A stretch of 64,000 bases of DNA, from positions 1 to 64,000 of the forward strand of contig NZ_SMBP01000006.1 of assembly GCF_004341945.1 (NCBI RefSeq). Direction: 5' to 3'. Both the position numbers and the translations under genes were made by a program. Shown here one piece after another: positions 1-64,000 of the stretch (position 1 is its first letter; the number at the start of each line of letters is the position of its first letter). A model generated the notes under the pieces. That model worked only from the letters and a program-made list of their open reading frames with translations, did no database searches and had not been told where the DNA came from. This DNA comes from Longicatena caecimuris. GTDB taxonomy: Bacteria; Bacillota_I; Bacilli_A; Erysipelotrichales; Erysipelotrichaceae.

Positions 1-276
1 TTCAAATTTGTAGAACAATTATATGATTATGGAAGTGATGTACGACGTATTATGTATACCACTAACGCGATAGAGTCGATCAATTCAAGTTTTCGCAAAG
101 TAACGAAAAAAGGCGCCTTTCCAAATGAAAACGCCTTATTCAAATTATTATACTTACGCTGTATAGAGCTAGAAAAGAAATGGAATAACGGAACCATTCA
201 CGATTGGTCAAAAGTGTTGAATCAACTTATGGTTAATGAAATTTTTACATCTCGTATTGAAAAATATCTTAAATAG
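1..276 (+). CDS. IS256-family transposase, C-terminal part (cut by window start)
   Basis: The frame is open from base 1 and ends with a stop at 274-276, so only about 91 C-terminal residues are visible. The segment TTNAIESINSSFRK is the typical mutator/IS256 transposase motif containing the last acidic residue of the DDE triad (E in AIES). The C-terminal region with LRCIELEKKW is also typical of the family. The enzyme would cut and paste its own insertion sequence. Whether the upstream part is intact cannot be seen. It lies just outside the left boundary of the guaA-associated element and points towards it. Confidence 0.9.
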   Translation, partial: FKFVEQLYDYGSDVRRIMYTTNAIESINSSFRKVTKKGAFPNENALFKLLYLRCIELEKKWNNGTIHDWSKVLNQLMVNEIFTSRIEKYLK

Positions 277-318
277 ATGTCTTAATCAATTTTACTTACA
301 CACTTTTCTTGACAAACC
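277..318 (+). mobile_element. Probable right end of the IS256-type insertion sequence
   Basis: Directly after the transposase stop lies an AT-rich stretch with ATTTTACTTACACACTTTTC. This resembles IS256-family terminal inverted repeats in composition and position. The matching left end is outside the window, so the exact terminus and any target duplication cannot be confirmed. Confidence 0.5.
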
Positions 319-336
319 CAAACAATACAAAACGTA

Positions 337-363
337 AAAAGCGCCCTATCTAAAGGCGCTTTT
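337..363. terminator. Intrinsic terminator, probably the displaced guaA terminator
   Basis: A 9-bp stem (337-345 AAAAGCGCC, 355-363 GGCGCTTTT) with a 9-nt loop and flanking A and T runs works in both directions. It sits the same distance from the guaA-tail-like repeat (371-396) as the present guaA terminator at 8368-8397 sits from guaA. It is therefore best explained as the original guaA terminator pushed away by element insertion. Confidence 0.7.
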
Positions 364-370
364 CTTCATA

Positions 371-396
371 GTACACTATTCAAACTCTCCATTGCA
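371..396. repeat. Left attachment-like site (degraded guaA-tail copy)
   Basis: This segment aligns with 8404-8430 at 21 of 27 positions, including an exact 10-bp core ACTATTCAAA (375-384 and 8408-8417). In guaA that core covers the stop codon and the last residues. The left copy is followed outward by its own terminator (337-363), as expected for the chromosomal side of a 3'-end insertion. The mismatches mean either an old insertion or recombination between non-identical att sites. Confidence 0.6.
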
Positions 397-489
397 ATCA
401 TTATATTAAACTCATTTGTTTAATATTTTATGTATTTTATTCCTTTTTCTTTATTATTTTATGTCTATCTTTTATATTATACAACCAAT

Positions 490-521
490 TGGTATCAATT
501 TGGTATCACAATATGGTATCA
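490..521 (+). repeat. Three TGGTATCA direct repeats near the left element end (candidate integrase arm sites)
   Basis: TGGTATCA occurs at 490-497, 501-508 and 514-521, spaced 11 and 13 bp. Two more copies at 8332-8339 and 8343-8350, spaced 11 bp, lie near the right end. Repeats of about one helical turn near both ends resemble the arm-type (DR2) sites bound by the N-terminal domain of Tn916-family integrases. The role is inferred from position and spacing. Confidence 0.5.
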
Positions 522-548
522 ATTTTAAACCTTTTTTTGCTTCAAAAG

Positions 549-605
549 TTATTCAACTACATCAACAGAATTATGTATTGAGTAAATAAGCTTCATAAAT
601 TTTAC
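549..605 (-). pseudogene. 3' remnant of a duplicate of the 139-residue protein gene
   Basis: Read on the minus strand, this encodes VKFMKLIYSIHNSVDVVE followed by a stop. The C-terminus of the intact protein at 3442-3861 is the same except for two substitutions and two missing residues. A stop codon lies immediately upstream in frame, and no further homology is seen. This is a leftover of the duplication that created repeats A and B. Confidence 0.75.
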
Positions 606-685
606 TTACTATTTTTTGTTGTAAATTATTAAAACCTGCCAAAAAATCCAACGCCAAAACTTCCATAAAACCGAATAATTATTCA

Positions 686-2284
686 CTATTTTATCGTTAT
701 AGAAAAATTTCTATTTGCGACAGCATTATATGATTTTATAAAATTCTTTTTAAATTCTTCTACAAGTTCTTTATTATCGGTAGCCCAAAAATCATACAAC
801 TTCGTTGAATCAAAAATTGCCTGATGATCCTCAAACCACTTTTTATACTTTTCTCTATCCTTTTCTAGGTTATATCTTGATGAATCAGGGCCATTCTCTT
901 TAAAATAAATCCAGTTCATATCAACTTTAGCAGCATTCTCCCAATATGGATGCTCTGGATCTAGTGCCGTTATATAATTATATATTACTTCCTCTGGTCT
1001 TACATCTCCTGGTAACTTAATTATATTATTTAAACGCTTTCTTAATTGTTCAGGGACGATTTGTAATTTTTTATCTCTCACGTCACCATCAAGTACAATC
1101 AATACATTTCCAAAATAAGATATGTCACCTGTATACAAACTTAATAATTGATCACAACCGATTTTAATATCTAGTATATCCACATATGGTATATATTCTG
1201 GCACTAGTTTCCTTATAAACCACCTATTTTCTGCATCTTCTGAATATACTTTTACTTTATTTGAATTTTGCAACATAGATTCCACCAACAAATCATTTTC
1301 AATTGTTGAATAATCGGGATTTCGTTTCATTTCTAAACGTCTATTTCCATTTGTAAAATAATACAATTCAACATCATTAATCTTATTGTCATTATTATAC
1401 ATAGTCTTTTTGCAAATATGCTTCAATAAATCAGAGCTATGCGTTGTAACTACAACTTGTATATCATTTATCTTAGCTTCCTTTATTAATAAATCGACCA
1501 ATCTTTTCTGTGCAGCTGGATGAAGAGTTGCATCAATCTCATCAATTAGTAAAAGGCCTCCTGTCCACTCTTCTCTTTGCTTTTTTAATCTTTTGAAAGA
1601 AAGAATAGACATTAAAATCTGCCCTAAATTATCCTGTCCAGATGAATTTGTAAGGTAGTCATATTTATCGGTTTCTATTCCTACGCCCTTTTTCTTATCT
1701 GTTTCTCCAATTGAATAATTGCTAATATCCGCAACAGTATCATACAACGATAGTATTTTGGTGTATTGTTCAACGAACCATTTCTTTTGTTCATCATCCA
1801 TAAACTTTATCTTATTTTCAGTTATATTATCTTCATTTGCTTCACCTATAGGAAACAATCTAGATAGTCCTAAATAAATTACTGGTATTTGCATTTTCGC
1901 TTCTGTTTTTTTACCATCGTCAAACTGTTTTAATGGGATAACTCTAAACCGGTTCTTTCCATTGTCGTTTTGCCAGGCAGTTCTAAATTTTCTATAATCT
2001 ATTCTATTATCATTTTCATCAACTATATCGATTTGTATTCTATCTGAACCTGATGCATCATATTTTTTACTTCCATGAAAAATCTCGCTAAATTCTGCTC
2101 TGAATTTTCCATCTGAATATGTAGTTCCATCTTTTTTCTTCAGTTCACCACTATTGGCCAGAATACCTAAAATTGTAGATTTGCCTGTTGAATTTCGTCC
2201 AGCTAAGCCAGTTAATCTTTTCCCTAGTAAAATTTCCATATTTTTAAATTGTCTAAAATCATTCAATTTTAATAGCTTATACAT
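686..2284 (-). CDS. OLD-like AAA/ABC ATPase with C-terminal TOPRIM-like segment (putative defence protein)
   Basis: The protein has 532 residues. The N-terminus starts as an SMC/OLD-type ATPase (YKLLKLNDFRQF), with Walker A GRNSTGKST near residue 32, Walker B LLLIDEIDATLHP near 245 and an H-loop TTHSSD near 280. The C-terminal third has VYSEDAENRWF and VLIVLDGDV, which look like the acidic Glu and Asp-x-Asp motifs of a TOPRIM nuclease domain as in OLD proteins. The family couples ATP-driven sensing to nucleic-acid cleavage, often in phage defence. It starts 12 bp after the Dam-type methylase, and AAGGAG precedes the ATG. The TOPRIM assignment rests on motifs only and the target is unknown. 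Confidence 0.8.
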   Translation of the reverse strand: MYKLLKLNDFRQFKNMEILLGKRLTGLAGRNSTGKSTILGILANSGELKKKDGTTYSDGKFRAEFSEIFHGSKKYDASGSDRIQIDIVDENDNRIDYRKFRTAWQNDNGKNRFRVIPLKQFDDGKKTEAKMQIPVIYLGLSRLFPIGEANEDNITENKIKFMDDEQKKWFVEQYTKILSLYDTVADISNYSIGETDKKKGVGIETDKYDYLTNSSGQDNLGQILMSILSFKRLKKQREEWTGGLLLIDEIDATLHPAAQKRLVDLLIKEAKINDIQVVVTTHSSDLLKHICKKTMYNNDNKINDVELYYFTNGNRRLEMKRNPDYSTIENDLLVESMLQNSNKVKVYSEDAENRWFIRKLVPEYIPYVDILDIKIGCDQLLSLYTGDISYFGNVLIVLDGDVRDKKLQIVPEQLRKRLNNIIKLPGDVRPEEVIYNYITALDPEHPYWENAAKVDMNWIYFKENGPDSSRYNLEKDREKYKKWFEDHQAIFDSTKLYDFWATDNKELVEEFKKNFIKSYNAVANRNFSITIK

Positions 2285-2296
2285 CTCCGTTCTCCT

Positions 2297-3166
2297 TTAT
2301 CGTAAATTCACACAAACTCCACTACGTTGCATCTGGCTTTTTGTTGGTATCATATCCTGACTTCTAAATATTATAATCTCACTTGCTTTTCTCTTTACAG
2401 AAGCACTATAATTCAAATCAAATCTTCTCAAAATATGATTTTGGTAAATATCTGCAATTTCTTGAACATCATCATATGTAATAACCCAATCGCAATTAAC
2501 TTGATTGTTTATCATCCTTTCGATCCTTACATGATCATCATATGAAAAGAAATTTAAATACAATTGCTTACCTTTACCAAAATACGGTGGATCAAAATAC
2601 ACAAATGCGTTTTGCTGATACTTCGGCAAGTAATGTAGAATAAAAGAATTAACATCCTTATTGTATAAATGAATATTTTTTTTTCTTTTTTTAATTTTTA
2701 TGATACGCTCAATTAAGACTTCTCTATTAAACCTCGCATCCATTCTCCAATTACCTGACTGTTCAGTACCGCCAATTACTCCTCCCTTTATTATTCCTGA
2801 TCTATTCGTCCTATTCAAATAAAAAGTTGCAAACCCAAGTTCATAGCTATATCGATTACAATTATCAATTACTTGCCGCTGCCTATCCCATTCGTTAATT
2901 GATAGTTCCACATTTCGTATATCTTCTATAAATCTATCTGTTTCTGTAAGAATTGCTCGCCAAAATGAATAAATGCCTTTATCCAAATCGTTGATAACTA
3001 TATCATTCACAATTTCTTTTTCCAATAATTCTAACGCGATTCCTGCACCACCAGCAAAAGGTTCCACATAAGTTCCACCCAAATGTCCTGTTTGCCTAAT
3101 CAATAATTCCATAAACGGCTCCAATTTTCCTTTACCACCTGGATATCTCAATGGAGAATAAAACAT
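2297..3166 (-). CDS. DNA adenine methylase, D12/Dam class
   Basis: The protein has 289 residues from the chosen ATG, which has AAGGAG 6 nt upstream. The longer frame to 3208 has no such site. It opens with the D12-class signature SPLRYPGGKGKL. Motif I is VEPFAGGAGIALELL, and the catalytic motif IV is YFDPPYFGKG. It should transfer a methyl group from SAM to adenine N6 in a short DNA site. No cognate restriction endonuclease is adjacent. The downstream partner is instead the OLD-like ATPase, so methylation may mark self DNA against that ATPase. Both genes sit between direct repeats A and B, as a cargo cassette would. Confidence 0.88.
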   Translation of the reverse strand: MFYSPLRYPGGKGKLEPFMELLIRQTGHLGGTYVEPFAGGAGIALELLEKEIVNDIVINDLDKGIYSFWRAILTETDRFIEDIRNVELSINEWDRQRQVIDNCNRYSYELGFATFYLNRTNRSGIIKGGVIGGTEQSGNWRMDARFNREVLIERIIKIKKRKKNIHLYNKDVNSFILHYLPKYQQNAFVYFDPPYFGKGKQLYLNFFSYDDHVRIERMINNQVNCDWVITYDDVQEIADIYQNHILRRFDLNYSASVKRKASEIIIFRSQDMIPTKSQMQRSGVCVNLR

Positions 3167-3441
3167 ATACTTTCTCCTTCCCAAGCATATTGTTAAAGTT
3201 TTCTTCAAACAACAGCTACTCTCATCTCACTTATAAGTATACAACATCTTTCCAATAACTTCTACCTCTATAAAAAAGCCAATAACAATGATTACAAAAA
3301 ATATTTAAATTTAACACTTTTCAATATTTCTCTTCATATTAGTATCTTTATTTGAAGCGTTCATTATCTTTTTTTATATTATACAAGATATTGATATCAT
3401 AACATGGTATCAATACTAAGCTTTTTTTTATGTTTTGAAAG
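3167..3441. other. Non-coding stretch carrying direct repeat copy B
   Basis: This is AT-rich sequence upstream of the methylase and downstream of the 139-residue protein gene. Its right part (from 3361) is the start of repeat B and includes TGATATCA (3392-3399) and TGGTATCA (3405-3412), equivalents of the left-end repeats. I see no further gene here. Confidence 0.6.
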
Positions 3442-3515
3442 CTATTCAACCACATCAACTGAATCAATAAGATTCTGTATCGAGTAAATAAGTTTCATGA
3501 ATTTTACCTTTCTAC
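3361..3515. repeat. Imperfect direct repeat, copy B
   Basis: This is the partner of 463-612. It overlaps the 3' end of the intact 139-residue protein gene. Copy B probably represents the older left end of the element, and copy A the new end made when the methylase/ATPase cassette was gained. That order is inference. Confidence 0.7.
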
Positions 3516-3861
3516 CATCACTCAACCTCTCATAAAAGCTTATGATTTCATCTATATTACTATCGCCTGTCTTATTAGCATAATACTCCCCATAATCATA
3601 CATCTTCATGCTTATATGTTTTGCAATACCTAGCAGATTAGAAATAATGCACTCTACATCATCATCTTCCTCTACATCTAATCTTTCACACACCCTTCGG
3701 TTTGCATCATATACTTCATTATAGGCACTATCACAATACATGCCTTCTTCAAATTCATTTGTCACAACTTCGCTTTCTTTCACTGGATAATCTTCCAAAT
3801 TCCTTGAACCCATCATTAAATCATAAATCAAACATTTGAATTGTTCTTTATCTTTTTTCAT
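3442..3861 (-). CDS. Uncharacterised acidic protein of the element
   Basis: The protein has 139 residues, strongly acidic in the middle (EEDDDVE), with several cysteines and probably all-helical. I do not recognise a domain; it may belong to one of the small DUF families common on Firmicute mobile elements. It starts at ATG with a GGAGG-like site and is transcribed divergently from the first HTH gene across a region with AGAACA/TGTTCT half-sites. It may therefore be co-regulated by those repressors. Its 3' end is duplicated at 549-605. Confidence 0.65.
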   Translation of the reverse strand: MKKDKEQFKCLIYDLMMGSRNLEDYPVKESEVVTNEFEEGMYCDSAYNEVYDANRRVCERLDVEEDDDVECIISNLLGIAKHISMKMYDYGEYYANKTGDSNIDEIISFYERLSDGRKVKFMKLIYSIQNLIDSVDVVE

Positions 3862-3907
3862 ACAACCTTCATCCTCCTTGAATAATCAATATGGTTTTAG
3901 CACAAAA

Positions 3908-3939
3908 TGTTCTAAAATATAATAGAACATAGTGTTCTA
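3908..3939. promoter_or_regulatory. Candidate HTH-repressor operators (TGTTCTA / TAGAACA half-sites)
   Basis: Half-sites lie at 3908-3914 (TGTTCTA), 3923-3929 (TAGAACA) and 3933-3939 (TGTTCTA). The last two form an AGAACA-TAG-TGTTCT palindrome at 3924-3938. They lie in the divergent gap between the 139-residue protein gene and the first HTH gene. The same palindrome recurs at 4182-4198 before the second HTH gene, which supports a real operator. Confidence 0.65.
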
Positions 3940-3964
3940 ATATATAATTTTTGAGGTGATGGAA

Positions 3965-4168
3965 GTGACATATAAAAGACTACGAGATTTACGAGAAGAT
4001 CATGACCTTTCTCAAGCGGAACTTGCTAAATTTCTAAATGTTTCACAAAGAACATACTCCTATTATGAAACTGGAGATAGAAGTGTTCCAGTAGAAATCT
4101 TAGCAAAATTAGCCAAATTTTATAATACAACAATCGAATACCTTATAGATAACAAGAACTCAAATTAA
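3965..4168 (+). CDS. Small XRE/Cro-type HTH regulator, copy 1
   Basis: The protein has 67 residues from a GTG start at 3965. This start is preferred because AGGTG lies at the same distance from the start as in the neighbouring paralogue and the N-termini then align; an upstream GTG/ATG pair at 3956-3961 is possible. The helix-turn-helix covers LSQAELAKFLNVSQRTYSYYE. It is a DNA-binding repressor only, with no extra domain. It is a close paralogue of the protein at 4251-4454 and is flanked by matching palindromes, so auto- and cross-regulation are likely. Confidence 0.85.
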   Translation: MTYKRLRDLREDHDLSQAELAKFLNVSQRTYSYYETGDRSVPVEILAKLAKFYNTTIEYLIDNKNSN

Positions 4169-4181
4169 ATACAGACCACAT

Positions 4182-4198
4182 TAGAACAATATGTTCTA
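4182..4198. promoter_or_regulatory. Perfect 17-bp operator palindrome between the two HTH genes
   Basis: TAGAACA-ATA-TGTTCTA is a perfect inverted repeat. It shares its half-sites with the cluster at 3908-3939. It lies between the stop of HTH copy 1 and the RBS of copy 2, the right place to control copy 2 separately. Confidence 0.7.
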
Positions 4199-4250
4199 TA
4201 AGCGATATCAATCACTCTTTTCATTTTATAATTTTTAAGAGGTGATATAA

Positions 4251-4454
4251 ATGGTGTTTGTAAGATTGAAAAATTTAAGAGAAGATCATGATTTATCCCA
4301 AAGTGATATTGCCAAATACCTAAATATATCACAAAGAACATACTCTTATTATGAAACAGGTGGTAGAGATATTCCAATTCAAATACTAATTAAACTTGCC
4401 GATTATTATAATACCTCTATTGATTATTTAGTTAATCGAACAAATTCCAAATGA
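4251..4454 (+). CDS. Small XRE/Cro-type HTH regulator, copy 2
   Basis: The protein has 67 residues from an ATG with AAGAGGTG upstream. It has the same length and arrangement as copy 1, with HTH segment LSQSDIAKYLNISQRTYSYYE and a shared LREDHDLSQ stretch. Most differences are conservative, so the two arose by tandem duplication and both seem under selection. A rho-independent terminator follows at once. It may form a two-repressor switch with copy 1. Confidence 0.85.
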   Translation: MVFVRLKNLREDHDLSQSDIAKYLNISQRTYSYYETGGRDIPIQILIKLADYYNTSIDYLVNRTNSK

Positions 4455-4475
4455 CCTATCTGAGTCATTTTTTTA
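4449..4475 (+). terminator. Terminator of the HTH gene pair
   Basis: The stem AAATGAC (4449-4455) and GTCATTT (4464-4470) is followed by a T run. It overlaps the stop codon of HTH copy 2. Confidence 0.75.
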
Positions 4476-4511
4476 TTGCCCACCATAACGAAAAAAAGAG
4501 CTTGTTTGCTC

Positions 4512-4859
4512 TTAATTGTAAATATATTCATCATAGATAATTTCATTAATACAGGCATCGATATTATTCATCTCCTGTATCCATAACATTTGATTTTCTT
4601 CTTTTAATTCTTCTGTAATATTTCTTTGCCTTTTCATATCAACCAACAGCTTATCATATAATGCATTTGCTTGATGATCAATCGTTTCAACATATTCATA
4701 CAAACCACCACTTGTAAGCAAATTTGTATAAAGTATTTTTTGATATTTCTTCATATACTGCAACTTCATTCTGCCATATTTTGATAAATTTATTTTCTTT
4801 TCCTTTACCGTTAAATTTGGAAAATAATATTCGCCTACTTTATCATATTCTATTTTCAT
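4512..4859 (-). CDS. tnpV: TnpV-like transposon protein
   Basis: The protein has 115 residues and matches the TnpV family known from Tn4451-type clostridial elements. It has the N-terminal KIEY-x-VGEYYFPNL, the central SKYGRMKLQYMKKY and LLTSGGLYEYV, and the C-terminal ENQMLWIQEMNNI. Its biochemical role is not established; an accessory DNA-binding or excisionase-like role has been suggested for the family. It is preceded by GGAGC and lies beside the oriT-like hairpin region, downstream of the RepA-like gene. Confidence 0.85.
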   Translation of the reverse strand: MKIEYDKVGEYYFPNLTVKEKKINLSKYGRMKLQYMKKYQKILYTNLLTSGGLYEYVETIDHQANALYDKLLVDMKRQRNITEELKEENQMLWIQEMNNIDACINEIIYDEYIYN

Positions 4860-4897
4860 GCTTGCTCCTCCATTATCTTTATTTTTTTAACAGGGTA

Positions 4898-4998
4898 TTA
4901 GGGATTGCCCTAAATCTTGGATTGGCTATCCAAATCCAGTGCTTGCTGGTACTGTGTATCAGCAACAAGCGAATTGTGTCCCCACAATTCAGTGCTTG
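4898..4998. other. Hairpin-dense non-coding segment, candidate transfer origin (oriT)
   Basis: Four consecutive inverted repeats occur in 100 bp: TTAGGG/CCCTAA (4898-4913), TTGGAT/ATCCAA (4917-4933), TTGCTG/CAGCAA (4943-4965) and GAATTGTG/CACAATTC with loop TCCC (4971-4990). The last is extended by outer arms CAAGC (4966-4970) and GCTTG (4994-4998). The segment lies between TnpV and the RepA-like gene. Such clustered repeats next to a RHH mobilisation-type gene suggest an oriT or replication origin. No nick sequence was recognised with confidence. Confidence 0.45.
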
Positions 4999-5065
4999 CT
5001 ACCATACAAGACATAGTCTTTAATGACGGTATGACGATTATAACGTATCATCCTCAAACACTTCC

Positions 5066-6040
5066 TCAATCGTCATTACCAACATACACCATCTCAATTA
5101 ATCTTGCCATTGCTTTTCTAGGGGGATAACTTATTTTAATAAAATTATCATCAAACACGCTCTTGTATTTCTTTATTTTACTTGATAGTTTTCTACTTGT
5201 AATTTTCAAGTTTAAAACTGCACATAAGTTTTCATGCGTTCCAGAATATTTCTTTTTCTTAACAATGTAATGAATAACTTTAGTAATATCTTCATCATCT
5301 GCTTTTTCATGTTCATCATTTTCAACAACAAAATACGTTAAGTGATTGTCTTGTTTTAAAGATAATTTTTCTTCAGGAATATCTTTCCCTATGGCATATA
5401 ATTTTTTACTTTCCAATACGTCTTGTTCTTTTAATATGACCATCATGCCATCTGCTGCAGCAGTTACTCCTCTGCTCCCATAAATACTGTCAAAGGGATT
5501 TAAATAATCAATATGTTTGTTTACATGAGTTACTAGAAGAATTGCCAAATGATATTTAAGTGCCATATCATGGATTTTTGACACTTCATCATATTCTAAA
5601 AGATATTTAGCTTCCGTATTTTTATCTCTTATCTTAGCAAATGTATCTATAACAACAAGCTGTATATTCTTATGTTTTGAGGTGAAATAGTCAAGTTCAT
5701 ATTTAATATCAAAACTATAAATACCATTGTTAAATATGAAATCAATTTGTTCACTCGCTTGAAAACCATATAATTCATAACGCTTCTTAATCTTTTCCTT
5801 TGTATCTTCTAATGCGCAATATAACACTCTACCTTGCTGAACAGTATGTCCTAGAAACTCATCACCACTAGCTATTGCATTACTTAACTGTAAACAGAAG
5901 AATGTTTTGCCAATCTTCTGTGGTGCACCTAATATTGTTACACCAATGGGTAGAAAATCTTTGACAACTTCTTCACCTGTTGTTGTAACTACATTTATAA
6001 GCTCACTGCCATTAATATATTCAGACATTTGAAATTTCAT
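5066..6040 (-). CDS. RepA-like AAA ATPase/helicase of the element
   Basis: The protein has 324 residues. Walker A GAPQKIGKTF lies near residue 38 and Walker B LVVIDTFAKI near 128. A later VTHVNKHIDY and GSRGVTAAAD resemble the RecA-fold motifs of RSF1010 RepA-type hexameric helicases (AAA_25 family). The C-terminal ~80 residues are Lys-rich and look like a winged-helix domain. It probably unwinds element DNA during replication or transfer. It overlaps the upstream RHH gene by 20 bp if the first ATG is used; a second ATG at 6028 is possible, and neither has a strong RBS. Confidence 0.75.
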   Translation of the reverse strand: MKFQMSEYINGSELINVVTTTGEEVVKDFLPIGVTILGAPQKIGKTFFCLQLSNAIASGDEFLGHTVQQGRVLYCALEDTKEKIKKRYELYGFQASEQIDFIFNNGIYSFDIKYELDYFTSKHKNIQLVVIDTFAKIRDKNTEAKYLLEYDEVSKIHDMALKYHLAILLVTHVNKHIDYLNPFDSIYGSRGVTAAADGMMVILKEQDVLESKKLYAIGKDIPEEKLSLKQDNHLTYFVVENDEHEKADDEDITKVIHYIVKKKKYSGTHENLCAVLNLKITSRKLSSKIKKYKSVFDDNFIKISYPPRKAMARLIEMVYVGNDD

Positions 6041-6350
6041 CGGTTAGCCCACTAATGATTTTCAACATAAACTTCATAACCTCATAGTCATAATTCTTCA
6101 ATTCTATAAAGCTTTGATTTTCCAACAAGTCAATAAAATAATGTAATTGTTTTGATAAGCATTTATGAACATAAGGATTTGGTTTCACAGTAATATCTTT
6201 TTGTAAGACTCTTTGAATTAAATATTCCTGTTTGCTCAATCCTGATAATGAAACAAGTTTATCAAGCATCGCATTCTCTTCAGGTGACATACGAAAAGCA
6301 ACAATTTTATTTCGCCATCTTCCTTGGCTATCGAATACTTTTTTACTCAT
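6021..6350 (-). CDS. Ribbon-helix-helix mobilisation-type protein
   Basis: The protein has 109 residues from the ATG at 6350, which has AAGGGGAG 8 nt upstream. The N-terminal KIVAFRMSPEENAMLDKLV followed by GLSKQEYL matches the RHH DNA-binding fold of MobC-like relaxosome accessory proteins found next to integrases in Firmicute elements. Its start overlaps the integrase stop by 8 bp. No relaxase gene accompanies it here, so mobilisation would need one supplied in trans. Confidence 0.7.
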   Translation of the reverse strand: MSKKVFDSQGRWRNKIVAFRMSPEENAMLDKLVSLSGLSKQEYLIQRVLQKDITVKPNPYVHKCLSKQLHYFIDLLENQSFIELKNYDYEVMKFMLKIISGLTDEISNV

Positions 6351-7434
6351 ATTTGGATTCTCCCCTTTCAATATTTAAACGATTTGCTATTTTACCTTGT
6401 TTAGATGGGAATAAGTGTGCATATCGGTAAGTAATATCAATGCTTTCATGCCCAACACGATCAGCAATTGCTACCGCATCAAAACCCATCTCAATAAGTA
6501 AGCTTACATGTGAATGTCTTAATCCATGGATACGAATTCTTTTAACTCCTGTTTCCTTACAACCTCGATCCATTTCATGATGTAAATATGATTTAGAAAT
6601 CGGAAATAATCTTGAGTCGTCCTTACACCCATAAAATCGTACTATATAATCTTTCATTTCTTCTACAAGAAAATCAGGCATTAATACGATACGATTACTC
6701 TTGTCTGTTTTAGGTGATGTAATTAGATCCTCACCTTTGATTTTTTGATAAGATTTTGAAATCGTCATTGTTTTTTTATTAAAATCAAAATCATTTGGTG
6801 TTAATGCCAATAATTCACCTAACCGTAAACCACACTAATACAGGATTTCAAATGCATGATAAGAAGCGTCCTTATCTTTCATTGCTTCTGAAAACTTCAA
6901 ATATTCTTCTTTCGTCCAAAATTCAACTTCCTTGCTTTTCTCTTTGCCCATGTTCCCAGCAACCCTTGCGGGATTATTTGGTAGATTATAGAGCTTTACA
7001 GCATAGTTGAAAATGGCACTTAGCTGATTATGAAGTGCTTTTAAATAGCAAGGTGAGAATGCTTCTCCCTTGTCATTACGATACATCAACATTTCATTTT
7101 GCCAATCTTTAATATCTGATGGCTGGATTTCATTTATTTTCTTTTCTCCTAAATAAGGTAGAATTTTCATTTTTATGATATATTCCTTCGTATTCAATGT
7201 ATTAAGTTTGACACGATGAAAACAATCTTTTAAATAAATATCTACAAAATCTTTGAATGACATATCTAAGTTTTTAGATTCCTTTAATAGGAACGTACGC
7301 TCATACTCTTGTGCTTCTTTTTTTGATTTAAATCCTCTTTTTAGCTTTCTAGTATGTTCACCTTTCCAATATAAATATCTGATAGATACATACCAAGTGC
7401 CTTTTTTCTCATCTTTGTATACAGGCATAATCAT
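6343..7434 (-). pseudogene. int: Tyrosine recombinase (integrase) interrupted by an in-frame amber codon
   Basis: This is a full-length Tn916/phage-type integrase frame of about 363 codons. The start at 7434 has AGGAAGGAG upstream. It has an AP2-like arm-binding domain (GTWYVSIRYLYW), a SAM-like core-binding domain (LNTKEYIIKMKI) and a catalytic domain with GLRLGE, HGLRHSH and a candidate nucleophile Tyr in YRYAHLF. A single TAG at 6835-6837 lies just before the CGLRLGE segment with the first catalytic Arg, and the frame continues intact on both sides. One base change explains the defect, so it is recent. Without suppression no active enzyme is made. Confidence 0.9.
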
Positions 7435-7444
7435 AAACTCCTTC

Positions 7445-7630
7445 CTACTCTGTAATTCCATAAAAACGTTCTTCAAAATACTGCTTACTAATTCTTCCAC
7501 GAATTGTGAAATAGCCTTTTGCTTCTAATTCACTATTTAGCTGTTTAATCAGCTTATAAGCGTACTGTTCAGACATGCCCGTAACTCGAGCAATATCTTC
7601 AGCACTCATGAATAAGTTGTCTTTTTCCAT
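7445..7630 (-). CDS. xis: Tn916-type excisionase
   Basis: The protein has 61 residues. It has a helix-turn-helix-like segment (SAEDIARVTGMSEQYAYKLI) and a C-terminal GYFTIRGRISKQYFEERFYG, typical of Tn916 Xis-like proteins encoded directly before the integrase. AGGAGG precedes the ATG, and the stop is 10 bp before the integrase start, so the two are co-transcribed. It would direct integrase towards excision. It is driven by the promoter at 7702-7730, whose spacer holds an operator. Confidence 0.85.
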   Translation of the reverse strand: MEKDNLFMSAEDIARVTGMSEQYAYKLIKQLNSELEAKGYFTIRGRISKQYFEERFYGITE

Positions 7631-7671
7631 CTTTCACACCTCCTATTTTTATGTATATAGGAAGTAATCAC

Positions 7672-7754
7672 TAAGCATATTTGTTTAACACCAGCAACCA
7701 CAGTATACTAAACATTTTTGTTTAAGTCAATATTATATTAAACTTTTTTGTTTA
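7672..7754. promoter_or_regulatory. Three operator copies TAAACA-N4-TGTTTA
   Basis: 16-bp sites lie at 7672-7687 (two mismatches from the 7709 copy), 7709-7724 (perfect palindrome) and 7739-7754 (one mismatch). The middle site fills the spacer of the leftward promoter. The right site lies just upstream of the rightward promoter's -35. The spacing of 37 and 30 bp suits cooperative binding of a phage-like repressor, probably the product of 7825-8304. Confidence 0.75.
7702..7730 (-). promoter_or_regulatory. Leftward promoter of xis-int
   Basis: On the minus strand, TTGACT (7725-7730), a 17-bp spacer and TATACT (7702-7707) make a near-consensus sigma-A promoter. The spacer contains the perfect TAAACA/TGTTTA palindrome, so a bound repressor would exclude RNA polymerase. 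Confidence 0.8.
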
Positions 7755-7762
7755 GTTTTTAA

Positions 7763-7791
7763 TTTACACATTATATTTGCTTTGCTATAAT
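7763..7791 (+). promoter_or_regulatory. Rightward promoter of the element repressor
   Basis: TTTACA (7763-7768), a 17-bp spacer and a consensus TATAAT (7786-7791) lie 34 bp before the repressor start. The nearest operator is at 7739-7754, suggesting autoregulation. Confidence 0.78.
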
Positions 7792-7824
7792 GTATTAGAA
7801 AAAGGATTTGAAAGGAGCAAGCTC

Positions 7825-8304
7825 ATGCCAATAGGTACTAGAATTAAACGTATAAGAACACTTCGTGGTATCACGCAAAAAGAACTAGGAGTAAGATTAG
7901 GCTATTCCGAAAGGAATGCTGATATTAGAATCGCCCAATATGAATCAGGTAAGCGCACTCCAAAAGAAGATGTCATAAATGGTATTGCTTCTATATTAGA
8001 AGTATCTCCTGAGGCTTTGAAGATACCTGACATCGAAAGTTATCATGGCTTTATATTTACTCTTTTTGAGCTGGAAGAACAATTTGGATTAACTATAGAT
8101 ATGACAGAAGGTATGCCAAATCTTCATCTTGATAAAAACCCTACCAATTACGACCATAACATAAAAGGAATGCTTGATGATTGGTATAAGTATAAATCAA
8201 AGTTAGCGAGTGGAGAAATTTCCATCGAGGAATATACCAATTGGAAACTAAATTATCCTGAAAAATCTGATCTATTATTAGACAGTAAACCGTCTGAAAA
8301 ATAG
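7825..8304 (+). CDS. XRE-family element repressor
   Basis: The protein has 159 residues from the ATG at 7825, which has AAAGGAG upstream. The N-terminal HTH (ITQKELGVRLGYSERNADIRIAQYE) is of the type found in repressors beside Tn916-like int/xis genes. The C-terminal half (FELEEQFGLTIDM, then a GMLDDWYKYK segment) has no peptidase motif, so RecA-triggered self-cleavage is not supported. It is divergent from xis-int across three operators and probably keeps excision off. Confidence 0.82.
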   Translation: MPIGTRIKRIRTLRGITQKELGVRLGYSERNADIRIAQYESGKRTPKEDVINGIASILEVSPEALKIPDIESYHGFIFTLFELEEQFGLTIDMTEGMPNLHLDKNPTNYDHNIKGMLDDWYKYKSKLASGEISIEEYTNWKLNYPEKSDLLLDSKPSEK

Positions 8305-8331
8305 TCAAAAGAATCGTTCAATTTTTATTTG

Positions 8332-8350
8332 TGGTATCAAAATGGTATCA
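8332..8350 (+). repeat. Two TGGTATCA direct repeats near the right element end
   Basis: Copies lie at 8332-8339 and 8343-8350, spaced 11 bp, about 60-75 bp from the guaA-side attachment core. They match the three copies at 490-521 and could be the right arm binding sites of the integrase. Confidence 0.5.
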
Positions 8351-8367
8351 AAAGCTCCTATAAACGC

Positions 8368-8397
8368 AAAAAAATGCCCTGAAAAAGGCATTTTTTT
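8368..8397. terminator. Bidirectional terminator now serving guaA (and the repressor gene)
   Basis: An 11-bp stem AAAAAAATGCC (8368-8378) and GGCATTTTTTT (8387-8397) has A and T runs on both sides. It ends guaA on the minus strand and the repressor on the plus strand. It appears to have been brought in by the element together with the guaA tail. Confidence 0.85.
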
Positions 8398-8403
8398 AGT
8401 TCT

Positions 8404-8430
8404 GTATACTATTCAAATTCTATCGTTGCA
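8404..8430. repeat. Right attachment-like site within the guaA 3' end
   Basis: It covers the last guaA codons and the stop codon. It shares 21 of 27 positions with 371-396, including the 10-bp core at 8408-8417. Insertion here leaves GuaA intact because the element supplies the end of the gene. Confidence 0.6.
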
Positions 8431-9950
8431 GGCGGTTTGCTCGTCACATCATACAGCACTCGATTCACATGCTGCACCTCATTTACGATACGTGTCGATA
8501 TCACATCCAACACCTCAAACGGTATCTTCGCCCAATCCCCCGTCATGCCATCAATGGAAGTCACCGCACGAATCGCCACCGCATAATCGTACGTTCTCTG
8601 ATCCCCCATGACACCAACTGAACGCATATTTGTCAAAGCCGTAAAGTACTGCCAGATTTCTCTTTGCAGACCCGCTTTACGAATCTCCTCACGCAAGATA
8701 TAATCTGAATCACGCACAATTTGCAGTTTCTCCTCCGTAATCTCACCCAAGATACGAATACCCAAACCAGGTCCTGGGAATGGCTGTCGCCACACCATCT
8801 CATCCGGCAAGCCAAGCTCACTACCCAACGCGCGAACCTCATCCTTAAACAACGTATTCAACGGTTCAATCAGCTGAAATTGCATATCCTCAGGCAATCC
8901 ACCAACATTATGATGGCTCTTGATCGTCTGCGCCGTCTTTGTACCAGATTCAATTACATCCGTATACAACGTGCCCTGCGCCAGCCATTTGATATCCTCA
9001 CCGGCACTGATTTTCTTGACCTCTTCATCAAAGGTATACACAAACTCATTACCAATGATCTTACGCTTCTTCTCCGGATCACTTACACCAGCCAGTTTTG
9101 ATAAGAAACGCTCCTTCGCATCAATCTTCACCAAATGCACATTCATCTCACGACCAAACGTTTCCATCACGCTCTCCGCTTCACCTTTTCTTAACAATCC
9201 ATGATCAATAAACATACAAATCAACTGATCACCAATTGCTTTATGTAACAAAGCTGCCACAACAGAAGAATCCACGCCGCCGCTTAGTCCCAGCAATACC
9301 TTGTCTTTGCCAACCGTCTTACGAATCTGTTCCACCTGCATATCAATAAAGTTATGCATAGACCAGTTATTTTCTGCATGACATACTTCAAATACAAAGT
9401 TACGCAAAATGTCATTACCATATTCTGTATGGCGCACTTCCGGATGAAACTGCAGCGTATAAATCTGCTTTTCCTGATTGCTCGTAGCTGCATACGTACA
9501 CGTTTCACTATACGCATCACGCACAAAGCCATCTGCCATCTGATCCACCTGATCGCCATGACTCATCCATACAATCTGCTTCTTAGGAAGATTCTTAAAC
9601 AATAAAGAATCATTCTCTACCGTAATTTCCGTTCTTCCATATTCCTTGGCTTCACATGCCTTCACACTTCCACCATTCATATGATGTGTCATCTGCATGC
9701 CATAACAGATTCCCAATACCGGAATACCTGCTTCAAAAATGGCAGGATCACACGTAAATGCATCTTTGTCATAAACACTGTTAGGTCCACCACTGAAGAT
9801 GATACCTTTGACATCACCTAAAGCCTTGATTTCATCCAGCGTCATCGTATGTGGGTGCAGTTCAGAGTAAACTCCAAACTCACGGATACGACGTGCAATC
9901 AGCTGGTTATACTGACTTCCAAAGTCCAGTACGATAATCTTATCAGCCAT
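8409..9950 (-). CDS. guaA: GMP synthase (glutamine-hydrolysing)
   Basis: The protein has 513 residues, normal for a fused GMP synthase. It converts XMP, ATP and glutamine to GMP in the cytoplasm. The N-terminal class I glutamine amidotransferase domain has the nucleophile motif GICYGMQ. The ATP pyrophosphatase domain begins with [11 protein letters not shown]. The C-terminal dimerisation domain ends in PPATIEFE, where many family members have PPGTIEWE; the last residues come from the element-borne copy. The start has AAGGAGG. A purine permease follows upstream in the same orientation, a common functional pairing. Confidence 0.97.
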
Positions 9951-10244
9951 AACATCCTCCTTGAATTAAGAAACCGATACTGTTACCTGTAGTACCGGTT
10001 TTTTACGTTTACTATAATAGCATTAATCGCCTAATTTTAAAATATTTTTCCTAAAATTTTCTAAGTTTTCACTTTTCTTCCTTAATGATCAAAGATATGT
10101 TGTTGATGAAGGGGGCTCTGCCTCTTATCAGCATGTACCTTATACATCCTATTTCATAATCATCATTATCAACACCTATTTATAAGGAAGAAAAACTTTT
10201 TATACTATATATAAAACGACTTCATTACTAAGACAACTACATCA
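9951..10244. other. guaA leader region with a hairpin
   Basis: No gene is seen. Close to the guaA start, an 11-bp imperfect stem lies at 9971-9981 and 9991-10001 (AAACCGATACT / AGTACCGGTTT). On the guaA mRNA it is not followed by a clear U run, so termination is doubtful. I looked for a purine riboswitch core and did not find it. A TATTAT/TATAGT -10-like element is at about 10010-10018 on the minus strand. Confidence 0.4.
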
Positions 10245-11576
10245 CTACATTAAATAAGGTAAAGCAAAGTATAAGACAAAGATACAAATCAATCCCCAAA
10301 CGGTTGGATGCACTTCTTTTGCTTTTCCATTTGCTAGCATTGCAACAGCATAAGCGATAAAGCCAAAGGCGATTCCATTGGAGATGGAATAAGTTAAGAT
10401 CATAGCGATGACCGTCACAAAGCCAGCAGTGGCAAATACCATATCATCCCAATCAATCCCTTTTAACTGCTGTGCCATCATAATACCGACTACAACTAAA
10501 GCCGGTGCAGTGACCGCATTGGTAACAGCGGATAAGATAATAGGTGCAAACAGAATAGAGATGAAGAATAAAACCCCGGTTGTACAAGAAGTTAATCCGG
10601 TTCTTCCGCCAACTTCTACACCAGATGTTGATTCCACAAAAGAAGTAACCGTAGAAGTTCCTAAAACAGCACCTGCTACTGTACCTACAGCATCTGCCAA
10701 TAAAGCCTGTTCAGCATGTTCTAATTCCCCATCCTCATTGATTAGTCCTACGCGATTACCAACTGCTACTAACGTACCGGCAGTATCAAAGAAATCGACA
10801 AACAGGAAAGAAAACAGTGCGATGAATGCCTGGAATGGATCGGCAAATAATTCACCAAAGCCGGAAGCAAAAGCGCCAAAGCCATCCAGCTTCAGATTGG
10901 TTTCTAATATGCTAGATGGTAAAGCTGGCATACCTTCTATACCACAAGCACCACAGATGATACCAACAATTGCCGTGATGACCATACCAACAAAAACAGC
11001 TGCCGGCACTTTCTTTACTACAAAGGCAATTGTAAGCAAGATACCAAAGATTGCTAATAAGACAGAAGGTGTGGAGAAGTTTCCTAAAGTCACAAAGGTA
11101 GCTTCACTACCGGCAATAATACCGGCATTTTTTAAACCAACAAAAGCAATAAAGAAACCGATTCCCGCACCGATAGCCAGTTTTAACTGTTTTGGAATAG
11201 CATTAATGATGGCTTTACGGATACCGGTAACAGAAATTACCACAAAGATAACACCGGATACAAAAACGGCTGCCAAAGCTGCCTGCCAGCTCATGCCCAT
11301 CTGTCCGCAAATCGTATAAGCAAACAATGCATTGACACCCATACCGGCTGCTAAGGATACCGGATAGTTAGCCAATAATCCCATTAAGATTGACGCAAAA
11401 CCGGCAGAAATGGCAGTTGCCAAGAAGACACTGGATACATCCATGCCGGCATCCTTTAATACTAATGGATTCACGCCTAGGATATAGGCCATAGCCAGAA
11501 ACGTTGTCAAACCTGCGATAACCTCAGTTTTCACATTGGTATGTTTCTCTTTTAATTTAAATACTTTTTCAAACAT
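10245..11576 (-). CDS. NCS2-family purine (adenine/guanine/hypoxanthine) permease
   Basis: The protein has 443 residues from the ATG at 11576, which follows a purine-rich AGAGAGAGG; the longer frame to 11636 lacks one. It is a very hydrophobic protein with many membrane segments. The N-terminal KTEVIAGLTTFLAMAYILGVNP, AAGMGVNALFAYT and later FVDFFDTAGTLVAVG are hallmarks of the AzgA/PbuG-PbuO branch. It imports nucleobases by proton symport. Its position beside guaA fits purine salvage. The exact base preference cannot be read from sequence. Confidence 0.9.
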   Translation of the reverse strand: MFEKVFKLKEKHTNVKTEVIAGLTTFLAMAYILGVNPLVLKDAGMDVSSVFLATAISAGFASILMGLLANYPVSLAAGMGVNALFAYTICGQMGMSWQAALAAVFVSGVIFVVISVTGIRKAIINAIPKQLKLAIGAGIGFFIAFVGLKNAGIIAGSEATFVTLGNFSTPSVLLAIFGILLTIAFVVKKVPAAVFVGMVITAIVGIICGACGIEGMPALPSSILETNLKLDGFGAFASGFGELFADPFQAFIALFSFLFVDFFDTAGTLVAVGNRVGLINEDGELEHAEQALLADAVGTVAGAVLGTSTVTSFVESTSGVEVGGRTGLTSCTTGVLFFISILFAPIILSAVTNAVTAPALVVVGIMMAQQLKGIDWDDMVFATAGFVTVIAMILTYSISNGIAFGFIAYAVAMLANGKAKEVHPTVWGLICIFVLYFALPYLM

Positions 11577-11757
11577 AAGTTCCTCTCTCTTTCTTTTGTT
11601 CATTGTAAAAGCTATGAAAACATCTTTTACTTGCAATCATTACTTCAAGAACTTCTCTATTATATAAAAATTATAATCACATGACAAGTTTTCCTCCTTT
11701 TGTAAGCTTACCTTCCATTAATTTCCAGCATATTTATAAATTTTTGCTGATTTATAA

Positions 11758-11788
11758 TTGACATTCCAGTTTATGGAACGTTTATAAT
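11758..11788 (+). promoter_or_regulatory. MerR-type promoter with 19-bp spacer and dyad
   Basis: TTGACA (11758-11763) and TATAAT (11783-11788) are separated by 19 bp, the overlong spacer typical of promoters activated by MerR proteins. The spacer contains the dyad TTCCA-GTTTA-TGGAA (11764-11778), extended by outer AC/GT. It drives the MerR-like gene starting at 11812, so autoactivation is very likely. Confidence 0.85.
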
Positions 11789-11811
11789 AACACTAGAAAG
11801 AGGTGGAACTT

Positions 11812-12933
11812 ATGTTGATTCGTGAAGTAGAAGAGCGTTGTGGCATTAGTAAGAAAAACATTCGTTTTTATGAACAGCAAGGTTTGCTGCAGCCTAAACG
11901 TAATGCATCCAATTACCGCGAATATGAGGAAGCAGATCTTATTGTGTTAAAGAAAATAATCTTACTTCGTAAATTAGATTTTTCACTAGAGGAAATTCAT
12001 CAGATCTTACAAGATGAAACAGCGTTTGCCCCATTGTTAGAGCAACGCAAAGCTTCCCTTATAGAAGCTGGAGAACAGGTAGTTACTATGAAGAAAATCT
12101 GTATGCAATTGGAAACCACAATTACTGGGGGAAACACGCTCACAGAAGAGCTTTGCGATGACTTTTTGACCCAAATAGCGACAAAAACACAATCCACTGC
12201 TACCTTTTATGACTTGGCTCAAGATGCACAGCCTTTTCCTAAGATAGATCCGGTAGTGGCAAGAAGAGAAGCGTATGTCCGCAAATCGCTACAGCATAGC
12301 GCTAAAAAATCGCAACAATATATGAAGGATTGGAATTCTCTTGGAAAAGGTATGATCCTGCTTCCTCTTCTTCTACTTTGTTTTCTAGGCTATCGCTATA
12401 TTGACCATAAACAGCATATAAAAAATCCGATTGCTGCAAAAATCAGTTTTACGATTGCCGATGCGACATTTGATGATCATGATACTGTACAAAAATATTT
12501 AGACGTTGACTTCTACATTGAGGATGAACAGGGGAAAAAGATATCACCAACCACTTCATATGCATCGTTAAAGAAAAATGACATGGAGAAACGTTTATAT
12601 CTAAAGAAAGGCAATAGCTATCTTGTAATTACTTGTGACTCTGAAAAGGATACTTCTTTAAAGGACATGGTACCTAACAGTTTTACCTTCTATCCGGATT
12701 CTCATGTAAACCGGCTTCCCGATGGTGCTCAATTAACCTTTACTATTGAACAATTCCAGCTTTTTTATCAATCCTATCAAAATGCAGGCGGCATGTTTTC
12801 AAAAGTAGAGCCATTAAAACCATACTGTGAAACTTCAACAACTTGTTTTGTTGAAACAAGCAAGTATCGCATTGAAACCCATTATGAACAGGAAAAGATG
12901 CAGTTTCTTCGCTACGTGATGGCATCTTCCTGA
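11812..12933 (+). CDS. Membrane-anchored MerR-family regulator
   Basis: The protein has 373 residues from the ATG at 11812 (AAGAGGTGG upstream). Residues 1-70 form a MerR winged-helix (LIREVEERCGISKKNIRFYEQQGLL). A linker to about residue 175 is followed by one strongly hydrophobic segment (GMILLPLLLLCFLGYRYI). The remaining ~170 residues would lie outside the membrane. This topology, cytoplasmic DNA binding plus an external domain, suggests direct sensing of an extracellular or membrane signal. The external part has no family I recognise. The promoter (11758-11788) is a classic MerR target, so DNA binding is probably retained. Convergent terminators follow. Confidence 0.8.
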   Translation: MLIREVEERCGISKKNIRFYEQQGLLQPKRNASNYREYEEADLIVLKKIILLRKLDFSLEEIHQILQDETAFAPLLEQRKASLIEAGEQVVTMKKICMQLETTITGGNTLTEELCDDFLTQIATKTQSTATFYDLAQDAQPFPKIDPVVARREAYVRKSLQHSAKKSQQYMKDWNSLGKGMILLPLLLLCFLGYRYIDHKQHIKNPIAAKISFTIADATFDDHDTVQKYLDVDFYIEDEQGKKISPTTSYASLKKNDMEKRLYLKKGNSYLVITCDSEKDTSLKDMVPNSFTFYPDSHVNRLPDGAQLTFTIEQFQLFYQSYQNAGGMFSKVEPLKPYCETSTTCFVETSKYRIETHYEQEKMQFLRYVMASS

Positions 12934-12972
12934 TGAATTTGACATGTTGTCACGATCCTTGTTAAAACTTTT

Positions 12973-13238
12973 CCTTTACAGTAGTTATGCATTGTTTATT
13001 CATTCTTATACTTTATAGTATTTATGCATTACATATTTTTTCTTATCCTTTATAGCATTCCTGCATTGCATATTTATTCTTATCCTTTATAATATTCATA
13101 CATTGCATATTTATTCTTATCCTTTATAATTTTCATGCATTGCATATTTATTCTTATCCTTTATAGTATTCATGCATTACTTATTCATTCTTCTCCTTTA
13201 TAGTATTCATACATTACTTATTCATCCTTATCCTTTAT
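12973..13238. repeat. Tandem array of a 37-bp repeat, about 7 copies
   Basis: The element CCTTTAT (one variant ACTTTAT) begins at 12973, 13010, 13047, 13084, 13121, 13158, 13195 and 13232, an exact 37-bp period. Each unit carries a TTCATGCATTGCATATTTATTC-like core with a few substitutions, more similar in the central copies. There are no variable spacers. It lies in the gap after the MerR gene. Its function is unknown. Confidence 0.92.
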
Positions 13239-13244
13239 TACAAA

Positions 13245-13312
13245 AAAAGACTCCGCTACTTGAATAGTGCCATCTGCATGATACAGGTGTCCATTCATGG
13301 TAGGAGCCTTTT
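13245..13312. terminator. Long nested hairpin, bidirectional terminator
   Basis: The outer stem AAAAGACTCC (13245-13254) pairs with GGAGCCTTTT (13303-13312) with one mismatch. Inner stems TAC/GTA and TGAAT (13261-13265)/ATTCA (13293-13297) are nested inside. A runs and T runs flank both sides, so it can terminate the MerR gene and the minus-strand genes that converge here. Confidence 0.7.
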
Positions 13313-13454
13313 CTTATTTTCGTAATAATGAAAAATCAATTCCAATGCTTCTCTCAATGTTTCTTTGCTTATTCCCTTAGCCTGTCTTCACCGATGTTAC
13401 CTGGTGTTGTTTTCGATCATCATAGGATATAGAAAAACAGAGCGCAATATCTTA
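13296..13454 (-). pseudogene. Possible frameshifted coding remnant after the peptidase E gene
   Basis: Downstream of the stop of the peptidase E-like gene, the minus strand still reads protein-like stretches in shifting frames: TPGNIGEDRLRE in one frame, then SKETLREALELIFHYYENKK in another before a stop at 13296-13298. These could be the decayed C-terminus of the peptidase or part of another lost gene. The evidence is composition only. Confidence 0.3.
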
Positions 13455-14054
13455 TCACATATAACGCACGTTATCATCTTCCACACAATAAGCATGCTGA
13501 TCTTCACAACCATAGGTAGCATACGTTGGATATTGTTCACTGGCTTGTTGAAAACTTTTGCGTTCTTCTTCTTGATAATGCGGACAAAATAAGCCTTTTA
13601 CCAATTCACAGCCTTTTATAAACCGCAAACCATCCGCACAGGCACTATAGCCATAGGAAAATAATACATTTGCTCCTGCACTGTATCCACAAATGACGAT
13701 ACCTGCTTCATATGCCTGCTGTAATACACTTACTAACTCATGCAGCTGTAAGGCTTCCATCAACATCTGTGTATCGCCGCCGCCAAGATAGACAATATCC
13801 GCAGCAAGGACTTTTTGGGCAAGTGTTTCTTTATCCAGTTTTGTATGCCATAAACGCAAAGCTTCTACTTCACAACCCAAACTGCGATAATATTGTTTAA
13901 ATCGTTTGGCATAACCCTGATCATCATGTGAAGCAGCCGGAAGAAAGAGCACTTTAGGATGCGTCTTGTTCACTCGTGCGATTGCGTATAAATCTAAATG
14001 GCGAGTTTCCGCTTTTTGAAAACTGCCTCCACCAATTGCCAATAAGGTTTTCAT
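13455..14054 (-). CDS. Peptidase E-like (S51 family) protein
   Basis: The protein has 199 residues. It has the class I glutamine amidotransferase-like fold used by dipeptidase E: N-terminal LLAIGGGSF, DIVYLGGGDTQ, and nucleophile motif ICGYSAGANVLF with Ser near residue 123. KGLFCPHY carries a candidate His. It is expected to hydrolyse Asp-X dipeptides or act as a related hydrolase. The start codon overlaps the stop of the aminotransferase gene (ATGA), so they are translationally coupled. The C-terminus stops early compared with many family members, and sequence beyond the stop still looks partly coding. Confidence 0.8.
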   Translation of the reverse strand: MKTLLAIGGGSFQKAETRHLDLYAIARVNKTHPKVLFLPAASHDDQGYAKRFKQYYRSLGCEVEALRLWHTKLDKETLAQKVLAADIVYLGGGDTQMLMEALQLHELVSVLQQAYEAGIVICGYSAGANVLFSYGYSACADGLRFIKGCELVKGLFCPHYQEEERKSFQQASEQYPTYATYGCEDQHAYCVEDDNVRYM

Positions 14055-15220
14055 GAAGTAAAGAAGCCCGATTTCTGCACTGCCTGCAAAGCTTTTTCGA
14101 TGACCTCTTCGCTTTGCACAAGCGCAATACGCACAAAACCTTCTCCATATGTTCCAAAAGCACTGCCCGGTGTTACCAAAATACCCGTCTTTTGGAGTAA
14201 GGCAATCGCAAATTGTTCACTATTCGCATAGGTCTTTGGTATTGCCGCCCACATAAACATGGTTCCTTTAGGGGAAGCAACTTCCCAGCCAGCTTTATGA
14301 AAGCCTTCTACAAGCATATCTCTTCGTTTTTGATATTGTTCCCTTGTTTCTTCGACAACACTTTGATCTTGTGTCAATGCCGTGATAGCTGCCTTTTGGA
14401 TTGGCAGAAACATCCCATAGTCGATATTACTTTTCAATTTTCTAAGCATGCCGACAATTTCTTTGTTACCGACACAAATACCGATACGAGCACCGGCCAT
14501 GCCATATGTCTTAGAGAAAGAGTTAAATTCTATACCGATATCCTTTGCCCCTTCATAATATAAGAAGCTTCTTCCTTCTTCCCCATCAAAGACCAGATTA
14601 CTATAGGCGGTATCATGAAGAACAATAATATCATTCGCCTTCGCAAAACGAATCAGCTCTTCATAAAAAGCATCCGGCGCCGTAGCTCCTGTTGGATTAT
14701 TTGGATAAGAAATAATCATCATTTTCGCCTTACTGGCAATATCCTTAGGTATTTCATCAAATTGAATCAGATACTCATGTTCCTCGCGCATGGGCATTTC
14801 ATAAATTTCTGCTCCGGCAATCTTCGGTCCATTGGCAAAGACAGGATAGCTAGGACTTGGAATCATTACAATATCCCCTTCATCACAAATAGCTAAGGCA
14901 ATATGAGCCAAGCCTTCCTGTGATCCTTGCAGCGACAGGATTTCCGTATCTGCATCCAATTCTACTTCATAGCGTGTTTGATACCATTTTTTGACTGTTT
15001 GACGTAACTCATCAATATCATGCAGTGCATACATGTAGCTTTGCGGTTGTTTGGCGGCATCGATCAAAGCCTGAATGATTTCCTTTGATGGCGCTATATT
15101 AGGGCTGCCGATCGTAAAGTCATATACTTCTTTCCCTTGTTTCAGATAACGCTGTTTTTCTTCATCTAATGTGGAAAACACTGATGTTTCTAAGCGCTCC
15201 ATTCGTTTTGAAAACTGCAT
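14051..15220 (-). CDS. PLP-dependent aminotransferase, class I/II (DapL-like group)
   Basis: The protein has 389 residues from the ATG at 15220, which has AGAAGGGA upstream. It has the fold-type I features: ISYPNNPTGATA substrate and cofactor loop, HDTAYSNLVFDG, and the Schiff-base Lys in FNSFSKTYGMAGARIG near residue 235. It is similar to LL-diaminopimelate or alanine/aspartate aminotransferases, and the substrate cannot be fixed. It is followed by the overlapping peptidase E-like gene, which hints at peptide or amino-acid turnover. Confidence 0.85.
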   Translation of the reverse strand: MQFSKRMERLETSVFSTLDEEKQRYLKQGKEVYDFTIGSPNIAPSKEIIQALIDAAKQPQSYMYALHDIDELRQTVKKWYQTRYEVELDADTEILSLQGSQEGLAHIALAICDEGDIVMIPSPSYPVFANGPKIAGAEIYEMPMREEHEYLIQFDEIPKDIASKAKMMIISYPNNPTGATAPDAFYEELIRFAKANDIIVLHDTAYSNLVFDGEEGRSFLYYEGAKDIGIEFNSFSKTYGMAGARIGICVGNKEIVGMLRKLKSNIDYGMFLPIQKAAITALTQDQSVVEETREQYQKRRDMLVEGFHKAGWEVASPKGTMFMWAAIPKTYANSEQFAIALLQKTGILVTPGSAFGTYGEGFVRIALVQSEEVIEKALQAVQKSGFFTS

Positions 15221-15478
15221 GTGATCCCTTCTTTCATTTGCCCTCATTATAGAGGAAAATATGCATAACGGCAATAACTATTTCGCTTATGGAAAAAGAA
15301 TTACACATCTTCTGCCATTAAATTTACGCTTCTGCTTTTTGCATGCAGAATGCATCTATCACTCAAAGTATCAACACATCCTTTTCATTAATACCGCTAT
15401 TTTGCATATATAAAAACAACATAGACTATGGAAACGATTTTATTTTCTGCAATAGAAAATAGATATAGAGGATATCAT

Positions 15479-15507
15479 TTGCGCTTTCATAAGTTAAAGA
15501 GTACAAT
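15479..15507 (+). promoter_or_regulatory. Promoter of the rubredoxin/glutamate-synthase-like gene
   Basis: TTGCGC (15479-15484), a 17-bp spacer and TACAAT (15502-15507) lie 40 bp before the ATG. No operator is obvious. Confidence 0.6.
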
Positions 15508-15546
15508 AAGCATATAAAGTAAGCGTTTACAGAAAGGAAATATACT

Positions 15547-16965
15547 ATGAGTAAATATATTTGTGAGATTTGCGGCTATGTCTATGATGAAGCAAAAGAA
15601 GGAACTCCTTGGAGCAAGCTTCCCGCTGATTGGGCATGCCCCTTATGTACAGCACCCTACGGCTGTTTTAAGAAAGTAGAGGATGATGCAGCAAATGAAG
15701 AAGATAAAGTGACTGGTGATGAAGGTGGCTCGCTCGCTATTCAAGAACATGCCAGAACACGTGATGATTTAGAAAGTAACATGGAACTGATTCATGAAAT
15801 GGCACAAGGAAAAGGCAGTCGCATTGAGGCCATGCGGACAAGAAAATACGTGGTAGGTTTTGATGATATCTTGCTGCTAGGTGGACAATTGGCTCATCCT
15901 CCTCTGCCTGATAAAGCTGAGGTCAGCACAACGACCATCATAGGTAAAAAAGCAAAGAAACCTATGGTTTTAGAACATGCTGTCTTAGTTTCTCATATGA
16001 GCTTTGGGGCTTTATCAAAAGAAGCCAAAACTGCCTTAGCTATGGGAAGTGCTGCTGTACAAACGGCACAATGTTCAGGAGAAGGCGGCATTCTTCCGCA
16101 AGAACGTGACCATGCGTATAAATATATCTTTGAATATGTGCCTAATAAATACAGTGTAACGGATGAAAACCTAAAGGCTGCGGATGCGATTGAAATTAAG
16201 ATCGGGCAAGGCAGCAAGCCGGGTATGGGTGGCCATTTGCCTAAAGAAAAGGTAACAGAAGAAATCGCTACAATTCGCCAAAAACCATTAGGACACGATA
16301 TTATCTCTCCTTCTCGTTTTGAAGAAATTACCTCAAAGCAAGCTCTCAAAGCATTAGTAGATGAGTTACGCAGCCGTAGTGAAGGCAGACCGATTGGCAT
16401 TAAGATTGCCGCTGGACGTATTGAAGATGATTTGTCTTGGATTCAGTATGCGGCGCCAGATTTTATTACGATTGATGGAAGAGGTGGAGCAACCGGTGCA
16501 TCTCCTAAGTATTTAAAAGACAATGCTACCGTACCAACTGTCTATGCCCTGGCAAGAGCAAGAGCCTATATGGATGCGCATGACATGCCACAGGAATTGA
16601 TCATGACTGGAGGCTTTCGTACATCCGGAGAAATGATGAAGGCTTTAGCGATGGGAGCCGATGCCATAGCAATTGCCAGTGCAGCGATGATGGCGATTGG
16701 CTGCCAACAATATCGTATCTGTCATAACGGTAAGTGTCCGATGGGTATTGCCACGCAAGATCCCGCATTGCGCAAACGTTTTGATATAGAAAAAGGCGCA
16801 AAGCGCTTAGCTTGTTATCTGGATACATTGAAAGAAGAATTAAAATCCTTTGCCCGTGTCAGTGGTCATGATAATATTCACGATGTAACCCTAGCTGATC
16901 TTTGTACAACCAGTGAAGAGATTGCACGCTATACCGGCATTGCCCATTGCGGTTTTCATGAATAA
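15547..16965 (+). CDS. Rubredoxin domain fused to glutamate-synthase FMN domain
   Basis: The protein has 472 residues. The N-terminal rubredoxin domain (about 1-45) has ICEICGYVYDEAKEGTPW and CPLC, giving the two CxxC pairs that bind iron. After an acidic linker comes the FMN-binding domain of glutamate synthase large subunit, with MSFGALSKEAKTALA, GSKPGMGGHLP, DGRGGATGASP and HNGKCPMGIATQ with a possible Fe-S cysteine. The amidotransferase domain is missing, so ammonia or another substrate would be used rather than glutamine. The fusion implies electron delivery through rubredoxin. It is monocistronic, ended by the hairpin at 17030-17080. Confidence 0.88.
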   Translation: MSKYICEICGYVYDEAKEGTPWSKLPADWACPLCTAPYGCFKKVEDDAANEEDKVTGDEGGSLAIQEHARTRDDLESNMELIHEMAQGKGSRIEAMRTRKYVVGFDDILLLGGQLAHPPLPDKAEVSTTTIIGKKAKKPMVLEHAVLVSHMSFGALSKEAKTALAMGSAAVQTAQCSGEGGILPQERDHAYKYIFEYVPNKYSVTDENLKAADAIEIKIGQGSKPGMGGHLPKEKVTEEIATIRQKPLGHDIISPSRFEEITSKQALKALVDELRSRSEGRPIGIKIAAGRIEDDLSWIQYAAPDFITIDGRGGATGASPKYLKDNATVPTVYALARARAYMDAHDMPQELIMTGGFRTSGEMMKALAMGADAIAIASAAMMAIGCQQYRICHNGKCPMGIATQDPALRKRFDIEKGAKRLACYLDTLKEELKSFARVSGHDNIHDVTLADLCTTSEEIARYTGIAHCGFHE

Positions 16966-17311
16966 CCATTGACATCAGCATAAGAATTGCCTCACTGTGA
17001 GATTCAAAAAAAATGATAGACATCCTTTTAAGGTCCTTCTTCATCATCCGCAAACCATGATGAAGCAAGAACCTTTTTTTCGTACCCTATCATCTTTTTC
17101 TTCACATTACATTATCTTGCTTTTATATCTCTTAGCGATAATCCATAAGGCATGCTGCCCATTTGCTCTATTCACCACATTAACCATCTTATGTTCATAC
17201 ATATCCTAGTCAACTTTTAAAGTTTCTTTACTAAGGCATTCATACTTTGTTTACAAGCAATGAAAGGCAGCTTCATCCTATCCATTCGTATAGGATTTTT
17301 ATGCAACTTTT
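16966..17311. terminator. Intergenic region with a strong terminator at 17030-17080
   Basis: The long imperfect stem AAGGTCCTTCTTCATCAT (17030-17047) pairs with ATGATGAAGCAAGAACCTT (17057-17075) and is followed by T7. It terminates the rubredoxin fusion gene. The rest up to 17311, between converging genes, shows no supported gene. Confidence 0.8.
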
Positions 17312-19303
17312 TTATTTAAGATGCTGTTGCATCCAATCGGTAATTTCTTCTAAACGTTTCACGCGATGTTTTGGTTTCCCACTGCGGCTTAGCTCATGAT
17401 TTTCTCCTTTAAACATACAAAGTCTGGCTTCTATGCCATGCTCCACAAGCGCACTATACATTTGCAAACCTTCACTGTATGGGCAGCGATAATCCTCATT
17501 GCTATGAATAAACAGCGTTGGTGTTTTTACCTGATTGGCATACTTCAAAGGAGAATGCCACCACAACTCTTCTACGCTTTCCCAAGTATCTGCTTGCTGC
17601 TGATCTTTAGTGAAAAATTCCCCTATATCAGAGGTATGCGCAAAGCTGATCCAATTCGCAATCGAACGCTGACTTGCTGCTGCCTTAAAGCGATTGGTAT
17701 GGCCAATGATCCAATTGGTCATGAAACCACCATAGCTGCCACCGGTTACCCCAACACGTTGTTGATCGATTGCCGGATAACGTTCTAAGACAACATCCGT
17801 AAACTTCATGAGATCTTCATAATCAATCGTTCCATATTTCCCATTGATATCCGCAAAGCCATTGCCTCTGCCATCACTGCCACGTGGATTCATAAAGAAT
17901 ACAAAGTAGCCTTGATTTGCCCATACCTGCATTTCATGATAGAACACCGTACCATAAACCGTTCTTGGTCCACCATGAATATCCAAGATTGCCGGATACT
18001 GTTTTCCATCTTCATAGCCTACAGGTTTCATTACCCATCCATACAAGGTGATATCATCCGATATGAAGTTACATTCTTCTAATGGACAAATAGTCTTTGT
18101 TTCATGCACCCACATATTGTAATCAGAAATGCGTTGGTAGGTTTTATTCGTTATATCCATTTGGTATAACTCTTGCAGTAAGTCCTCTTGCATACCGATA
18201 AAGATAAGACCTTTATCATGGATATCAAAAGCATCCACACTGCCGCTAAGTTCTAAAACCGCTTGGATATCACCCTGCTTATCCAGTGCATAGATGTGTG
18301 CTTCATGCCTTCTGGTCGTAATAAAGTAATACTTATCTTGATATAAACAAGAACTCTTGCCACCACCGAGGCGACAGTCACTGCCAACACTTCCCCATAA
18401 GGAATCTTCATTTGCCGCAAACAATTCCAGCTTACGCTTCTTTAAGAAATAGAATTGTGCATTTTCATTGATTCCATAACGTCTGCCATCACTGGCAATC
18501 ACCAATAGCTCTTCTCCCCATGGTTCAATGCCGGAAATCATATATTCCCCTTGTTCAAGGATACACTTTGATGTGCCGGCCTTCCTATCATAAACATAAA
18601 TACCTTGTCGACCTGTCTGTTTATGTTGGATTCTTACTTCACCGGTATAATACAACAGCTGCTTTTCTTTATCCCATTTCACATCCATTACATCCATGAT
18701 ATCCGTGCTGATGCGTGTCAGTGTATCACTATTTTCTTCATATAGAAATAAGCTATTTCGTTTCTTATTAGTATAACCTAAACCATTTCCATAAAAAGGA
18801 AGCTCATCCAGGATCTCATAATCCTCCATGTCTTTCTTTTCTTTTAATGCCTTGACTTTTTCTTCCTCATCCAACGAATAGCAATATGAGTAATTCAGAT
18901 CGTAATCTACCGTACAGGCATAACAGCCATCACTTACTTTCTGGATGCCGGTTACAACTAGCGGTATTGTAAATGCTTTAATTGCTTCTCCTCCATGTAA
19001 AGAAATACGATAAAAGACCGTACGTTCTTCTCCATTTTCCACAGCTTCTTGATCTTGTTTATCACGCAAAGAGGAAAATAATAGGGTATCTTTATCTTCC
19101 CATAGATACATACTTTCCTTACCCCCATTGGTAAGCTGTTTATGTGCTTTTCCATCCCATACATACAAACGTCGTTGATACGTATTATGTTTCTCATCAC
19201 AAGTTGCTATGACATACGCCGCATGTTCCCCATCGGGTGCATAGGTTACATTGGATACAAATCGATACTTCAAAAAATCCCTTAACTGTAATGTTTCTTT
19301 CAT
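17312..19303 (-). CDS. S9-family serine peptidase (acylaminoacyl-peptidase/prolyl oligopeptidase type)
   Basis: The protein has 663 residues with no signal peptide, so cytoplasmic. The N-terminal ~400 residues are WD-like beta-propeller repeats (for example LRDFLKYRFVSNVTYAPDG, and several LYVWDG-type strands). The C-terminal alpha/beta hydrolase domain has GGPRTVYG, the nucleophile motif TGGSYGGFMTNW (Ser near 526), an acid region in HSNEDYRCP, and His in KGENHELSRSG. It degrades short peptides from the cytosol. It starts with GGAGGAG before the ATG and appears monocistronic. Confidence 0.92.
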   Translation of the reverse strand: MKETLQLRDFLKYRFVSNVTYAPDGEHAAYVIATCDEKHNTYQRRLYVWDGKAHKQLTNGGKESMYLWEDKDTLLFSSLRDKQDQEAVENGEERTVFYRISLHGGEAIKAFTIPLVVTGIQKVSDGCYACTVDYDLNYSYCYSLDEEEKVKALKEKKDMEDYEILDELPFYGNGLGYTNKKRNSLFLYEENSDTLTRISTDIMDVMDVKWDKEKQLLYYTGEVRIQHKQTGRQGIYVYDRKAGTSKCILEQGEYMISGIEPWGEELLVIASDGRRYGINENAQFYFLKKRKLELFAANEDSLWGSVGSDCRLGGGKSSCLYQDKYYFITTRRHEAHIYALDKQGDIQAVLELSGSVDAFDIHDKGLIFIGMQEDLLQELYQMDITNKTYQRISDYNMWVHETKTICPLEECNFISDDITLYGWVMKPVGYEDGKQYPAILDIHGGPRTVYGTVFYHEMQVWANQGYFVFFMNPRGSDGRGNGFADINGKYGTIDYEDLMKFTDVVLERYPAIDQQRVGVTGGSYGGFMTNWIIGHTNRFKAAASQRSIANWISFAHTSDIGEFFTKDQQQADTWESVEELWWHSPLKYANQVKTPTLFIHSNEDYRCPYSEGLQMYSALVEHGIEARLCMFKGENHELSRSGKPKHRVKRLEEITDWMQQHLK

Positions 19304-19503
19304 ACAAGCTCCTCCTGTTACATAGTATCATTATAAGCTTTTAATTCCAGGAAGACAATCAGAAGATGCCTTGATAATACAGTGAAAAGCTAACGAAGTT
19401 ATCTTTCCCAGACGTATTTGTAAGTAGGAAAAAGAAGGTGTTTTTATGGTAACATTTTTTTCATCCTACCCTTCTTACGTAAGCCATCAAAGCTCCTCAA
19501 CCT

Positions 19504-19548
19504 AAAAAAAGCTTCTCGTAAAACACAATCTTTTACTAGAAGCTTTTT
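19504..19548 (-). terminator. Terminator at the end of the corrinoid/PTS operon
   Basis: An imperfect long stem AAAAAAAGCTTCTCGTAAAA (19504-19523) pairs with TTTTACTAGAAGCTTTTT (19531-19548). It lies just after the glycerate kinase stop and marks the end of the 16-gene unit. Confidence 0.8.
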
Positions 19549-19553
19549 AAGCT

Positions 19554-20699
19554 TTATTTTAATAACCGCAAGGGATGTATTGCATGCAGGCTACGCATCA
19601 ATTGATAACTGAATTCTTCTAAATTTTTTTCGGTATTCGTTATTGCGTCAGGAAGCGTAACTACGCCGGGTTGAATAGAGAAAACACCGTTAAAATATGT
19701 ATCAAAAGATGAGACTTCTCCTTTTTTCTGTCCACAGACTGCAATTACCGGTACCTGCATCTGCTTTGCGATGGACGCTATACAGACCGGCAGTTTTCCT
19801 TGTAAGCTTTGCTCATCCATTCGACCTTCTCCGGTAATTACTAAGTCCATATCTTTCATGCTGTCTTCAATATGTAAATAAGTATTCAAAAGCGTGAATC
19901 CAGAACTTACGCTTGTCGCAAATAGTGATAAAGCTGCTGCAATACCTCCACCAGCACCATAATAAGGCTGTTTCAGATCACGTTTTAGTAATTTCGCAAC
20001 CAATTGTAATTGATTATCTAAGAAAACAATCTGATCATCTTGTGCTCCCTTTTGTCTTGCGAACATAACAGCCGCACCTTTTTCGCCATATAAAGGAGCA
20101 TCCACATCGCATCCTACTGCTATTTCTACATCCGCAAATTGTTTTAAAACAGTATCCAGACTGTTTTGATCAAGCGTTTTAATCTTTAGCAAGGGATTTT
20201 CGTTTAAACCAAGTTCGCGATGATCCTTATCATGCAACCGGACACCTAATCCCTGAAGCATTCCTAAACCACCATCGGTTGTAATTGTGCCACCTATAAA
20301 AATTATAATTTTTTTATAATCATCCATTTGCAGCTGCTTTAATAAAGTGCCTAATCCAAATGTAGATGTTTGCTTCACTGTATCACGTGATACCTTTTTA
20401 TCATGCAATCCGAAAATGGCCGCTGTTTCAATTGCACAAGTTTTTTTACCATTGTCATAAAAACTCAATACTGCTACTTTACTATCTTCAAAAAAAGCAT
20501 TTTTACATGAATACCAAACCCATTCATAATCTGAAAGTGCATGAGCTAACGCCTGTAAACTATTCTCCCCTCCATCTCCTACCGGAATCACCACTGTGTT
20601 ATCGGCATGATATTTCTTAATACCTTTTTCTATGGCAGTTCCTGCCTGGATAGAAGATGTAGCGCCTTTAAAAGAATCTATTGCTATTACAATCTTCAT
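19554..20699 (-). CDS. Glycerate kinase (GarK/GlxK family)
   Basis: The protein has 381 residues, the usual length. The N-terminus KIVIAIDSFKGATSS and PVGDGGENSLQAL, the central FIGGTITTDGGLGMLQGLG, and DLVITGEGRMDEQSLQGK are hallmark segments of glycerate 2-kinase type I. It phosphorylates glycerate with ATP to 2- (or 3-) phosphoglycerate for glycolysis. It is the last gene before the operon terminator and starts 33 bp after the DUF4430 lipoprotein gene. Its presence in the unit implies that glycerate is a pathway product. Confidence 0.92.
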   Translation of the reverse strand: MKIVIAIDSFKGATSSIQAGTAIEKGIKKYHADNTVVIPVGDGGENSLQALAHALSDYEWVWYSCKNAFFEDSKVAVLSFYDNGKKTCAIETAAIFGLHDKKVSRDTVKQTSTFGLGTLLKQLQMDDYKKIIIFIGGTITTDGGLGMLQGLGVRLHDKDHRELGLNENPLLKIKTLDQNSLDTVLKQFADVEIAVGCDVDAPLYGEKGAAVMFARQKGAQDDQIVFLDNQLQLVAKLLKRDLKQPYYGAGGGIAAALSLFATSVSSGFTLLNTYLHIEDSMKDMDLVITGEGRMDEQSLQGKLPVCIASIAKQMQVPVIAVCGQKKGEVSSFDTYFNGVFSIQPGVVTLPDAITNTEKNLEEFSYQLMRSLHAIHPLRLLK

Positions 20700-20732
20700 T
20701 GTTAATCATCACCCGACCTTTTTCTAATGATC

Positions 20733-21164
20733 TTAAAAGGAAGAAGTGAAGTGGAACGTAAATTGATCTTGATCATTCACTTGTAAAATGTCAATTGCAT
20801 CACACTGCCCCTTTTCCTTGCAAGAGGTATTATTATCTGAATCATATAGCCACCAAGGACCCTTTTTAAAATCTTCTGTTCTTACTCCCAGCATTCCCAT
20901 TAAGGTTGTACCATACTGTCCTTTTGTTGTTTCTACAGCTAATTCATCCGCATGTTGTAAAAAATCCTCTAATGTATGAATATTGCCCTTTACCGTGATA
21001 TCTTTGTTCATTAATTCTTTCTTTTCCACTTCATGAATGACTTGAATATGCAGAGTGATTTCTCGTTCTTTTTGATCAGATTTCACAATCTTTTCATCTT
21101 TTTTCATACATCCGCTTACGCATAGGAAACAAATAATAAGGAATATTTTCCACATCTTATTCAT
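20733..21164 (-). CDS. DUF4430-type lipoprotein
   Basis: The protein has 143 residues. The N-terminal signal with lipobox LCVSGC (Cys about 19) predicts membrane anchoring outside the cell. The rest has the DUF4430 pattern: a GTTLMGMLGV-like segment and KGPWWLYDSDN. That family is related to the transcobalamin C-terminal domain and often accompanies ECF-type uptake genes. It overlaps the ECF S-component gene by 8 bp. I infer a corrinoid-binding surface partner of that transporter. AAAGGAGG precedes the ATG. Confidence 0.8.
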   Translation of the reverse strand: MNKMWKIFLIICFLCVSGCMKKDEKIVKSDQKEREITLHIQVIHEVEKKELMNKDITVKGNIHTLEDFLQHADELAVETTKGQYGTTLMGMLGVRTEDFKKGPWWLYDSDNNTSCKEKGQCDAIDILQVNDQDQFTFHFTSSF

Positions 21165-21675
21165 ATAAAAACCTCCTTTCGATTCGCTCTAATACCGATA
21201 AAACCGGTCTGGCACACACCAAATATAAACAAAAAGATAAAATGAACTGGATTGTTGAAGCCTTGAGTCCAACGATGAAATAAGCAAGCGCAAGATGCTT
21301 CGAAAATAACATAAATGGCAATTGCAGAAATTGTCCAGTGAGAAAAGAAAATAGTCCGCATAAGAATGCCGCAAGCAGAAAATGCTTCTTTAAACACTTA
21401 GCAAATACACTGATCACTAAGCTGTATAATGGATATAACAACAGATACATGAATGACCAAGGAGTCACTCCCTGTATCATCATGTTTAGTGTCGTAAATA
21501 CAAATGCTGCCAATACCGCTTGTTTACGTGGGAAGATCAAGGCAAATACAACAAGTGTAAACGTGATACATTCTAAATATAGGATGTAGGAAAAGGAAGT
21601 AAAAATCAGCAGTTCCAATGCAGCCATAACCGCTATACAACTAAGATTTCGTGCATGCATAAGATTTACTTTCAA
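21157..21675 (-). CDS. ECF transporter substrate-binding (S) component
   Basis: The protein has up to 172 residues from a TTG start; an ATG at 21660 is equally possible and both have weak RBS. It has five or six membrane segments in the S-component style (NLSCIAVMAALELLIF at the start, GVTPWSFMYLLLYPLYSL in the middle, which resembles cobalamin/cobalt-type S components). It would use the shared EcfA-EcfT module encoded elsewhere. Its place beside a DUF4430 lipoprotein and adenosyltransferase, in a unit full of corrinoid enzymes, makes a corrinoid or cobalamin precursor the likely substrate. Confidence 0.78.
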   Translation of the reverse strand: MKVNLMHARNLSCIAVMAALELLIFTSFSYILYLECITFTLVVFALIFPRKQAVLAAFVFTTLNMMIQGVTPWSFMYLLLYPLYSLVISVFAKCLKKHFLLAAFLCGLFSFLTGQFLQLPFMLFSKHLALAYFIVGLKASTIQFILSFCLYLVCARPVLSVLERIERRFLYE

Positions 21676-22144
21676 ATACTATTTCTTCCGTATCCGCTTG
21701 CTGATTCTCATATAAACACATCATAAAAATGATATTTGATAAAAAATTCATAAAGTCCCATAAGATAGGATTTACTGGGATTCCTTCTTGTTTTACAGCA
21801 TTTAAACAGCGTATGACGACCTTTGTTTCTGTTCGAAGGGTATGCAGCCAGCATGCTTGAAGACTTCCGCCGGGCAATACAAAGCACTTCATTTCAACAT
21901 AGTACTTTTCATATAATCTCTCCAATTGTTGCATATCTTCTTGCGTAATTGCACAATTTCCGCGAATAGATCCATTCGCGTGATAGATCATAGATGTCAG
22001 CAGTTGAAGATCATCGCTATCAATTACTTTGACATAATGGGCACATAGCGCTGCTAAAGATGCCAACTTATCGGTCGCTACTTCATAATCACATAATGAT
22101 GATGATTCATCTAAATAGCTGTATGCGCAATATTTCATCTGCAT
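21641..22144 (-). CDS. PduO-type ATP:cob(I)alamin adenosyltransferase-like protein
   Basis: The protein has 167 residues from the ATG at 22144, 7 nt after GAGGAGG. The segment FVLPGGSLQACWLHTLRTETKVV matches the PduO active-site stretch (FVLPGGS-x-x-A-x-LH-x-x-R-T). The final basic ERR-type residues of the family are changed (VVIRCLNAV), so activity is not certain. It would attach the adenosyl group to a reduced corrinoid or act as a corrinoid carrier. Corrinoid methyltransferases use methyl- not adenosylcobamide, so storage, trafficking or repair is a likely role. Confidence 0.72.
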   Translation of the reverse strand: MQMKYCAYSYLDESSSLCDYEVATDKLASLAALCAHYVKVIDSDDLQLLTSMIYHANGSIRGNCAITQEDMQQLERLYEKYYVEMKCFVLPGGSLQACWLHTLRTETKVVIRCLNAVKQEGIPVNPILWDFMNFLSNIIFMMCLYENQQADTEEIVFESKSYACTKS

Positions 22145-22198
22145 GCACATTCCTCCTCTTGATGTACTTCTTGTAATTGTTTGAAACAATACTCTGGT

Positions 22199-24864
<2,666 letters not shown>

Positions 24865-24875
24865 AGGTGCTCCTT

Positions 24876-25838
24876 TCAATTAAGGTGATAGCCTCCTTGC
24901 AATAAAAGATTACATGCTTGATCAATATTCCAGCCTCTGTGATATTCTGTTTCATTGCACTCATCTCTTGGATTACTTCCACACTCTGCATACAATTGAT
25001 TAACACCGGCAAGAATTCCGAGAGATCTTGGTTCATGCATATTCATGGAAATTGATGGATTACATACCAATCTGGTAACTGCCGCAATTTTAGCAAGCTC
25101 AAAATCATCAATTTCTCCATACTTCTTCAACGCACAATCTGAAGTGTTCACACGCGCCATTACCGCCATCACCTTGACATCATATTCTCTGGCACGTAAC
25201 ATTTCTTTTACTATTTCCTCATAGGTGTGTTCCGGTCCTATTGGTTCAATACAATAATATAATTCTAAACCGACGGATTTGATTGCATCCAATGTTTGAA
25301 TTCGTTTTTTCACTGGTATTGCCGTATCAATTCCTTCACGAAGTCTGACTATATGATAAGCACCGTAAAATCCTGCATCCTTTAATGCTTGAGCCTGTGT
25401 TAAAGTAAAATCTTTGATATTCGCTATCAATTTGATATGTGATGGCAGCAAACACTTCACAGCTTTTCCGATATCAAGAAAACGCTGAAAAGGATAGTCT
25501 GCCGTTGTCATTAAAAATAAAGAATCAAGTTTATGAAAAGGTAAGGATACTACCTTTTCAATGACTTCTTCTTTTGATAGTTCCATTTGCATGTCATCAT
25601 GAAATCCATCCATCCGCATTGAACAAAATTTACAATTTCCGGAACAAGGTGCAGCATTCAAACCAATTTGCAGAAATACATATCCCTTGCTTTGATAATG
25701 TGCTTTCGAAATTGCATGTGCTGTTGATAAAAGTTCAAAATAAGATGTAGATAAATTCGTTATGGATAAAAGTTCCAACGCTTCTTTTTCATTCAAAACC
25801 TCATTGTTTGTTGCTTTTTTCAGTATTTGTCGAATCAT
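24876..25838 (-). CDS. Radical SAM enzyme of the BioB/HydE/PylB group
   Basis: The protein has 320 residues. The start at 25838 has GGGAGGT 8 nt upstream; the GTG at 25844 is too close to it. The radical SAM cluster motif is CSGNCKFC (C65, C69, C72). The fold continues with GAYHIVRLREGID and ECGSNPRDECNETEY near the C-terminus, in a BioB-like TIM barrel. No second Fe-S motif is clear. Such PylB-like enzymes appear beside corrinoid methyltransferases and DUF1638 genes; the reaction is unknown. Its first 30 codons are duplicated upstream in the 124-bp tandem repeat. Confidence 0.78.
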   Translation of the reverse strand: MIRQILKKATNNEVLNEKEALELLSITNLSTSYFELLSTAHAISKAHYQSKGYVFLQIGLNAAPCSGNCKFCSMRMDGFHDDMQMELSKEEVIEKVVSLPFHKLDSLFLMTTADYPFQRFLDIGKAVKCLLPSHIKLIANIKDFTLTQAQALKDAGFYGAYHIVRLREGIDTAIPVKKRIQTLDAIKSVGLELYYCIEPIGPEHTYEEIVKEMLRAREYDVKVMAVMARVNTSDCALKKYGEIDDFELAKIAAVTRLVCNPSISMNMHEPRSLGILAGVNQLYAECGSNPRDECNETEYHRGWNIDQACNLLLQGGYHLN

Positions 25839-25992
25839 TCTCACGCACCTCCCATATCTTTGAATGTAATGTAGATAAATTCGTTATGGATAAAAGTTCC
25901 AACGCTTCTTTTTCATTCAAAACCTCATTGTTTGTTGCTTTTTTCAGTATTTGTTGAATCATTCTCACGCACCTCCCATATCTTTGAATGTA
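25745..25992. repeat. Tandem duplication, two copies of 124 bp
   Basis: 25745-25868 and 25869-25992 are identical except C25831 versus T25955. The unit spans the radical SAM gene start, its RBS and the end of the CobW gene. The CobW reading frame now ends within the second copy, and the radical SAM gene starts in the first. Before duplication the two genes overlapped, so the repeat opened an 86-bp gap. Confidence 0.97.
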
Positions 25993-26854
25993 ATGTTGTA
26001 GCTATTTCAGAACTTGATGTGAAACGTGCAGAATACAAAATGACAAGCAGATTATCTTTCTTTCCATCTATGCTTTTCCAAGATAATTGATCCCCTGCAA
26101 GTTCTATATAGAAAGCACCCTCAGCTAAATGTAAATAACCTTTTGCTCGAAAAATTTTATCTTGTAATGTTTCCAAATATTTAAGTAATTTACTTAAAGA
26201 CATATCTTTAGCAATTAGGCACACTGTAGAAGATAAATCCATATATTTCTGATGAATTATTTCTTCATTTGCTTTATTTGTATAATGATCGGTTAAGATT
26301 TGTAAAGGAATTTGACAATAATCCGTTTCTATTATTGGTGTCTGATAGATACTCTCTAAATGTATATGTAATGTTTGCTTTTTTTGCTTAGTCACGAAAG
26401 ATATTTTATTTATTATAATATAATCCGACTGTTGAAGTTGACGATGTAATAAAGGCACTACCCGACTCCATTTTTCAAACGTCACTGCATCTACAACAGT
26501 AATATTGCATATTGAGAATATATATCCCTGTTTCCTTAAATAAGCAAACGTTGATTTTTGCGTACTTGGATCACTGAAACCGCTCGTTTCAATTACAATA
26601 TAGGACAAATCAAAAGACAACATCTGTTGCAACTTATCTAGAAAATCATATTGACGACAAGTACAATAGATAGAACCATGATGAATCTCTGTCATAGGAA
26701 TCGACATCCCTTTAAATTCTTCTTGATCAATGTTCACACTACCAAACTCATTGATACAAAGACCGATTCGTTGTCCTTGTAAAAGATGGATGATGTGCTT
26801 GATCAAGGTTGTTTTTCCACTTCCTAAAAAGCCATGGACACAAATAATTTTCAT
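25925..26854 (-). CDS. CobW/G3E-type GTPase (metallochaperone)
   Basis: The protein has 309 residues. Walker A is GFLGSGKTTL (9-18), followed by NEFGSVNID. A CTC motif in GSIYCTCR corresponds to the metal-binding CxCC of the family. A Walker B region VIETSGFSDP and the guanine motif IINKISF follow. COG0523 proteins load metals such as Zn or Co into target enzymes using GTP. Here the likely clients are the URO-D methyltransferases (Zn) or cobamide-related steps. It overlaps the DUF1638 gene by 4 bp (ATGA). Its C-terminal residues lie in the 124-bp duplication. Confidence 0.82.
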   Translation of the reverse strand: MKIICVHGFLGSGKTTLIKHIIHLLQGQRIGLCINEFGSVNIDQEEFKGMSIPMTEIHHGSIYCTCRQYDFLDKLQQMLSFDLSYIVIETSGFSDPSTQKSTFAYLRKQGYIFSICNITVVDAVTFEKWSRVVPLLHRQLQQSDYIIINKISFVTKQKKQTLHIHLESIYQTPIIETDYCQIPLQILTDHYTNKANEEIIHQKYMDLSSTVCLIAKDMSLSKLLKYLETLQDKIFRAKGYLHLAEGAFYIELAGDQLSWKSIDGKKDNLLVILYSARFTSSSEIATTLHSKIWEVRENDSTNTEKSNKQ

Positions 26855-27501
26855 ATATTTTCTTCTTTCATGACCTCTACCATATCATAAAGACAACATA
26901 TCTTATTTCCCTTTCGCACATGGAGAAGTCCTTGCCCATCTTTTGGTAATAATATATTTTTCAGCTTATCCAATGTTCCCTCTATTACTTCAACTTTATG
27001 AGTTTCCTTTAAGTTCGCTATATTCTCATTGTCTTTTTGAGTATGAAACGTGACGTACAATAACGTTTGCTCATGATACAGCATATGCATTACATAATCT
27101 GCCATTTCTTTTCCATAGCTTTCAATATAAGATGCATATTCCTTATTTTGATCATTGCCATCCATATTTGATAAGCATCTCCAACATGCATTTTTAACCT
27201 GTAAATCCTCAGCACAGTTATCATCACATAAGAGCGCAAAACAGTCATGTACCCTTGGAACATACATATCACAGGTTCTGGCACAAAGGCCTTCAATTGC
27301 ATTTCCACAAATGCCATACAACAAAATAATTTCATCTGCATCGTATGCTTCATCACAAAGACTCTGTAGTTTATCGTGAAGCAGTGAAGGATGATTATGT
27401 GATGCGATGGTTACATAAGTTACCGTATAGGCATATGGCAGTTGCTGCTTGATCTTATCAAAAAAAGGACGAAAAATTTCACATGCTATGATTTGTTTCA
27501 T
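26851..27501 (-). CDS. DUF1638 family protein
   Basis: The protein has 216 residues from the ATG at 27501, overlapping the activator stop (ATGA). The motif IILLYGICGNAIEGL, then PRVHDCFALLCDD, matches DUF1638, a family recurrent in corrinoid methyltransferase clusters. The His and Cys in these motifs could bind a metal or cobamide. The biochemical role is not established. Its coupling to the activator and CobW genes suggests assembly or activation of the methyltransferase. Confidence 0.78.
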   Translation of the reverse strand: MKQIIACEIFRPFFDKIKQQLPYAYTVTYVTIASHNHPSLLHDKLQSLCDEAYDADEIILLYGICGNAIEGLCARTCDMYVPRVHDCFALLCDDNCAEDLQVKNACWRCLSNMDGNDQNKEYASYIESYGKEMADYVMHMLYHEQTLLYVTFHTQKDNENIANLKETHKVEVIEGTLDKLKNILLPKDGQGLLHVRKGNKICCLYDMVEVMKEENI

Positions 27502-28952
27502 AAGAACCACATATGCTCCATATAGGTATCCATGAAGCCTTCTTGTTGTGCCAATTCCACACAGACACCTTCTTTCTGTAAAGTTTCTGCTTTTGACAGC
27601 GCATTTGTTTGCATGATTTGAATAGTTCCTTGCAAAGCACTGTTACCAATTATGGAGCAACGTCCAAGAAATGCTGCCGGTAAGATACCCAGAGTAATCA
27701 ATGTCTGTATCTTTAATGCTTTTCCAAAACCACCTGCGATATAAACATGTTGAATATCCGATGCTGTTAATTGACATATGGCTAATAAGCTTTCGATACC
27801 GGTACGAATGGCCGACTTAGCCAATTGAAAATTGCGAATATCTTCTTGTACAATGGAAACATTTGCAGTTAATTGACATGTTTGTTTTAAATAACCGGTT
27901 TCATCCATATCTTTCATTCTTAATAATTCAGCAATTCCTTCCATATAGCCACTACCGCAAATACCGATTGGTTTCGTATTTCCAATTGTGTTAAAGCACC
28001 AACCGTTTTCGTAACGAATTTGATAAATCGCACCATTGGTTGCTGCCATTCCATGTTTCATATTCCCACCTTCAAAGGCAGGTCCGGCAGCCGTTGACGT
28101 CACATACATCTTCCCGTGATGACATAAGACCAATTCACCATTCGTCCCCAAATCAAGCAGCATCGTATGCTCCTTCATACGCGTACTTAAGGAAATAATA
28201 CCGGCTAAAATATCGCCTCCGACAAAGGCTGAAAAATGGGGTAAGATCGTGATAGGTACCGTCATAGGTAATTGAAACCAATTATCCGTAAGGATCTGTG
28301 TTTCTGTAATAGGACAAGTATATGGATATTCACTGATTTTTCTGGGATCAACGCCTTGAAAGATATGCGCCATGGCAGGATTCCCGCAAACATACATGCA
28401 AGATATTTCTTTTTGAAAGCAGCTTTGAAATGTTTGAATGCTCTTTTTCATCCGCTGCAAGAGAATACTTTGTAATGATTCTACCCCATGTTCATTACAA
28501 TATTGAATTCTCGTTATGACATCAGCGCCGAAACTACGCTGTGGATTTACAAAGGCATCTTCCCATAAAACCTCCCCGGTTTTGCGATCGATATATGCCA
28601 TTACAACAGTAGTAGTTCCTAAATCAATCGCAATGCCGATGCCCTTTTGTGTTTTATTCGCAAATACTTGTTTTTGCAAAGAACCCAGAATGCGAAATCC
28701 GGTTTCTTGATTAATTGAAATTGCTATATCTTCTTCAGCTTTTTCATGACAGCACGCCAAACGTATTCCGGCCTTAATTTCCTCTTTGCTTAACAGCCTT
28801 TTTTCCGTATCCGTTATTGGCATCGCTCCTTGTACAAGCGTAATACGGCATTTCCCGCATGTCTGATTTCCAGCACATGCCGCAGACAGACAAGAATTTT
28901 CTGACAACGTTGACCAAAACGGTTCCGCTTTTTTAAAGCTTAGTTTCATCAT
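27498..28952 (-). CDS. Reductive activator of corrinoid proteins (RACo/RACE-type, ASKHA fold)
   Basis: The protein has about 484 residues. The N-terminal [2Fe-2S] domain has C26, C32 and C35 (CAGNQTCGKC) and the last Cys in LACCH near 67. The ATP-binding ASKHA domain (DUF4445) follows: GIAIDLGTTTVVMAY, MLLDLGTNGELVL and IAGGFGKALKI. The protein reduces inactive cob(II)amide to cob(I)amide with ATP, restarting the methyltransferase. It is shorter than many RACo proteins because the linker region is reduced. It starts 16 bp after the corrinoid protein gene, its expected target. Confidence 0.88.
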   Translation of the reverse strand: MMKLSFKKAEPFWSTLSENSCLSAACAGNQTCGKCRITLVQGAMPITDTEKRLLSKEEIKAGIRLACCHEKAEEDIAISINQETGFRILGSLQKQVFANKTQKGIGIAIDLGTTTVVMAYIDRKTGEVLWEDAFVNPQRSFGADVITRIQYCNEHGVESLQSILLQRMKKSIQTFQSCFQKEISCMYVCGNPAMAHIFQGVDPRKISEYPYTCPITETQILTDNWFQLPMTVPITILPHFSAFVGGDILAGIISLSTRMKEHTMLLDLGTNGELVLCHHGKMYVTSTAAGPAFEGGNMKHGMAATNGAIYQIRYENGWCFNTIGNTKPIGICGSGYMEGIAELLRMKDMDETGYLKQTCQLTANVSIVQEDIRNFQLAKSAIRTGIESLLAICQLTASDIQHVYIAGGFGKALKIQTLITLGILPAAFLGRCSIIGNSALQGTIQIMQTNALSKAETLQKEGVCVELAQQEGFMDTYMEHMWFL

Positions 28953-28968
28953 ACTATCTTTCTTTATC

Positions 28969-29610
28969 TTATGATGATAAGTCAAGCAATCGCTGCGCTA
29001 AGGTTATCGCATCGGGTTCATAAATATCGGCACCAATTTGTTGGCAATATGCCAAGGTGACGGGTGCTCCCCCTACACAAATCTTAACGCTATCGCGTAA
29101 TCCGGCAGCAATTAATGCTTCCACCGTTTGTTTCATGGATGGCATTGAGGTCGTCAGCAAAGCCGACATGCATACATAATCGGGCTGATAGGTCTTTACC
29201 GCTTCAACAAATTTTTCTGGCGCAACATCTACCCCCAGATCAATCACTTCAAAACCTTTTGATTTCAACATCAATCCTACAAGATTTTTACCAATATCAT
29301 GTAAATCCGTCTTAACAGTACCTAATACAATGATTCCTTTCGTCTCAACGTTATGTTTCAATAATTCAGGGCCAATTAAATCCAATCCTGAATTTAAGCA
29401 TCTGGCAGCAATTAACACTTCGGGAATAAACGCTTTGCCCTGTGACCATTTATCAGCAACATTTTGCATAGCTACTAAAAAGGCGTCATTTAATAATACG
29501 GTGGCCGGGATTTGTTCACGCAATGCCTCTTGGACATGCTCATTAAAATCCTTGATCTTTCCTTTTTGCAATTCTGTAATAATTGCCTTTAACAATTCTT
29601 CTCTTGTCAT
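28969..29610 (-). CDS. Corrinoid (methyl-carrier) protein
   Basis: The protein has 213 residues. The N-terminal four-helix cap (1-90, LNDAFLVAMQNVADKW) is followed by a Rossmann B12-binding domain with DLHDIG (102-107), where His104 is the lower cobalt ligand, plus GFEVIDLGVDV and a late GGAPVT. This is the standard MtaC/MtvC-type shuttle. It carries the methyl group between the two methyltransferases encoded directly upstream. AGGAGAG precedes the ATG. Confidence 0.93.
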   Translation of the reverse strand: MTREELLKAIITELQKGKIKDFNEHVQEALREQIPATVLLNDAFLVAMQNVADKWSQGKAFIPEVLIAARCLNSGLDLIGPELLKHNVETKGIIVLGTVKTDLHDIGKNLVGLMLKSKGFEVIDLGVDVAPEKFVEAVKTYQPDYVCMSALLTTSMPSMKQTVEALIAAGLRDSVKICVGGAPVTLAYCQQIGADIYEPDAITLAQRLLDLSS

Positions 29611-29621
29611 TGTTATCTCTC

Positions 29622-30782
29622 CTATTCATCTGATGTGGTAGTTGCTTCTATCCCATACCATTTTTCTTTATCTGCATAAGCGGGAGATGCATGCTGTCCA
29701 TTTCCCTTTTGTTCAATCTGTGATCCATAGCGATATGCTTCTTCCACAAATGCCAAATAGTTTTCCAAAGGTACATTATCCCCAATACGGTTACTGATGG
29801 TATAAATCATCTTACCTTTATGCGGCTGCCAAAAGGTATCTGCTAAGAATCGTGTTTCTGCACGAATATCTTCGACATTGCCAAATGGAAATAAACGCTG
29901 CAAATCAAATCCACACCAAAAGGCCAAATCATCTCCATATGTTTCCACGATTTCTTTTTCATCCATGCAATATTTTTGAACAGGATGCAATACATCAATT
30001 CCGGCTTCTACTAATGATGGTAATAATTCACGGATGTCTCCACAGCTATGGAACCAAACATCAATACCTAATTCATGGGCACGCTCACAAACTTTTTTAT
30101 AGTAAGGTAAGTAAAATTCATCAAATAATTCTTTGGACATAAACGGCCCTGTCTGCATTCCGATATCATCTAACACCGTGATCCCGTCAATATTAGCTTC
30201 CTGTACCCCACGTTCCATCGTCCGTAAAATGTATTTCAAGCGTTTCTGATTCAGTTTATGAACACGCTCGGGTTCCAAATACATATCCAACAGCGTATTT
30301 TGTAACCCTCGGAATTTTACCTGATACCACATGAAGAAAGGCGTGATTGACATTAAGCGATATCTTCCATCTTCTTGTGGCGCTGTTTCAAATAAATCAG
30401 GATGTTCGGCATCCGGACAATTTTCGGAAATCTGTTCAATTACATCCCAATCCAAAGCATTTTCTTCATCAACGGCAACGGATTCTCCCGGCTTTCTTTT
30501 CAATGATGGATCTGCCCCTTCTACATCACAGTAGCAAAACTCCCCCTTTTTCCCAAAAATGGCCGGTTTTTTCATATAAAACGGAGCGGCATCACAAGGC
30601 ATACGTTCATGCAAATCATTGATTGGTTTATGTTTATACTCACTTAATTCATCAACATGAATCCAATGACCATGGATGATAACAGCAGGGCGCAAGGCAC
30701 CTTCACCCTTAATCAGACTGCGAATTTCTTCCCTGGATAATGGCGGATATTCGGCATTAGGGAATTGTTTATATAATGGCAT
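29622..30782 (-). CDS. URO-D family corrinoid methyltransferase
   Basis: The protein has 386 residues of the URO-D fold used by MtaA/MtbA-like and O-demethylase methyltransferases. The zinc ligands are visible: H245 and C247 in WFHSCGD, and C290 in FWCGFD. There is no haem-pathway context, so uroporphyrinogen decarboxylation is unlikely. It probably transfers a methyl group between a substrate and the corrinoid protein encoded 11 bp downstream. The C-terminal ~35 residues (QIEQKGNGQHASPAY on) are polar and outside the fold. Start AGGAGG. Confidence 0.85.
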   Translation of the reverse strand: MPLYKQFPNAEYPPLSREEIRSLIKGEGALRPAVIIHGHWIHVDELSEYKHKPINDLHERMPCDAAPFYMKKPAIFGKKGEFCYCDVEGADPSLKRKPGESVAVDEENALDWDVIEQISENCPDAEHPDLFETAPQEDGRYRLMSITPFFMWYQVKFRGLQNTLLDMYLEPERVHKLNQKRLKYILRTMERGVQEANIDGITVLDDIGMQTGPFMSKELFDEFYLPYYKKVCERAHELGIDVWFHSCGDIRELLPSLVEAGIDVLHPVQKYCMDEKEIVETYGDDLAFWCGFDLQRLFPFGNVEDIRAETRFLADTFWQPHKGKMIYTISNRIGDNVPLENYLAFVEEAYRYGSQIEQKGNGQHASPAYADKEKWYGIEATTTSDE

Positions 30783-32159
30783 TTACTTACCTCCTATTTT
30801 TTTAATGGTACTTAAAAATTCATCTACTGTAGGTATCCGTGAGGACCATATACAGTTTCCATTTACATAAATACAGGGCAGATGCTCTACATTCATTTTT
30901 CGACAACGCGCTATGCTTGCTTTATCTACATACATATATTCGATGTAATCAAAAGCATCACTTTGGCGATGATATGCTTCCTTAACCATATTCATCGTGT
31001 AGGTACATGCTGCACATGTTCGTGAATCTAATGTAAATACTTCGACGATTGGCCGTTGCAAATCATCATAGTGTAAAAGCTCTATTTCGACATCATCGAA
31101 TGTCTGTTCAGGATCATAATATTGTAAAGCTGTTTTAACATTCTCATAATCAGTGACTGCCTGATAACAAGCGATGCCATTCTCTACCGGAACATCAAAG
31201 GGCATATCACAGCCCGGTGATATAATCAAATCATCTGTACCTTCACATTGCTCAATAATATCAATGACCGCCTTCATATTGTCCTGTGAGCTACCATGCA
31301 GCATAGTAATCGTAAGCTGGATATTTCCTCCTAAAACCACATCATATTTTCGGCATACTGCCAAAGCATCCTTCATACACACGTTTTCATCAACCGAGAG
31401 ACAATCTGGTTTCATTCGACATAAGACTTCCAGATTCGCCGTAGCATCCCCACAGACAAACAAGCAGGAAGGAACATGACACGTTTTTAAATGTTGAAAC
31501 AACTCCGCATATGCATCTAGCAAAAACATTTCAATATGCTCAGATGATATTTGCGATAATAAAGGATCGACATAACCGATAATATCCATACCATTTTGCA
31601 GATACATCTGTGCAACAGATGCACAAACCTCTTTACAAAAAGCGATTAATTTATGAACATAATCCGCATCATCATACATATCCATAAAGAGCATTTGTCC
31701 TCGTAAATGTGATGCCAAGGTAAATGGTCCGCAGATCAATCCATATAATGCCGTATGTTCAGAAACAAGTTCCTTCATTTTCCGCATAGCTTTAAGAACA
31801 ATCGGAAACCGTCCATCTTCTTCCTTCGGTATCATGCAGCGACATGGTATCTTTTTTTCATTTTCAAAAGGATGTGTACGGACAGTGGGAGGTACTTTCC
31901 CTCCCTCGTCCCAGTACAGTTCACAACCTAAAGCTTCCGCTTCTAATTGAAGATCGAAAATAACAGGCTGTCCATCCGGATGATAATATGTGTTAACACT
32001 CATCAATGCCTCAACAAGCTTATCTGCATCATGTAAGATTTCATTGGCATCATAGCCACATAGCGAACCTGCATGTACTCCTGCAAAGGGCACCCACGGC
32101 GCTCTTGCGAATCCTTTTTGATGTTGCAATACTGACATCAACAATTGTTTATCACTCAT
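30783..32159 (-). CDS. URO-D family methyltransferase fused to a thioredoxin-like domain
   Basis: The protein has 458 residues. Residues 1-345 are a URO-D domain with GPFTLASHLRG, a Zn-site remnant FVCGD (C236) and SPGCDMP (C317). The usual His two residues before the Cys is Phe234, so metal binding may differ. Residues about 369-458 form a thioredoxin/glutaredoxin-like domain with CAAC (382-385) and a cis-Pro segment EHLPCIYVNG. The fusion suggests redox-controlled or thiol-acceptor methyl transfer. Its stop directly abuts the next gene start. Start AAAGGAGG. Confidence 0.83.
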   Translation of the reverse strand: MSDKQLLMSVLQHQKGFARAPWVPFAGVHAGSLCGYDANEILHDADKLVEALMSVNTYYHPDGQPVIFDLQLEAEALGCELYWDEGGKVPPTVRTHPFENEKKIPCRCMIPKEEDGRFPIVLKAMRKMKELVSEHTALYGLICGPFTLASHLRGQMLFMDMYDDADYVHKLIAFCKEVCASVAQMYLQNGMDIIGYVDPLLSQISSEHIEMFLLDAYAELFQHLKTCHVPSCLFVCGDATANLEVLCRMKPDCLSVDENVCMKDALAVCRKYDVVLGGNIQLTITMLHGSSQDNMKAVIDIIEQCEGTDDLIISPGCDMPFDVPVENGIACYQAVTDYENVKTALQYYDPEQTFDDVEIELLHYDDLQRPIVEVFTLDSRTCAACTYTMNMVKEAYHRQSDAFDYIEYMYVDKASIARCRKMNVEHLPCIYVNGNCIWSSRIPTVDEFLSTIKKIGGK

Positions 32160-32174
32160 ATTGCCTCCTTTGAC

Positions 32175-33722
32175 TTAATCTTCTAATCCTAACGCTTCAC
32201 AAACCCTTGTGCGATGATCTCTTGCGGCAGGTCCATAAATCACTTGAATGTATTTGCCATTCATGGCGATTCCACTATTGCCTGTTTTATTCAGCATCTC
32301 TTTATTTACAAGAGTTTCATCCTTCACATCAACACGCAAACGTGTAAAACAATTGCTTACTGCAAGAATGTTATCCTTGCCTCCCAAACCTTCAATAATC
32401 AATCCGGTAATCATATCTTTATCAGAAATAGTCACTTCACCATCTGTGTTTAATGCCAATTGAGAATCACTAAGATCTTCTAAATTATCGGTACGACCAG
32501 GTGTCTTTAAATTGAATTTCACAATGAGGAACTTAAAGACAAAGAACCAGGTAATCGTCGCAATCGGACCTAAAATCAATGCTAAAGGCCATTTGGTCAA
32601 TCCAGCTCCTAATACAAAATTCTGTAAGATGGTTTCTAATAATCCACGCCAGTATACTTGTATACCAATCAGATAAGCAACTGTCGCAAATACCCCGGTA
32701 AGAACGGCATCGACAACCCATAATAACGGCGCACAGAAGATAAAGAGGAATAGCATCGGCTCCCCAAGTCCAGCCATGACGCAAGCAATACATGCCGGAA
32801 TCACCAATTTCTTAATCTTTGCTTTATTTTCGGGTTTCGCAGTCGCAATAATAGCCATTGCAATTCCAGGGAAACCAAAGATAACGGAAATATTCGTCTG
32901 GAAGAATCGCATGGATTCATGCAAAGAAGTAATACTATTAGCATTTGCTAATTCTGCTAAAGCGATTGGTTGTGCTCCTGCATATACCTGTCCTGCTATT
33001 TCAGCAACACCACCTAATTCAGTATAGAATAATGGTGTCCAGATAAAATGATGCAAACCGGTCGGAATTAATAGACGTTTCAAGAAGTCGTAGAGGAATA
33101 CACCGATACCACCGGATTCTCCTAAGAATTGTGTAATACTATAGATCACGCCGGATAATAACGGCCATACATAAACAGCAATTAGAGAAAAGGCAAAGGC
33201 TACAAAAATTAATAAGAAATAGGTAAATTTAGCACCGCCAAATGGCTCTAGCAACCCTTTAAAGGAAGTTGAACTAAACTTATTATGCATATAACCGACT
33301 AGGCAACCTAAAATGATTCCAAGGAAGACACCCATATCGGTAATTTGCATGCCAAGCTCCATTTTCTGACCTGTCCCCATCAGCATTTCAGCATCTGACA
33401 GTTTTCCAGTCACATTCAACATGGCATTGTTTAAGGACATAAAGGTTAAATACGTTAATACAACAAGAATGGCTGCTTCCATTTTGTTTCTTTTAGCGAA
33501 ATGTGTTGCCAAGGCAATGGCAAACAGAATGCTCAGGTTTCCAATGATATATGTCATTGCTCCAGATATTTGTTTTGCGAAAGTGCTTACGATGTCTGGC
33601 ATAAAATCAAACTGCAAAATCTGACAAATAGCCACTACAATTCCCATAAGTGCCGCAAAAAATACAGGCTGTAAAATACCACGAGCAAAGCTTTGCATGG
33701 TTCTTGATATTTTTTCTTTCAT
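32175..33722 (-). CDS. PTS EIICB, glucose/alpha-glucoside type
   Basis: The protein has 515 residues. The N-terminal EIIC (about 1-420) has ten or so membrane segments and LIPTGLHHFIWTPLFY, a hallmark of the glucose/maltose branch. The C-terminal EIIB has the phosphorylated Cys in LAVSNCFTRLRVDV (about 457). It imports and phosphorylates its sugar using the EIIA encoded at 34824-35312. There is no normal RBS next to the ATG. AAAGGAG is about 35 nt upstream, with a hairpin (TAACATTCAA/TTGAACGTTA) between. It follows a LicT-controlled terminator. Confidence 0.92.
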   Translation of the reverse strand: MKEKISRTMQSFARGILQPVFFAALMGIVVAICQILQFDFMPDIVSTFAKQISGAMTYIIGNLSILFAIALATHFAKRNKMEAAILVVLTYLTFMSLNNAMLNVTGKLSDAEMLMGTGQKMELGMQITDMGVFLGIILGCLVGYMHNKFSSTSFKGLLEPFGGAKFTYFLLIFVAFAFSLIAVYVWPLLSGVIYSITQFLGESGGIGVFLYDFLKRLLIPTGLHHFIWTPLFYTELGGVAEIAGQVYAGAQPIALAELANANSITSLHESMRFFQTNISVIFGFPGIAMAIIATAKPENKAKIKKLVIPACIACVMAGLGEPMLFLFIFCAPLLWVVDAVLTGVFATVAYLIGIQVYWRGLLETILQNFVLGAGLTKWPLALILGPIATITWFFVFKFLIVKFNLKTPGRTDNLEDLSDSQLALNTDGEVTISDKDMITGLIIEGLGGKDNILAVSNCFTRLRVDVKDETLVNKEMLNKTGNSGIAMNGKYIQVIYGPAARDHRTRVCEALGLED

Positions 33723-33883
33723 AATGCTTTTATAACGTTCAATATTTGAATGTTAATCTCCTTTCCAAGTTTATTTGATAAGATTGTTGTTGCGTTTTGT
33801 TACTTAACATTGTTAGTGTTGGTTTGTAATCATCCTTTCTTTTCTTGCATCATGTGGCCACTTCTGATTCCAAGGATCTTTAT

Positions 33884-33950
33884 TTCAAAAAAACAAGACC
33901 CGATGATAAAGTAGCGCAACTCTTTCCTGTGCGTACTTATCACCGGGTCT
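33884..33950 (-). terminator. Conditional terminator overlapped by the RAT before EIICB
   Basis: On the minus strand, AGACCCGGTGATAA (33937-33950) pairs with TTATCATCGGGTCT (33896-33909), followed by a U-rich tract (33884-33894). Its 5' arm overlaps the RAT at 33943-33970, so LicT binding prevents it forming. Confidence 0.9.
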
Positions 33951-33970
33951 GCCTTTTCAGTAACACTCCC
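33943..33970 (-). promoter_or_regulatory. Ribonucleic antiterminator (RAT) for the operon
   Basis: The minus-strand RNA reads GGGAGUGUUACUGAAAAGGC with AGACCCGG after it. This follows the BglG/LicT RAT pattern (GTTACTG, then AGGC). It lies immediately after the licT stop and overlaps the terminator arm, so read-through into the PTS and corrinoid genes depends on LicT. Confidence 0.9.
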
Positions 33971-33975
33971 AGTAC

Positions 33976-34821
33976 CTATTTCTTTTTCACGTTTCGGTTA
34001 ATATGGATAGCCAAATAGATACGTTCCTGTTCCGAAATCGTATACCCGAAATTTTCTTTCACATATTTGACTATTTCATCCACACATTTTTGAGCCTCCA
34101 GATATTTCCCTTGGAGTAACTCAATAACTTCCTGATCATTTTCTTCCATTTGCTTTAACACGATCCGTTTCGCAAAGAAGTTCAGATGTGTTAATAAGCG
34201 TAAATAATCTAAACTATTTTCTTCAAATTCGATTTGATAATACTCTTTTATGATGCGTACAACACCATTGACGATAACCATGACATCCAATGTCTGATTG
34301 ATGTCAGATGTACAGTTGGTAGCGTTCATAATGTGCATGGCAATAAATCCTGCTTCACTGGAAGGTAAGCGAATATGCAATTTCTTCTCGCAGTAATCCA
34401 ATACCTTTTTCGCAACATTGTATTCATTCTTATAGATAATCTTAATCTCTGCTAACATAGGACATGATAGATTTAAATGCTCTTTTGCTCTTTCAACAGC
34501 AAAGGAAAGATGATCCATAAGCAGTACATAGATTTGTGGATTCAGCTTAATACCCAAATCCTTTTTTACTATTTCTACCGTATAATCGACAATATCAACA
34601 TATTCTACAGATACACGTGTTAATGTGTTAAAAAGTTTTTTATATAAATCTTCACTGTCCGCGGCAATGAATTTCTTTTCCATATCCTCATCTGAGATAT
34701 ATTCACCGCGTTTCTTTCCAAAGCCTACACCGCCACCCAGAGCTATGAGCTCTCTATCCTTTTCATCACATACAATAACAACGTTATTGTTTAAAACCTT
34801 ACTTATTTTATAATTACCCAT
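33976..34821 (-). CDS. LicT/BglG-type transcriptional antiterminator
   Basis: The protein has 281 residues, the normal length. The N-terminal RNA-binding CAT domain (1-55) has ISKVLNNNVVIV and ALGGGVGFGKKRGE. Two PRD domains follow, with conserved His in DHLSFAVERA, GFIAMHIMNA, LLTHLNFFAKRI and YLAIHINR. Phosphorylation by HPr and the PTS would switch it. Without sugar it is inactive and transcription ends at 33884-33950. Two RAT-like sites are present, one before its own operon and one after its gene. Confidence 0.94.
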   Translation of the reverse strand: MGNYKISKVLNNNVVIVCDEKDRELIALGGGVGFGKKRGEYISDEDMEKKFIAADSEDLYKKLFNTLTRVSVEYVDIVDYTVEIVKKDLGIKLNPQIYVLLMDHLSFAVERAKEHLNLSCPMLAEIKIIYKNEYNVAKKVLDYCEKKLHIRLPSSEAGFIAMHIMNATNCTSDINQTLDVMVIVNGVVRIIKEYYQIEFEENSLDYLRLLTHLNFFAKRIVLKQMEENDQEVIELLQGKYLEAQKCVDEIVKYVKENFGYTISEQERIYLAIHINRNVKKK

Positions 34822-34823
34822 TT

Positions 34824-35312
34824 TTATTGCTTCTTATTGCAAATACTGGCGATGGCTGTCTTCCCCTGCGTGACTAAGTTCTCACTGTACAACTGAATAC
34901 GCTCACTTTCGCAATCCATGAAAATTAAAATGGTATCTGTATTTATGTTTTTTTCTTTAAAGAATTGTCTGTCAACCTTGATTAAAGGATCACCGACCTT
35001 TACTTCTGCATTTTTTGTCGTCAGCACCTGTAGACCCTCTCCTTTATACATGCATGTATCAACACCTACATGAACAAGTATATTGACACTTTCATTTTTC
35101 ACAATGACTGCATGCTTCGTATCTGCAATCATCTCAATTGTTCCTGATATTGGGGAAAAAACGTAAGCGTCATCGGTTTTGATAGCGATTCCTTCTCCCA
35201 TCATCTTTGTGCTGAAAATATCATCCTTCACCTGTTCCAGCGCATATAAACACCCGGAATTCGATGAATAAACCTCAATTTTTTGATTTTTTGGCTTAAA
35301 AAAACGTAACAT
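34824..35312 (-). CDS. PTS EIIA, glucose (Crr-like) type
   Basis: The protein has 162 residues from the ATG at 35312, which follows GGAGGT by 4 nt. It has the EIIA-Glc fold: VFSPISGTIEMI, KHAVIVK and the active-site NILVHVGVDT with the phosphorylated His. It donates phosphate to the EIIB domain of 32175-33722. It is the first gene of the unit, followed by licT after 2 bp. Confidence 0.92.
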   Translation of the reverse strand: MLRFFKPKNQKIEVYSSNSGCLYALEQVKDDIFSTKMMGEGIAIKTDDAYVFSPISGTIEMIADTKHAVIVKNESVNILVHVGVDTCMYKGEGLQVLTTKNAEVKVGDPLIKVDRQFFKEKNINTDTILIFMDCESERIQLYSENLVTQGKTAIASICNKKQ

Positions 35313-35351
35313 AATTACCTCCATTAAAAAGTATACAAGTTATTACTATAA

Positions 35352-35425
35352 CTCATGCCTGTTTTTAACAGTAACACGTTACAAGTATATTATAAGCCAT
35401 TTATGGCCATTGTCAAGCGCTTACA
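35352..35425 (-). promoter_or_regulatory. Operon promoter with cre-like site and leader RAT-like element
   Basis: On the minus strand, TTGACA (35411-35416), a 16-bp spacer and TATAAT (35389-35394) form a strong promoter. The -35 lies inside TGTAAGCGCTTGACA (35411-35425), a near match to the CcpA cre consensus with one extra base, suggesting glucose repression. The transcript starts with a RAT-like GTGTTACTG...CAGGC (35352-35382), followed by a small hairpin AGTTAT/ATAACT and a short U run. LicT may therefore also control its own expression. Confidence 0.78.
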
Positions 35426-35618
35426 TAAATTACCATTTAAAATTTTTATAACCTGTTCATCTTATGGGAGTAGCTTCTGTCGATCATTATGATTTTTTTA
35501 ATAGTGTTTAGACATAGCTAGCTATCGATGTCCTACTTTATAACCGCCATATAAATTCATGTATATGCTCTACAGAAAAAGGACTCTTCTCAATGAAAAG
35601 TCCTTATAAGAGTGAAAC
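35426..35618 (-). terminator. Intergenic gap with the RDD gene terminator (35576-35607)
   Basis: On the minus strand, AAGGACT and AGTCCTT arms around a TTTCATTGAGAAG loop are followed by U5, directly after the RDD gene stop. The rest of the gap shows no gene. Confidence 0.8.
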
Positions 35619-36365
35619 TTATTTCTTTCCGTTCTTTTTTGGCAGACGTTTCTTTTCCGTCTTTTTCTGAGGTGCAGGCATTGGCTTCTGTTTTCTTTTT
35701 TGCTGCTCTGGTTTAGGTTTCTCTGTTTGTCTTGGCGTATCCTTTTTTACTTCCTCTTCTTTTAAAGCTAATACAACTTTTGTTCCCCCAATGTAATCAT
35801 GCAAAGCACGATGACTCGCCGTATAGATTGCTAAAACGACCGATAGCAATGTAAAGGCAATCCCGATATACTGCCAAATAGCATCAACATATACCCATGT
35901 TACTAAAGTCACCAGCTGACGAATATACGTAGATATGATAAATAAGGTTCCTTCCATCAGGAAGATAGCAATTCCTTGACGTAAGATCAATTCCTTTACT
36001 CCGACAGCTTCCCCATCTTTGCGTACGATACGCAGACCAAGCAGATGCTTACCAAGCGTCTGTCCCCTCCAAATCTTACATGGTACGACAATATAGTACA
36101 GAATGGCTGCCAACAGGCATAAGATACCTGCTATCATGCCCCAATAACGTTCAAAACCTAATGCCTCAAACACATACAAATCAGAAAACATGTCACTTTT
36201 ACCGGTAATGACACCATACAGCAAGACCGCTGGAAAACCACTGATGATACCGCCTAAAGACCAATCGATAAAATAGGCACCTAAACGTTTCCCCATAGGG
36301 ATATCATTCGGTGTATGATCCAGCTTGCTGCTTAATTTACGAAAGATACCAGTTGTTTCACTCAT
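35619..36365 (-). CDS. RDD-family membrane protein with basic C-terminal tail
   Basis: The protein has 248 residues from the ATG at 36365 (GAGGT 8 nt upstream). The RDD core has the Arg/Asp pattern in GKRLGAYFIDW and RGQTLGKHLLGLRIV, with four or five membrane segments. The last ~45 residues are rich in Lys, Pro and Gln, probably cytoplasmic. RDD proteins may move ions or small molecules, but function is usually unknown. It overlaps no neighbour, and follows the PatB gene by 17 bp. Confidence 0.82.
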   Translation of the reverse strand: MSETTGIFRKLSSKLDHTPNDIPMGKRLGAYFIDWSLGGIISGFPAVLLYGVITGKSDMFSDLYVFEALGFERYWGMIAGILCLLAAILYYIVVPCKIWRGQTLGKHLLGLRIVRKDGEAVGVKELILRQGIAIFLMEGTLFIISTYIRQLVTLVTWVYVDAIWQYIGIAFTLLSVVLAIYTASHRALHDYIGGTKVVLALKEEEVKKDTPRQTEKPKPEQQKRKQKPMPAPQKKTEKKRLPKKNGKK

Positions 36366-36382
36366 ATAGTTAACCTCACTTC

Positions 36383-37570
36383 TTATTTGTTTTTTGCATA
36401 TAGCCAATTCATGGCTTTTTTAAATCTTTGTAATCCATCCTCTAATTTTGCTCTTGGACAACCACAGTTCAAACGCAAATATTTTTCACCGTTTGTACCA
36501 TACGTTTCCCCTTTCATGATGGCTACCTTGCCTACATGTACCAAAGCCTCCTGAATCTGCTCACTGGTAAATGGCACATCCCTGCCATCAATCCAAGCTA
36601 AATAGGTAGCATCCGGTGCTTTGAAATGGAAATCCGGTAATTCCTTAGCAAGGAAGGTTTCCACATAATGCATATTATCTCTTAAGTATTCCACCATCTG
36701 ATCGATATAATCATCACACTGTGTATAGCCAACCATGGTTGCATACATCCCTAAGATACTGACAGAATTCAGGAAATCTTTCTTTCTTGTCTGAAAGAGG
36801 AAGCCATCTCTGATTTCTTTGTTAGGGATGATGACATAAGAACCAATCAATCCCGGTACATTTAAGGTCTTGGAACAGGAGGAAGCTAAATACAGCTCAT
36901 CGTATTGATCCAAAAATTTCAAGATCGGGGAATGACGGCGTGCACCGATTTGAATATCCATATGAATTTCATCAGATATGATCTTTACCCCATAACGACG
37001 ACACAAGGCAATGAGCTTACGTAATTCTTCCTCGCTCCACACTCTGCCAGTTGGATTATGCGGAGAGCATAATAGGAAGAGTTTCGCCTGTGCCAGCTGT
37101 GTTTCTAGCTTCTCAAAATCAATTACAAAGCTGCCATCCTCATGTATGAGATCATGCGAAATCAATACACGCTCATTATCCTCAATCACGGTGAAGAAAG
37201 AATCATACATCGGATTAAAGGTCACAACTGCATCGCCTGGCTTTGATAACAAGCGAATCAATAAGGATACAGAATACATGACACTAGGACTGTACAGCAC
37301 CCAATCTTCTTCCATGGCGGTAGCAAAACGGCGTTGAAAGAAACCTGTGATAGCACCTTTGAAATCATGATGATTCCATCGGGTATATCCATAAATTTCA
37401 TGCTGCGCCACAGCTAAGATTTTTTCCGTGATGGGTTTGGGAATCTTAAAGTCCGTATCGGAAATGGAAAAAGGCAATAAATCTTTTTCTCCAAAACGAT
37501 CTTCAATATAATCCCATTGCGTACAATACGTGCCTAAACGATTGTTGACTTCATCAAAATTATATTTCAT
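36383..37570 (-). CDS. PatB/MalY-type PLP-dependent C-S lyase (cystathionine beta-lyase-like aminotransferase)
   Basis: The protein has 395 residues. It has the MalY/PatB features: an N-terminal DEVNNRLGTYCTQWDY, LCSPHNPTGRVW, ISDEIHMDI, and the PLP Lys in SSCSKTLNVPG near residue 232. It cleaves C-S bonds of cystathionine or cysteine conjugates, releasing pyruvate and ammonia. It lies between an M24 peptidase gene (stop 3 bp before this start) and the RDD gene, so it may act on peptide-derived thioether amino acids. Confidence 0.9.
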   Translation of the reverse strand: MKYNFDEVNNRLGTYCTQWDYIEDRFGEKDLLPFSISDTDFKIPKPITEKILAVAQHEIYGYTRWNHHDFKGAITGFFQRRFATAMEEDWVLYSPSVMYSVSLLIRLLSKPGDAVVTFNPMYDSFFTVIEDNERVLISHDLIHEDGSFVIDFEKLETQLAQAKLFLLCSPHNPTGRVWSEEELRKLIALCRRYGVKIISDEIHMDIQIGARRHSPILKFLDQYDELYLASSCSKTLNVPGLIGSYVIIPNKEIRDGFLFQTRKKDFLNSVSILGMYATMVGYTQCDDYIDQMVEYLRDNMHYVETFLAKELPDFHFKAPDATYLAWIDGRDVPFTSEQIQEALVHVGKVAIMKGETYGTNGEKYLRLNCGCPRAKLEDGLQRFKKAMNWLYAKNK

Positions 37571-37573
37571 AGC

Positions 37574-38662
37574 TTATTCCTCTTTTAAGATTATCATATC
37601 TTTTGTAGTCTTGTTCATTGGTCTGCCAATACCATCAATAATGACAACATCATCCTCAATGCGAATACCACCGACATTTGGCAGATAGATACCCGGCTCA
37701 CAGGACATCATCATATGTTCATCCAGGATGACATCCCCCTTCTCATTCAGAATCGGATATTCATCTCCATCACCGATTCCTAAACCATGTCCTAAGCCAT
37801 GATCGAAGTAATCGCCATACCCGGCTTTGGTGATAATATCACGAGCTGCTTTATCTACATCACTCGCCAAAGCACCTGTTTTCATAGCGGCAATTCCTGC
37901 CAGCTGTGCTTTCAAGACGATATGATAGATCTTTTCAATTTCCGGCTGTGGTTTGCCAAAGAAAGCAACGCGTGTCATATCAGATTGATAATTTTTATAC
38001 TGAATACCAAAATCCATAAGAATCGGTTCATGTGCTTTGATCTTACGTCCGGTTGGACGACCATGTGGCATAGCACTGCGTTCTCCTGTTCCTACGATGG
38101 TTTCAAAAGACATCTGCTGCGCTCCTGCCTTGATGGCAAAGTATTGTAACAGTGCACTGATTTCATACTCACTCATCCCAATGTATAACTCTTTTAACAC
38201 ACGGGCATAAATTTCATCCGTGATATCCACTGCTTCCTGCATGATGGCAATCTCTTCATCATCCTTTTGGATACGAATCTTGGCAATTTCATCACCAAGC
38301 AGACGAATGGTAACACCTAATTCTTCTACCTGACGATATTCTTTGATCAGCATTTGACTGGCTTCAACACCAAGTGAAGTACAGCCATGCTGTTTCAGTA
38401 ACTCTTCAACCGTTCCTAAATAGTTACGACCAGTTTTATGGGGAGCATGAAGAAGGATGGTTAGATCATGTTCACGTTGTTTTGCTTCGGTGATATAACG
38501 ACCATCTACGATCAGATATGCCGCATCTTTTAAGATTAATACCTGACAGCCACTTCCGGTAAGAGTATCCATATACTTCTTCATGGTCTTGCTTTTGATA
38601 AGCAGTGCATCTAACTTTTCGTCTTCCAGAAACTTTTGTAATTTCTTTAATCGTTTTGCCAT
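37574..38662 (-). CDS. M24-family Xaa-Pro peptidase
   Basis: The protein has 362 residues. An N-terminal creatinase-like domain (1-125) precedes the pita-bread metallopeptidase domain. The metal ligands are in LMDFGIQYKNYQSDMTR, GLGHGLGIGDGDEYP, SCEPGIYLP and GGIRIEDDVVI. It removes N-terminal residues before proline with two Mn/Co ions. AAGGAGG precedes the ATG. It is co-transcribed with PatB. Confidence 0.92.
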   Translation of the reverse strand: MAKRLKKLQKFLEDEKLDALLIKSKTMKKYMDTLTGSGCQVLILKDAAYLIVDGRYITEAKQREHDLTILLHAPHKTGRNYLGTVEELLKQHGCTSLGVEASQMLIKEYRQVEELGVTIRLLGDEIAKIRIQKDDEEIAIMQEAVDITDEIYARVLKELYIGMSEYEISALLQYFAIKAGAQQMSFETIVGTGERSAMPHGRPTGRKIKAHEPILMDFGIQYKNYQSDMTRVAFFGKPQPEIEKIYHIVLKAQLAGIAAMKTGALASDVDKAARDIITKAGYGDYFDHGLGHGLGIGDGDEYPILNEKGDVILDEHMMMSCEPGIYLPNVGGIRIEDDVVIIDGIGRPMNKTTKDMIILKEE

Positions 38663-38800
38663 GTTGCACCTCCTTGCTTTCTTTTTAGGGTAAAGTAGTA
38701 ACTGTTTCTAGGATGCTAGGTGGTACCAATACAACTTGGTAGTTTTCCTCCTGCCTATAATTTTATTCTACTTAACCTTTTTTATCTCTTTAAAATACGT

Positions 38801-38823
38801 AAGGCAAGCGAAATGCTTGCCTT
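38801..38823 (-). terminator. Terminator of the lactose/cellobiose-type PTS operon
   Basis: A perfect 9-bp stem AAGGCAAGC/GCTTGCCTT with a GAAAT loop lies 30 bp after the EIIC stop. On the minus strand it is followed only by ACGTATTTT, so termination may be partial. Confidence 0.6.
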
Positions 38824-38852
38824 TGCTCGTAAGATTTTCGCTTTTTACGTAA

Positions 38853-40178
38853 TTAGAAGTCCAAATCTAAATCATTTAATAATGCTTCATCTTCTGCAGA
38901 GATGACTGATTTCTTCTCTTCATTTTCATGTTCTTTTTCAAGCTCACGTTTTTCAAATAACTTGAAGAATGGATACCAGATTAGAATTGAAAGAATCAAC
39001 TGAATACCGTTTGCCACAATTGACATGTAATCGCCATTGGTTAAGAAACCTTCTAGGAAGACACCAACGTATGGAGGGGTAAAGGTAGAACAGCTTACCC
39101 AACCAAAATGCATCATCCAGTGTGGAATCGTACCAATGATACCACCACAGATTACGTAAGGAATAAAGAAGATTGGATTTAATACGATAGGTGCACCAAA
39201 TAGAATTGGTTCATTGATACCAAACAATGCTGGAATCAAGGCAACACGGCCTACCTGTTTCTGCGCTTTTGATTTTGATAATAAGCACCAGAATACCAAA
39301 CCGAAGGTTACACCGGTACCGGTAAAGTTACCAAATGCAGATTCTACACCAGGTGTGAAGAAGTGCATAGCTTTTCCACCGGCTTTTACCATTTCCATAT
39401 TTTCAGCCAAGAACTGTGTAGAAATTGGGCTTGTAATAGGGCTTAATACAGATGGATGGATACCGAAGAAGAACAGTAAACAACGTAAGATCTGTAAGAA
39501 GGTAACAGCAAATGGGTTATCCATAGAACCAACAAGTGGGGCAAACAGATTCGTAAAGATCATTGGTGGCACAGTGTGTAAACCATTGACACAAACCACG
39601 CGGATGATCAGGAAGAAACCAATTACAATAACAGAAATAGGAATCATTTCAAAAGATCTGGATACGAAATCAGGTACTGATTCCGGCATCTTGATCGTAA
39701 AGTTTTTCTTTTTACACCAGCGGTATAATTCTACTGCGATAATAGAGGCAAACATTGCCGCAAACAAACCTTTTGGGCCAAGGTAAGTTGTCATGATACC
39801 GCCATCTTCAGTATAATCAACGGCCATCATCAAGAAGGCAATGACACCCATGCTTAAGGTACCAGGTACATCCAGCTTATAAGACTGAGCTAGATGATAA
39901 GAGATAACAGCGGCTACATATAAAGACATCAACGCCATACCGACATTGTATGGAATATAGATAATGTCAAGGTTTGCTAAGATCCACTGTGAAATAGGAT
40001 TGTTTTCTCCAATCATGTTTGGAATCGCTTCTGGAATCAAACAGAAACTACCGATGATCAACAATGGTGTCATTGCTACCATCGCTTTTTTAACGGCACT
40101 TAAGTGTCTTTGTTTATCCATCTTATTGGCGATTGGAGTCAGGTATTTGTTCATAAATGCTTCAAATTTGTCAAACAT
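38853..40178 (-). CDS. PTS EIIC, lactose/cellobiose family
   Basis: The protein has 441 residues with about ten membrane segments. N-terminal FEAFMNKYLTPIANKMDKQRHL and later FGINEPILFGAPIVLNP and HFGWVSCSTFTPPYVG are CelB/LacE family landmarks. It forms the sugar channel with EIIB (40226-40558) and EIIA (40560-40880). No glycosidase accompanies it, so the hydrolase is elsewhere or the substrate is not a typical disaccharide. Confidence 0.92.
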   Translation of the reverse strand: MFDKFEAFMNKYLTPIANKMDKQRHLSAVKKAMVAMTPLLIIGSFCLIPEAIPNMIGENNPISQWILANLDIIYIPYNVGMALMSLYVAAVISYHLAQSYKLDVPGTLSMGVIAFLMMAVDYTEDGGIMTTYLGPKGLFAAMFASIIAVELYRWCKKKNFTIKMPESVPDFVSRSFEMIPISVIVIGFFLIIRVVCVNGLHTVPPMIFTNLFAPLVGSMDNPFAVTFLQILRCLLFFFGIHPSVLSPITSPISTQFLAENMEMVKAGGKAMHFFTPGVESAFGNFTGTGVTFGLVFWCLLSKSKAQKQVGRVALIPALFGINEPILFGAPIVLNPIFFIPYVICGGIIGTIPHWMMHFGWVSCSTFTPPYVGVFLEGFLTNGDYMSIVANGIQLILSILIWYPFFKLFEKRELEKEHENEEKKSVISAEDEALLNDLDLDF

Positions 40179-40225
40179 ACGTTCACTCTCGCTTTCTTAT
40201 GTGTGTGTATTTCCCCCGATGGAAA

Positions 40226-40558
40226 TTATTTGTTCATGTCAGCTTTTTTTCTTGCGATCAAAGCCATTTTCATGACGGTTGCCCCATCCATTTTTCCATA
40301 GGTTTCCTTGTCAACGATGACATATGGAATCTTATATGGATCAATGATTGGTTTGATGTAATCAATCTTGTGGGCAATCTGTGGACCAACAACCAGAACA
40401 TCCGTGTTTTCTACTTCGGCATTCAGTAAATCTACTGGAATAGCTTTAAATTCAAAATCAGCTTCATTCAGTTTAGCACTGTCTTTTACCGTCTTTTTCA
40501 TACTGTCCATCAGCATGGTTGTGGAAAATCCACCAGCGCAGCATAATACGATCTTCAT
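40226..40558 (-). CDS. PTS EIIB, lactose/cellobiose type
   Basis: The protein has 110 residues from the ATG at 40558 (GGAGGGA upstream). The phosphorylated Cys is in LCCAGGFSTTML near the N-terminus, the standard CelA position. It passes phosphate from EIIA to sugar at EIIC. The start overlaps the region just after the EIIA stop. Confidence 0.93.
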   Translation of the reverse strand: MKIVLCCAGGFSTTMLMDSMKKTVKDSAKLNEADFEFKAIPVDLLNAEVENTDVLVVGPQIAHKIDYIKPIIDPYKIPYVIVDKETYGKMDGATVMKMALIARKKADMNK

Positions 40559-40559
40559 C

Positions 40560-40880
40560 TTACTTTCCCTCCTTTGCTTCAAATACGTTTATCATTTCCT
40601 CAATCAGATCTCTTGCCAATTGAGATGTCATGTAATGGTCCTGTGCATGAACCATTAATAACCCAACTTCCGGCTTGTTTTCGCCTCCGGACATTTCCGC
40701 TGTAATCAGCTGTGTCTGGATCTTGTGCGCTTCCAAGTCAATCTCTCTTGCTTCCTGTAACAGCGCTCTAGCCTCGTCATACTTACTTTCTTTCACTTTC
40801 TTTAAAGCTTCAAATGCTTTTGCTTTGCTGTCCCCAGCGGCAGATATCATTCCTACGATCTGCTGTTCCATTTCATTCAT
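40560..40880 (-). CDS. PTS EIIA, lactose/cellobiose type
   Basis: The protein has 106 residues from the ATG at 40880, preceded by AAGGAGG; the upstream part of the frame lies inside the M42 gene and is not used. It is an all-helical trimeric EIIA with the active His in MVHAQDHYMTS. The start overlaps the end of the M42 peptidase gene by 8 bp, so the two are coupled. Confidence 0.93.
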   Translation of the reverse strand: MNEMEQQIVGMISAAGDSKAKAFEALKKVKESKYDEARALLQEAREIDLEAHKIQTQLITAEMSGGENKPEVGLLMVHAQDHYMTSQLARDLIEEMINVFEAKEGK

Positions 40881-41937
40881 ACTTCTTACCTCCTTGAAAA
40901 TCGATGAATGTTTCGTAACGTTTTTTATCGATTGCCAATGCAAGTTCCCTGACGAGTGCAATGGCATGTTCCAAATCTTTTTGATGCACCAATGACCATG
41001 CACCATGGCAATAGCGCAATGGAATACCAATAACGATTGCGAGTTTACCATTTCGTGTTAAATGAGCATTTCCTGCATCGGTTCCTCCACCGCTGAACAT
41101 ATCGCATTGATAAGGAATCCCATGCTTGTTTGCCGTGTCTTTCACAAATTGCAATAGTTTGGCATTCGGTGCCATCGTTTTATCATAATGGACGATCATA
41201 CAGCCTTTTCCAATCTGCCGATGATTCGTATAGTTTTTTACCAGTTCCGGGTTATTGGCAACATCAATGGCAAATACAATATCCGGATCTATTTGATAGG
41301 TTGCCGTCTTTCCACCGCGTACGCCAACTTCTTCACTGCTGGTTGCGGCCATATATAAATCACAGCGATGTCCGCATGCATGTAACTGTTTGAGTGCTTC
41401 TGCGATGACATAACAACCACTTCGATCATCCATTGCTTTTCCTGCGATGATCGCATCACGATTTAAAATATCACAGTCACTGGCAAAGCACACCATATCA
41501 CCGATGGCTACACCAAGTGCTTCGACTTCTTCTCTGGTATCGCAGCCTACATCGACATACATTTCTTTTACAGCTCCCTGTTCATTTTTCGTAACATTCA
41601 AGATACCCTGTACTTTCTTTCCCTCTGCGGTTGTGATGCGTACTTTTTGCATCTCTTTGCTTTTATCCAAAACACCACCTAAGGCAATCAAATAAACAAA
41701 CCCAATATCCGAAATATGCCGAACCAGAAAACCAACTTCATCCATATGTGCCGCAAACATCAGCTTTACGCCATCTTTTTCACTGCCCTTATCATGAAAC
41801 AGCATGCTGCCAAGATGATCATAAGAAATATCATCACAAGCATCCATTAACTCTTCATAAAGAATCTCACGTACTTCATCTTCCTTTGATGCAACTGCAT
41901 CCGCATTGCTTAAACGTCTTAGTAAGTCTTCTTTCAT
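40873..41937 (-). CDS. M42-family metallo-aminopeptidase
   Basis: The protein has 354 residues from the ATG at 41937 (GGAGG upstream, overlapping the regulator stop). The metal-binding motifs are MFAAHMDEVGFLV, AGKAMDDRSGCYV, and ATSSEEVGVRGG with the catalytic Glu pair. Late FSGGGTDAGNAH and IPLRYCHG are conserved. It forms large cytosolic complexes that trim peptides. Some relatives were once called endoglucanases, but peptidase function is better supported. It is placed between a PTS regulator and PTS genes, an unusual link of peptide and sugar use. Confidence 0.9.
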   Translation of the reverse strand: MKEDLLRRLSNADAVASKEDEVREILYEELMDACDDISYDHLGSMLFHDKGSEKDGVKLMFAAHMDEVGFLVRHISDIGFVYLIALGGVLDKSKEMQKVRITTAEGKKVQGILNVTKNEQGAVKEMYVDVGCDTREEVEALGVAIGDMVCFASDCDILNRDAIIAGKAMDDRSGCYVIAEALKQLHACGHRCDLYMAATSSEEVGVRGGKTATYQIDPDIVFAIDVANNPELVKNYTNHRQIGKGCMIVHYDKTMAPNAKLLQFVKDTANKHGIPYQCDMFSGGGTDAGNAHLTRNGKLAIVIGIPLRYCHGAWSLVHQKDLEHAIALVRELALAIDKKRYETFIDFQGGKKYE

Positions 41938-43835
41938 AGCGTTCCTCCATCCAACTCTTTCATCACGATCAACAATTCTTCCAATGTACGATTGCGCAAT
42001 ACCCATTGTAAACGTTTTTCATCATTCATCAACTGGTATAACTTTTTCGTAATATCCTTATGCACCTCATAATCCTCTTTTGTAAGAGAAACCATGAAGA
42101 TGATGGAAGCTTGTTTATCCTCATAGCAAATTGGCTCTTCCAATATGCATACGGAAATCAAATTGCGGTTTGCACATATCTCAATCGGATGTGGGATACA
42201 GACACCATTCATATAAATGGTACTCATATACGATTCGCGTTCCATGACATATTGTGCGTAATGCTCACCGCCATAGCCACTCTCTTCAATCTGCTGTGCC
42301 ATTTCCTGCAATAAGGCAAGGTAGTCATCACTCTTGCGAATTTGAAAGAAGTGTCGATCAAAGATAGAATACAAATAGGAATCCGCATCTGCGATGGATA
42401 GAGAATCACAGTTATCATACTGTAATACCTGTCGGATGCGCATGAGATCTAAATCATCCAGAAGTTCTTTGATATAGATGACAGGTGCCGCAAAATCACG
42501 ATCCAGCGGCATAATGGTAAAGATTAAATCGGGATGATAGCGTTCCAGCTCATCCATTTGCAGGAAGCTAAAGGTTTCCACATCCGCTTGTGAGAATAAC
42601 GATTCGATTTGCAGCTTGATTAGATATGCACTGCCTCCACCGGAGGAACAGACAACGCCAATGCGATTAAAGCGCAATATCCGCGATTTTCGCTCGCGTT
42701 CCATATGAGCCGCAAAATGAGTGGCAATGAAACCCGCTTCATCATGGGTAACCTCCACATTGTACTTTTCCTTAAGCATATCGCTGAAGCGAATGGCAAT
42801 GTTGAAGATCATTGGATAACGGATACAGATTTCTTTAATTAAAGTATTCTTATAGGAAATCTTTTGATGCAGACGCTCAATCAACAAAGATACATGGGTC
42901 AATAAGGATTCCTTAAAGTCCTGATCTTCACTGAAAGCCGTGTTGTACAATTTGTCAATATCCAGTAGGAAGAGATCAACATCTTGACGCAGCTGATCAG
43001 AGAAAGAAACCGTTGGCTGTTTTGCCCTGACATTCAAGCGGAGAACGACTTCCATTTCCTGCAAGCTTTCTGCACTGATTGCAATATCGAAGCAGGCTTC
43101 CATCATTTCCTTCATCTTCCAGGCGATGCGTTGTATCGCATTCACCGGTTTGCTTGTCATAAACATTTGTTTTTCCACATGGATACGAGCATAAAAGACC
43201 GTGATCTGCAGCCAGACTATGACATTCTTTAATTCATTGTAATTGATGTTTAAATCTTCTTTTTCAATCTGATTCACCAGTAAAGAATTCACCTGAGCAA
43301 AATCCTTTAAGATATCTTGCATAGCATTTTCTAAGAATGGATTATTTTCAAAGAAGAAGTCCGCCAACATCTGTTTGCAGTCATGAGCAGCACCAATCAG
43401 CCGTATGCCGTAATGGCTTTTTTTCTCTAGCTGTAAATGAAAGCTTTCTAATAGCTCCTCTACTTCCCGCATTTCCTTTTTAACGCTTGTTTTGGATATC
43501 TGGAAAGTTTCAGCCACCTTGTCCATGGAAACATAATCACTTTGCATAGCTAGATACACAGCAATACTTTTGTTGCGATCTTTGGTATCTATGAGCCGAT
43601 CACTTTCCAAGGATTTGATAAAATCATTTAACAGCTCTCGATTGGTCACCTCTAATAGGTAACCCCTACCGCGGCGCATATGCAGCTGATACCCTTTCCG
43701 TGAAGACATCTGCATCAGATACGATAGATCGTTTTGTATCGTTCTTTTTGAAACCTCATACGTTTTTATGAAATGATCCAGACTCAAATAATCTTTTGCT
43801 TCAAGTAAATCATTCATAATATGACAAAGCCTCAT
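41934..43835 (-). CDS. PRD-containing transcriptional regulator (MtlR/LicR-type) of the PTS operon
   Basis: The protein has 633 residues. Two N-terminal HTH domains (YEVSKRTIQNDLSYL; FQISKTSVKKEMREV) are followed by PRD domains (GFIATHFAAHMER with regulatory His), an EIIB-like domain (GVVCSSGGGSAYLI) and a C-terminal EIIA-like domain with NGVCIPHPIEI. It senses PTS phosphorylation and activates the operon. It is the first gene; AAAGGAGG precedes the start and the stop overlaps the M42 start. Confidence 0.93.
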   Translation of the reverse strand: MRLCHIMNDLLEAKDYLSLDHFIKTYEVSKRTIQNDLSYLMQMSSRKGYQLHMRRGRGYLLEVTNRELLNDFIKSLESDRLIDTKDRNKSIAVYLAMQSDYVSMDKVAETFQISKTSVKKEMREVEELLESFHLQLEKKSHYGIRLIGAAHDCKQMLADFFFENNPFLENAMQDILKDFAQVNSLLVNQIEKEDLNINYNELKNVIVWLQITVFYARIHVEKQMFMTSKPVNAIQRIAWKMKEMMEACFDIAISAESLQEMEVVLRLNVRAKQPTVSFSDQLRQDVDLFLLDIDKLYNTAFSEDQDFKESLLTHVSLLIERLHQKISYKNTLIKEICIRYPMIFNIAIRFSDMLKEKYNVEVTHDEAGFIATHFAAHMERERKSRILRFNRIGVVCSSGGGSAYLIKLQIESLFSQADVETFSFLQMDELERYHPDLIFTIMPLDRDFAAPVIYIKELLDDLDLMRIRQVLQYDNCDSLSIADADSYLYSIFDRHFFQIRKSDDYLALLQEMAQQIEESGYGGEHYAQYVMERESYMSTIYMNGVCIPHPIEICANRNLISVCILEEPICYEDKQASIIFMVSLTKEDYEVHKDITKKLYQLMNDEKRLQWVLRNRTLEELLIVMKELDGGTL

Positions 43836-44383
43836 AGCAGGTCCTCCTTTCTATCGGTATCGCTTACATTGCCATTATAAAAGCTCAAAGTGTGAAAGAA
43901 AAGATTAAGAATTTCACGCTAATGTGCAAAAGCGAACTTAATATTAAAATCACTTGTTTTTATTAATGTTTTACTACCTATGCTAGTATGCTCCACATTT
44001 CAATTGTCATGATGATATAGCAATTACTCTCGATAAAAAAGCACTCAATCAAAGTGCAAATTCGTGAATCCATCTATTTTTCGTGTTTATTCTGAAGGGC
44101 AGTATTTACCCTTTATGCGCTTTATTGCTGGTACCGGTTTGAAAATCAAAATCAACCATCAAATGTTCTTTTGCTTCTTGGTGCGAACAAGAAAACGCAT
44201 CCACCGACATAGTTTACATTACCCACAAGAATGCGTCAACTAGAATCAATATCGTTTATGACATTCAATGTTTTCTATCCAAAAAGCAAATGTGTTCATG
44301 TTATGTAAGATATTAAAATCTTTGATCCTTTTCCTATTAGGCAACTGTTATGACAGTATGTTGAAGAGTATATAGAGCATGTA
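43836..44383. other. Intergenic region upstream of the PTS regulator
   Basis: No gene is seen. On the minus strand a TATAAT lies near 43875 with a poor -35. TGTAAGCGATACCG (complement of 43855-43868) matches 12 of 14 positions of a cre site. A small hairpin, GCACTTT/GAGTGC with U6 on the minus strand, at about 44040-44062 could be a terminator. AAGGG/CCCTT at 44096-44114 is a further weak inverted repeat. Confidence 0.45.
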
Positions 44384-45427
44384 TCATACCATGTCATGCA
44401 GTGCTTTTTCATAGTAGTAGCAAGGTTTCCCATCTTTTATAAAGGTTTGTTTACGTAAGAACCCATTAAATTCCAGAATCTGCATAGAGCCAAGATTATC
44501 TGCATAAAGATAAGCGCTTATAAAGGACAGAGTACAATGCTTTTTACAATCAGCTAAAAACATTGCCACAGCATGTTTCCCAATGCCTTTTCCCCAATAG
44601 GCTTTAGCAAAGATGCAACAGCTTAACACAGCTTTTTCATCTGCCATATCATGACACCAAATATCACCTATATATTCATTCGCTATAAAAATCGTCTTGC
44701 GATATGTTTGAGAATCCTGTGCATCATAGATATCCATTGCTTCCTGTAAAGAAGTCGGCAATTGGTACATATGTTTTCGTACTTCCTGCTCTTGCGTGCA
44801 TGTAAAAAATATGCGTACATGTTCTTTGGTTTGTTCATGCAAAGAGATGGCATATGCTTTTGTTTCATAACGATTTCCATAAGCTGTACGTGCTATTGCC
44901 GTTATATGCTTCACAAAAGCCGTTTTCCCTTCGGTATAAGCATCACGATGATATGGATAAGCAAGCGCTAATTTCATCTTCAATTGTTCATACGCTTGAG
45001 CGTGCTCTTCATGCTCCTTCATATAATCACGGAAGTACAATTCATCATGATCATTGCGCTGACGTAGGTGCAAATGAAACACTTTTTCCGCAAAACCTTC
45101 TGGCGTATATCCCTTATTAAATGAAATACGTGAGGCATCTTCTGACATACACAAATAGCCCAGCTTCTTTAAGATTGCTGCAATTTCCATACGTTTTTCC
45201 CAGGGTGCTATTTCCACCAGGATATCAATGATCGCCTTTGCCTGAATTGAGCCAAATGAGGTAGAACCTATATGGGCAATACGTACCACATGTTCCATAG
45301 GAAGGCATTGTGTTATTAAGCTTTTTTCTTGTTCATACCATGTTAGCCATACCTTTTGGTAGGGTTGTAACGCAATCGGGAACAAATGCCATAGCTCTTC
45401 TAATGTCATATCTTCCAAAGCTTTCAT
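44384..45427 (-). CDS. GrpB-like domain fused to GNAT acetyltransferase
   Basis: The protein has 347 residues from the ATG at 45427 (GAGGAGG upstream). The N-terminal half (about 1-175) is a UPF0157/GrpB nucleotidyltransferase-fold domain, with RIAHIGSTSFGSIQAKAIIDILVE and FHLHLRQRNDHDELYFRDYM. The C-terminal half is a GNAT domain (FAKAYWGKGIGKHAVAMFL carrying the acetyl-CoA P-loop, then NLGSMQILEFNGF). The substrates are unknown. The two parts are each near normal size, so this is a true fusion. No operon partner. Confidence 0.87.
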   Translation of the reverse strand: MKALEDMTLEELWHLFPIALQPYQKVWLTWYEQEKSLITQCLPMEHVVRIAHIGSTSFGSIQAKAIIDILVEIAPWEKRMEIAAILKKLGYLCMSEDASRISFNKGYTPEGFAEKVFHLHLRQRNDHDELYFRDYMKEHEEHAQAYEQLKMKLALAYPYHRDAYTEGKTAFVKHITAIARTAYGNRYETKAYAISLHEQTKEHVRIFFTCTQEQEVRKHMYQLPTSLQEAMDIYDAQDSQTYRKTIFIANEYIGDIWCHDMADEKAVLSCCIFAKAYWGKGIGKHAVAMFLADCKKHCTLSFISAYLYADNLGSMQILEFNGFLRKQTFIKDGKPCYYYEKALHDMV

Positions 45428-45528
45428 CCATAACCGCCTCCTCATCTCTTCTTTATTTCCAAGGAAATACATAAGGCAAAACTTTACCTTCTTTTATTCT
45501 ACTTCATCTTATAAGATGTTTCTACTTG

Positions 45529-45945
45529 TCATAATACATATCTTTTCCCATGGGAAAATAGCACCCCATCTGTTAACTTCACACATAAAATAATCGTATT
45601 CTCATCCTCAAAATCATTATGCCCATTGTCAATCCATTCGGCAAATACATTTTTCAATTTTTCCGCAAGTTGCTGATTTTCCTTCTTTCGAAAATAGCCT
45701 AAATTCACAGCCTTTCCATGCGCATTAAACCATTCTCCAGCTATCGCAACCATCGTATGATGCTGCATCTGTCGCATTTTATTTGAAAGGGCATGAGTTA
45801 TTATATAAAATGCGCCTTTTTCATAATAAGCATTTACATATCTTACATAAGGCAGTTCGTTTTCAACGGTTGCTAATGCAATTACCGTATCTTGTCCAAA
45901 ACGTTCTGCCATAATTTTTTCAACTTCCGCTGTGCATGGTTTCAT
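45529..45945 (-). CDS. Pyridoxamine 5'-phosphate oxidase-like flavin-binding protein
   Basis: The protein has 138 residues from the ATG at 45945 (AAGGAGG upstream). It is a split-barrel fold protein: DTVIALATVENELPYVRYVNAYYEKGAFYIITHALSNK gives the typical N-terminal strands, and GEWFNAHGKAVNLG the later strand. It may bind FMN or a deazaflavin-like cofactor. The reaction is unknown. It stands alone between unrelated genes. Confidence 0.82.
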   Translation of the reverse strand: MKPCTAEVEKIMAERFGQDTVIALATVENELPYVRYVNAYYEKGAFYIITHALSNKMRQMQHHTMVAIAGEWFNAHGKAVNLGYFRKKENQQLAEKLKNVFAEWIDNGHNDFEDENTIILCVKLTDGVLFSHGKRYVL

Positions 45946-46042
45946 AAAATATCCTCCTTGCTTTTTTTCATTGATATTTTCCACATGATCCTATCCTATA
46001 CCATACTTTTAGAATACCACAGATCATCATGAAATCCTATGT

Positions 46043-46073
46043 AAAAAGAGGATCTATAGAATGATGGATCCTC
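46043..46073 (-). terminator. Terminator after the HTH membrane protein gene
   Basis: On the minus strand, GAGGATC and GATCCTC form a 7-bp stem followed by U5. It lies about 100 bp past the stop at 46171. Confidence 0.7.
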
Positions 46074-46170
46074 ATGATTTCAGTGTTTTATCAAAAATTA
46101 ATTTGAAAGATCAGCTTCCATTATCCTACTCATCTTTTTATAAAGTATCGTATTTGCTTATCACATACAA

Positions 46171-46590
46171 TCAACTTTCTGTTATCTCTACCACCGATGC
46201 TTCCACAGCTTGATAACTTTTCATAGCAACCGCGTTCAGTAAGATACATAAAATACCAAACACCAAACATGCGATAGCGATAAAGCGAATAACTTTCCAC
46301 ACTTTACGACTGCGTTGATTCCGCTGAGCAAGCTGTAAATTTAATTGTTCAAGCTTCTCTGCCAATAACGTATTCTCTAATGTATCTTCTTCATTAATAG
46401 ATCGGTTCAATAACGTACTTACCGATACCTCAAACATCTCACTTAGTGCAATCAACATATCTGCATCAGGTACAGATAACCCTCTTTCCCATTTTGAAAT
46501 TGTTTGTCTTGTCACATGTAGCTGATCTGCCAAAAATTGCTGGGACATCCCTTTTTCTATACGTAAAGTCTTTAAGTTTTCATGAAACAT
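46171..46590 (-). CDS. XRE-family regulator with one membrane segment
   Basis: The protein has 139 residues. The N-terminal HTH (MSQQFLADQLHVTRQTISKWE) is of the kind found in many gut Firmicutes. A helical linker (LEQLNLQLAQRNQ) leads to one C-terminal membrane segment (VIRFIAIACLVFGILCILLNAV). It binds DNA at the membrane; the signal is unknown. AGGAGG precedes the ATG. It lies downstream of the UvrA-like gene in the same direction, about 205 bp apart. Confidence 0.85.
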   Translation of the reverse strand: MFHENLKTLRIEKGMSQQFLADQLHVTRQTISKWERGLSVPDADMLIALSEMFEVSVSTLLNRSINEEDTLENTLLAEKLEQLNLQLAQRNQRSRKVWKVIRFIAIACLVFGILCILLNAVAMKSYQAVEASVVEITES

Positions 46591-46795
46591 AACTTAACCT
46601 CCTCATGTCTCGTATACTCTATCATAAATCGTTTTGTTTTCCTAGCAACCATAACAAACATTATGTAACATATCGCATACATTGCGCGTATATCCTATCT
46701 TATCAACGTAAAGTATCGTATTTTTCTTAACTGAGTTCTTTCATTCAAATCCTACACTTCATCAAGAAAGTGATAAGGCGCAGACATTGGTCTTC

Positions 46796-49255
46796 CTAAT
46801 CCTTTATAAACCTTCTTAAATATGGTGCAATGACACTTTCGTTTTGATGTAAGAGTGCTAATGGACTTCCTTGAGCAATCAACTGTCCGCCATGAACGCC
46901 GCCTTGAGGTCCTAACTCAATAAGATAATCACAAGCTGCTAATAGCTGCTCATTATGCTCAATCACCAGAATGCTGTGTCCTTCTTCTACCAGCTCCTGC
47001 AATAACTTAATAAAGTTTTCCACATCCTGCATATGCAGACCTACGGTTGGCTCATCTAAAAGATATAGATTATGTTTTCCTTTGGTTTGCAAAAGCTCTC
47101 TTGCCAGCTTCAAACGTTGCGCTTCTCCTTGGGATAACGTGGTTAAAGATTGATTCAGCTTTACATACCCTAGCCCGATGTGCTCTAACAGTCGCAAGAT
47201 TTTCTGTATTTCTTTTTCCTCTTTAAAAACAGTTATCGCCTCTTCTACACTGAGCTGTAAAACCTCATGAATCGAATATCCATGATAGGTTACGCGTAAT
47301 ACTTGTTCCTGAAACTGTTTGCCATGACATTGCGGACAAATAACCTCCTGATCTTGAAAAAACAACATATGGCTTTTTATCGTTCCCATGCCTTCACAAT
47401 GCTCACAACGTCCTTTTTTTGAATTAAAGGAAAAATAAGCATCTGTGAATCCCAATGCTTTTGCTTGCTTAGTTTTGGCATACACCTTGCGTAAAGGGTT
47501 GGCAAGATTGGTGAATGTAGCAATATTGCTGCGTTTCATACGTATCGGTGGTTGTTGGTCGATACAAATCGTTTGATCAAACTGCGCTAAACCTTCTACA
47601 CGATTTACTTCTGTTTGCTTGTTCCCTTTTGCCAATACATCAAATACAAGCGTAGATTTTCCAGATCCAGAAACACCGCATATTCCACAGAGCAAATGTA
47701 TTGGCAATTGCACATCCACATGTTGCAGATTATGTCGGCAGGCATTTGTGATTTGGATATATGATGATGGTTTTCGATATGCATGTACTTTCCTGGTAAG
47801 ATGTTGCATGGCATAGGCAGTAGCACTATTCTTACATTTCAATACTTCCGCAAAACTTCCATGCGCCACAATTTGCCCACCGTGAATCCCTGCTTTAGGA
47901 CCGATATCAACAAGATAATCCACTTGTTGTAAAACACCTGCATCATGTTCAATCACAAGTACGGTATTCCCTAAATCACGCATATCCTTTAAAATCTCTA
48001 CGATGCCATCGGTATCTTTCGGATGCAGCCCGATCGTTGGTTCATCTAAAATATATAATAAACCAGACATGGTTGCATCTAACAGCGATGCTAAGTGTAA
48101 ATGCTGTGCTTCGCCATTGGATAGACTTATCATACTGCGATTCAACGTTAAATAACTTAAGCCTAATTTTTGTATACGTCGAAGCTTTGTTTCCATATCC
48201 AAAAGATAAACATCACAAAGCGCATGTTCATTTTGTGTTAGTGATGCTCGTACAGCTTGCAGCCAATAAGCTATTTCTTCCAATGTCAGATTTACAATAT
48301 CCGGTAAACGTTTGTCAAGAACCGTAATTGCTCTGGATGCTTCCTTTAAACGTTCCCCCTGACAGCTTGGACACACAGAACGTTTATAACAAGCCTCAAG
48401 ACTGGTTGGTACTCCTTCATGCTCTTTTAATTTTCTCCATAAATAAGGGAATACTCCTTCAAAATGTATAGCTGTTGTTTCCCTGTTTGTTTCATCCTTA
48501 ACATACGATAAAAATTTTTCATCCCCACTGCCATATACAAGTAAACGATATGCCGCTTCTTCATATTGCGCTACTGCTGCTTTTAAATCTTGTTTAATAC
48601 CATAATATGCCAATGCATTTGCATATTGACTTATCATATACGCTTGATAGCGATGCTTCCAAAAAGTCACTGCACCCTGTGATAAGCTTAGATCAGCATG
48701 CAACACCTGTACAAGATCGATTTCCCAGACACTGCCCATGCCCTCACAATCCTTACAGGCGCCTTCTCTGGTATTAAAGGAAAAGTCTGTATGCATCAAT
48801 TTTTGTACTTTCTCATGACAATGAGGACAATATTGATATGTCATATATTCATCCTCTATGCGTATCGTTTCTTCTGCACAGACGCTGTTTTTATAAAGCT
48901 GATGACAATTTGGACATTCTCGAACACCTAATTTTTCATACAACATACGCAGATCCGTGTATAGATTTGTCGCTGTTCCCACACTAGAGCGCGGATTGCG
49001 ATTACCGCTTTGAGCATTAACACATACAGCAGCACATGCATGTTGAATCCTTTCCACACCTGGTTTTTGTATGCCTTGCATACCTAAAGCTTCTAAATAT
49101 TGTCGTTGACACTCGTTGAATAAAACATCGATGACTAATGTTGATTTCCCAGAACCGGAAACTCCGGTAACAGCAATTAATTTATTCTTAGGAAGACGTA
49201 AAGAAACATCCTTTAGATTCCCTTGATTGGCATGCTCAATGATGATCTCATCCAT
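46796..49255 (-). CDS. UvrA-like ABC ATPase (shortened UvrA paralogue)
   Basis: The protein has 819 residues from the ATG at 49255, against about 940 in UvrA. Two ABC modules each have GVSGSGKSTLV, with signature motifs LSNGEAQHLHLA and LSQGEAQRLKLA. Zinc-finger pairs are CPNC, CPHC, CEHC and CPQC. The missing length falls between the first Walker A and the signature helix, the region that holds the UvrB-binding domain in UvrA. Such paralogues (UvrA2-like) are tied to DNA repair or resistance to DNA-binding drugs. No partner genes are nearby. Confidence 0.88.
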   Translation of the reverse strand: MDEIIIEHANQGNLKDVSLRLPKNKLIAVTGVSGSGKSTLVIDVLFNECQRQYLEALGMQGIQKPGVERIQHACAAVCVNAQSGNRNPRSSVGTATNLYTDLRMLYEKLGVRECPNCHQLYKNSVCAEETIRIEDEYMTYQYCPHCHEKVQKLMHTDFSFNTREGACKDCEGMGSVWEIDLVQVLHADLSLSQGAVTFWKHRYQAYMISQYANALAYYGIKQDLKAAVAQYEEAAYRLLVYGSGDEKFLSYVKDETNRETTAIHFEGVFPYLWRKLKEHEGVPTSLEACYKRSVCPSCQGERLKEASRAITVLDKRLPDIVNLTLEEIAYWLQAVRASLTQNEHALCDVYLLDMETKLRRIQKLGLSYLTLNRSMISLSNGEAQHLHLASLLDATMSGLLYILDEPTIGLHPKDTDGIVEILKDMRDLGNTVLVIEHDAGVLQQVDYLVDIGPKAGIHGGQIVAHGSFAEVLKCKNSATAYAMQHLTRKVHAYRKPSSYIQITNACRHNLQHVDVQLPIHLLCGICGVSGSGKSTLVFDVLAKGNKQTEVNRVEGLAQFDQTICIDQQPPIRMKRSNIATFTNLANPLRKVYAKTKQAKALGFTDAYFSFNSKKGRCEHCEGMGTIKSHMLFFQDQEVICPQCHGKQFQEQVLRVTYHGYSIHEVLQLSVEEAITVFKEEKEIQKILRLLEHIGLGYVKLNQSLTTLSQGEAQRLKLARELLQTKGKHNLYLLDEPTVGLHMQDVENFIKLLQELVEEGHSILVIEHNEQLLAACDYLIELGPQGGVHGGQLIAQGSPLALLHQNESVIAPYLRRFIKD

Positions 49256-49413
49256 GATATCCACTTCCTTAACTTTACATGTGATTTCATTTTAGCTTAC
49301 TTTTTGCTATCTGTATACTTTCGATTATATTTTCAATGGTATCATCCTAACATTATCTTCTTCAAGTACATAAAAAAGTAATAAAATGTTGTTAACATAA
49401 ACAATATAAAAAT

Positions 49414-49467
49414 AAAGAAATAGCCATCTTATAGAAAATATTCTCCTGTAAGAATGGCTATCTCTTT
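49414..49467 (-). terminator. Terminator after pflA
   Basis: The imperfect 18-bp stem AAAGAAATAGCCATCTTA (49414-49431) and TAAGAATGGCTATCTCTTT (49449-49467) has a U-rich tail on the minus strand. It ends the pflB-pflA unit. Confidence 0.8.
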
Positions 49468-49476
49468 TGTATCTGG

Positions 49477-50232
49477 TTACATGTTTTTATAGTCTTGATA
49501 ATCTGCGGTATGCAGCAATGCATTTGCTCGCTCTATCGTTTCCTTATCTGGAGGTTCAATGCCCTCTAAAGGGTACTCCATGCCAAGCTCTTTCCATTTG
49601 TAAGCACCGAGTGTATGATATGGCAATACCTCAAAACGTTTGACATTATGCAATGTCTTCACAAATGCATCCAAACATTTCAGATCTTCTTCATCATCAC
49701 TGCGCTGTGGGACTAAGACATGACGAATCCAAACCGGTTTATCGATGCTTGAAAGATAACGTGCCATATCTAAGATATTATCGTTGCCCCAGCCGGTTAA
49801 CTGCTGATGTTTCGCTTGATTGATATGCTTGATATCCAGCAATAAAAGATCCGTATACTGCATCAGTTCTTGAAACTTAGAAAAGAAAGGTTCTTCTCTG
49901 GTAAAAGGATTGCCGCAGGTATCAATTACGGTATGTACGCCTTTTTGTTTCGCTAACTTAAAAAGTTCCAATAAGAAATCAATCTGTAACAGCGGTTCTC
50001 CTCCACTCACTGTAACCCCACCTGAATGCTTCCAGTAAGGTTTATAGCGCAAAGCTTTCCGCAAGACTTCTTCTGCGGTTTCACTGCCTTCCTTGATTTT
50101 CCAGGTATCTGCGTTATGACAAAACTGGCAACGCATGCGACATCCCTGCAAAAAGATTACATAACGTACTCCTGGCCCATCTACTGAACCAAAGGTTTCA
50201 ATTGAGTGAATGGCGCCTTTTCCATTTTCCAT
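49477..50232 (-). CDS. pflA: Pyruvate formate-lyase activating enzyme
   Basis: The protein has 251 residues from the ATG at 50232, 8 nt after GGAGG. The radical SAM motif is CRMRCQFC in the PFL-AE order CxxxCxxC, after the conserved SVDGPGVRYVIFLQG. TVSGGEPLLQ follows. It uses SAM and a [4Fe-4S] cluster to make the glycyl radical in PflB. It starts 62 bp after the pflB stop. Confidence 0.95.
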   Translation of the reverse strand: MENGKGAIHSIETFGSVDGPGVRYVIFLQGCRMRCQFCHNADTWKIKEGSETAEEVLRKALRYKPYWKHSGGVTVSGGEPLLQIDFLLELFKLAKQKGVHTVIDTCGNPFTREEPFFSKFQELMQYTDLLLLDIKHINQAKHQQLTGWGNDNILDMARYLSSIDKPVWIRHVLVPQRSDDEEDLKCLDAFVKTLHNVKRFEVLPYHTLGAYKWKELGMEYPLEGIEPPDKETIERANALLHTADYQDYKNM

Positions 50233-50294
50233 ATGCATATCCTCCATAAAGAAAGGTCTGCAGTCAAACGACTTAAAACAGACCTCCTTCTTTT

Positions 50295-52550
50295 TTATAA
50301 ATGATCGTGGCAAGTTCTGGAGATTACATCCAGCTGCTGTTCACGTGTTAAGTCGATAAACTTCACGGCATATCCGGATACACGAATCGTAAAGTTAGCG
50401 TATTCTTCTTTTTCTGGGTGTTCCATAGCATCCTTTAATTTTTCAATACCGAACACATTCACATTCAGATGATGTGCTCCCTGATCAAAGTAGCCATCTA
50501 AGACATTTACCAGATTGTCGATACGTTCTTTTTCATCATGACCTAAGGCATTTGGGTTGATTGTCTGGGTATTACTGATACCATCCAATGCATATTCATA
50601 TGGCAGTTTTGCCACAGAGTTTAAAGATGCCAATAAGCCATTCTGTTCTGCACCATAAGCAGGGTTAGCACCTGGAGATAATGGTTCTCCGGCTTTTCTT
50701 CCATCCGGTAATGCACCGGTTGCTTTACCATATACGACATTTGAAGTAATTGTCAGGATAGAAGTTGTTGGTTCTGAATTACGATATGTGTGACGTTTTT
50801 CGATTTTTTCCATAAACGTCTTTAACAACCATACAGCGATTTCATCTGCACGCTCATCATCATTACCATAACGAGGGAAATCCCCTTCGATTTCATAATC
50901 CACAACCAAGCCGTCTTCATCACGAATCGTTTTAACTTTCGCATATTTGATAGCACTTAAAGAGTCTACAACATGTGAGAAACCGGCGATACCTGTCGCA
51001 AAGGTACGACGTACATCGGTATCGATCAATGCCATTTGGCTTGCTTCATAGTAATATTTATCATGCATATACTGAATCAGATTCAGGATGTTGACATAAA
51101 GATCTGCCAGCCATTCCATCATATTGTCATATTTATGCATAACTTCATCATAATCTAAGTATTCACTGGTAATACCGCGATATTCTGGCCCTACCTGTGT
51201 TTTTGTCTTTTCATCAACACCACCATTGATTGCGTACAGCAAACATTTTGCTAAGTTTGCACGCGCACCAAAGAACTGCATTTCCTTACCTGTCTGCGTA
51301 GCAGATACACAGCAGCATACAGCATAGTCATCGCCCCAAACCGGACGCATAACATCATCATTTTCATACTGCACAGAGCTTGTATCAATGGAAATCTTTG
51401 CAGAATAATCCTTGAAGCTTTGTGGCAGCTTGCTGGAATATAAAACAGTTAAGTTTGGTTCCGGTGCAGGTCCCATGTTTTCCAAGGTATGTAAGAAACG
51501 AAAATCAGATTTTGTGACCATGTGACGGCCATCCATACCCAAACCGGCTAAATCTAAGGTAGCCCATACTGGGTCACCGGAGAACAGCTGATTGTAGCTA
51601 GGAATACGCGCAAATTTTACCATACGGAATTTCATTGTCATATGATCGATTAATTCCTGTGCTTCTGTTTCTGTTAAGATACCTTTGGCCATATCACGTT
51701 CAATATAAATATCTAAGAAAGTAGATACACGACCAACGCTCATCGCAGCTCCATTTTGTGTTTTAATGGCAGCTAGATATCCAAAATACAGCCACTGTAC
51801 AGCTTCTTTGGCATTTGTTGCAGGACCACTGATATCATAGCCATAGCTTGCGGCCATTTCTTTCATGCCCTTTAAAGCTTTGATCTGTTCTGCCAATTCT
51901 TCACGCTGACGAATAATATCATCGCTCATGGTTCCACAGCCACAGTTTGCTTTATCCTTTTGTTTCATGGCAATCAGATAATCAATACCATACAATGCCA
52001 CACGACGATAATCACCGACGATACGACCACGTCCATAAGTATCTGGTAAGCCGGTTACAATCTTATTACGACGTGCCAAACGCATCTCTGGTGTATAGCA
52101 ATCAAAGACAGCATCGTTGTGTGTCTTATGATATTCATGGAAGATCTCATGTAATTTTTCACTTGGCTCATAGCCATAAGTCGTACATGCCTCTTCACTC
52201 ATCTTGATTCCGCCATAAGGCATAAAGGCACGTTTCAAAGGTTTATCTGTCTGCAAACCGACAACCTTTTCTAAATCTTTTAATTCGTTTGATATATATC
52301 CTGGGCCATAGGATGTCAAGGAAGAAACAATCTCTGTTTCCATATCCAGAACGCCGCCTTTGGCACGTTCTTCTTTTTGTAATTTCTGTAATTCGCCCCA
52401 TAGCTTGTTTGTAGCTTCGGTTGGTTCTGCTAAGAAAGACTCATCACCATCATAAGGTTTATAGTTGTTCTGGATGAAATCTCTGACATTGACTTCTTCT
52501 TTCCAGATACGTCCTTCAAAGCCTTCCCATTCTTTGCGTTCGATGCTCAT
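50295..52550 (-). CDS. pflB: Formate C-acetyltransferase (pyruvate formate-lyase)
   Basis: The protein has 751 residues, full length. The active-site cysteine pair is in [13 protein letters not shown] and the glycyl radical is in RVSGYAVKF near the C-terminus (Gly about 727). It converts pyruvate and CoA to acetyl-CoA and formate in anaerobic fermentation. AAGGAGG precedes the ATG. The transcript leader holds a ZTP riboswitch with a terminator. Confidence 0.97.
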
Positions 52551-52650
52551 TTCACATACCTCCTTATTACCGTTTCATTATACGGATTTTTACGTGGATT
52601 TGCAATTGAAACGATAGGCTTTTATCGCTTTTGTTGCTATCCCAAAAATA

Positions 52651-52758
52651 AGAAAAAGAGCCTATACACATCCTGGACTCTTTCGCCCAGACGGTCGGCC
52701 CTGCTTTACCATTATACTCCATGTGGTCAATTCCACTTCCGTCAGTCATATAACTGTC
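52651..52758 (-). ncRNA. ZTP riboswitch (pfl motif) with expression-platform terminator
   Basis: On the minus strand the first aptamer half has AUGACUGACGGAAGUGG, a CCAC arm and GGAGUAUAA (52712-52758). After a linker, the second conserved part GGCCGACCGUCUGGGC (52684-52699) matches the pfl-motif core. A hairpin AGAGUC/GGCUCU with a U run (52651-52683) follows as terminator. ZTP/ZMP binding (purine or folate stress) should allow pflB transcription; PFL makes formate for one-carbon supply. Assignment rests on recognised core motifs. Confidence 0.88.
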
Positions 52759-52761
52759 TAC

Positions 52762-52790
52762 ACTTTATCATGTTCTTTTTGTGCCGTCAA
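52762..52790 (-). promoter_or_regulatory. Promoter of the pfl operon
   Basis: On the minus strand, TTGACG (52785-52790), a 17-bp spacer and TAAAGT (52762-52767) lie just before the riboswitch aptamer. Confidence 0.7.
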
Positions 52791-53079
52791 GATATTACAT
52801 ATGTTTTTTTATCATAGAAAGGATGTTTGTTTGCGTTAAACATCATGTGACACCTTTCAACATGTTTTTGCTTCTACTACCAGCCTGTCAGACACCCCAT
52901 CCCGAATCATTCATATTTGATTCTTTCATAAGAAATTTAATCTTTTCTCGTTAAGTTATCTTTACAAAAAGATTACTATTTTAATGAATTTTCCCTTTCT
53001 GCTAAAATGAAAAAAGATCAGAAAACCATAGGTAATGTCGTCTGATCTCTTCATGATTTGGTAACGGAAACACTGTTTA
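52791..53079. terminator. Gap with the terminator (53010-53048) of the SDR-like gene
   Basis: On the minus strand, AGATCAGA (53041-53048) and TCTGATCT (53015-53022) arms are followed by U6, just after the SDR-like gene. The rest of the gap is AT-rich and holds no supported gene. Confidence 0.7.
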
Positions 53080-53349
53080 TCAATGAATATAAATAAATTG
53101 TCGTGCAATATCATCTGTACGTAATGCATCCATTGTTTTGCATAATTCATAATAAGGCTCATTATCCAAGGATATCATTACACAATCACTGCCACAAGCA
53201 TAAACCTTTTCAGCTAATCGTAAGGCAGGATCAAACTTCTGATACAATAAGATCATTTCGGCACCATGTCTTGCCAGAATGCGTGTCATGCGCTGTCCCA
53301 ATGTACTATCCGCATGCGATATGACAACCGTCAATCCTTGTTTCTTCAT
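53080..53349 (-). CDS. Short SDR/Rossmann-like protein, N-terminal domain only
   Basis: The protein has 89 residues from the ATG at 53349 (GAAGGAGG upstream). It matches only the first half of a short-chain dehydrogenase: VVISHADSTLGQRMTRILARHGAEMILL looks like the cofactor-binding beta-alpha-beta unit, although the Gly pattern is altered. No catalytic Tyr-x-x-x-Lys remains. Good RBS and terminator argue that it is expressed. It may be a truncated relic or a small regulator. Confidence 0.55.
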   Translation of the reverse strand: MKKQGLTVVISHADSTLGQRMTRILARHGAEMILLYQKFDPALRLAEKVYACGSDCVMISLDNEPYYELCKTMDALRTDDIARQFIYIH

Positions 53350-53695
53350 GAATGCCACCTCCTTCATCAGCAATTCGCCATCTTGATGGTTTTCTGCTTC
53401 ACAGTTTACCTTTTTCTAAAAGAAAAAAGCAAGCGGCTTCACGAAAAATTAAGAAATTCATGACAATTCTCATGGATATCCGTCAATACTATACAACAAT
53501 GTCAACCGTACCATCTTCATTGTATGTAAACCCTAAAGAAATTATGTTGGTTATAGGATAGCACAGATAATTATATACTGCTATGTTTTATCCATACCCT
53601 TATCCTATCCCTTATTGAAACAACCTATAACACAACATAGCGCACATGAGAATAGTAATCGGCAACTGTTTTTAAGGCAAAGCGTAGTTTTGTTT
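53350..53695. other. Intergenic region, no confident gene
   Basis: A minus-strand stretch near 53516-53560 reads LGFTYNEDGTVDIVV before a stop, but has no start codon or RBS and an upstream stop, so it may be a coding remnant. Nothing else is supported. Confidence 0.3.
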
Positions 53696-54001
53696 TCACC
53701 TTTGCGCCTTCATCGTCTTTTGTTGTATCCTATTTGTAAGCTTTTGATATACAAAAAGGCATGTACATAGAAACAAGAAGAAGGCAAACACCGCCATGAT
53801 ATAGTTTTTTCTTTCATAAAACAAATAGCTAAAACCACCAAGGGCAAAGGGCGCAAAGATATAAAACAGGAATAGATCCACATAATAAAATGCATAAGCC
53901 AACAAGCATATTAACGTAGGATACTGCTTAGAATGTGCTATTTGATATAGTTTTTCTGCTATATTTCCTGTAACAAGATCTTTGATTCGACTTTTTTTCA
54001 T
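53696..54001 (-). CDS. Small membrane protein of unknown function
   Basis: The protein has 101 residues with three hydrophobic segments (LICLLAYAFYYVDLFLFYIF, then FALGGFSYLFY, then AVFAFFLFLCTCLFVY) between basic ends. I do not recognise a family. Its start overlaps the stop of the P-loop kinase gene (ATGA), so it is co-translated with the operon. Confidence 0.6.
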   Translation of the reverse strand: MKKSRIKDLVTGNIAEKLYQIAHSKQYPTLICLLAYAFYYVDLFLFYIFAPFALGGFSYLFYERKNYIMAVFAFFLFLCTCLFVYQKLTNRIQQKTMKAQR

Positions 54002-54630
54002 GCTCCTGCCTCCTTATCATTTTCTTCTATACGTCGTTTTAATGCGGTTAGGAATGGTTGATAATCAACTTTCGTAAAATCGCTGACATCAAATTCGTGC
54101 AGTTCACCTAGCGCAAAAGCATTGTACTGACGTTCTTCGATTATGGCTTTAAACGCTTCTTTGGTGATCAGATCATCAGCCAAACGATGATCCTGTAATG
54201 TATCCTGATATTGATAATGCGTCATGATATGACACAAATGAATATCAGAATACAAATCGCGGTCTCTTCGTCGCTGCCATAATATTTCAAAATCAGCGAT
54301 TAACCGTATTGTGATTACTTGATAACCATATAATTCACTCAAGGCCTGTAAGCATGGTTTTTGTTTATCACTGAATGGATATTCACTTACGATTATTTGT
54401 TTGCCAGCTTCCATATACGTATCTAAGACACGATAATAAAATCGCCATACTCTTTTTTCTAAAGCTTTTTTTTCTTCCTTTGAATGAAACCCTATCGCAT
54501 CAGCCAGCATTTCCTTACCTTCGTCCGGTGTAATCGTAAATACCGTAGGAAGCATGGTTTTTATTTCCCGAATAAGATAGCTTTTCCCTGTTGCCGGACA
54601 GCCGGCAATCAAAATCAAATACTTTTTCAT
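53998..54630 (-). CDS. P-loop kinase of the ascorbate-type PTS operon
   Basis: The protein has 210 residues. Walker A is IAGCPATGKSYL near residue 10. Later RRRDRDLYSD looks like the LID region of small-molecule kinases. The substrate is unknown; a sugar or pentose-phosphate intermediate would fit the operon. No RBS is obvious; translation is probably coupled to the aldolase gene that ends 1 bp before the ATG. Confidence 0.7.
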   Translation of the reverse strand: MKKYLILIAGCPATGKSYLIREIKTMLPTVFTITPDEGKEMLADAIGFHSKEEKKALEKRVWRFYYRVLDTYMEAGKQIIVSEYPFSDKQKPCLQALSELYGYQVITIRLIADFEILWQRRRDRDLYSDIHLCHIMTHYQYQDTLQDHRLADDLITKEAFKAIIEERQYNAFALGELHEFDVSDFTKVDYQPFLTALKRRIEENDKEAGA

Positions 54631-54631
54631 A

Positions 54632-55495
54632 TCATTTGCTTTGCAATGGACGATATAGATTCATGAATAATGCCGCCTTATGCTTCACTATTTCCTTGAC
54701 TGCCATGTTTGCTGGTATGATGTTATGACGCAAAGATTTGTTTACTTCCGTTTCTTGAAATTTTTCCTTAGCAACACGTGTCCAATTCACAAGCAATTCA
54801 GTTCCGACATTAAACTTACGGATTCCATTATCAATCAATTCCTGATAATCTTCTTCTTTCACACCGGTTCCCCCATGAAGAACAAGCGGAATATCGACTG
54901 CCGCATGAATCTTCTTCAATAAAGGTATATTCACTTCTGTTTTTGATTGATATTGCCCATGATTGGTACCGATGGCTATCGCCAAAGCATCAACATTTGT
55001 TTCCTTAACAAAGATGGCTGCATCTTGTGGCCGTGTATACTTTTTATCATCCTCACTGACACAAATGCCCTCTTCTGTACCGCCAATGGTTCCAAGTTCA
55101 CCTTCTACAGATGCACCATGGGCATGGGCATACGCAACGACCATTTTCGTTTTCGCAATATTTTCTTTAAATGGCAGTGTAGAACCATCAAACATCACAC
55201 TGGAGAAGCCTGCATCAATCGCCGCTTTAATTTCATCAAAATCCTTGGCATGATCCAGATGCAAACATACATCTACCATTTCATCTTCGGCCATTTCTTT
55301 CGCTACCGTCACCATCACTTTATATCCGATATATTTTGCCGTAGCAATGCTTGTTTGAATGATAATGGGAACGCCTAATTCTTTCGCTGCGCGGATCATC
55401 TCCGGCATCATTTCCAGATTATGTGTATTAAAAGCACCAATGGTCATATTTAACTGTGTTGCTGTCTGTGTTACTTCTTTTAACGTTTTATACAT
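54632..55495 (-). CDS. Class II aldolase, tagatose/fructose-bisphosphate type
   Basis: The protein has 287 residues, KbaY/GatY/FbaA-like. Zinc and substrate motifs are VCLHLDHAKDFDEIKAAIDAGFSSVMFDGS in two blocks, then EGELGTIGGTEEG, LHGGTGV and KFNVGTELL. It would cleave a ketose bisphosphate or related phosphosugar to DHAP plus an aldehyde. GAAGGAGC precedes the ATG. A perfect 10-bp hairpin (55527-55560) sits in the gap to the SIS gene. Confidence 0.9.
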   Translation of the reverse strand: MYKTLKEVTQTATQLNMTIGAFNTHNLEMMPEMIRAAKELGVPIIIQTSIATAKYIGYKVMVTVAKEMAEDEMVDVCLHLDHAKDFDEIKAAIDAGFSSVMFDGSTLPFKENIAKTKMVVAYAHAHGASVEGELGTIGGTEEGICVSEDDKKYTRPQDAAIFVKETNVDALAIAIGTNHGQYQSKTEVNIPLLKKIHAAVDIPLVLHGGTGVKEEDYQELIDNGIRKFNVGTELLVNWTRVAKEKFQETEVNKSLRHNIIPANMAVKEIVKHKAALFMNLYRPLQSK

Positions 55496-55526
55496 AATGC
55501 TCCTTCCTTTTCCCCTCGTATGAATT

Positions 55527-55560
55527 GGCGCTTGTTTTACCCCTTACAATAACAAGCGCC
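55527..55560 (-). other. Intra-operon hairpin between the SIS and aldolase genes
   Basis: GGCGCTTGTT (55527-55536) and AACAAGCGCC (55551-55560) are perfectly complementary with a 14-nt loop. No U run follows on the minus strand, so it may be an RNA processing or stability element rather than a terminator. Confidence 0.55.
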
Positions 55561-55569
55561 ATCGTTATT

Positions 55570-56148
55570 TTATAAGGGAGAAATGATCTGTTCGATCGTT
55601 TCGGCAATGCTGTGTATATAAAACAGATGCAAAGCCTCAGCAAGCATTAATTCATCTGTGTTCACAGGAATCCATACATCAGCTAGCTCCTTTAATTTCC
55701 CACCGTTTTTACCCGTAAAAACGACTGTTTTCATCTGTTTCTCTTTTGCTTTATTGACAGCAAGCAGAATATTTTGTGAATTACCGCTGCCACTAAAAGC
55801 CCATAACACATCCTTTGGTTTTCCTAAAGCAACTACCTGTTTCGCAAATACTTGATCATAACCAAAATCATTTGATAATGCCGTTAGCACGGAAATATCA
55901 GCGGTTAATGCAATTGCCGGATATCCATCACGCTCCCAGTTTTTCATATGTCCTATAAAATCGTTGGTAATATGAGATGCTGTAGAAGCACTGCCGCCAT
56001 TTCCACATAGTAATAGCTTATTCCCTTGCAAGAAAGCCTCAGCTGTCAGACGTGCACATTGTTCTGCTGGTTCATAATATTCTCTTCCTGCTGTATTCAC
56101 ACTTTCTTTTAATCGTTCAAAATTGGTTGCAAATATTGTTTTTTCCAT
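55570..56148 (-). CDS. SIS-domain sugar isomerase (GmhA-like)
   Basis: The protein has 192 residues. The SIS fold has LLLCGNGGSASTASHITNDF with the phosphate-binding Ser/Gly loop, then WAFSGSGNSQNILLA and VNTDELMLAEALHLF. It is close to phosphoheptose isomerase in length and motifs. No heptose biosynthesis genes are near, so here it probably isomerises a sugar phosphate delivered by the PTS. Confidence 0.85.
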   Translation of the reverse strand: MEKTIFATNFERLKESVNTAGREYYEPAEQCARLTAEAFLQGNKLLLCGNGGSASTASHITNDFIGHMKNWERDGYPAIALTADISVLTALSNDFGYDQVFAKQVVALGKPKDVLWAFSGSGNSQNILLAVNKAKEKQMKTVVFTGKNGGKLKELADVWIPVNTDELMLAEALHLFYIHSIAETIEQIISPL

Positions 56149-56174
56149 AATCTTATCCTTTCCTTACACTATGG

Positions 56175-57452
56175 TTATGCTAATCCAAACATTTTACCAA
56201 TTGAGTAAATCAATAAGCCGATGATGGAGAAGTCTGTATCTGCGAAGGTTGTACCTGAGAATCCCAAAGATCCGAAAACCGGGAAGAGCATAGAACAAAG
56301 AATGTTATTCAAGATACCGGCAATTAAGGCACCAAAGAAAGCTCCGCGTTTTCCACCAGTCGCATTACCGAATACAGCTGCTGTACCACCCATAAAGAAG
56401 CTATGTAATAAAGTAGGAACAATGACGGTCATGCCCAATTGCAAGAAGATAAAGAAAGCAATCAGCTGACCAATTGTATAAGCGAAGAAACCAACTAAGA
56501 CCGCATTTGGTGCAAAGGTAAAGACGGTTGGACAGTCCAAAGCAGGAATAGCATCCGGAACAATTTTTTCGGCAATCCCTTTGAAAGCCGGAACAAGTTC
56601 CGCTAAGATCATACGCACACCGGTAAGAATAACCGTAACCCCGGCACTGAAGGTGAAGCCTTGAATAAAGGCCCAAACGACCATGTTGGTATCCCCGGCA
56701 TACTTCGCTACAAATGGGGCGCCGGCAAAAATACAAGAGATAACCGTTACTAAGAATACACCAATGCCCATTAACAAGACAGGTTCACGGAAGAAACTCA
56801 TCCATTTTGGGAACTCTAGTTTTTCTGTTGAAGTTGTTTCAGGGTCCCCACCGAGAAGTTTACCTGCAAATCCTGCTACGACATAGCTGGTTGTTGCCCA
56901 ATGTCCCATAGCAATCGTATCTCCCCCGGTAACCTTACGCATAAATGGCATAGAAATGGCTGGCGTTATGACACTTAAGACACCGACGATAATGGTACCG
57001 ATTACGACAACAACAACCGGCTCTAATCCTAAGGCGCTCAACATAACGGAAGTCAATGCACCCATGAAAATCGTATGATGTCCACTTAAGAAAATATATT
57101 TAAAGCGAGTAATGCGAGCTAATATCATATTCAAGATCAAACCGAAGAAGGCGATTAATGCCATTTGGGTACCAAATTGTTCTGCCGCAATCGCGCTGAT
57201 TGCCTCATTGACAGGAATGACCCCTTGAATGTGAAAGGCTTCCATCATAATTTCATTTAATGGATTTAACATACCAGTAATAATCGTGCCACCCTGTGAC
57301 ATTACCAGAAAGCCCAGAAATGTTTTAAGTGTACCGGTCATGACACGTTCAAATGGTGCTTTTTGCGCAATCAAACCGATAAAGCTCATTAATGCTACCA
57401 AAACCGCCGCTTGTGAAATCAGCGAAGTCAGAATATTCATCATTAAGTCCAT
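56175..57452 (-). CDS. PTS EIIC, ascorbate (UlaA/SgaT) type
   Basis: The protein has 425 residues from the ATG at 57452 (GAGGAGG upstream). It has about eleven membrane segments with FIGLIAQKAPFERVMTGTLKTFLGFLV at the start and KYIFLSGHHTIFMGALTS and HSFFMGGTAAVFGN later, family hallmarks of UlaA-like transporters. With the EIIB and EIIA genes upstream it would import a polyol, aldonate or pentulose-like sugar. A 190-bp gap separates it from the EIIB gene, with no terminator seen. Confidence 0.9.
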   Translation of the reverse strand: MDLMMNILTSLISQAAVLVALMSFIGLIAQKAPFERVMTGTLKTFLGFLVMSQGGTIITGMLNPLNEIMMEAFHIQGVIPVNEAISAIAAEQFGTQMALIAFFGLILNMILARITRFKYIFLSGHHTIFMGALTSVMLSALGLEPVVVVVIGTIIVGVLSVITPAISMPFMRKVTGGDTIAMGHWATTSYVVAGFAGKLLGGDPETTSTEKLEFPKWMSFFREPVLLMGIGVFLVTVISCIFAGAPFVAKYAGDTNMVVWAFIQGFTFSAGVTVILTGVRMILAELVPAFKGIAEKIVPDAIPALDCPTVFTFAPNAVLVGFFAYTIGQLIAFFIFLQLGMTVIVPTLLHSFFMGGTAAVFGNATGGKRGAFFGALIAGILNNILCSMLFPVFGSLGFSGTTFADTDFSIIGLLIYSIGKMFGLA

Positions 57453-57646
57453 ACAAATCCTCCTCATCCCTTATTTTCGGGTTTTTGACTTATCTGAAAA
57501 CAACTACGCACAATGGTAATTGTTTTGTTGAAGATAATGCAATCATCATCTTACTATTTTGATGATACCATTTGTTTTATACTCTTATACGAGTTACAAC
57601 ACTCCCCCCATGATTACGAATGTATATGCATATACGTTGCTTTTTT

Positions 57647-57922
57647 TTATTGTGCAGACAATATCTTTTGCAGCTGTTCCTTGATATAATTCGCATCCGT
57701 ATAATTGACAACTTCAATCATGGCTACTCCCATATCACTCAGCTGTTCACAGAAACTGTGCGAAGATACGATAATGTCGGCCTGTGATCCTCTGGCAGTC
57801 GAGGTATCTACCACCTCAACCTCGACATCTTTCATATGTAATTGTTTTAATGCGGTTTCCACCGTCATTCTCAGAATAAGACTGCTGCCTAATCCCATGG
57901 CACAAACACATGCTATTTTCAT
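57647..57922 (-). CDS. PTS EIIB, ascorbate type
   Basis: The protein has 91 residues. The phosphorylated Cys sits in ACVCAMGLGSSLIL near residue 7. It shuttles phosphate from the EIIA at 57943-58386 to the EIIC. GAAGGATG-like RBS. Confidence 0.92.
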   Translation of the reverse strand: MKIACVCAMGLGSSLILRMTVETALKQLHMKDVEVEVVDTSTARGSQADIIVSSHSFCEQLSDMGVAMIEVVNYTDANYIKEQLQKILSAQ

Positions 57923-57942
57923 TCTTCATCCTTCTTTCCTTG

Positions 57943-58386
57943 TCATGAATTAAATATCGTCAGTACTTCTTCTACCGTCTTGGCATGTTTTACCCTTTGT
58001 ACACATGTCTCATCTGACAATATTTGCGAAACCTTTTTTAATAATTCAATATGCGAATTATTATCTGTCGCTGCCAGACAGATAACCAGCTTGACCGGAT
58101 TATTTAAAGAATCCATAAATGCCACTTCATTGGCTAGCGTCACCACACTGATATCTACCTGATGGACACCGGAAGAACAGCTTGCATGGGGCATGGCAAC
58201 ACCTGGTGCTAATACAAAATAAGGTCCATATTCCTGCATATTTTCGATAATGGCATCAATATAACAGGATTCTATCGATCCTACATCAACCAGCAACTGG
58301 CCACTAACTCTAACTGCCTCCTTCCAATCCTTAACCCTGACCTGCAATGCTACTCTTTCTTTATTCAATAAACGCAAATCTAACAC
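57943..58386 (-). CDS. PTS EIIA, fructose/mannitol/ascorbate family
   Basis: The protein has 147 residues from a GTG start. The active-site His is in APGVAMPHASCSSG. It phosphorylates EIIB and probably the EIIA/PRD regulator. It follows the regulator gene by 28 bp. Confidence 0.9.
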   Translation of the reverse strand: MLDLRLLNKERVALQVRVKDWKEAVRVSGQLLVDVGSIESCYIDAIIENMQEYGPYFVLAPGVAMPHASCSSGVHQVDISVVTLANEVAFMDSLNNPVKLVICLAATDNNSHIELLKKVSQILSDETCVQRVKHAKTVEEVLTIFNS

Positions 58387-58414
58387 CCCGTTTCTTTCCC
58401 TGTTATGTTTTTAT

Positions 58415-60403
58415 TCACCCATCTGTGTCAACATTCAACTGCATATCCGCAATAAACTGTTCATAGTTTTGATGCTTAATCAGTTTATTCACACCGGCGT
58501 TTAAGATAAGATTGTGATATAACGTTTTAAATACACGCTCCCATATCTGATACTTCTTTTTTGGAATATTCAACAGAAAGATTACTTGTACCTTCTGCTT
58601 ATCCCAAAGAATTGGTTTCTTTAAGACCATGATGGATACCGCAAAGCGTTCAATATCATTCAGCATGGCATGTGGTATAGCAATCAATCCCCCCATTTCC
58701 GTTGTGGAGATCTCTTCCCGCTTAAATATGGAAGCTTTTACTGCTTCATCGATATACCCCTTCTTCATCATGGCATTTGCCATAAACTCAATGACTTCAT
58801 ACTTGTCATGCAGTTGCTGTTTGGTAAAGAATAGTTCTTTTCTAAAGATGGTCGTATAATCGATTGCTTCCGCCTCGCTATCCTTTTGAATGACTTGTGA
58901 GATCATCTTAAAATCATCTTCATCCGGAAATAAACCGATCTTAATGATTTTATTGCTGTGCAGATTGCTTAGATCAACCGTCGTCAAAATGAGATCAACG
59001 GCATTTAATAAGGCTTCATCTACCTGTTGTGCAGGACTGGTTCTGACAATTTCCAATACATCACCAAATTTACGGATTAATTTTTCCTTAAGCAGCAACG
59101 CCATCGCAACACCGGCAATACAGACAAGAGCCACTTTGATGCGTGGATGAGATTGCTGAGGTTGTGCATCGTTATGAAATCCTTTGCGCTCTAAAGATGC
59201 CCCAAAATGAATGGTCAGAAAGCCGATTTCTGCTTCTCTTAGTAACAATGCATAACTTTTTTCAATCGTTCTGCCTGCGATAGTGGCGAGCTCAAATGCT
59301 AACGGATAAGAATTTTTCAAAATATCGATGAATTCATTGCGAATATTCATATCAAAATGAACTCTTTGCATCGCCGTATTCAAATGCATTGCCAATCCAT
59401 TAATCAGCTGTAAATCATCTGCCAAATCAATGTGCATGGTTTCTTTAATTTCTTCCAGAATATGAATGACGATATCCTTATACTGATAATCATCATCGAC
59501 ATTCTCAATAAAGAACTTCTGACTGGCGATGAGATGCTGGCTCAGATAGAAAATTTCATTCATTAGGGAGATACCTAATTCTTTACTGATGTTTGTGATG
59601 ATCGCATAAGCACATTGATATTCCTTTGAACTTTTCAGCATCTGTATATCCTCATGGTTGTACATGACATGCTGTTTTCCCTTACTGCGTTTCAGCATAA
59701 TCAATGTATGGATATTTAAATTTTTAAAAGCAATATCTGTTAACTTTAAATCATATTGAATGATGGCATTGGTTAAAATATTTTTAATAATTTCAATATC
59801 GCGATGATCAAAGATATCCTCATAAAAAGCTTGGGAATATTGAATGACATTGCTCTTTGCATTAAAGACATATTGTGAAATGCAAAAGCGTATCTTGGCT
59901 TCATCTCCAACGATATGTAAACCATCCTGTTTCGTATTACTAATCTTTAATCCATATTCCTTTAAGATTGTTTTGATTATCTGTAAATCTTTATGCAAGG
60001 TAGAATCACTGATAAAAAGCTGTTCTTCCAACATGTCTGTGGTAAGCAGATCTTTTTCCTTCAAAGAATGAATCAACAGCTGTGATGTAATGTACCAGAT
60101 ACGTTCATCCGCATTGGAAGGTACAATGTTTTTTAATGGACGAAAGCGTTCCGCAGCTTTTATTTCTTCTAGGAAGTTTTGAAACTTTTGGTTATCATTG
60201 ATTTTAAGAAAATAGCCGATGCCTATTTCTGATACGATTTCTGCATCATATTGAACAAGCAGAGTGTTAAGTTCTTTAATATCATTGCGGATCGTTCGGC
60301 TGGATACACCAACGCTCAAGGCAATCTTATCGCCATTGGCAATATCTTTATGATCAAGAAAATAATACAGAATCGCAATCCATCGTTTGTTATAATTTTC
60401 CAT
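58415..60403 (-). CDS. PRD-containing transcriptional regulator (MtlR/LicR-type) of the ascorbate-type PTS operon
   Basis: The protein has 662 residues. N-terminal HTH (VGVSSRTIRNDIKELN), second HTH (LFISDSTLHKDLQII), two PRDs (GLAMHLNTAM; GFLTIHFGASLER), an EIIB-like domain (VALVCIAGVAMALLL, with Cys) and a C-terminal EIIA-like domain with GLIAIPHAML. It is the first gene of the operon. GAAGGAGG precedes the ATG. It senses PTS phosphate flux. Confidence 0.92.
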   Translation of the reverse strand: MENYNKRWIAILYYFLDHKDIANGDKIALSVGVSSRTIRNDIKELNTLLVQYDAEIVSEIGIGYFLKINDNQKFQNFLEEIKAAERFRPLKNIVPSNADERIWYITSQLLIHSLKEKDLLTTDMLEEQLFISDSTLHKDLQIIKTILKEYGLKISNTKQDGLHIVGDEAKIRFCISQYVFNAKSNVIQYSQAFYEDIFDHRDIEIIKNILTNAIIQYDLKLTDIAFKNLNIHTLIMLKRSKGKQHVMYNHEDIQMLKSSKEYQCAYAIITNISKELGISLMNEIFYLSQHLIASQKFFIENVDDDYQYKDIVIHILEEIKETMHIDLADDLQLINGLAMHLNTAMQRVHFDMNIRNEFIDILKNSYPLAFELATIAGRTIEKSYALLLREAEIGFLTIHFGASLERKGFHNDAQPQQSHPRIKVALVCIAGVAMALLLKEKLIRKFGDVLEIVRTSPAQQVDEALLNAVDLILTTVDLSNLHSNKIIKIGLFPDEDDFKMISQVIQKDSEAEAIDYTTIFRKELFFTKQQLHDKYEVIEFMANAMMKKGYIDEAVKASIFKREEISTTEMGGLIAIPHAMLNDIERFAVSIMVLKKPILWDKQKVQVIFLLNIPKKKYQIWERVFKTLYHNLILNAGVNKLIKHQNYEQFIADMQLNVDTDG

Positions 60404-61026
60404 TGGTACCTCCTTCGATGTTAGTATATAAAAATACCAAAGAATATAATAGGTATCCTTTTTCCACTTAAAAAGGAAAAACAGAAAACAGATGTTGAAG
60501 CAGATGCCAAAGTTTGGTATAAACTGGAAGTTAAACCATCCACCTCTTCCAAATCCATTTATTTCTGTATTGTTTTATCATAGCATTTTCTTTATTATCA
60601 TAAAACGAGGTTTATCATTCTAAAAACTGATAAACTTTACATTATAAATATCATTATTCAAGCCGCGTACATCCAGTACACAAGCATATCGATGCAACTT
60701 ATGTATAAAACCATTCGATAATGAATTCCAGTATGCAAATAGTCCAAATATCTTTCTAAACCTATAAAAAAACATTATGTAATTTATTAAAGCAGCAAAT
60801 AGTCAATCAAGTTTCTTACATACAACCATCATGCAGTCTATGTAATAACAATCATGACATTCCTCTCTACCATGATAAAACCATAAAAAAGTAATACACA
60901 GGACATTTGCTGTTTCTGATACGCATCATAAAAGGAAGAATACCAAAGCAGTATCCTTCCTTTTGATGCTATTTGAAAAAACAAGTGTTTAATCTATTCA
61001 TTCCATATGGTTATAAAAGGATGACA
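60404..61026. terminator. Long intergenic gap with the surface-protein terminator (60930-60964)
   Basis: Over 600 bp with no supported gene. The hairpin AAAAGGAAGAATAC (60930-60943) and GTATCCTTCCTTTT (60951-60964) has one mismatch and a poly-U tail on the minus strand. It lies about 60 bp beyond the surface-protein stop. The remainder must hold the promoter of the PTS regulator, which I could not fix. Confidence 0.65.
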
Positions 61027-63117
61027 TTATGAAGAAAGATTACAATCCGCCAATTCATCAGAAGCCGTCTGCAATTTCATTTGCAACAGCAGTTCATAAC
61101 GGGTAATGGCATCCATGAGAGAAGTGATGCGACAATTTAGGCGGAAAAGTTGTGAGGCAGTAGCATCTTCCATCTGTATAATTTTCTGCATCTTACTGCC
61201 TTCTGCCTGGATGAGATTTGCTAATGCGGCTTCCTGTAAGGCAATGGAATCCATAATATCAATCCAAGCCTGACAGCGTGGTGTTGCAATCGGTGTCGTG
61301 ATCGTTGCTGTATTATTTTCAAGATTGGGATCCGGTGTCTGGGCACTTACGCGTGCCGTGTTGGTTAGTGGTGCAGTTACATCATTCGCAACTGTTGCCC
61401 GTAACAGAAGTGTTCTTGTCTCATTCACATTTAGATTTCCTAAAGATAAACTTCCACCCCATGGCTGAAAACTATTACCGCCATCCAACGAAACTTGTGC
61501 ATTGTTAAGACCTGCAGCCAATTCATCACTCACCACCACATCCTCTGCGATCGATGGGCCTGCATTCGCAATGGTTAGCGTATAGGTGAGTGGTTCATTG
61601 GGCTGGGCATTCGTTGGTGAAACGCGTTTTGTAATGGATACATCTGCTAACGTTCCCACAACCGTTACCGCTACTTCATTGGAAGTTACTTCAAATTCCT
61701 GTGGAATTCCACCTTCTACCGGTGTATAAGAATATCGCATATCGGCATGATTTAAGGTAGGATTTGTTGCAGGTATGGCATCTGCACGTACCGTAAAGGT
61801 CACTACTACACTGCTATGAGGAGCCACATTCGGTAAAGCAAAGCCTGTATTCGGCTGCAACGTAGGTTGCGAAATACCATTCACAATGACACTGCCAGGC
61901 ACAAAGCTGAGCCCTTGTGGAATCAGATCTTGGAAGAAGACATCAGTTAAGGGATTATCACAAGTATTTTCTAATGTTACCGTATATTCAAAAGTCTCTT
62001 GTAAATATACGGTCGAGGTGCTAGCGGTTTTTACCGGAATAAATTCACGAATGAGTATTTCATGCAAAGCAATATCATCTATAGCATAGTCATTACCGAT
62101 AACTTCAGGCCCTTCACTGAGAAATTCGACAGTTAACGTCGTATTGTTTTGGGAATTGATCACACTGCCGATTTCCTTCCACTCCGGTGCATTTGTATTT
62201 ACCGGAATTAAAGCGCCAAGGGTAGCACTATATAGGACAGCACCATTTTGATCAAGTATTTCCACACCTAATTCTGGATTAGGATATCCCGTAACACGAA
62301 ACAGATTTAAGATCCAAGAACTAAAAAGATAATTCGTATTTGGTGTGACATTTACGGTTTCGCGAAAGAAAATAGCCCCCGGATTAAACCCATTTACGAT
62401 CATCATTCGTCCAGTTTCATTGCCAGAGGTATGATCCGCAATTCTCCACCAAGCGCCGATTTCTGCACTCCTTGAATTATTCATAATATTTTGTACGGTA
62501 TATTCCCCATCTAGCGGTGTAAAGGTTTCAGGATTTGGCAATACATAGGTGAAATCAGGTGACACCCCGGGATATGGCTCTGTTGGAGCACCTGTATTCG
62601 CAGGCGTACCCGCTGGGAAAGTCCCAAAAGTTCCTTCATCTGCAGCTTGAATTAAGTTTTCCCCGGAAATAATGGCACATTGATCTAGAATTGCTTCAAT
62701 TGGTGTATAAATAACCGGACCATTGAAGAAATTCTGATTTCCGATATCTGCTTGATTCACCGTAATGAAAAGAGTATCCGGCGTTAAAGAATCAATGTTG
62801 GTCGCTCCAGTAGGCGGATTGAGTACGGCACTTATCGGTGGATTCGCACCTGTTGGAATACTCCCTACACTGGCATTGGTAAAATCGGCAGGTGATGTTA
62901 CCCCACCATTTGTTCCATAAGACTCGACGATACGATAACTGCCATTTGGCACATTGATAAAGCTATAATTTCCATTGGCATCTGTTAAGACGGTTAGTCT
63001 TGCCCCTGTCGCAACATTTTGTAAAACGATAGGGATATTGGCTATACCACTGTCTCCAGTATTAACACTGAGACTGCGATCACGATCAAAGATGACTCTT
63101 CCTGAAACTGTTGCCAC
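61027..63117 (-). CDS. Repeat-rich DUF11/SdrD-B-like structural protein, possibly spore surface
   Basis: The protein has 696 residues from a GTG start that overlaps the previous stop by one base. Residues 3-75 resemble a Cna-B/SdrD-like fold (GIANIPIVLQNVATG, TDANGNYSFINVPNGSYRI). Residues about 150-360 form an all-beta region. Two DUF11 (beta-sandwich) domains follow (EYTVTLENTCDNPLTDV near 385; LTYTLTIANAGPSIAEDV near 510). The last ~80 residues are helical, with SIALQEAALANLIQAEGSKMQKII. No signal peptide or LPXTG is present. The helical tail resembles a motif shared by exosporium/spore-coat-associated Firmicute proteins. Confidence 0.75.
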   Translation of the reverse strand: MATVSGRVIFDRDRSLSVNTGDSGIANIPIVLQNVATGARLTVLTDANGNYSFINVPNGSYRIVESYGTNGGVTSPADFTNASVGSIPTGANPPISAVLNPPTGATNIDSLTPDTLFITVNQADIGNQNFFNGPVIYTPIEAILDQCAIISGENLIQAADEGTFGTFPAGTPANTGAPTEPYPGVSPDFTYVLPNPETFTPLDGEYTVQNIMNNSRSAEIGAWWRIADHTSGNETGRMMIVNGFNPGAIFFRETVNVTPNTNYLFSSWILNLFRVTGYPNPELGVEILDQNGAVLYSATLGALIPVNTNAPEWKEIGSVINSQNNTTLTVEFLSEGPEVIGNDYAIDDIALHEILIREFIPVKTASTSTVYLQETFEYTVTLENTCDNPLTDVFFQDLIPQGLSFVPGSVIVNGISQPTLQPNTGFALPNVAPHSSVVVTFTVRADAIPATNPTLNHADMRYSYTPVEGGIPQEFEVTSNEVAVTVVGTLADVSITKRVSPTNAQPNEPLTYTLTIANAGPSIAEDVVVSDELAAGLNNAQVSLDGGNSFQPWGGSLSLGNLNVNETRTLLLRATVANDVTAPLTNTARVSAQTPDPNLENNTATITTPIATPRCQAWIDIMDSIALQEAALANLIQAEGSKMQKIIQMEDATASQLFRLNCRITSLMDAITRYELLLQMKLQTASDELADCNLSS

Positions 63118-63413
63118 TAGCTATCCACCTCTTCTTCTTCGTTAATGTTACATTCCTGGTTGCTTAGCTCTAATTTGGCCTGTAAGACGGTTTCTAAACG
63201 TGCTGCGGCATTGATCATATGCTCAACGGATTGATTCAGCTGTAAAAGCTGTTGTGTACTCACAGTATCCATATTGATGATTGCCTGCATTTTTTCCGAT
63301 TCGGCATTTACGATGTGCGAAAGAGCTCGTTCCTGCATCGCAATGGATTCGATAAGATCCGTCATCACCTGTTCCTGTGTACGGTTTCCCGGGGTGATCG
63401 TCGGCATTCCCAT
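63117..63413 (-). CDS. Small protein sharing the helical tail motif of its neighbour
   Basis: The protein has 98 residues from the ATG at 63413, 7 nt after GGGAGG. The segment SIAMQERALSHIVNAESEKMQAII, then a QQLLQLNQSVEHMINAA helix, aligns with residues ~620-690 of the next protein. The acidic C-terminus ends in NINEEEEVDS. It probably forms helical oligomers with the neighbour. Co-transcribed. Confidence 0.75.
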   Translation of the reverse strand: MGMPTITPGNRTQEQVMTDLIESIAMQERALSHIVNAESEKMQAIINMDTVSTQQLLQLNQSVEHMINAAARLETVLQAKLELSNQECNINEEEEVDS

Positions 63414-63554
63414 ATGCATTCCTCCCTCTTTTTATTTGCATTTACTTACATAGTTTATTCTATGTATGAACAAGCGGAAATGTGCACATGAATACGCATG
63501 TTTTAAAAATCATCATCATACACTACAAAAAGAACTACCATGGAGGTGATGAAT

Positions 63555-64000
63555 ATGGAATATACACTGCAGCTTACGGATGAAATCGCATTACAAAAAG
63601 ATGACCTTGCCACTTATGAAGGAGCCGCCTTTACCGGTGAAGAGTATTATCTGACAGTTCCTTTAGAACACAGCATCCATATTTATGGGGCAGATTTTAC
63701 ATTTTTTACGTCATGCACATGTCCACATGCTTATGCGGCGATTTGCTATGATTCCATAAATTATTGTTTTTGGGTAAGTGATGCCCAACAGCATAATGTA
63801 GTATACTGCTTGGACAGCGATTTAAATGAGCTTCAATGCTTTTACGTGCAGATGAACCTAACCGGCGATATTCAACAAATCGCATATCAGGAAGAACGTG
63901 ATACCTTGCTATTGTCGTATACAGATGGAATTGCAGAAATCACAAAAAACGGAGAGTTTCTGCATAAATGCCCGCTTCCCCTACCAGTCTGTCACACTGC
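63555..64000 (+). CDS. Uncharacterised protein, cut by the window end
   Basis: An open frame runs from the ATG at 63555 (TGGAGGTGA upstream) for 148 codons to the last base with no stop. The sequence is rich in Tyr, Cys and short beta-strand pattern (IHIYGADFTFFTSC, CFWVSDAQQHNVVYC), with repeated propeller-like blades about 40 residues long. It is divergent from the helical-motif genes. No family is recognised. Confidence 0.75.
   Translation, partial: MEYTLQLTDEIALQKDDLATYEGAAFTGEEYYLTVPLEHSIHIYGADFTFFTSCTCPHAYAAICYDSINYCFWVSDAQQHNVVYCLDSDLNELQCFYVQMNLTGDIQQIAYQEERDTLLLSYTDGIAEITKNGEFLHKCPLPLPVCHT

Follow-up and report, generated by a model that had tools for sequence, protein, structure and literature searches.

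The methyl acceptor is tetrahydrofolate (H4folate) in known bacterial corrinoid demethylases and coenzyme M in methanogens, and the known H4folate MT2 proteins belong, together with MetH and FolP, to the family PF00809. A close known system to the protein analyzed here, UroD-Trx, is that of the methylcobamide:coenzyme M methyltransferases MtaA/MtbA (TIGR01463, NF040654, PDB 4AY7/4AY8), which resemble it in fold, two zinc cysteines, a glutamate at +22, and a partner corrinoid protein with its activase. UroD-Trx differs from them in a phenylalanine in place of the zinc histidine, an extra invariant histidine (H151), and a fused thioredoxin-like domain; moreover, its hosts are not coenzyme M organisms and it scores far under the family cut-offs. 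The Mlp proteins of type 1 mlp clusters (Kountz and Balskus, PMC10418091) are likewise MtaA-like bacterial UroDs found with a corrinoid protein and Ram/RACo and no folate methylase, but they are reported to have a His-Cys-Cys site and selenium or sulfur gene neighbors, and a thioredoxin fusion was not found in PMC10418091. The type 1 mlp (Mlp2 plus Mlp3) cluster content without a folate methylase is matched by our locus, whereas the His-Cys-Cys sphere is not: F234 is invariant in UroD-Trx, and the neighboring protein UroD2 lacks a cysteine at the column of C317. The bacterial corrinoid O-demethylases (vanillate/veratrol; Cdm system, PMC13222342) also use a UroD-superfamily MT1, a corrinoid protein, and a RACo-type activase; their MT2 is a pterin-binding protein that yields methyl-H4folate, whereas here UroD-Trx occupies that place and the MT1s lie in sugar loci. 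MetE shares the cysteine, the glutamate at +22, the second cysteine past the last barrel strand, and thiol activation, but has a double barrel, retains the histidine ligand, and uses a folate donor; this likeness is seen by structure only.

UroD-Trx is encoded in a 64,000-nucleotide stretch of DNA from the gut bacterium Longicatena caecimuris (hereafter, the window). The first-pass annotation had described a URO-D domain fused to a thioredoxin-like domain carrying CAAC (382-385) and a cis-Pro loop, and the URO-D profile match and the predicted structure, an MtaA-like barrel followed by a thioredoxin-like domain, agree with this layout. The features of the gene are as follows:

30783..32159, minus strand: UroD-Trx fusion protein, proposed MT2, 458 aa
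31149..32111, minus strand: URO-D (MtaA-like) barrel, residues 17-337, Pfam PF01208, E 4.8e-48
31707..31709, minus strand: H151, candidate replacement ligand, in 54/54 of the family and 0/8 HxC..C relatives
31458..31460, minus strand: F234, at the MtaA zinc His position, F in 54/54
31452..31454, minus strand: C236, presumed zinc ligand, 54/54
31386..31388, minus strand: E258, 22 residues past C236, 54/54 (compare MetE Cys620 to Glu642)
31209..31211, minus strand: C317, presumed zinc ligand, 54/54
30792..31049, minus strand: thioredoxin-like domain, residues 371-456, by a Thioredoxin_3 match just short of its cut-off and strand/helix order of the model
31005..31016, minus strand: CAAC motif, residues 382-385, C382 in 52/53 and C385 in 53/53

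Residues 379-451 matched Thioredoxin_3 (PF13192) at 24.4 bits against a gathering cut-off of 24.8, and the AlphaFold model showed a beta-alpha-beta-alpha-beta-beta-alpha order in this domain. The CxxC and the conserved loop proline expected of Thioredoxin_3 are both present, the proline (P428) being kept in 53/53 relatives. The best NCBIfam match of the protein was TIGR01463 (MtaA/CmuA), at 132.8 bits, which does not reach the cut-off of 235.4, and the HemE model (TIGR01464) gave 53.1 bits, short of its cut-off of 302.95. By Pfam, UroD-Trx is a URO-D barrel and does not have the pterin-binding PF00809 fold of MT2 proteins; it may work like the MT2 of corrinoid demethylases without belonging to the pterin-binding MT2 family. 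An origin by frameshift or assembly fusion was ruled out, because three phyla contain intact relatives that match it in length and domain order.

The AlphaFold model, built from 17 sequences, had a mean pLDDT of 91.8 and a pTM of 0.88. Foldseek placed MtaA first (TM 0.91 by target length, E 3.7e-20), with UroDs next and then MetE. In VIA-align comparisons, which bear on the barrel and barely cover the thioredoxin domain, the MtaA fold spanned the whole barrel (4ay8, Z 42.9, 1.7 A, 327 residues), and Z was about 36 for UroDs and about 22 for MetE. Phylogenetic analysis with the motif columns omitted recovered the UroD-Trx family as one clade (SH-aLRT 100), nested in an HxC..C S-methyltransferase-like group with MtaA (SH-aLRT 98) and far from UroD2; the tree search was quick and had no bootstrap, and outside the family several branches are long.

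A scan with one genome per species revealed 16 full-length relatives, in Holdemanella, Oscillibacter, Flavonifractor, and other Bacillota, in Spirochaetota, and in Chloroflexota. Within the window organism's own family, 4 of 272 genomes carried the fusion, as did 40 of 391 (about 10%) in a Clostridia-class sample. One member (L016 6463-7818) has S-T-M-C at the CxxC, with the second cysteine only, and is the lone exception at this motif. At L006 3-854, immediately 5' of a full UroD-Trx, lies a UroD paralogue with an FVCG motif that is truncated at the contig start and has its own stop codon ahead of any thioredoxin domain. Since L016 lacks C382 and the L006 paralogue lacks the thioredoxin domain, the dithiol is not strictly needed. 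Separate small thioredoxin-like proteins (CTSC or CTAC) are encoded immediately after UroD-Trx at L009 11362-12147 and L011 11421-11720, and one UroD-Trx frame (G818:C1:4661250-4662554) contains three TGA and one TAA and is probably a pseudogene. Searches of open-licence papers found neither a UroD methyltransferase that acts on sugars or is fused to thioredoxin nor any description or biochemistry of a family member; the family is widespread, yet apparently undescribed.

In all, 54 UroD-Trx sequences were aligned, 53 of which extend into the CxxC region. MtaA 4AY7 ranked first in a PDB sequence search, and its alignment placed F234 on the zinc histidine, C236 on the first cysteine, and C317 on the second, in agreement with the earlier proposal that Phe234 stands instead of the first zinc histidine and that C317 is retained. 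H96, H151, F234, V235, C236, E258, C317, and D318 are invariant (54/54). The His-x-Cys ... Cys motif of TIGR01463 proteins is replaced by Phe-x-Cys ... Cys in all 54, and the altered site is real and fixed across the whole family. H151 lies in the active-site helix and aligns with a tyrosine of plant UroD, at the position of active-site Tyr164 in human UroD; H151 has no counterpart in any of the eight HxC..C relatives compared, MtaA among them. We infer that H151 replaces the lost histidine ligand. The zinc of MetE is bound by His618, Cys620, Glu642, and Cys704 (PMC539065); compared with this His-Cys-Glu-Cys set, UroD-Trx keeps three ligands, with phenylalanine for histidine and E258 at the identical +22 spacing. 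Because the MetE-type glutamate E258 and the active-site histidine H151 are both invariant, the altered site is probably not crippled. The FxC..C site is thus no isolated defect; it marks out a family of wide distribution. In crystals of MetE lacking zinc, Cys620 and Cys704 form a disulfide (PMC539065), which makes it plausible that the thioredoxin domain serves as a redox guard of the equivalent C236/C317 thiolates, one of the two roles put forward in the first-pass annotation.

The fusion gene belongs to a 16-gene operon on one strand with small gaps, which begins with EIIA (35324) and ends with glycerate kinase (19554). The genes follow the order below, with UroD-Trx between EIIBC and UroD2 and an unassigned small protein between the ECF-like protein and glycerate kinase:

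34824..35324, minus strand: PTS EIIA (glucose type), PF00358
33976..34821, minus strand: LicT/BglG-type antiterminator, CAT_RBD and two PRD
33896..33950, minus strand: terminator hairpin between the licT-like gene and EIIBC, -35.4 kcal/mol, z -5.1
32175..33722, minus strand: PTS EIIBC, glucose/alpha-glucoside family, profile matches
29622..30782, minus strand: UroD2, plain UroD, proposed substrate-specific MT1 demethylase, PF01208, E 1.2e-16
28969..29610, minus strand: corrinoid protein, B12-binding and B12-binding_2, NCBIfam MtgC/MtbC relatives
27498..28985, minus strand: RACo-type corrinoid reductive activase, RACo_C_ter and Raco_middle
26851..27510, minus strand: DUF1638 protein, PF07796
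25925..26854, minus strand: CobW/COG0523 GTPase, proposed zinc chaperone, PF02492
24876..25844, minus strand: BioB/PylB-like radical SAM protein, Pfam/NCBIfam matches
23557..24879, minus strand: LarA-family nickel 2-hydroxyacid racemase, NF033504, 594.9 bits (cut-off 460)
22199..23542, minus strand: GH4 glycosidase with a CDMP motif, PF02056/PF11975
21641..22189, minus strand: PduO-type cobalamin adenosyltransferase-like protein, PF01923
21157..21675, minus strand: ECF-transporter S-component-like membrane protein, weak match
19554..20699, minus strand: glycerate kinase, TIGR00045, 314.6 bits (above cut-off)

The CDMP motif of the GH4 enzyme is the 6-phospho-alpha-glucosidase signature, and the LarA-type racemase, GH4 enzyme, and glycerate kinase (19554-24879) together give a hint that the substrate is a glycosylated hydroxyacid such as glucosylglycerate. 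The hairpin at 33896..33950 is consistent with antitermination. A fixed-spacing search for the RAT pattern gave one near match 5' of EIIA (35359-35376), with a total count not above chance; a cre pattern search found no informative site, and Rfam found neither a cobalamin riboswitch nor any other family in the 12-42 kb part of the window. Fitness data connect both DUF1638 and RACo-type proteins with the reactivation of B12 (PMC5764234). In unrelated Clostridia, at L157 5753-6742 and L165 11362-12339, the gene 3' of CobW by UroD-Trx likewise encodes a BioB/PylB-like radical SAM protein, with about 45% identity to that of the window.

Of 16 genomes with UroD-Trx, 15 encode a close corrinoid protein. 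Among 47 UroD-Trx loci that extend far enough to show the next gene, 34 have a CobW/COG0523 gene in that place, in the same orientation. COG0523 subfamily 13 had already been placed beside corrinoid methyltransferases, among them MtaA and MtaB, which are zinc enzymes (PMC2770081); the simplest reading is that CobW would deliver zinc to UroD-Trx. The fusion occurs with a UroD-type MT1 in the window, L021, L022, and L161, and with an MttB-type MT1 in L164, L166, and L167 (Pfam-shown in L164 and L166). In the latter three loci, betaine-type (BCCT-like) transporters, a corrinoid protein, and RACo lie beside it, so UroD-Trx is not confined to sugar substrates. No MtrH was found in the UroD-type or MttB-type clusters examined. 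Since one partner serves two unrelated MT1 families, UroD-Trx behaves like a shared MT2.

Sugar genes lie close to the fusion, plain UroD, and corrinoid protein in the window (GH4/PTS) and in L161 (galactitol-type PTS); GH36 and alpha-amylase genes lie near such clusters in L027 and L028, respectively, and L021/L022 have a HUMPS-family and SIS-domain pair and a DeoC-type aldolase. No recurrent sulfur-metabolism gene that would name the acceptor was found beside UroD-Trx loci. By eye, a gene for a PocR-sensor-like regulator often stands ahead of that for the corrinoid protein (L030, L037, L038, L042, L152, L159, L171).

The neighboring UroD2 had been credited with a full H245/C247/C290 zinc site. 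H245 and C247 are indeed conserved, but almost every relative has Val, Ala, or Gly in place of C290, which rules out C290 as a zinc ligand, and the column matching C317 and the second zinc cysteine of MtaA holds N331. The AlphaFold model of UroD2, drawn from two sequences only, had a pLDDT of 47 and was left out of the comparisons. In plain UroDs of fusion-bearing genomes, the usual pattern is H-x-C or H-x-D, with His or Asn in the C317 column. As departures from His-Cys-Cys are typical of O-methyltransferases according to Kountz and Balskus (PMC10418091), UroD2 would most likely remove the methyl group from an oxygen compound.

URO-D family members number two in the window's genome and up to 50 in other fusion-bearing genomes, whereas UroD-Trx usually occurs once and sometimes twice per genome, as would be expected if a single MT2 served many MT1s. 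We compared 114 neighbors of 25 plain UroDs from six genomes with 114 control proteins from the same genomes. The neighbors included AraC regulators (7/114), ABC sugar permeases (6), and LacI-type regulators (4), as well as solute-binding proteins and sulfatases, and all of these families fell outside the 25 commonest of the controls. In L082-L101 (G639, G633, G627, G610, G630, G634), plain UroDs, mostly with H-x-C/D and a His or Asn as the third residue of the site, are often encoded among genes for sugar ABC transporters, sulfatases, glycosidases, and rhamnose catabolism; the L097 region contains a rhamnose isomerase, a class II aldolase, and a kinase.

Eight of 59 fusion-bearing genomes lacked PF00809 (G167, G168, G369, G625, G630, G638, G678, G848), and 11 of 22 had no MTHFR, among them five of the six near-complete genomes; where both are absent, methyl-H4folate would have no evident use. 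Some fusion-bearing genomes hold many MtrH-sized proteins elsewhere. The window genome has a single pterin-binding protein, MetH-sized (793 aa frame), with no stand-alone AcsE/MtrH-sized one, and encodes MTHFR, so the system may have a folate link there. The operon itself has no visible Wood-Ljungdahl genes, as the first-pass annotation had remarked, and its suggestion of an unusual corrinoid methyl-transfer design outside that pathway gains support from the gene context and from conservation throughout the family. Both its S-methyltransferase ancestry and its Cys/Cys/Glu site suit UroD-Trx to a thiol acceptor. Anaerobic O-demethylation accompanied by methylation of sulfide has been documented (PMC7374477, PMC8359953), and sulfide is thus an obvious candidate for the acceptor.

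We hold with moderate confidence that UroD-Trx is the common MT2 of an H4folate-independent corrinoid demethylation system with a zinc-activated thiol acceptor. Its domains, invariant residues, fold, clade, gene partners, and the pterin proteins missing from some genomes were observed; reaction direction, acceptor, metal, role of the thioredoxin domain, and substrate are predicted from them. A substrate-specific MT1 (UroD2; elsewhere plain UroDs or MttB-type proteins) would demethylate a methylated sugar, or a compound related to one, and load the methyl group onto Co(I) of the corrinoid protein, which RACo and DUF1638 would maintain in the reduced state. UroD-Trx would then transfer the methyl group of CH3-Co(III) to a thiol. 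This acceptor, sulfide or a small thiol like homocysteine, would be activated by a zinc bound to C236, C317, and E258, with H151 substituting for the usual histidine and CobW as the putative zinc supplier. The thioredoxin-like domain would most likely hold C236/C317 reduced and metal-loaded, or supply the sulfur acceptor. In the window, this system would be co-expressed with the PTS/GH4 sugar operon under LicT-type control.

The resemblance to type 1 mlp gene clusters raises the alternative that UroD-Trx is an Mlp-like methylthiol or methylselenide demethylase that loads a methyl group from a sulfur or selenium compound onto the corrinoid protein. The cluster is alike (several UroDs, a corrinoid protein, Ram/RACo, no folate methylase) and Mlp2 reacts with selenide (PMC10418091), but Mlp zinc sites are reported as His-Cys-Cys with few exceptions, in contrast to the phenylalanine of all 54 UroD-Trx sequences, and the UroD-Trx neighborhoods are those of sugar or betaine catabolism, with no selenium or methionine genes; we consider this unlikely. 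That UroD-Trx instead methylates H4folate, as an unrecognized substitute for MtrH/AcsE-type proteins, would account for its position in the expected MT2 place, and MetE, which has the same fold, binds methyl-H4folate. However, in G167, G168, G369, G625, and G630, which have neither pterin-binding proteins nor MTHFR, methyl-H4folate would be a dead end, and this reading appears quite improbable.

A cysteine of the thioredoxin domain could itself accept the methyl group, as the first-pass annotation had suggested, either by carrying it transiently or in the form of a persulfide that leaves as methanethiol, in line with the CxxC kept in 52/53, its fusion in cis to the catalytic barrel, and the separate thioredoxin-like genes adjoining the fusion in L009 and L011. 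Such a role has little probability in our view, given that thiol exchange could not free a plain cysteine thioether, that L016 lacks C382, and that L006 has a paralogue without the domain. The loss of the usual histidine, the fused thioredoxin domain, and the steady pairing with the CobW chaperone would also suit a protein without methyltransferase activity that uses a dead UroD fold for redox or maturation tasks, such as repair of zinc or of the corrinoid protein. We find this hard to credit: a dead site would not keep C236, E258, C317, D318, and H151 all invariant, and the MttB- and UroD-type clusters would be left without an MT2.

A shared MT2 with a thiol acceptor thus remains our preferred reading, and UroD-Trx offers a concrete protein for the assay of a folate-independent methyl exit. 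Its presence in about 10% of the sampled Clostridia-class genomes, some of them without a pterin-binding protein, implies a third methyl exit, and the ties of dozens of plain UroDs, commonly annotated as uroporphyrinogen decarboxylases, to sugar-utilization loci suggest anaerobic demethylation of methylated sugars. A bolder and rather doubtful proposal is that UroD-Trx founds a class of folate- and coenzyme M-independent MT2s that pass methyl groups of carbohydrates and betaines to sulfide or to a thioredoxin-borne persulfide, with methanethiol released. If true, UroD-Trx would be a candidate for the still-missing enzyme of sulfide methylation in anaerobic demethylation, and gut and sediment anaerobes would have a corrinoid route for stripping methyl ethers off sugars.
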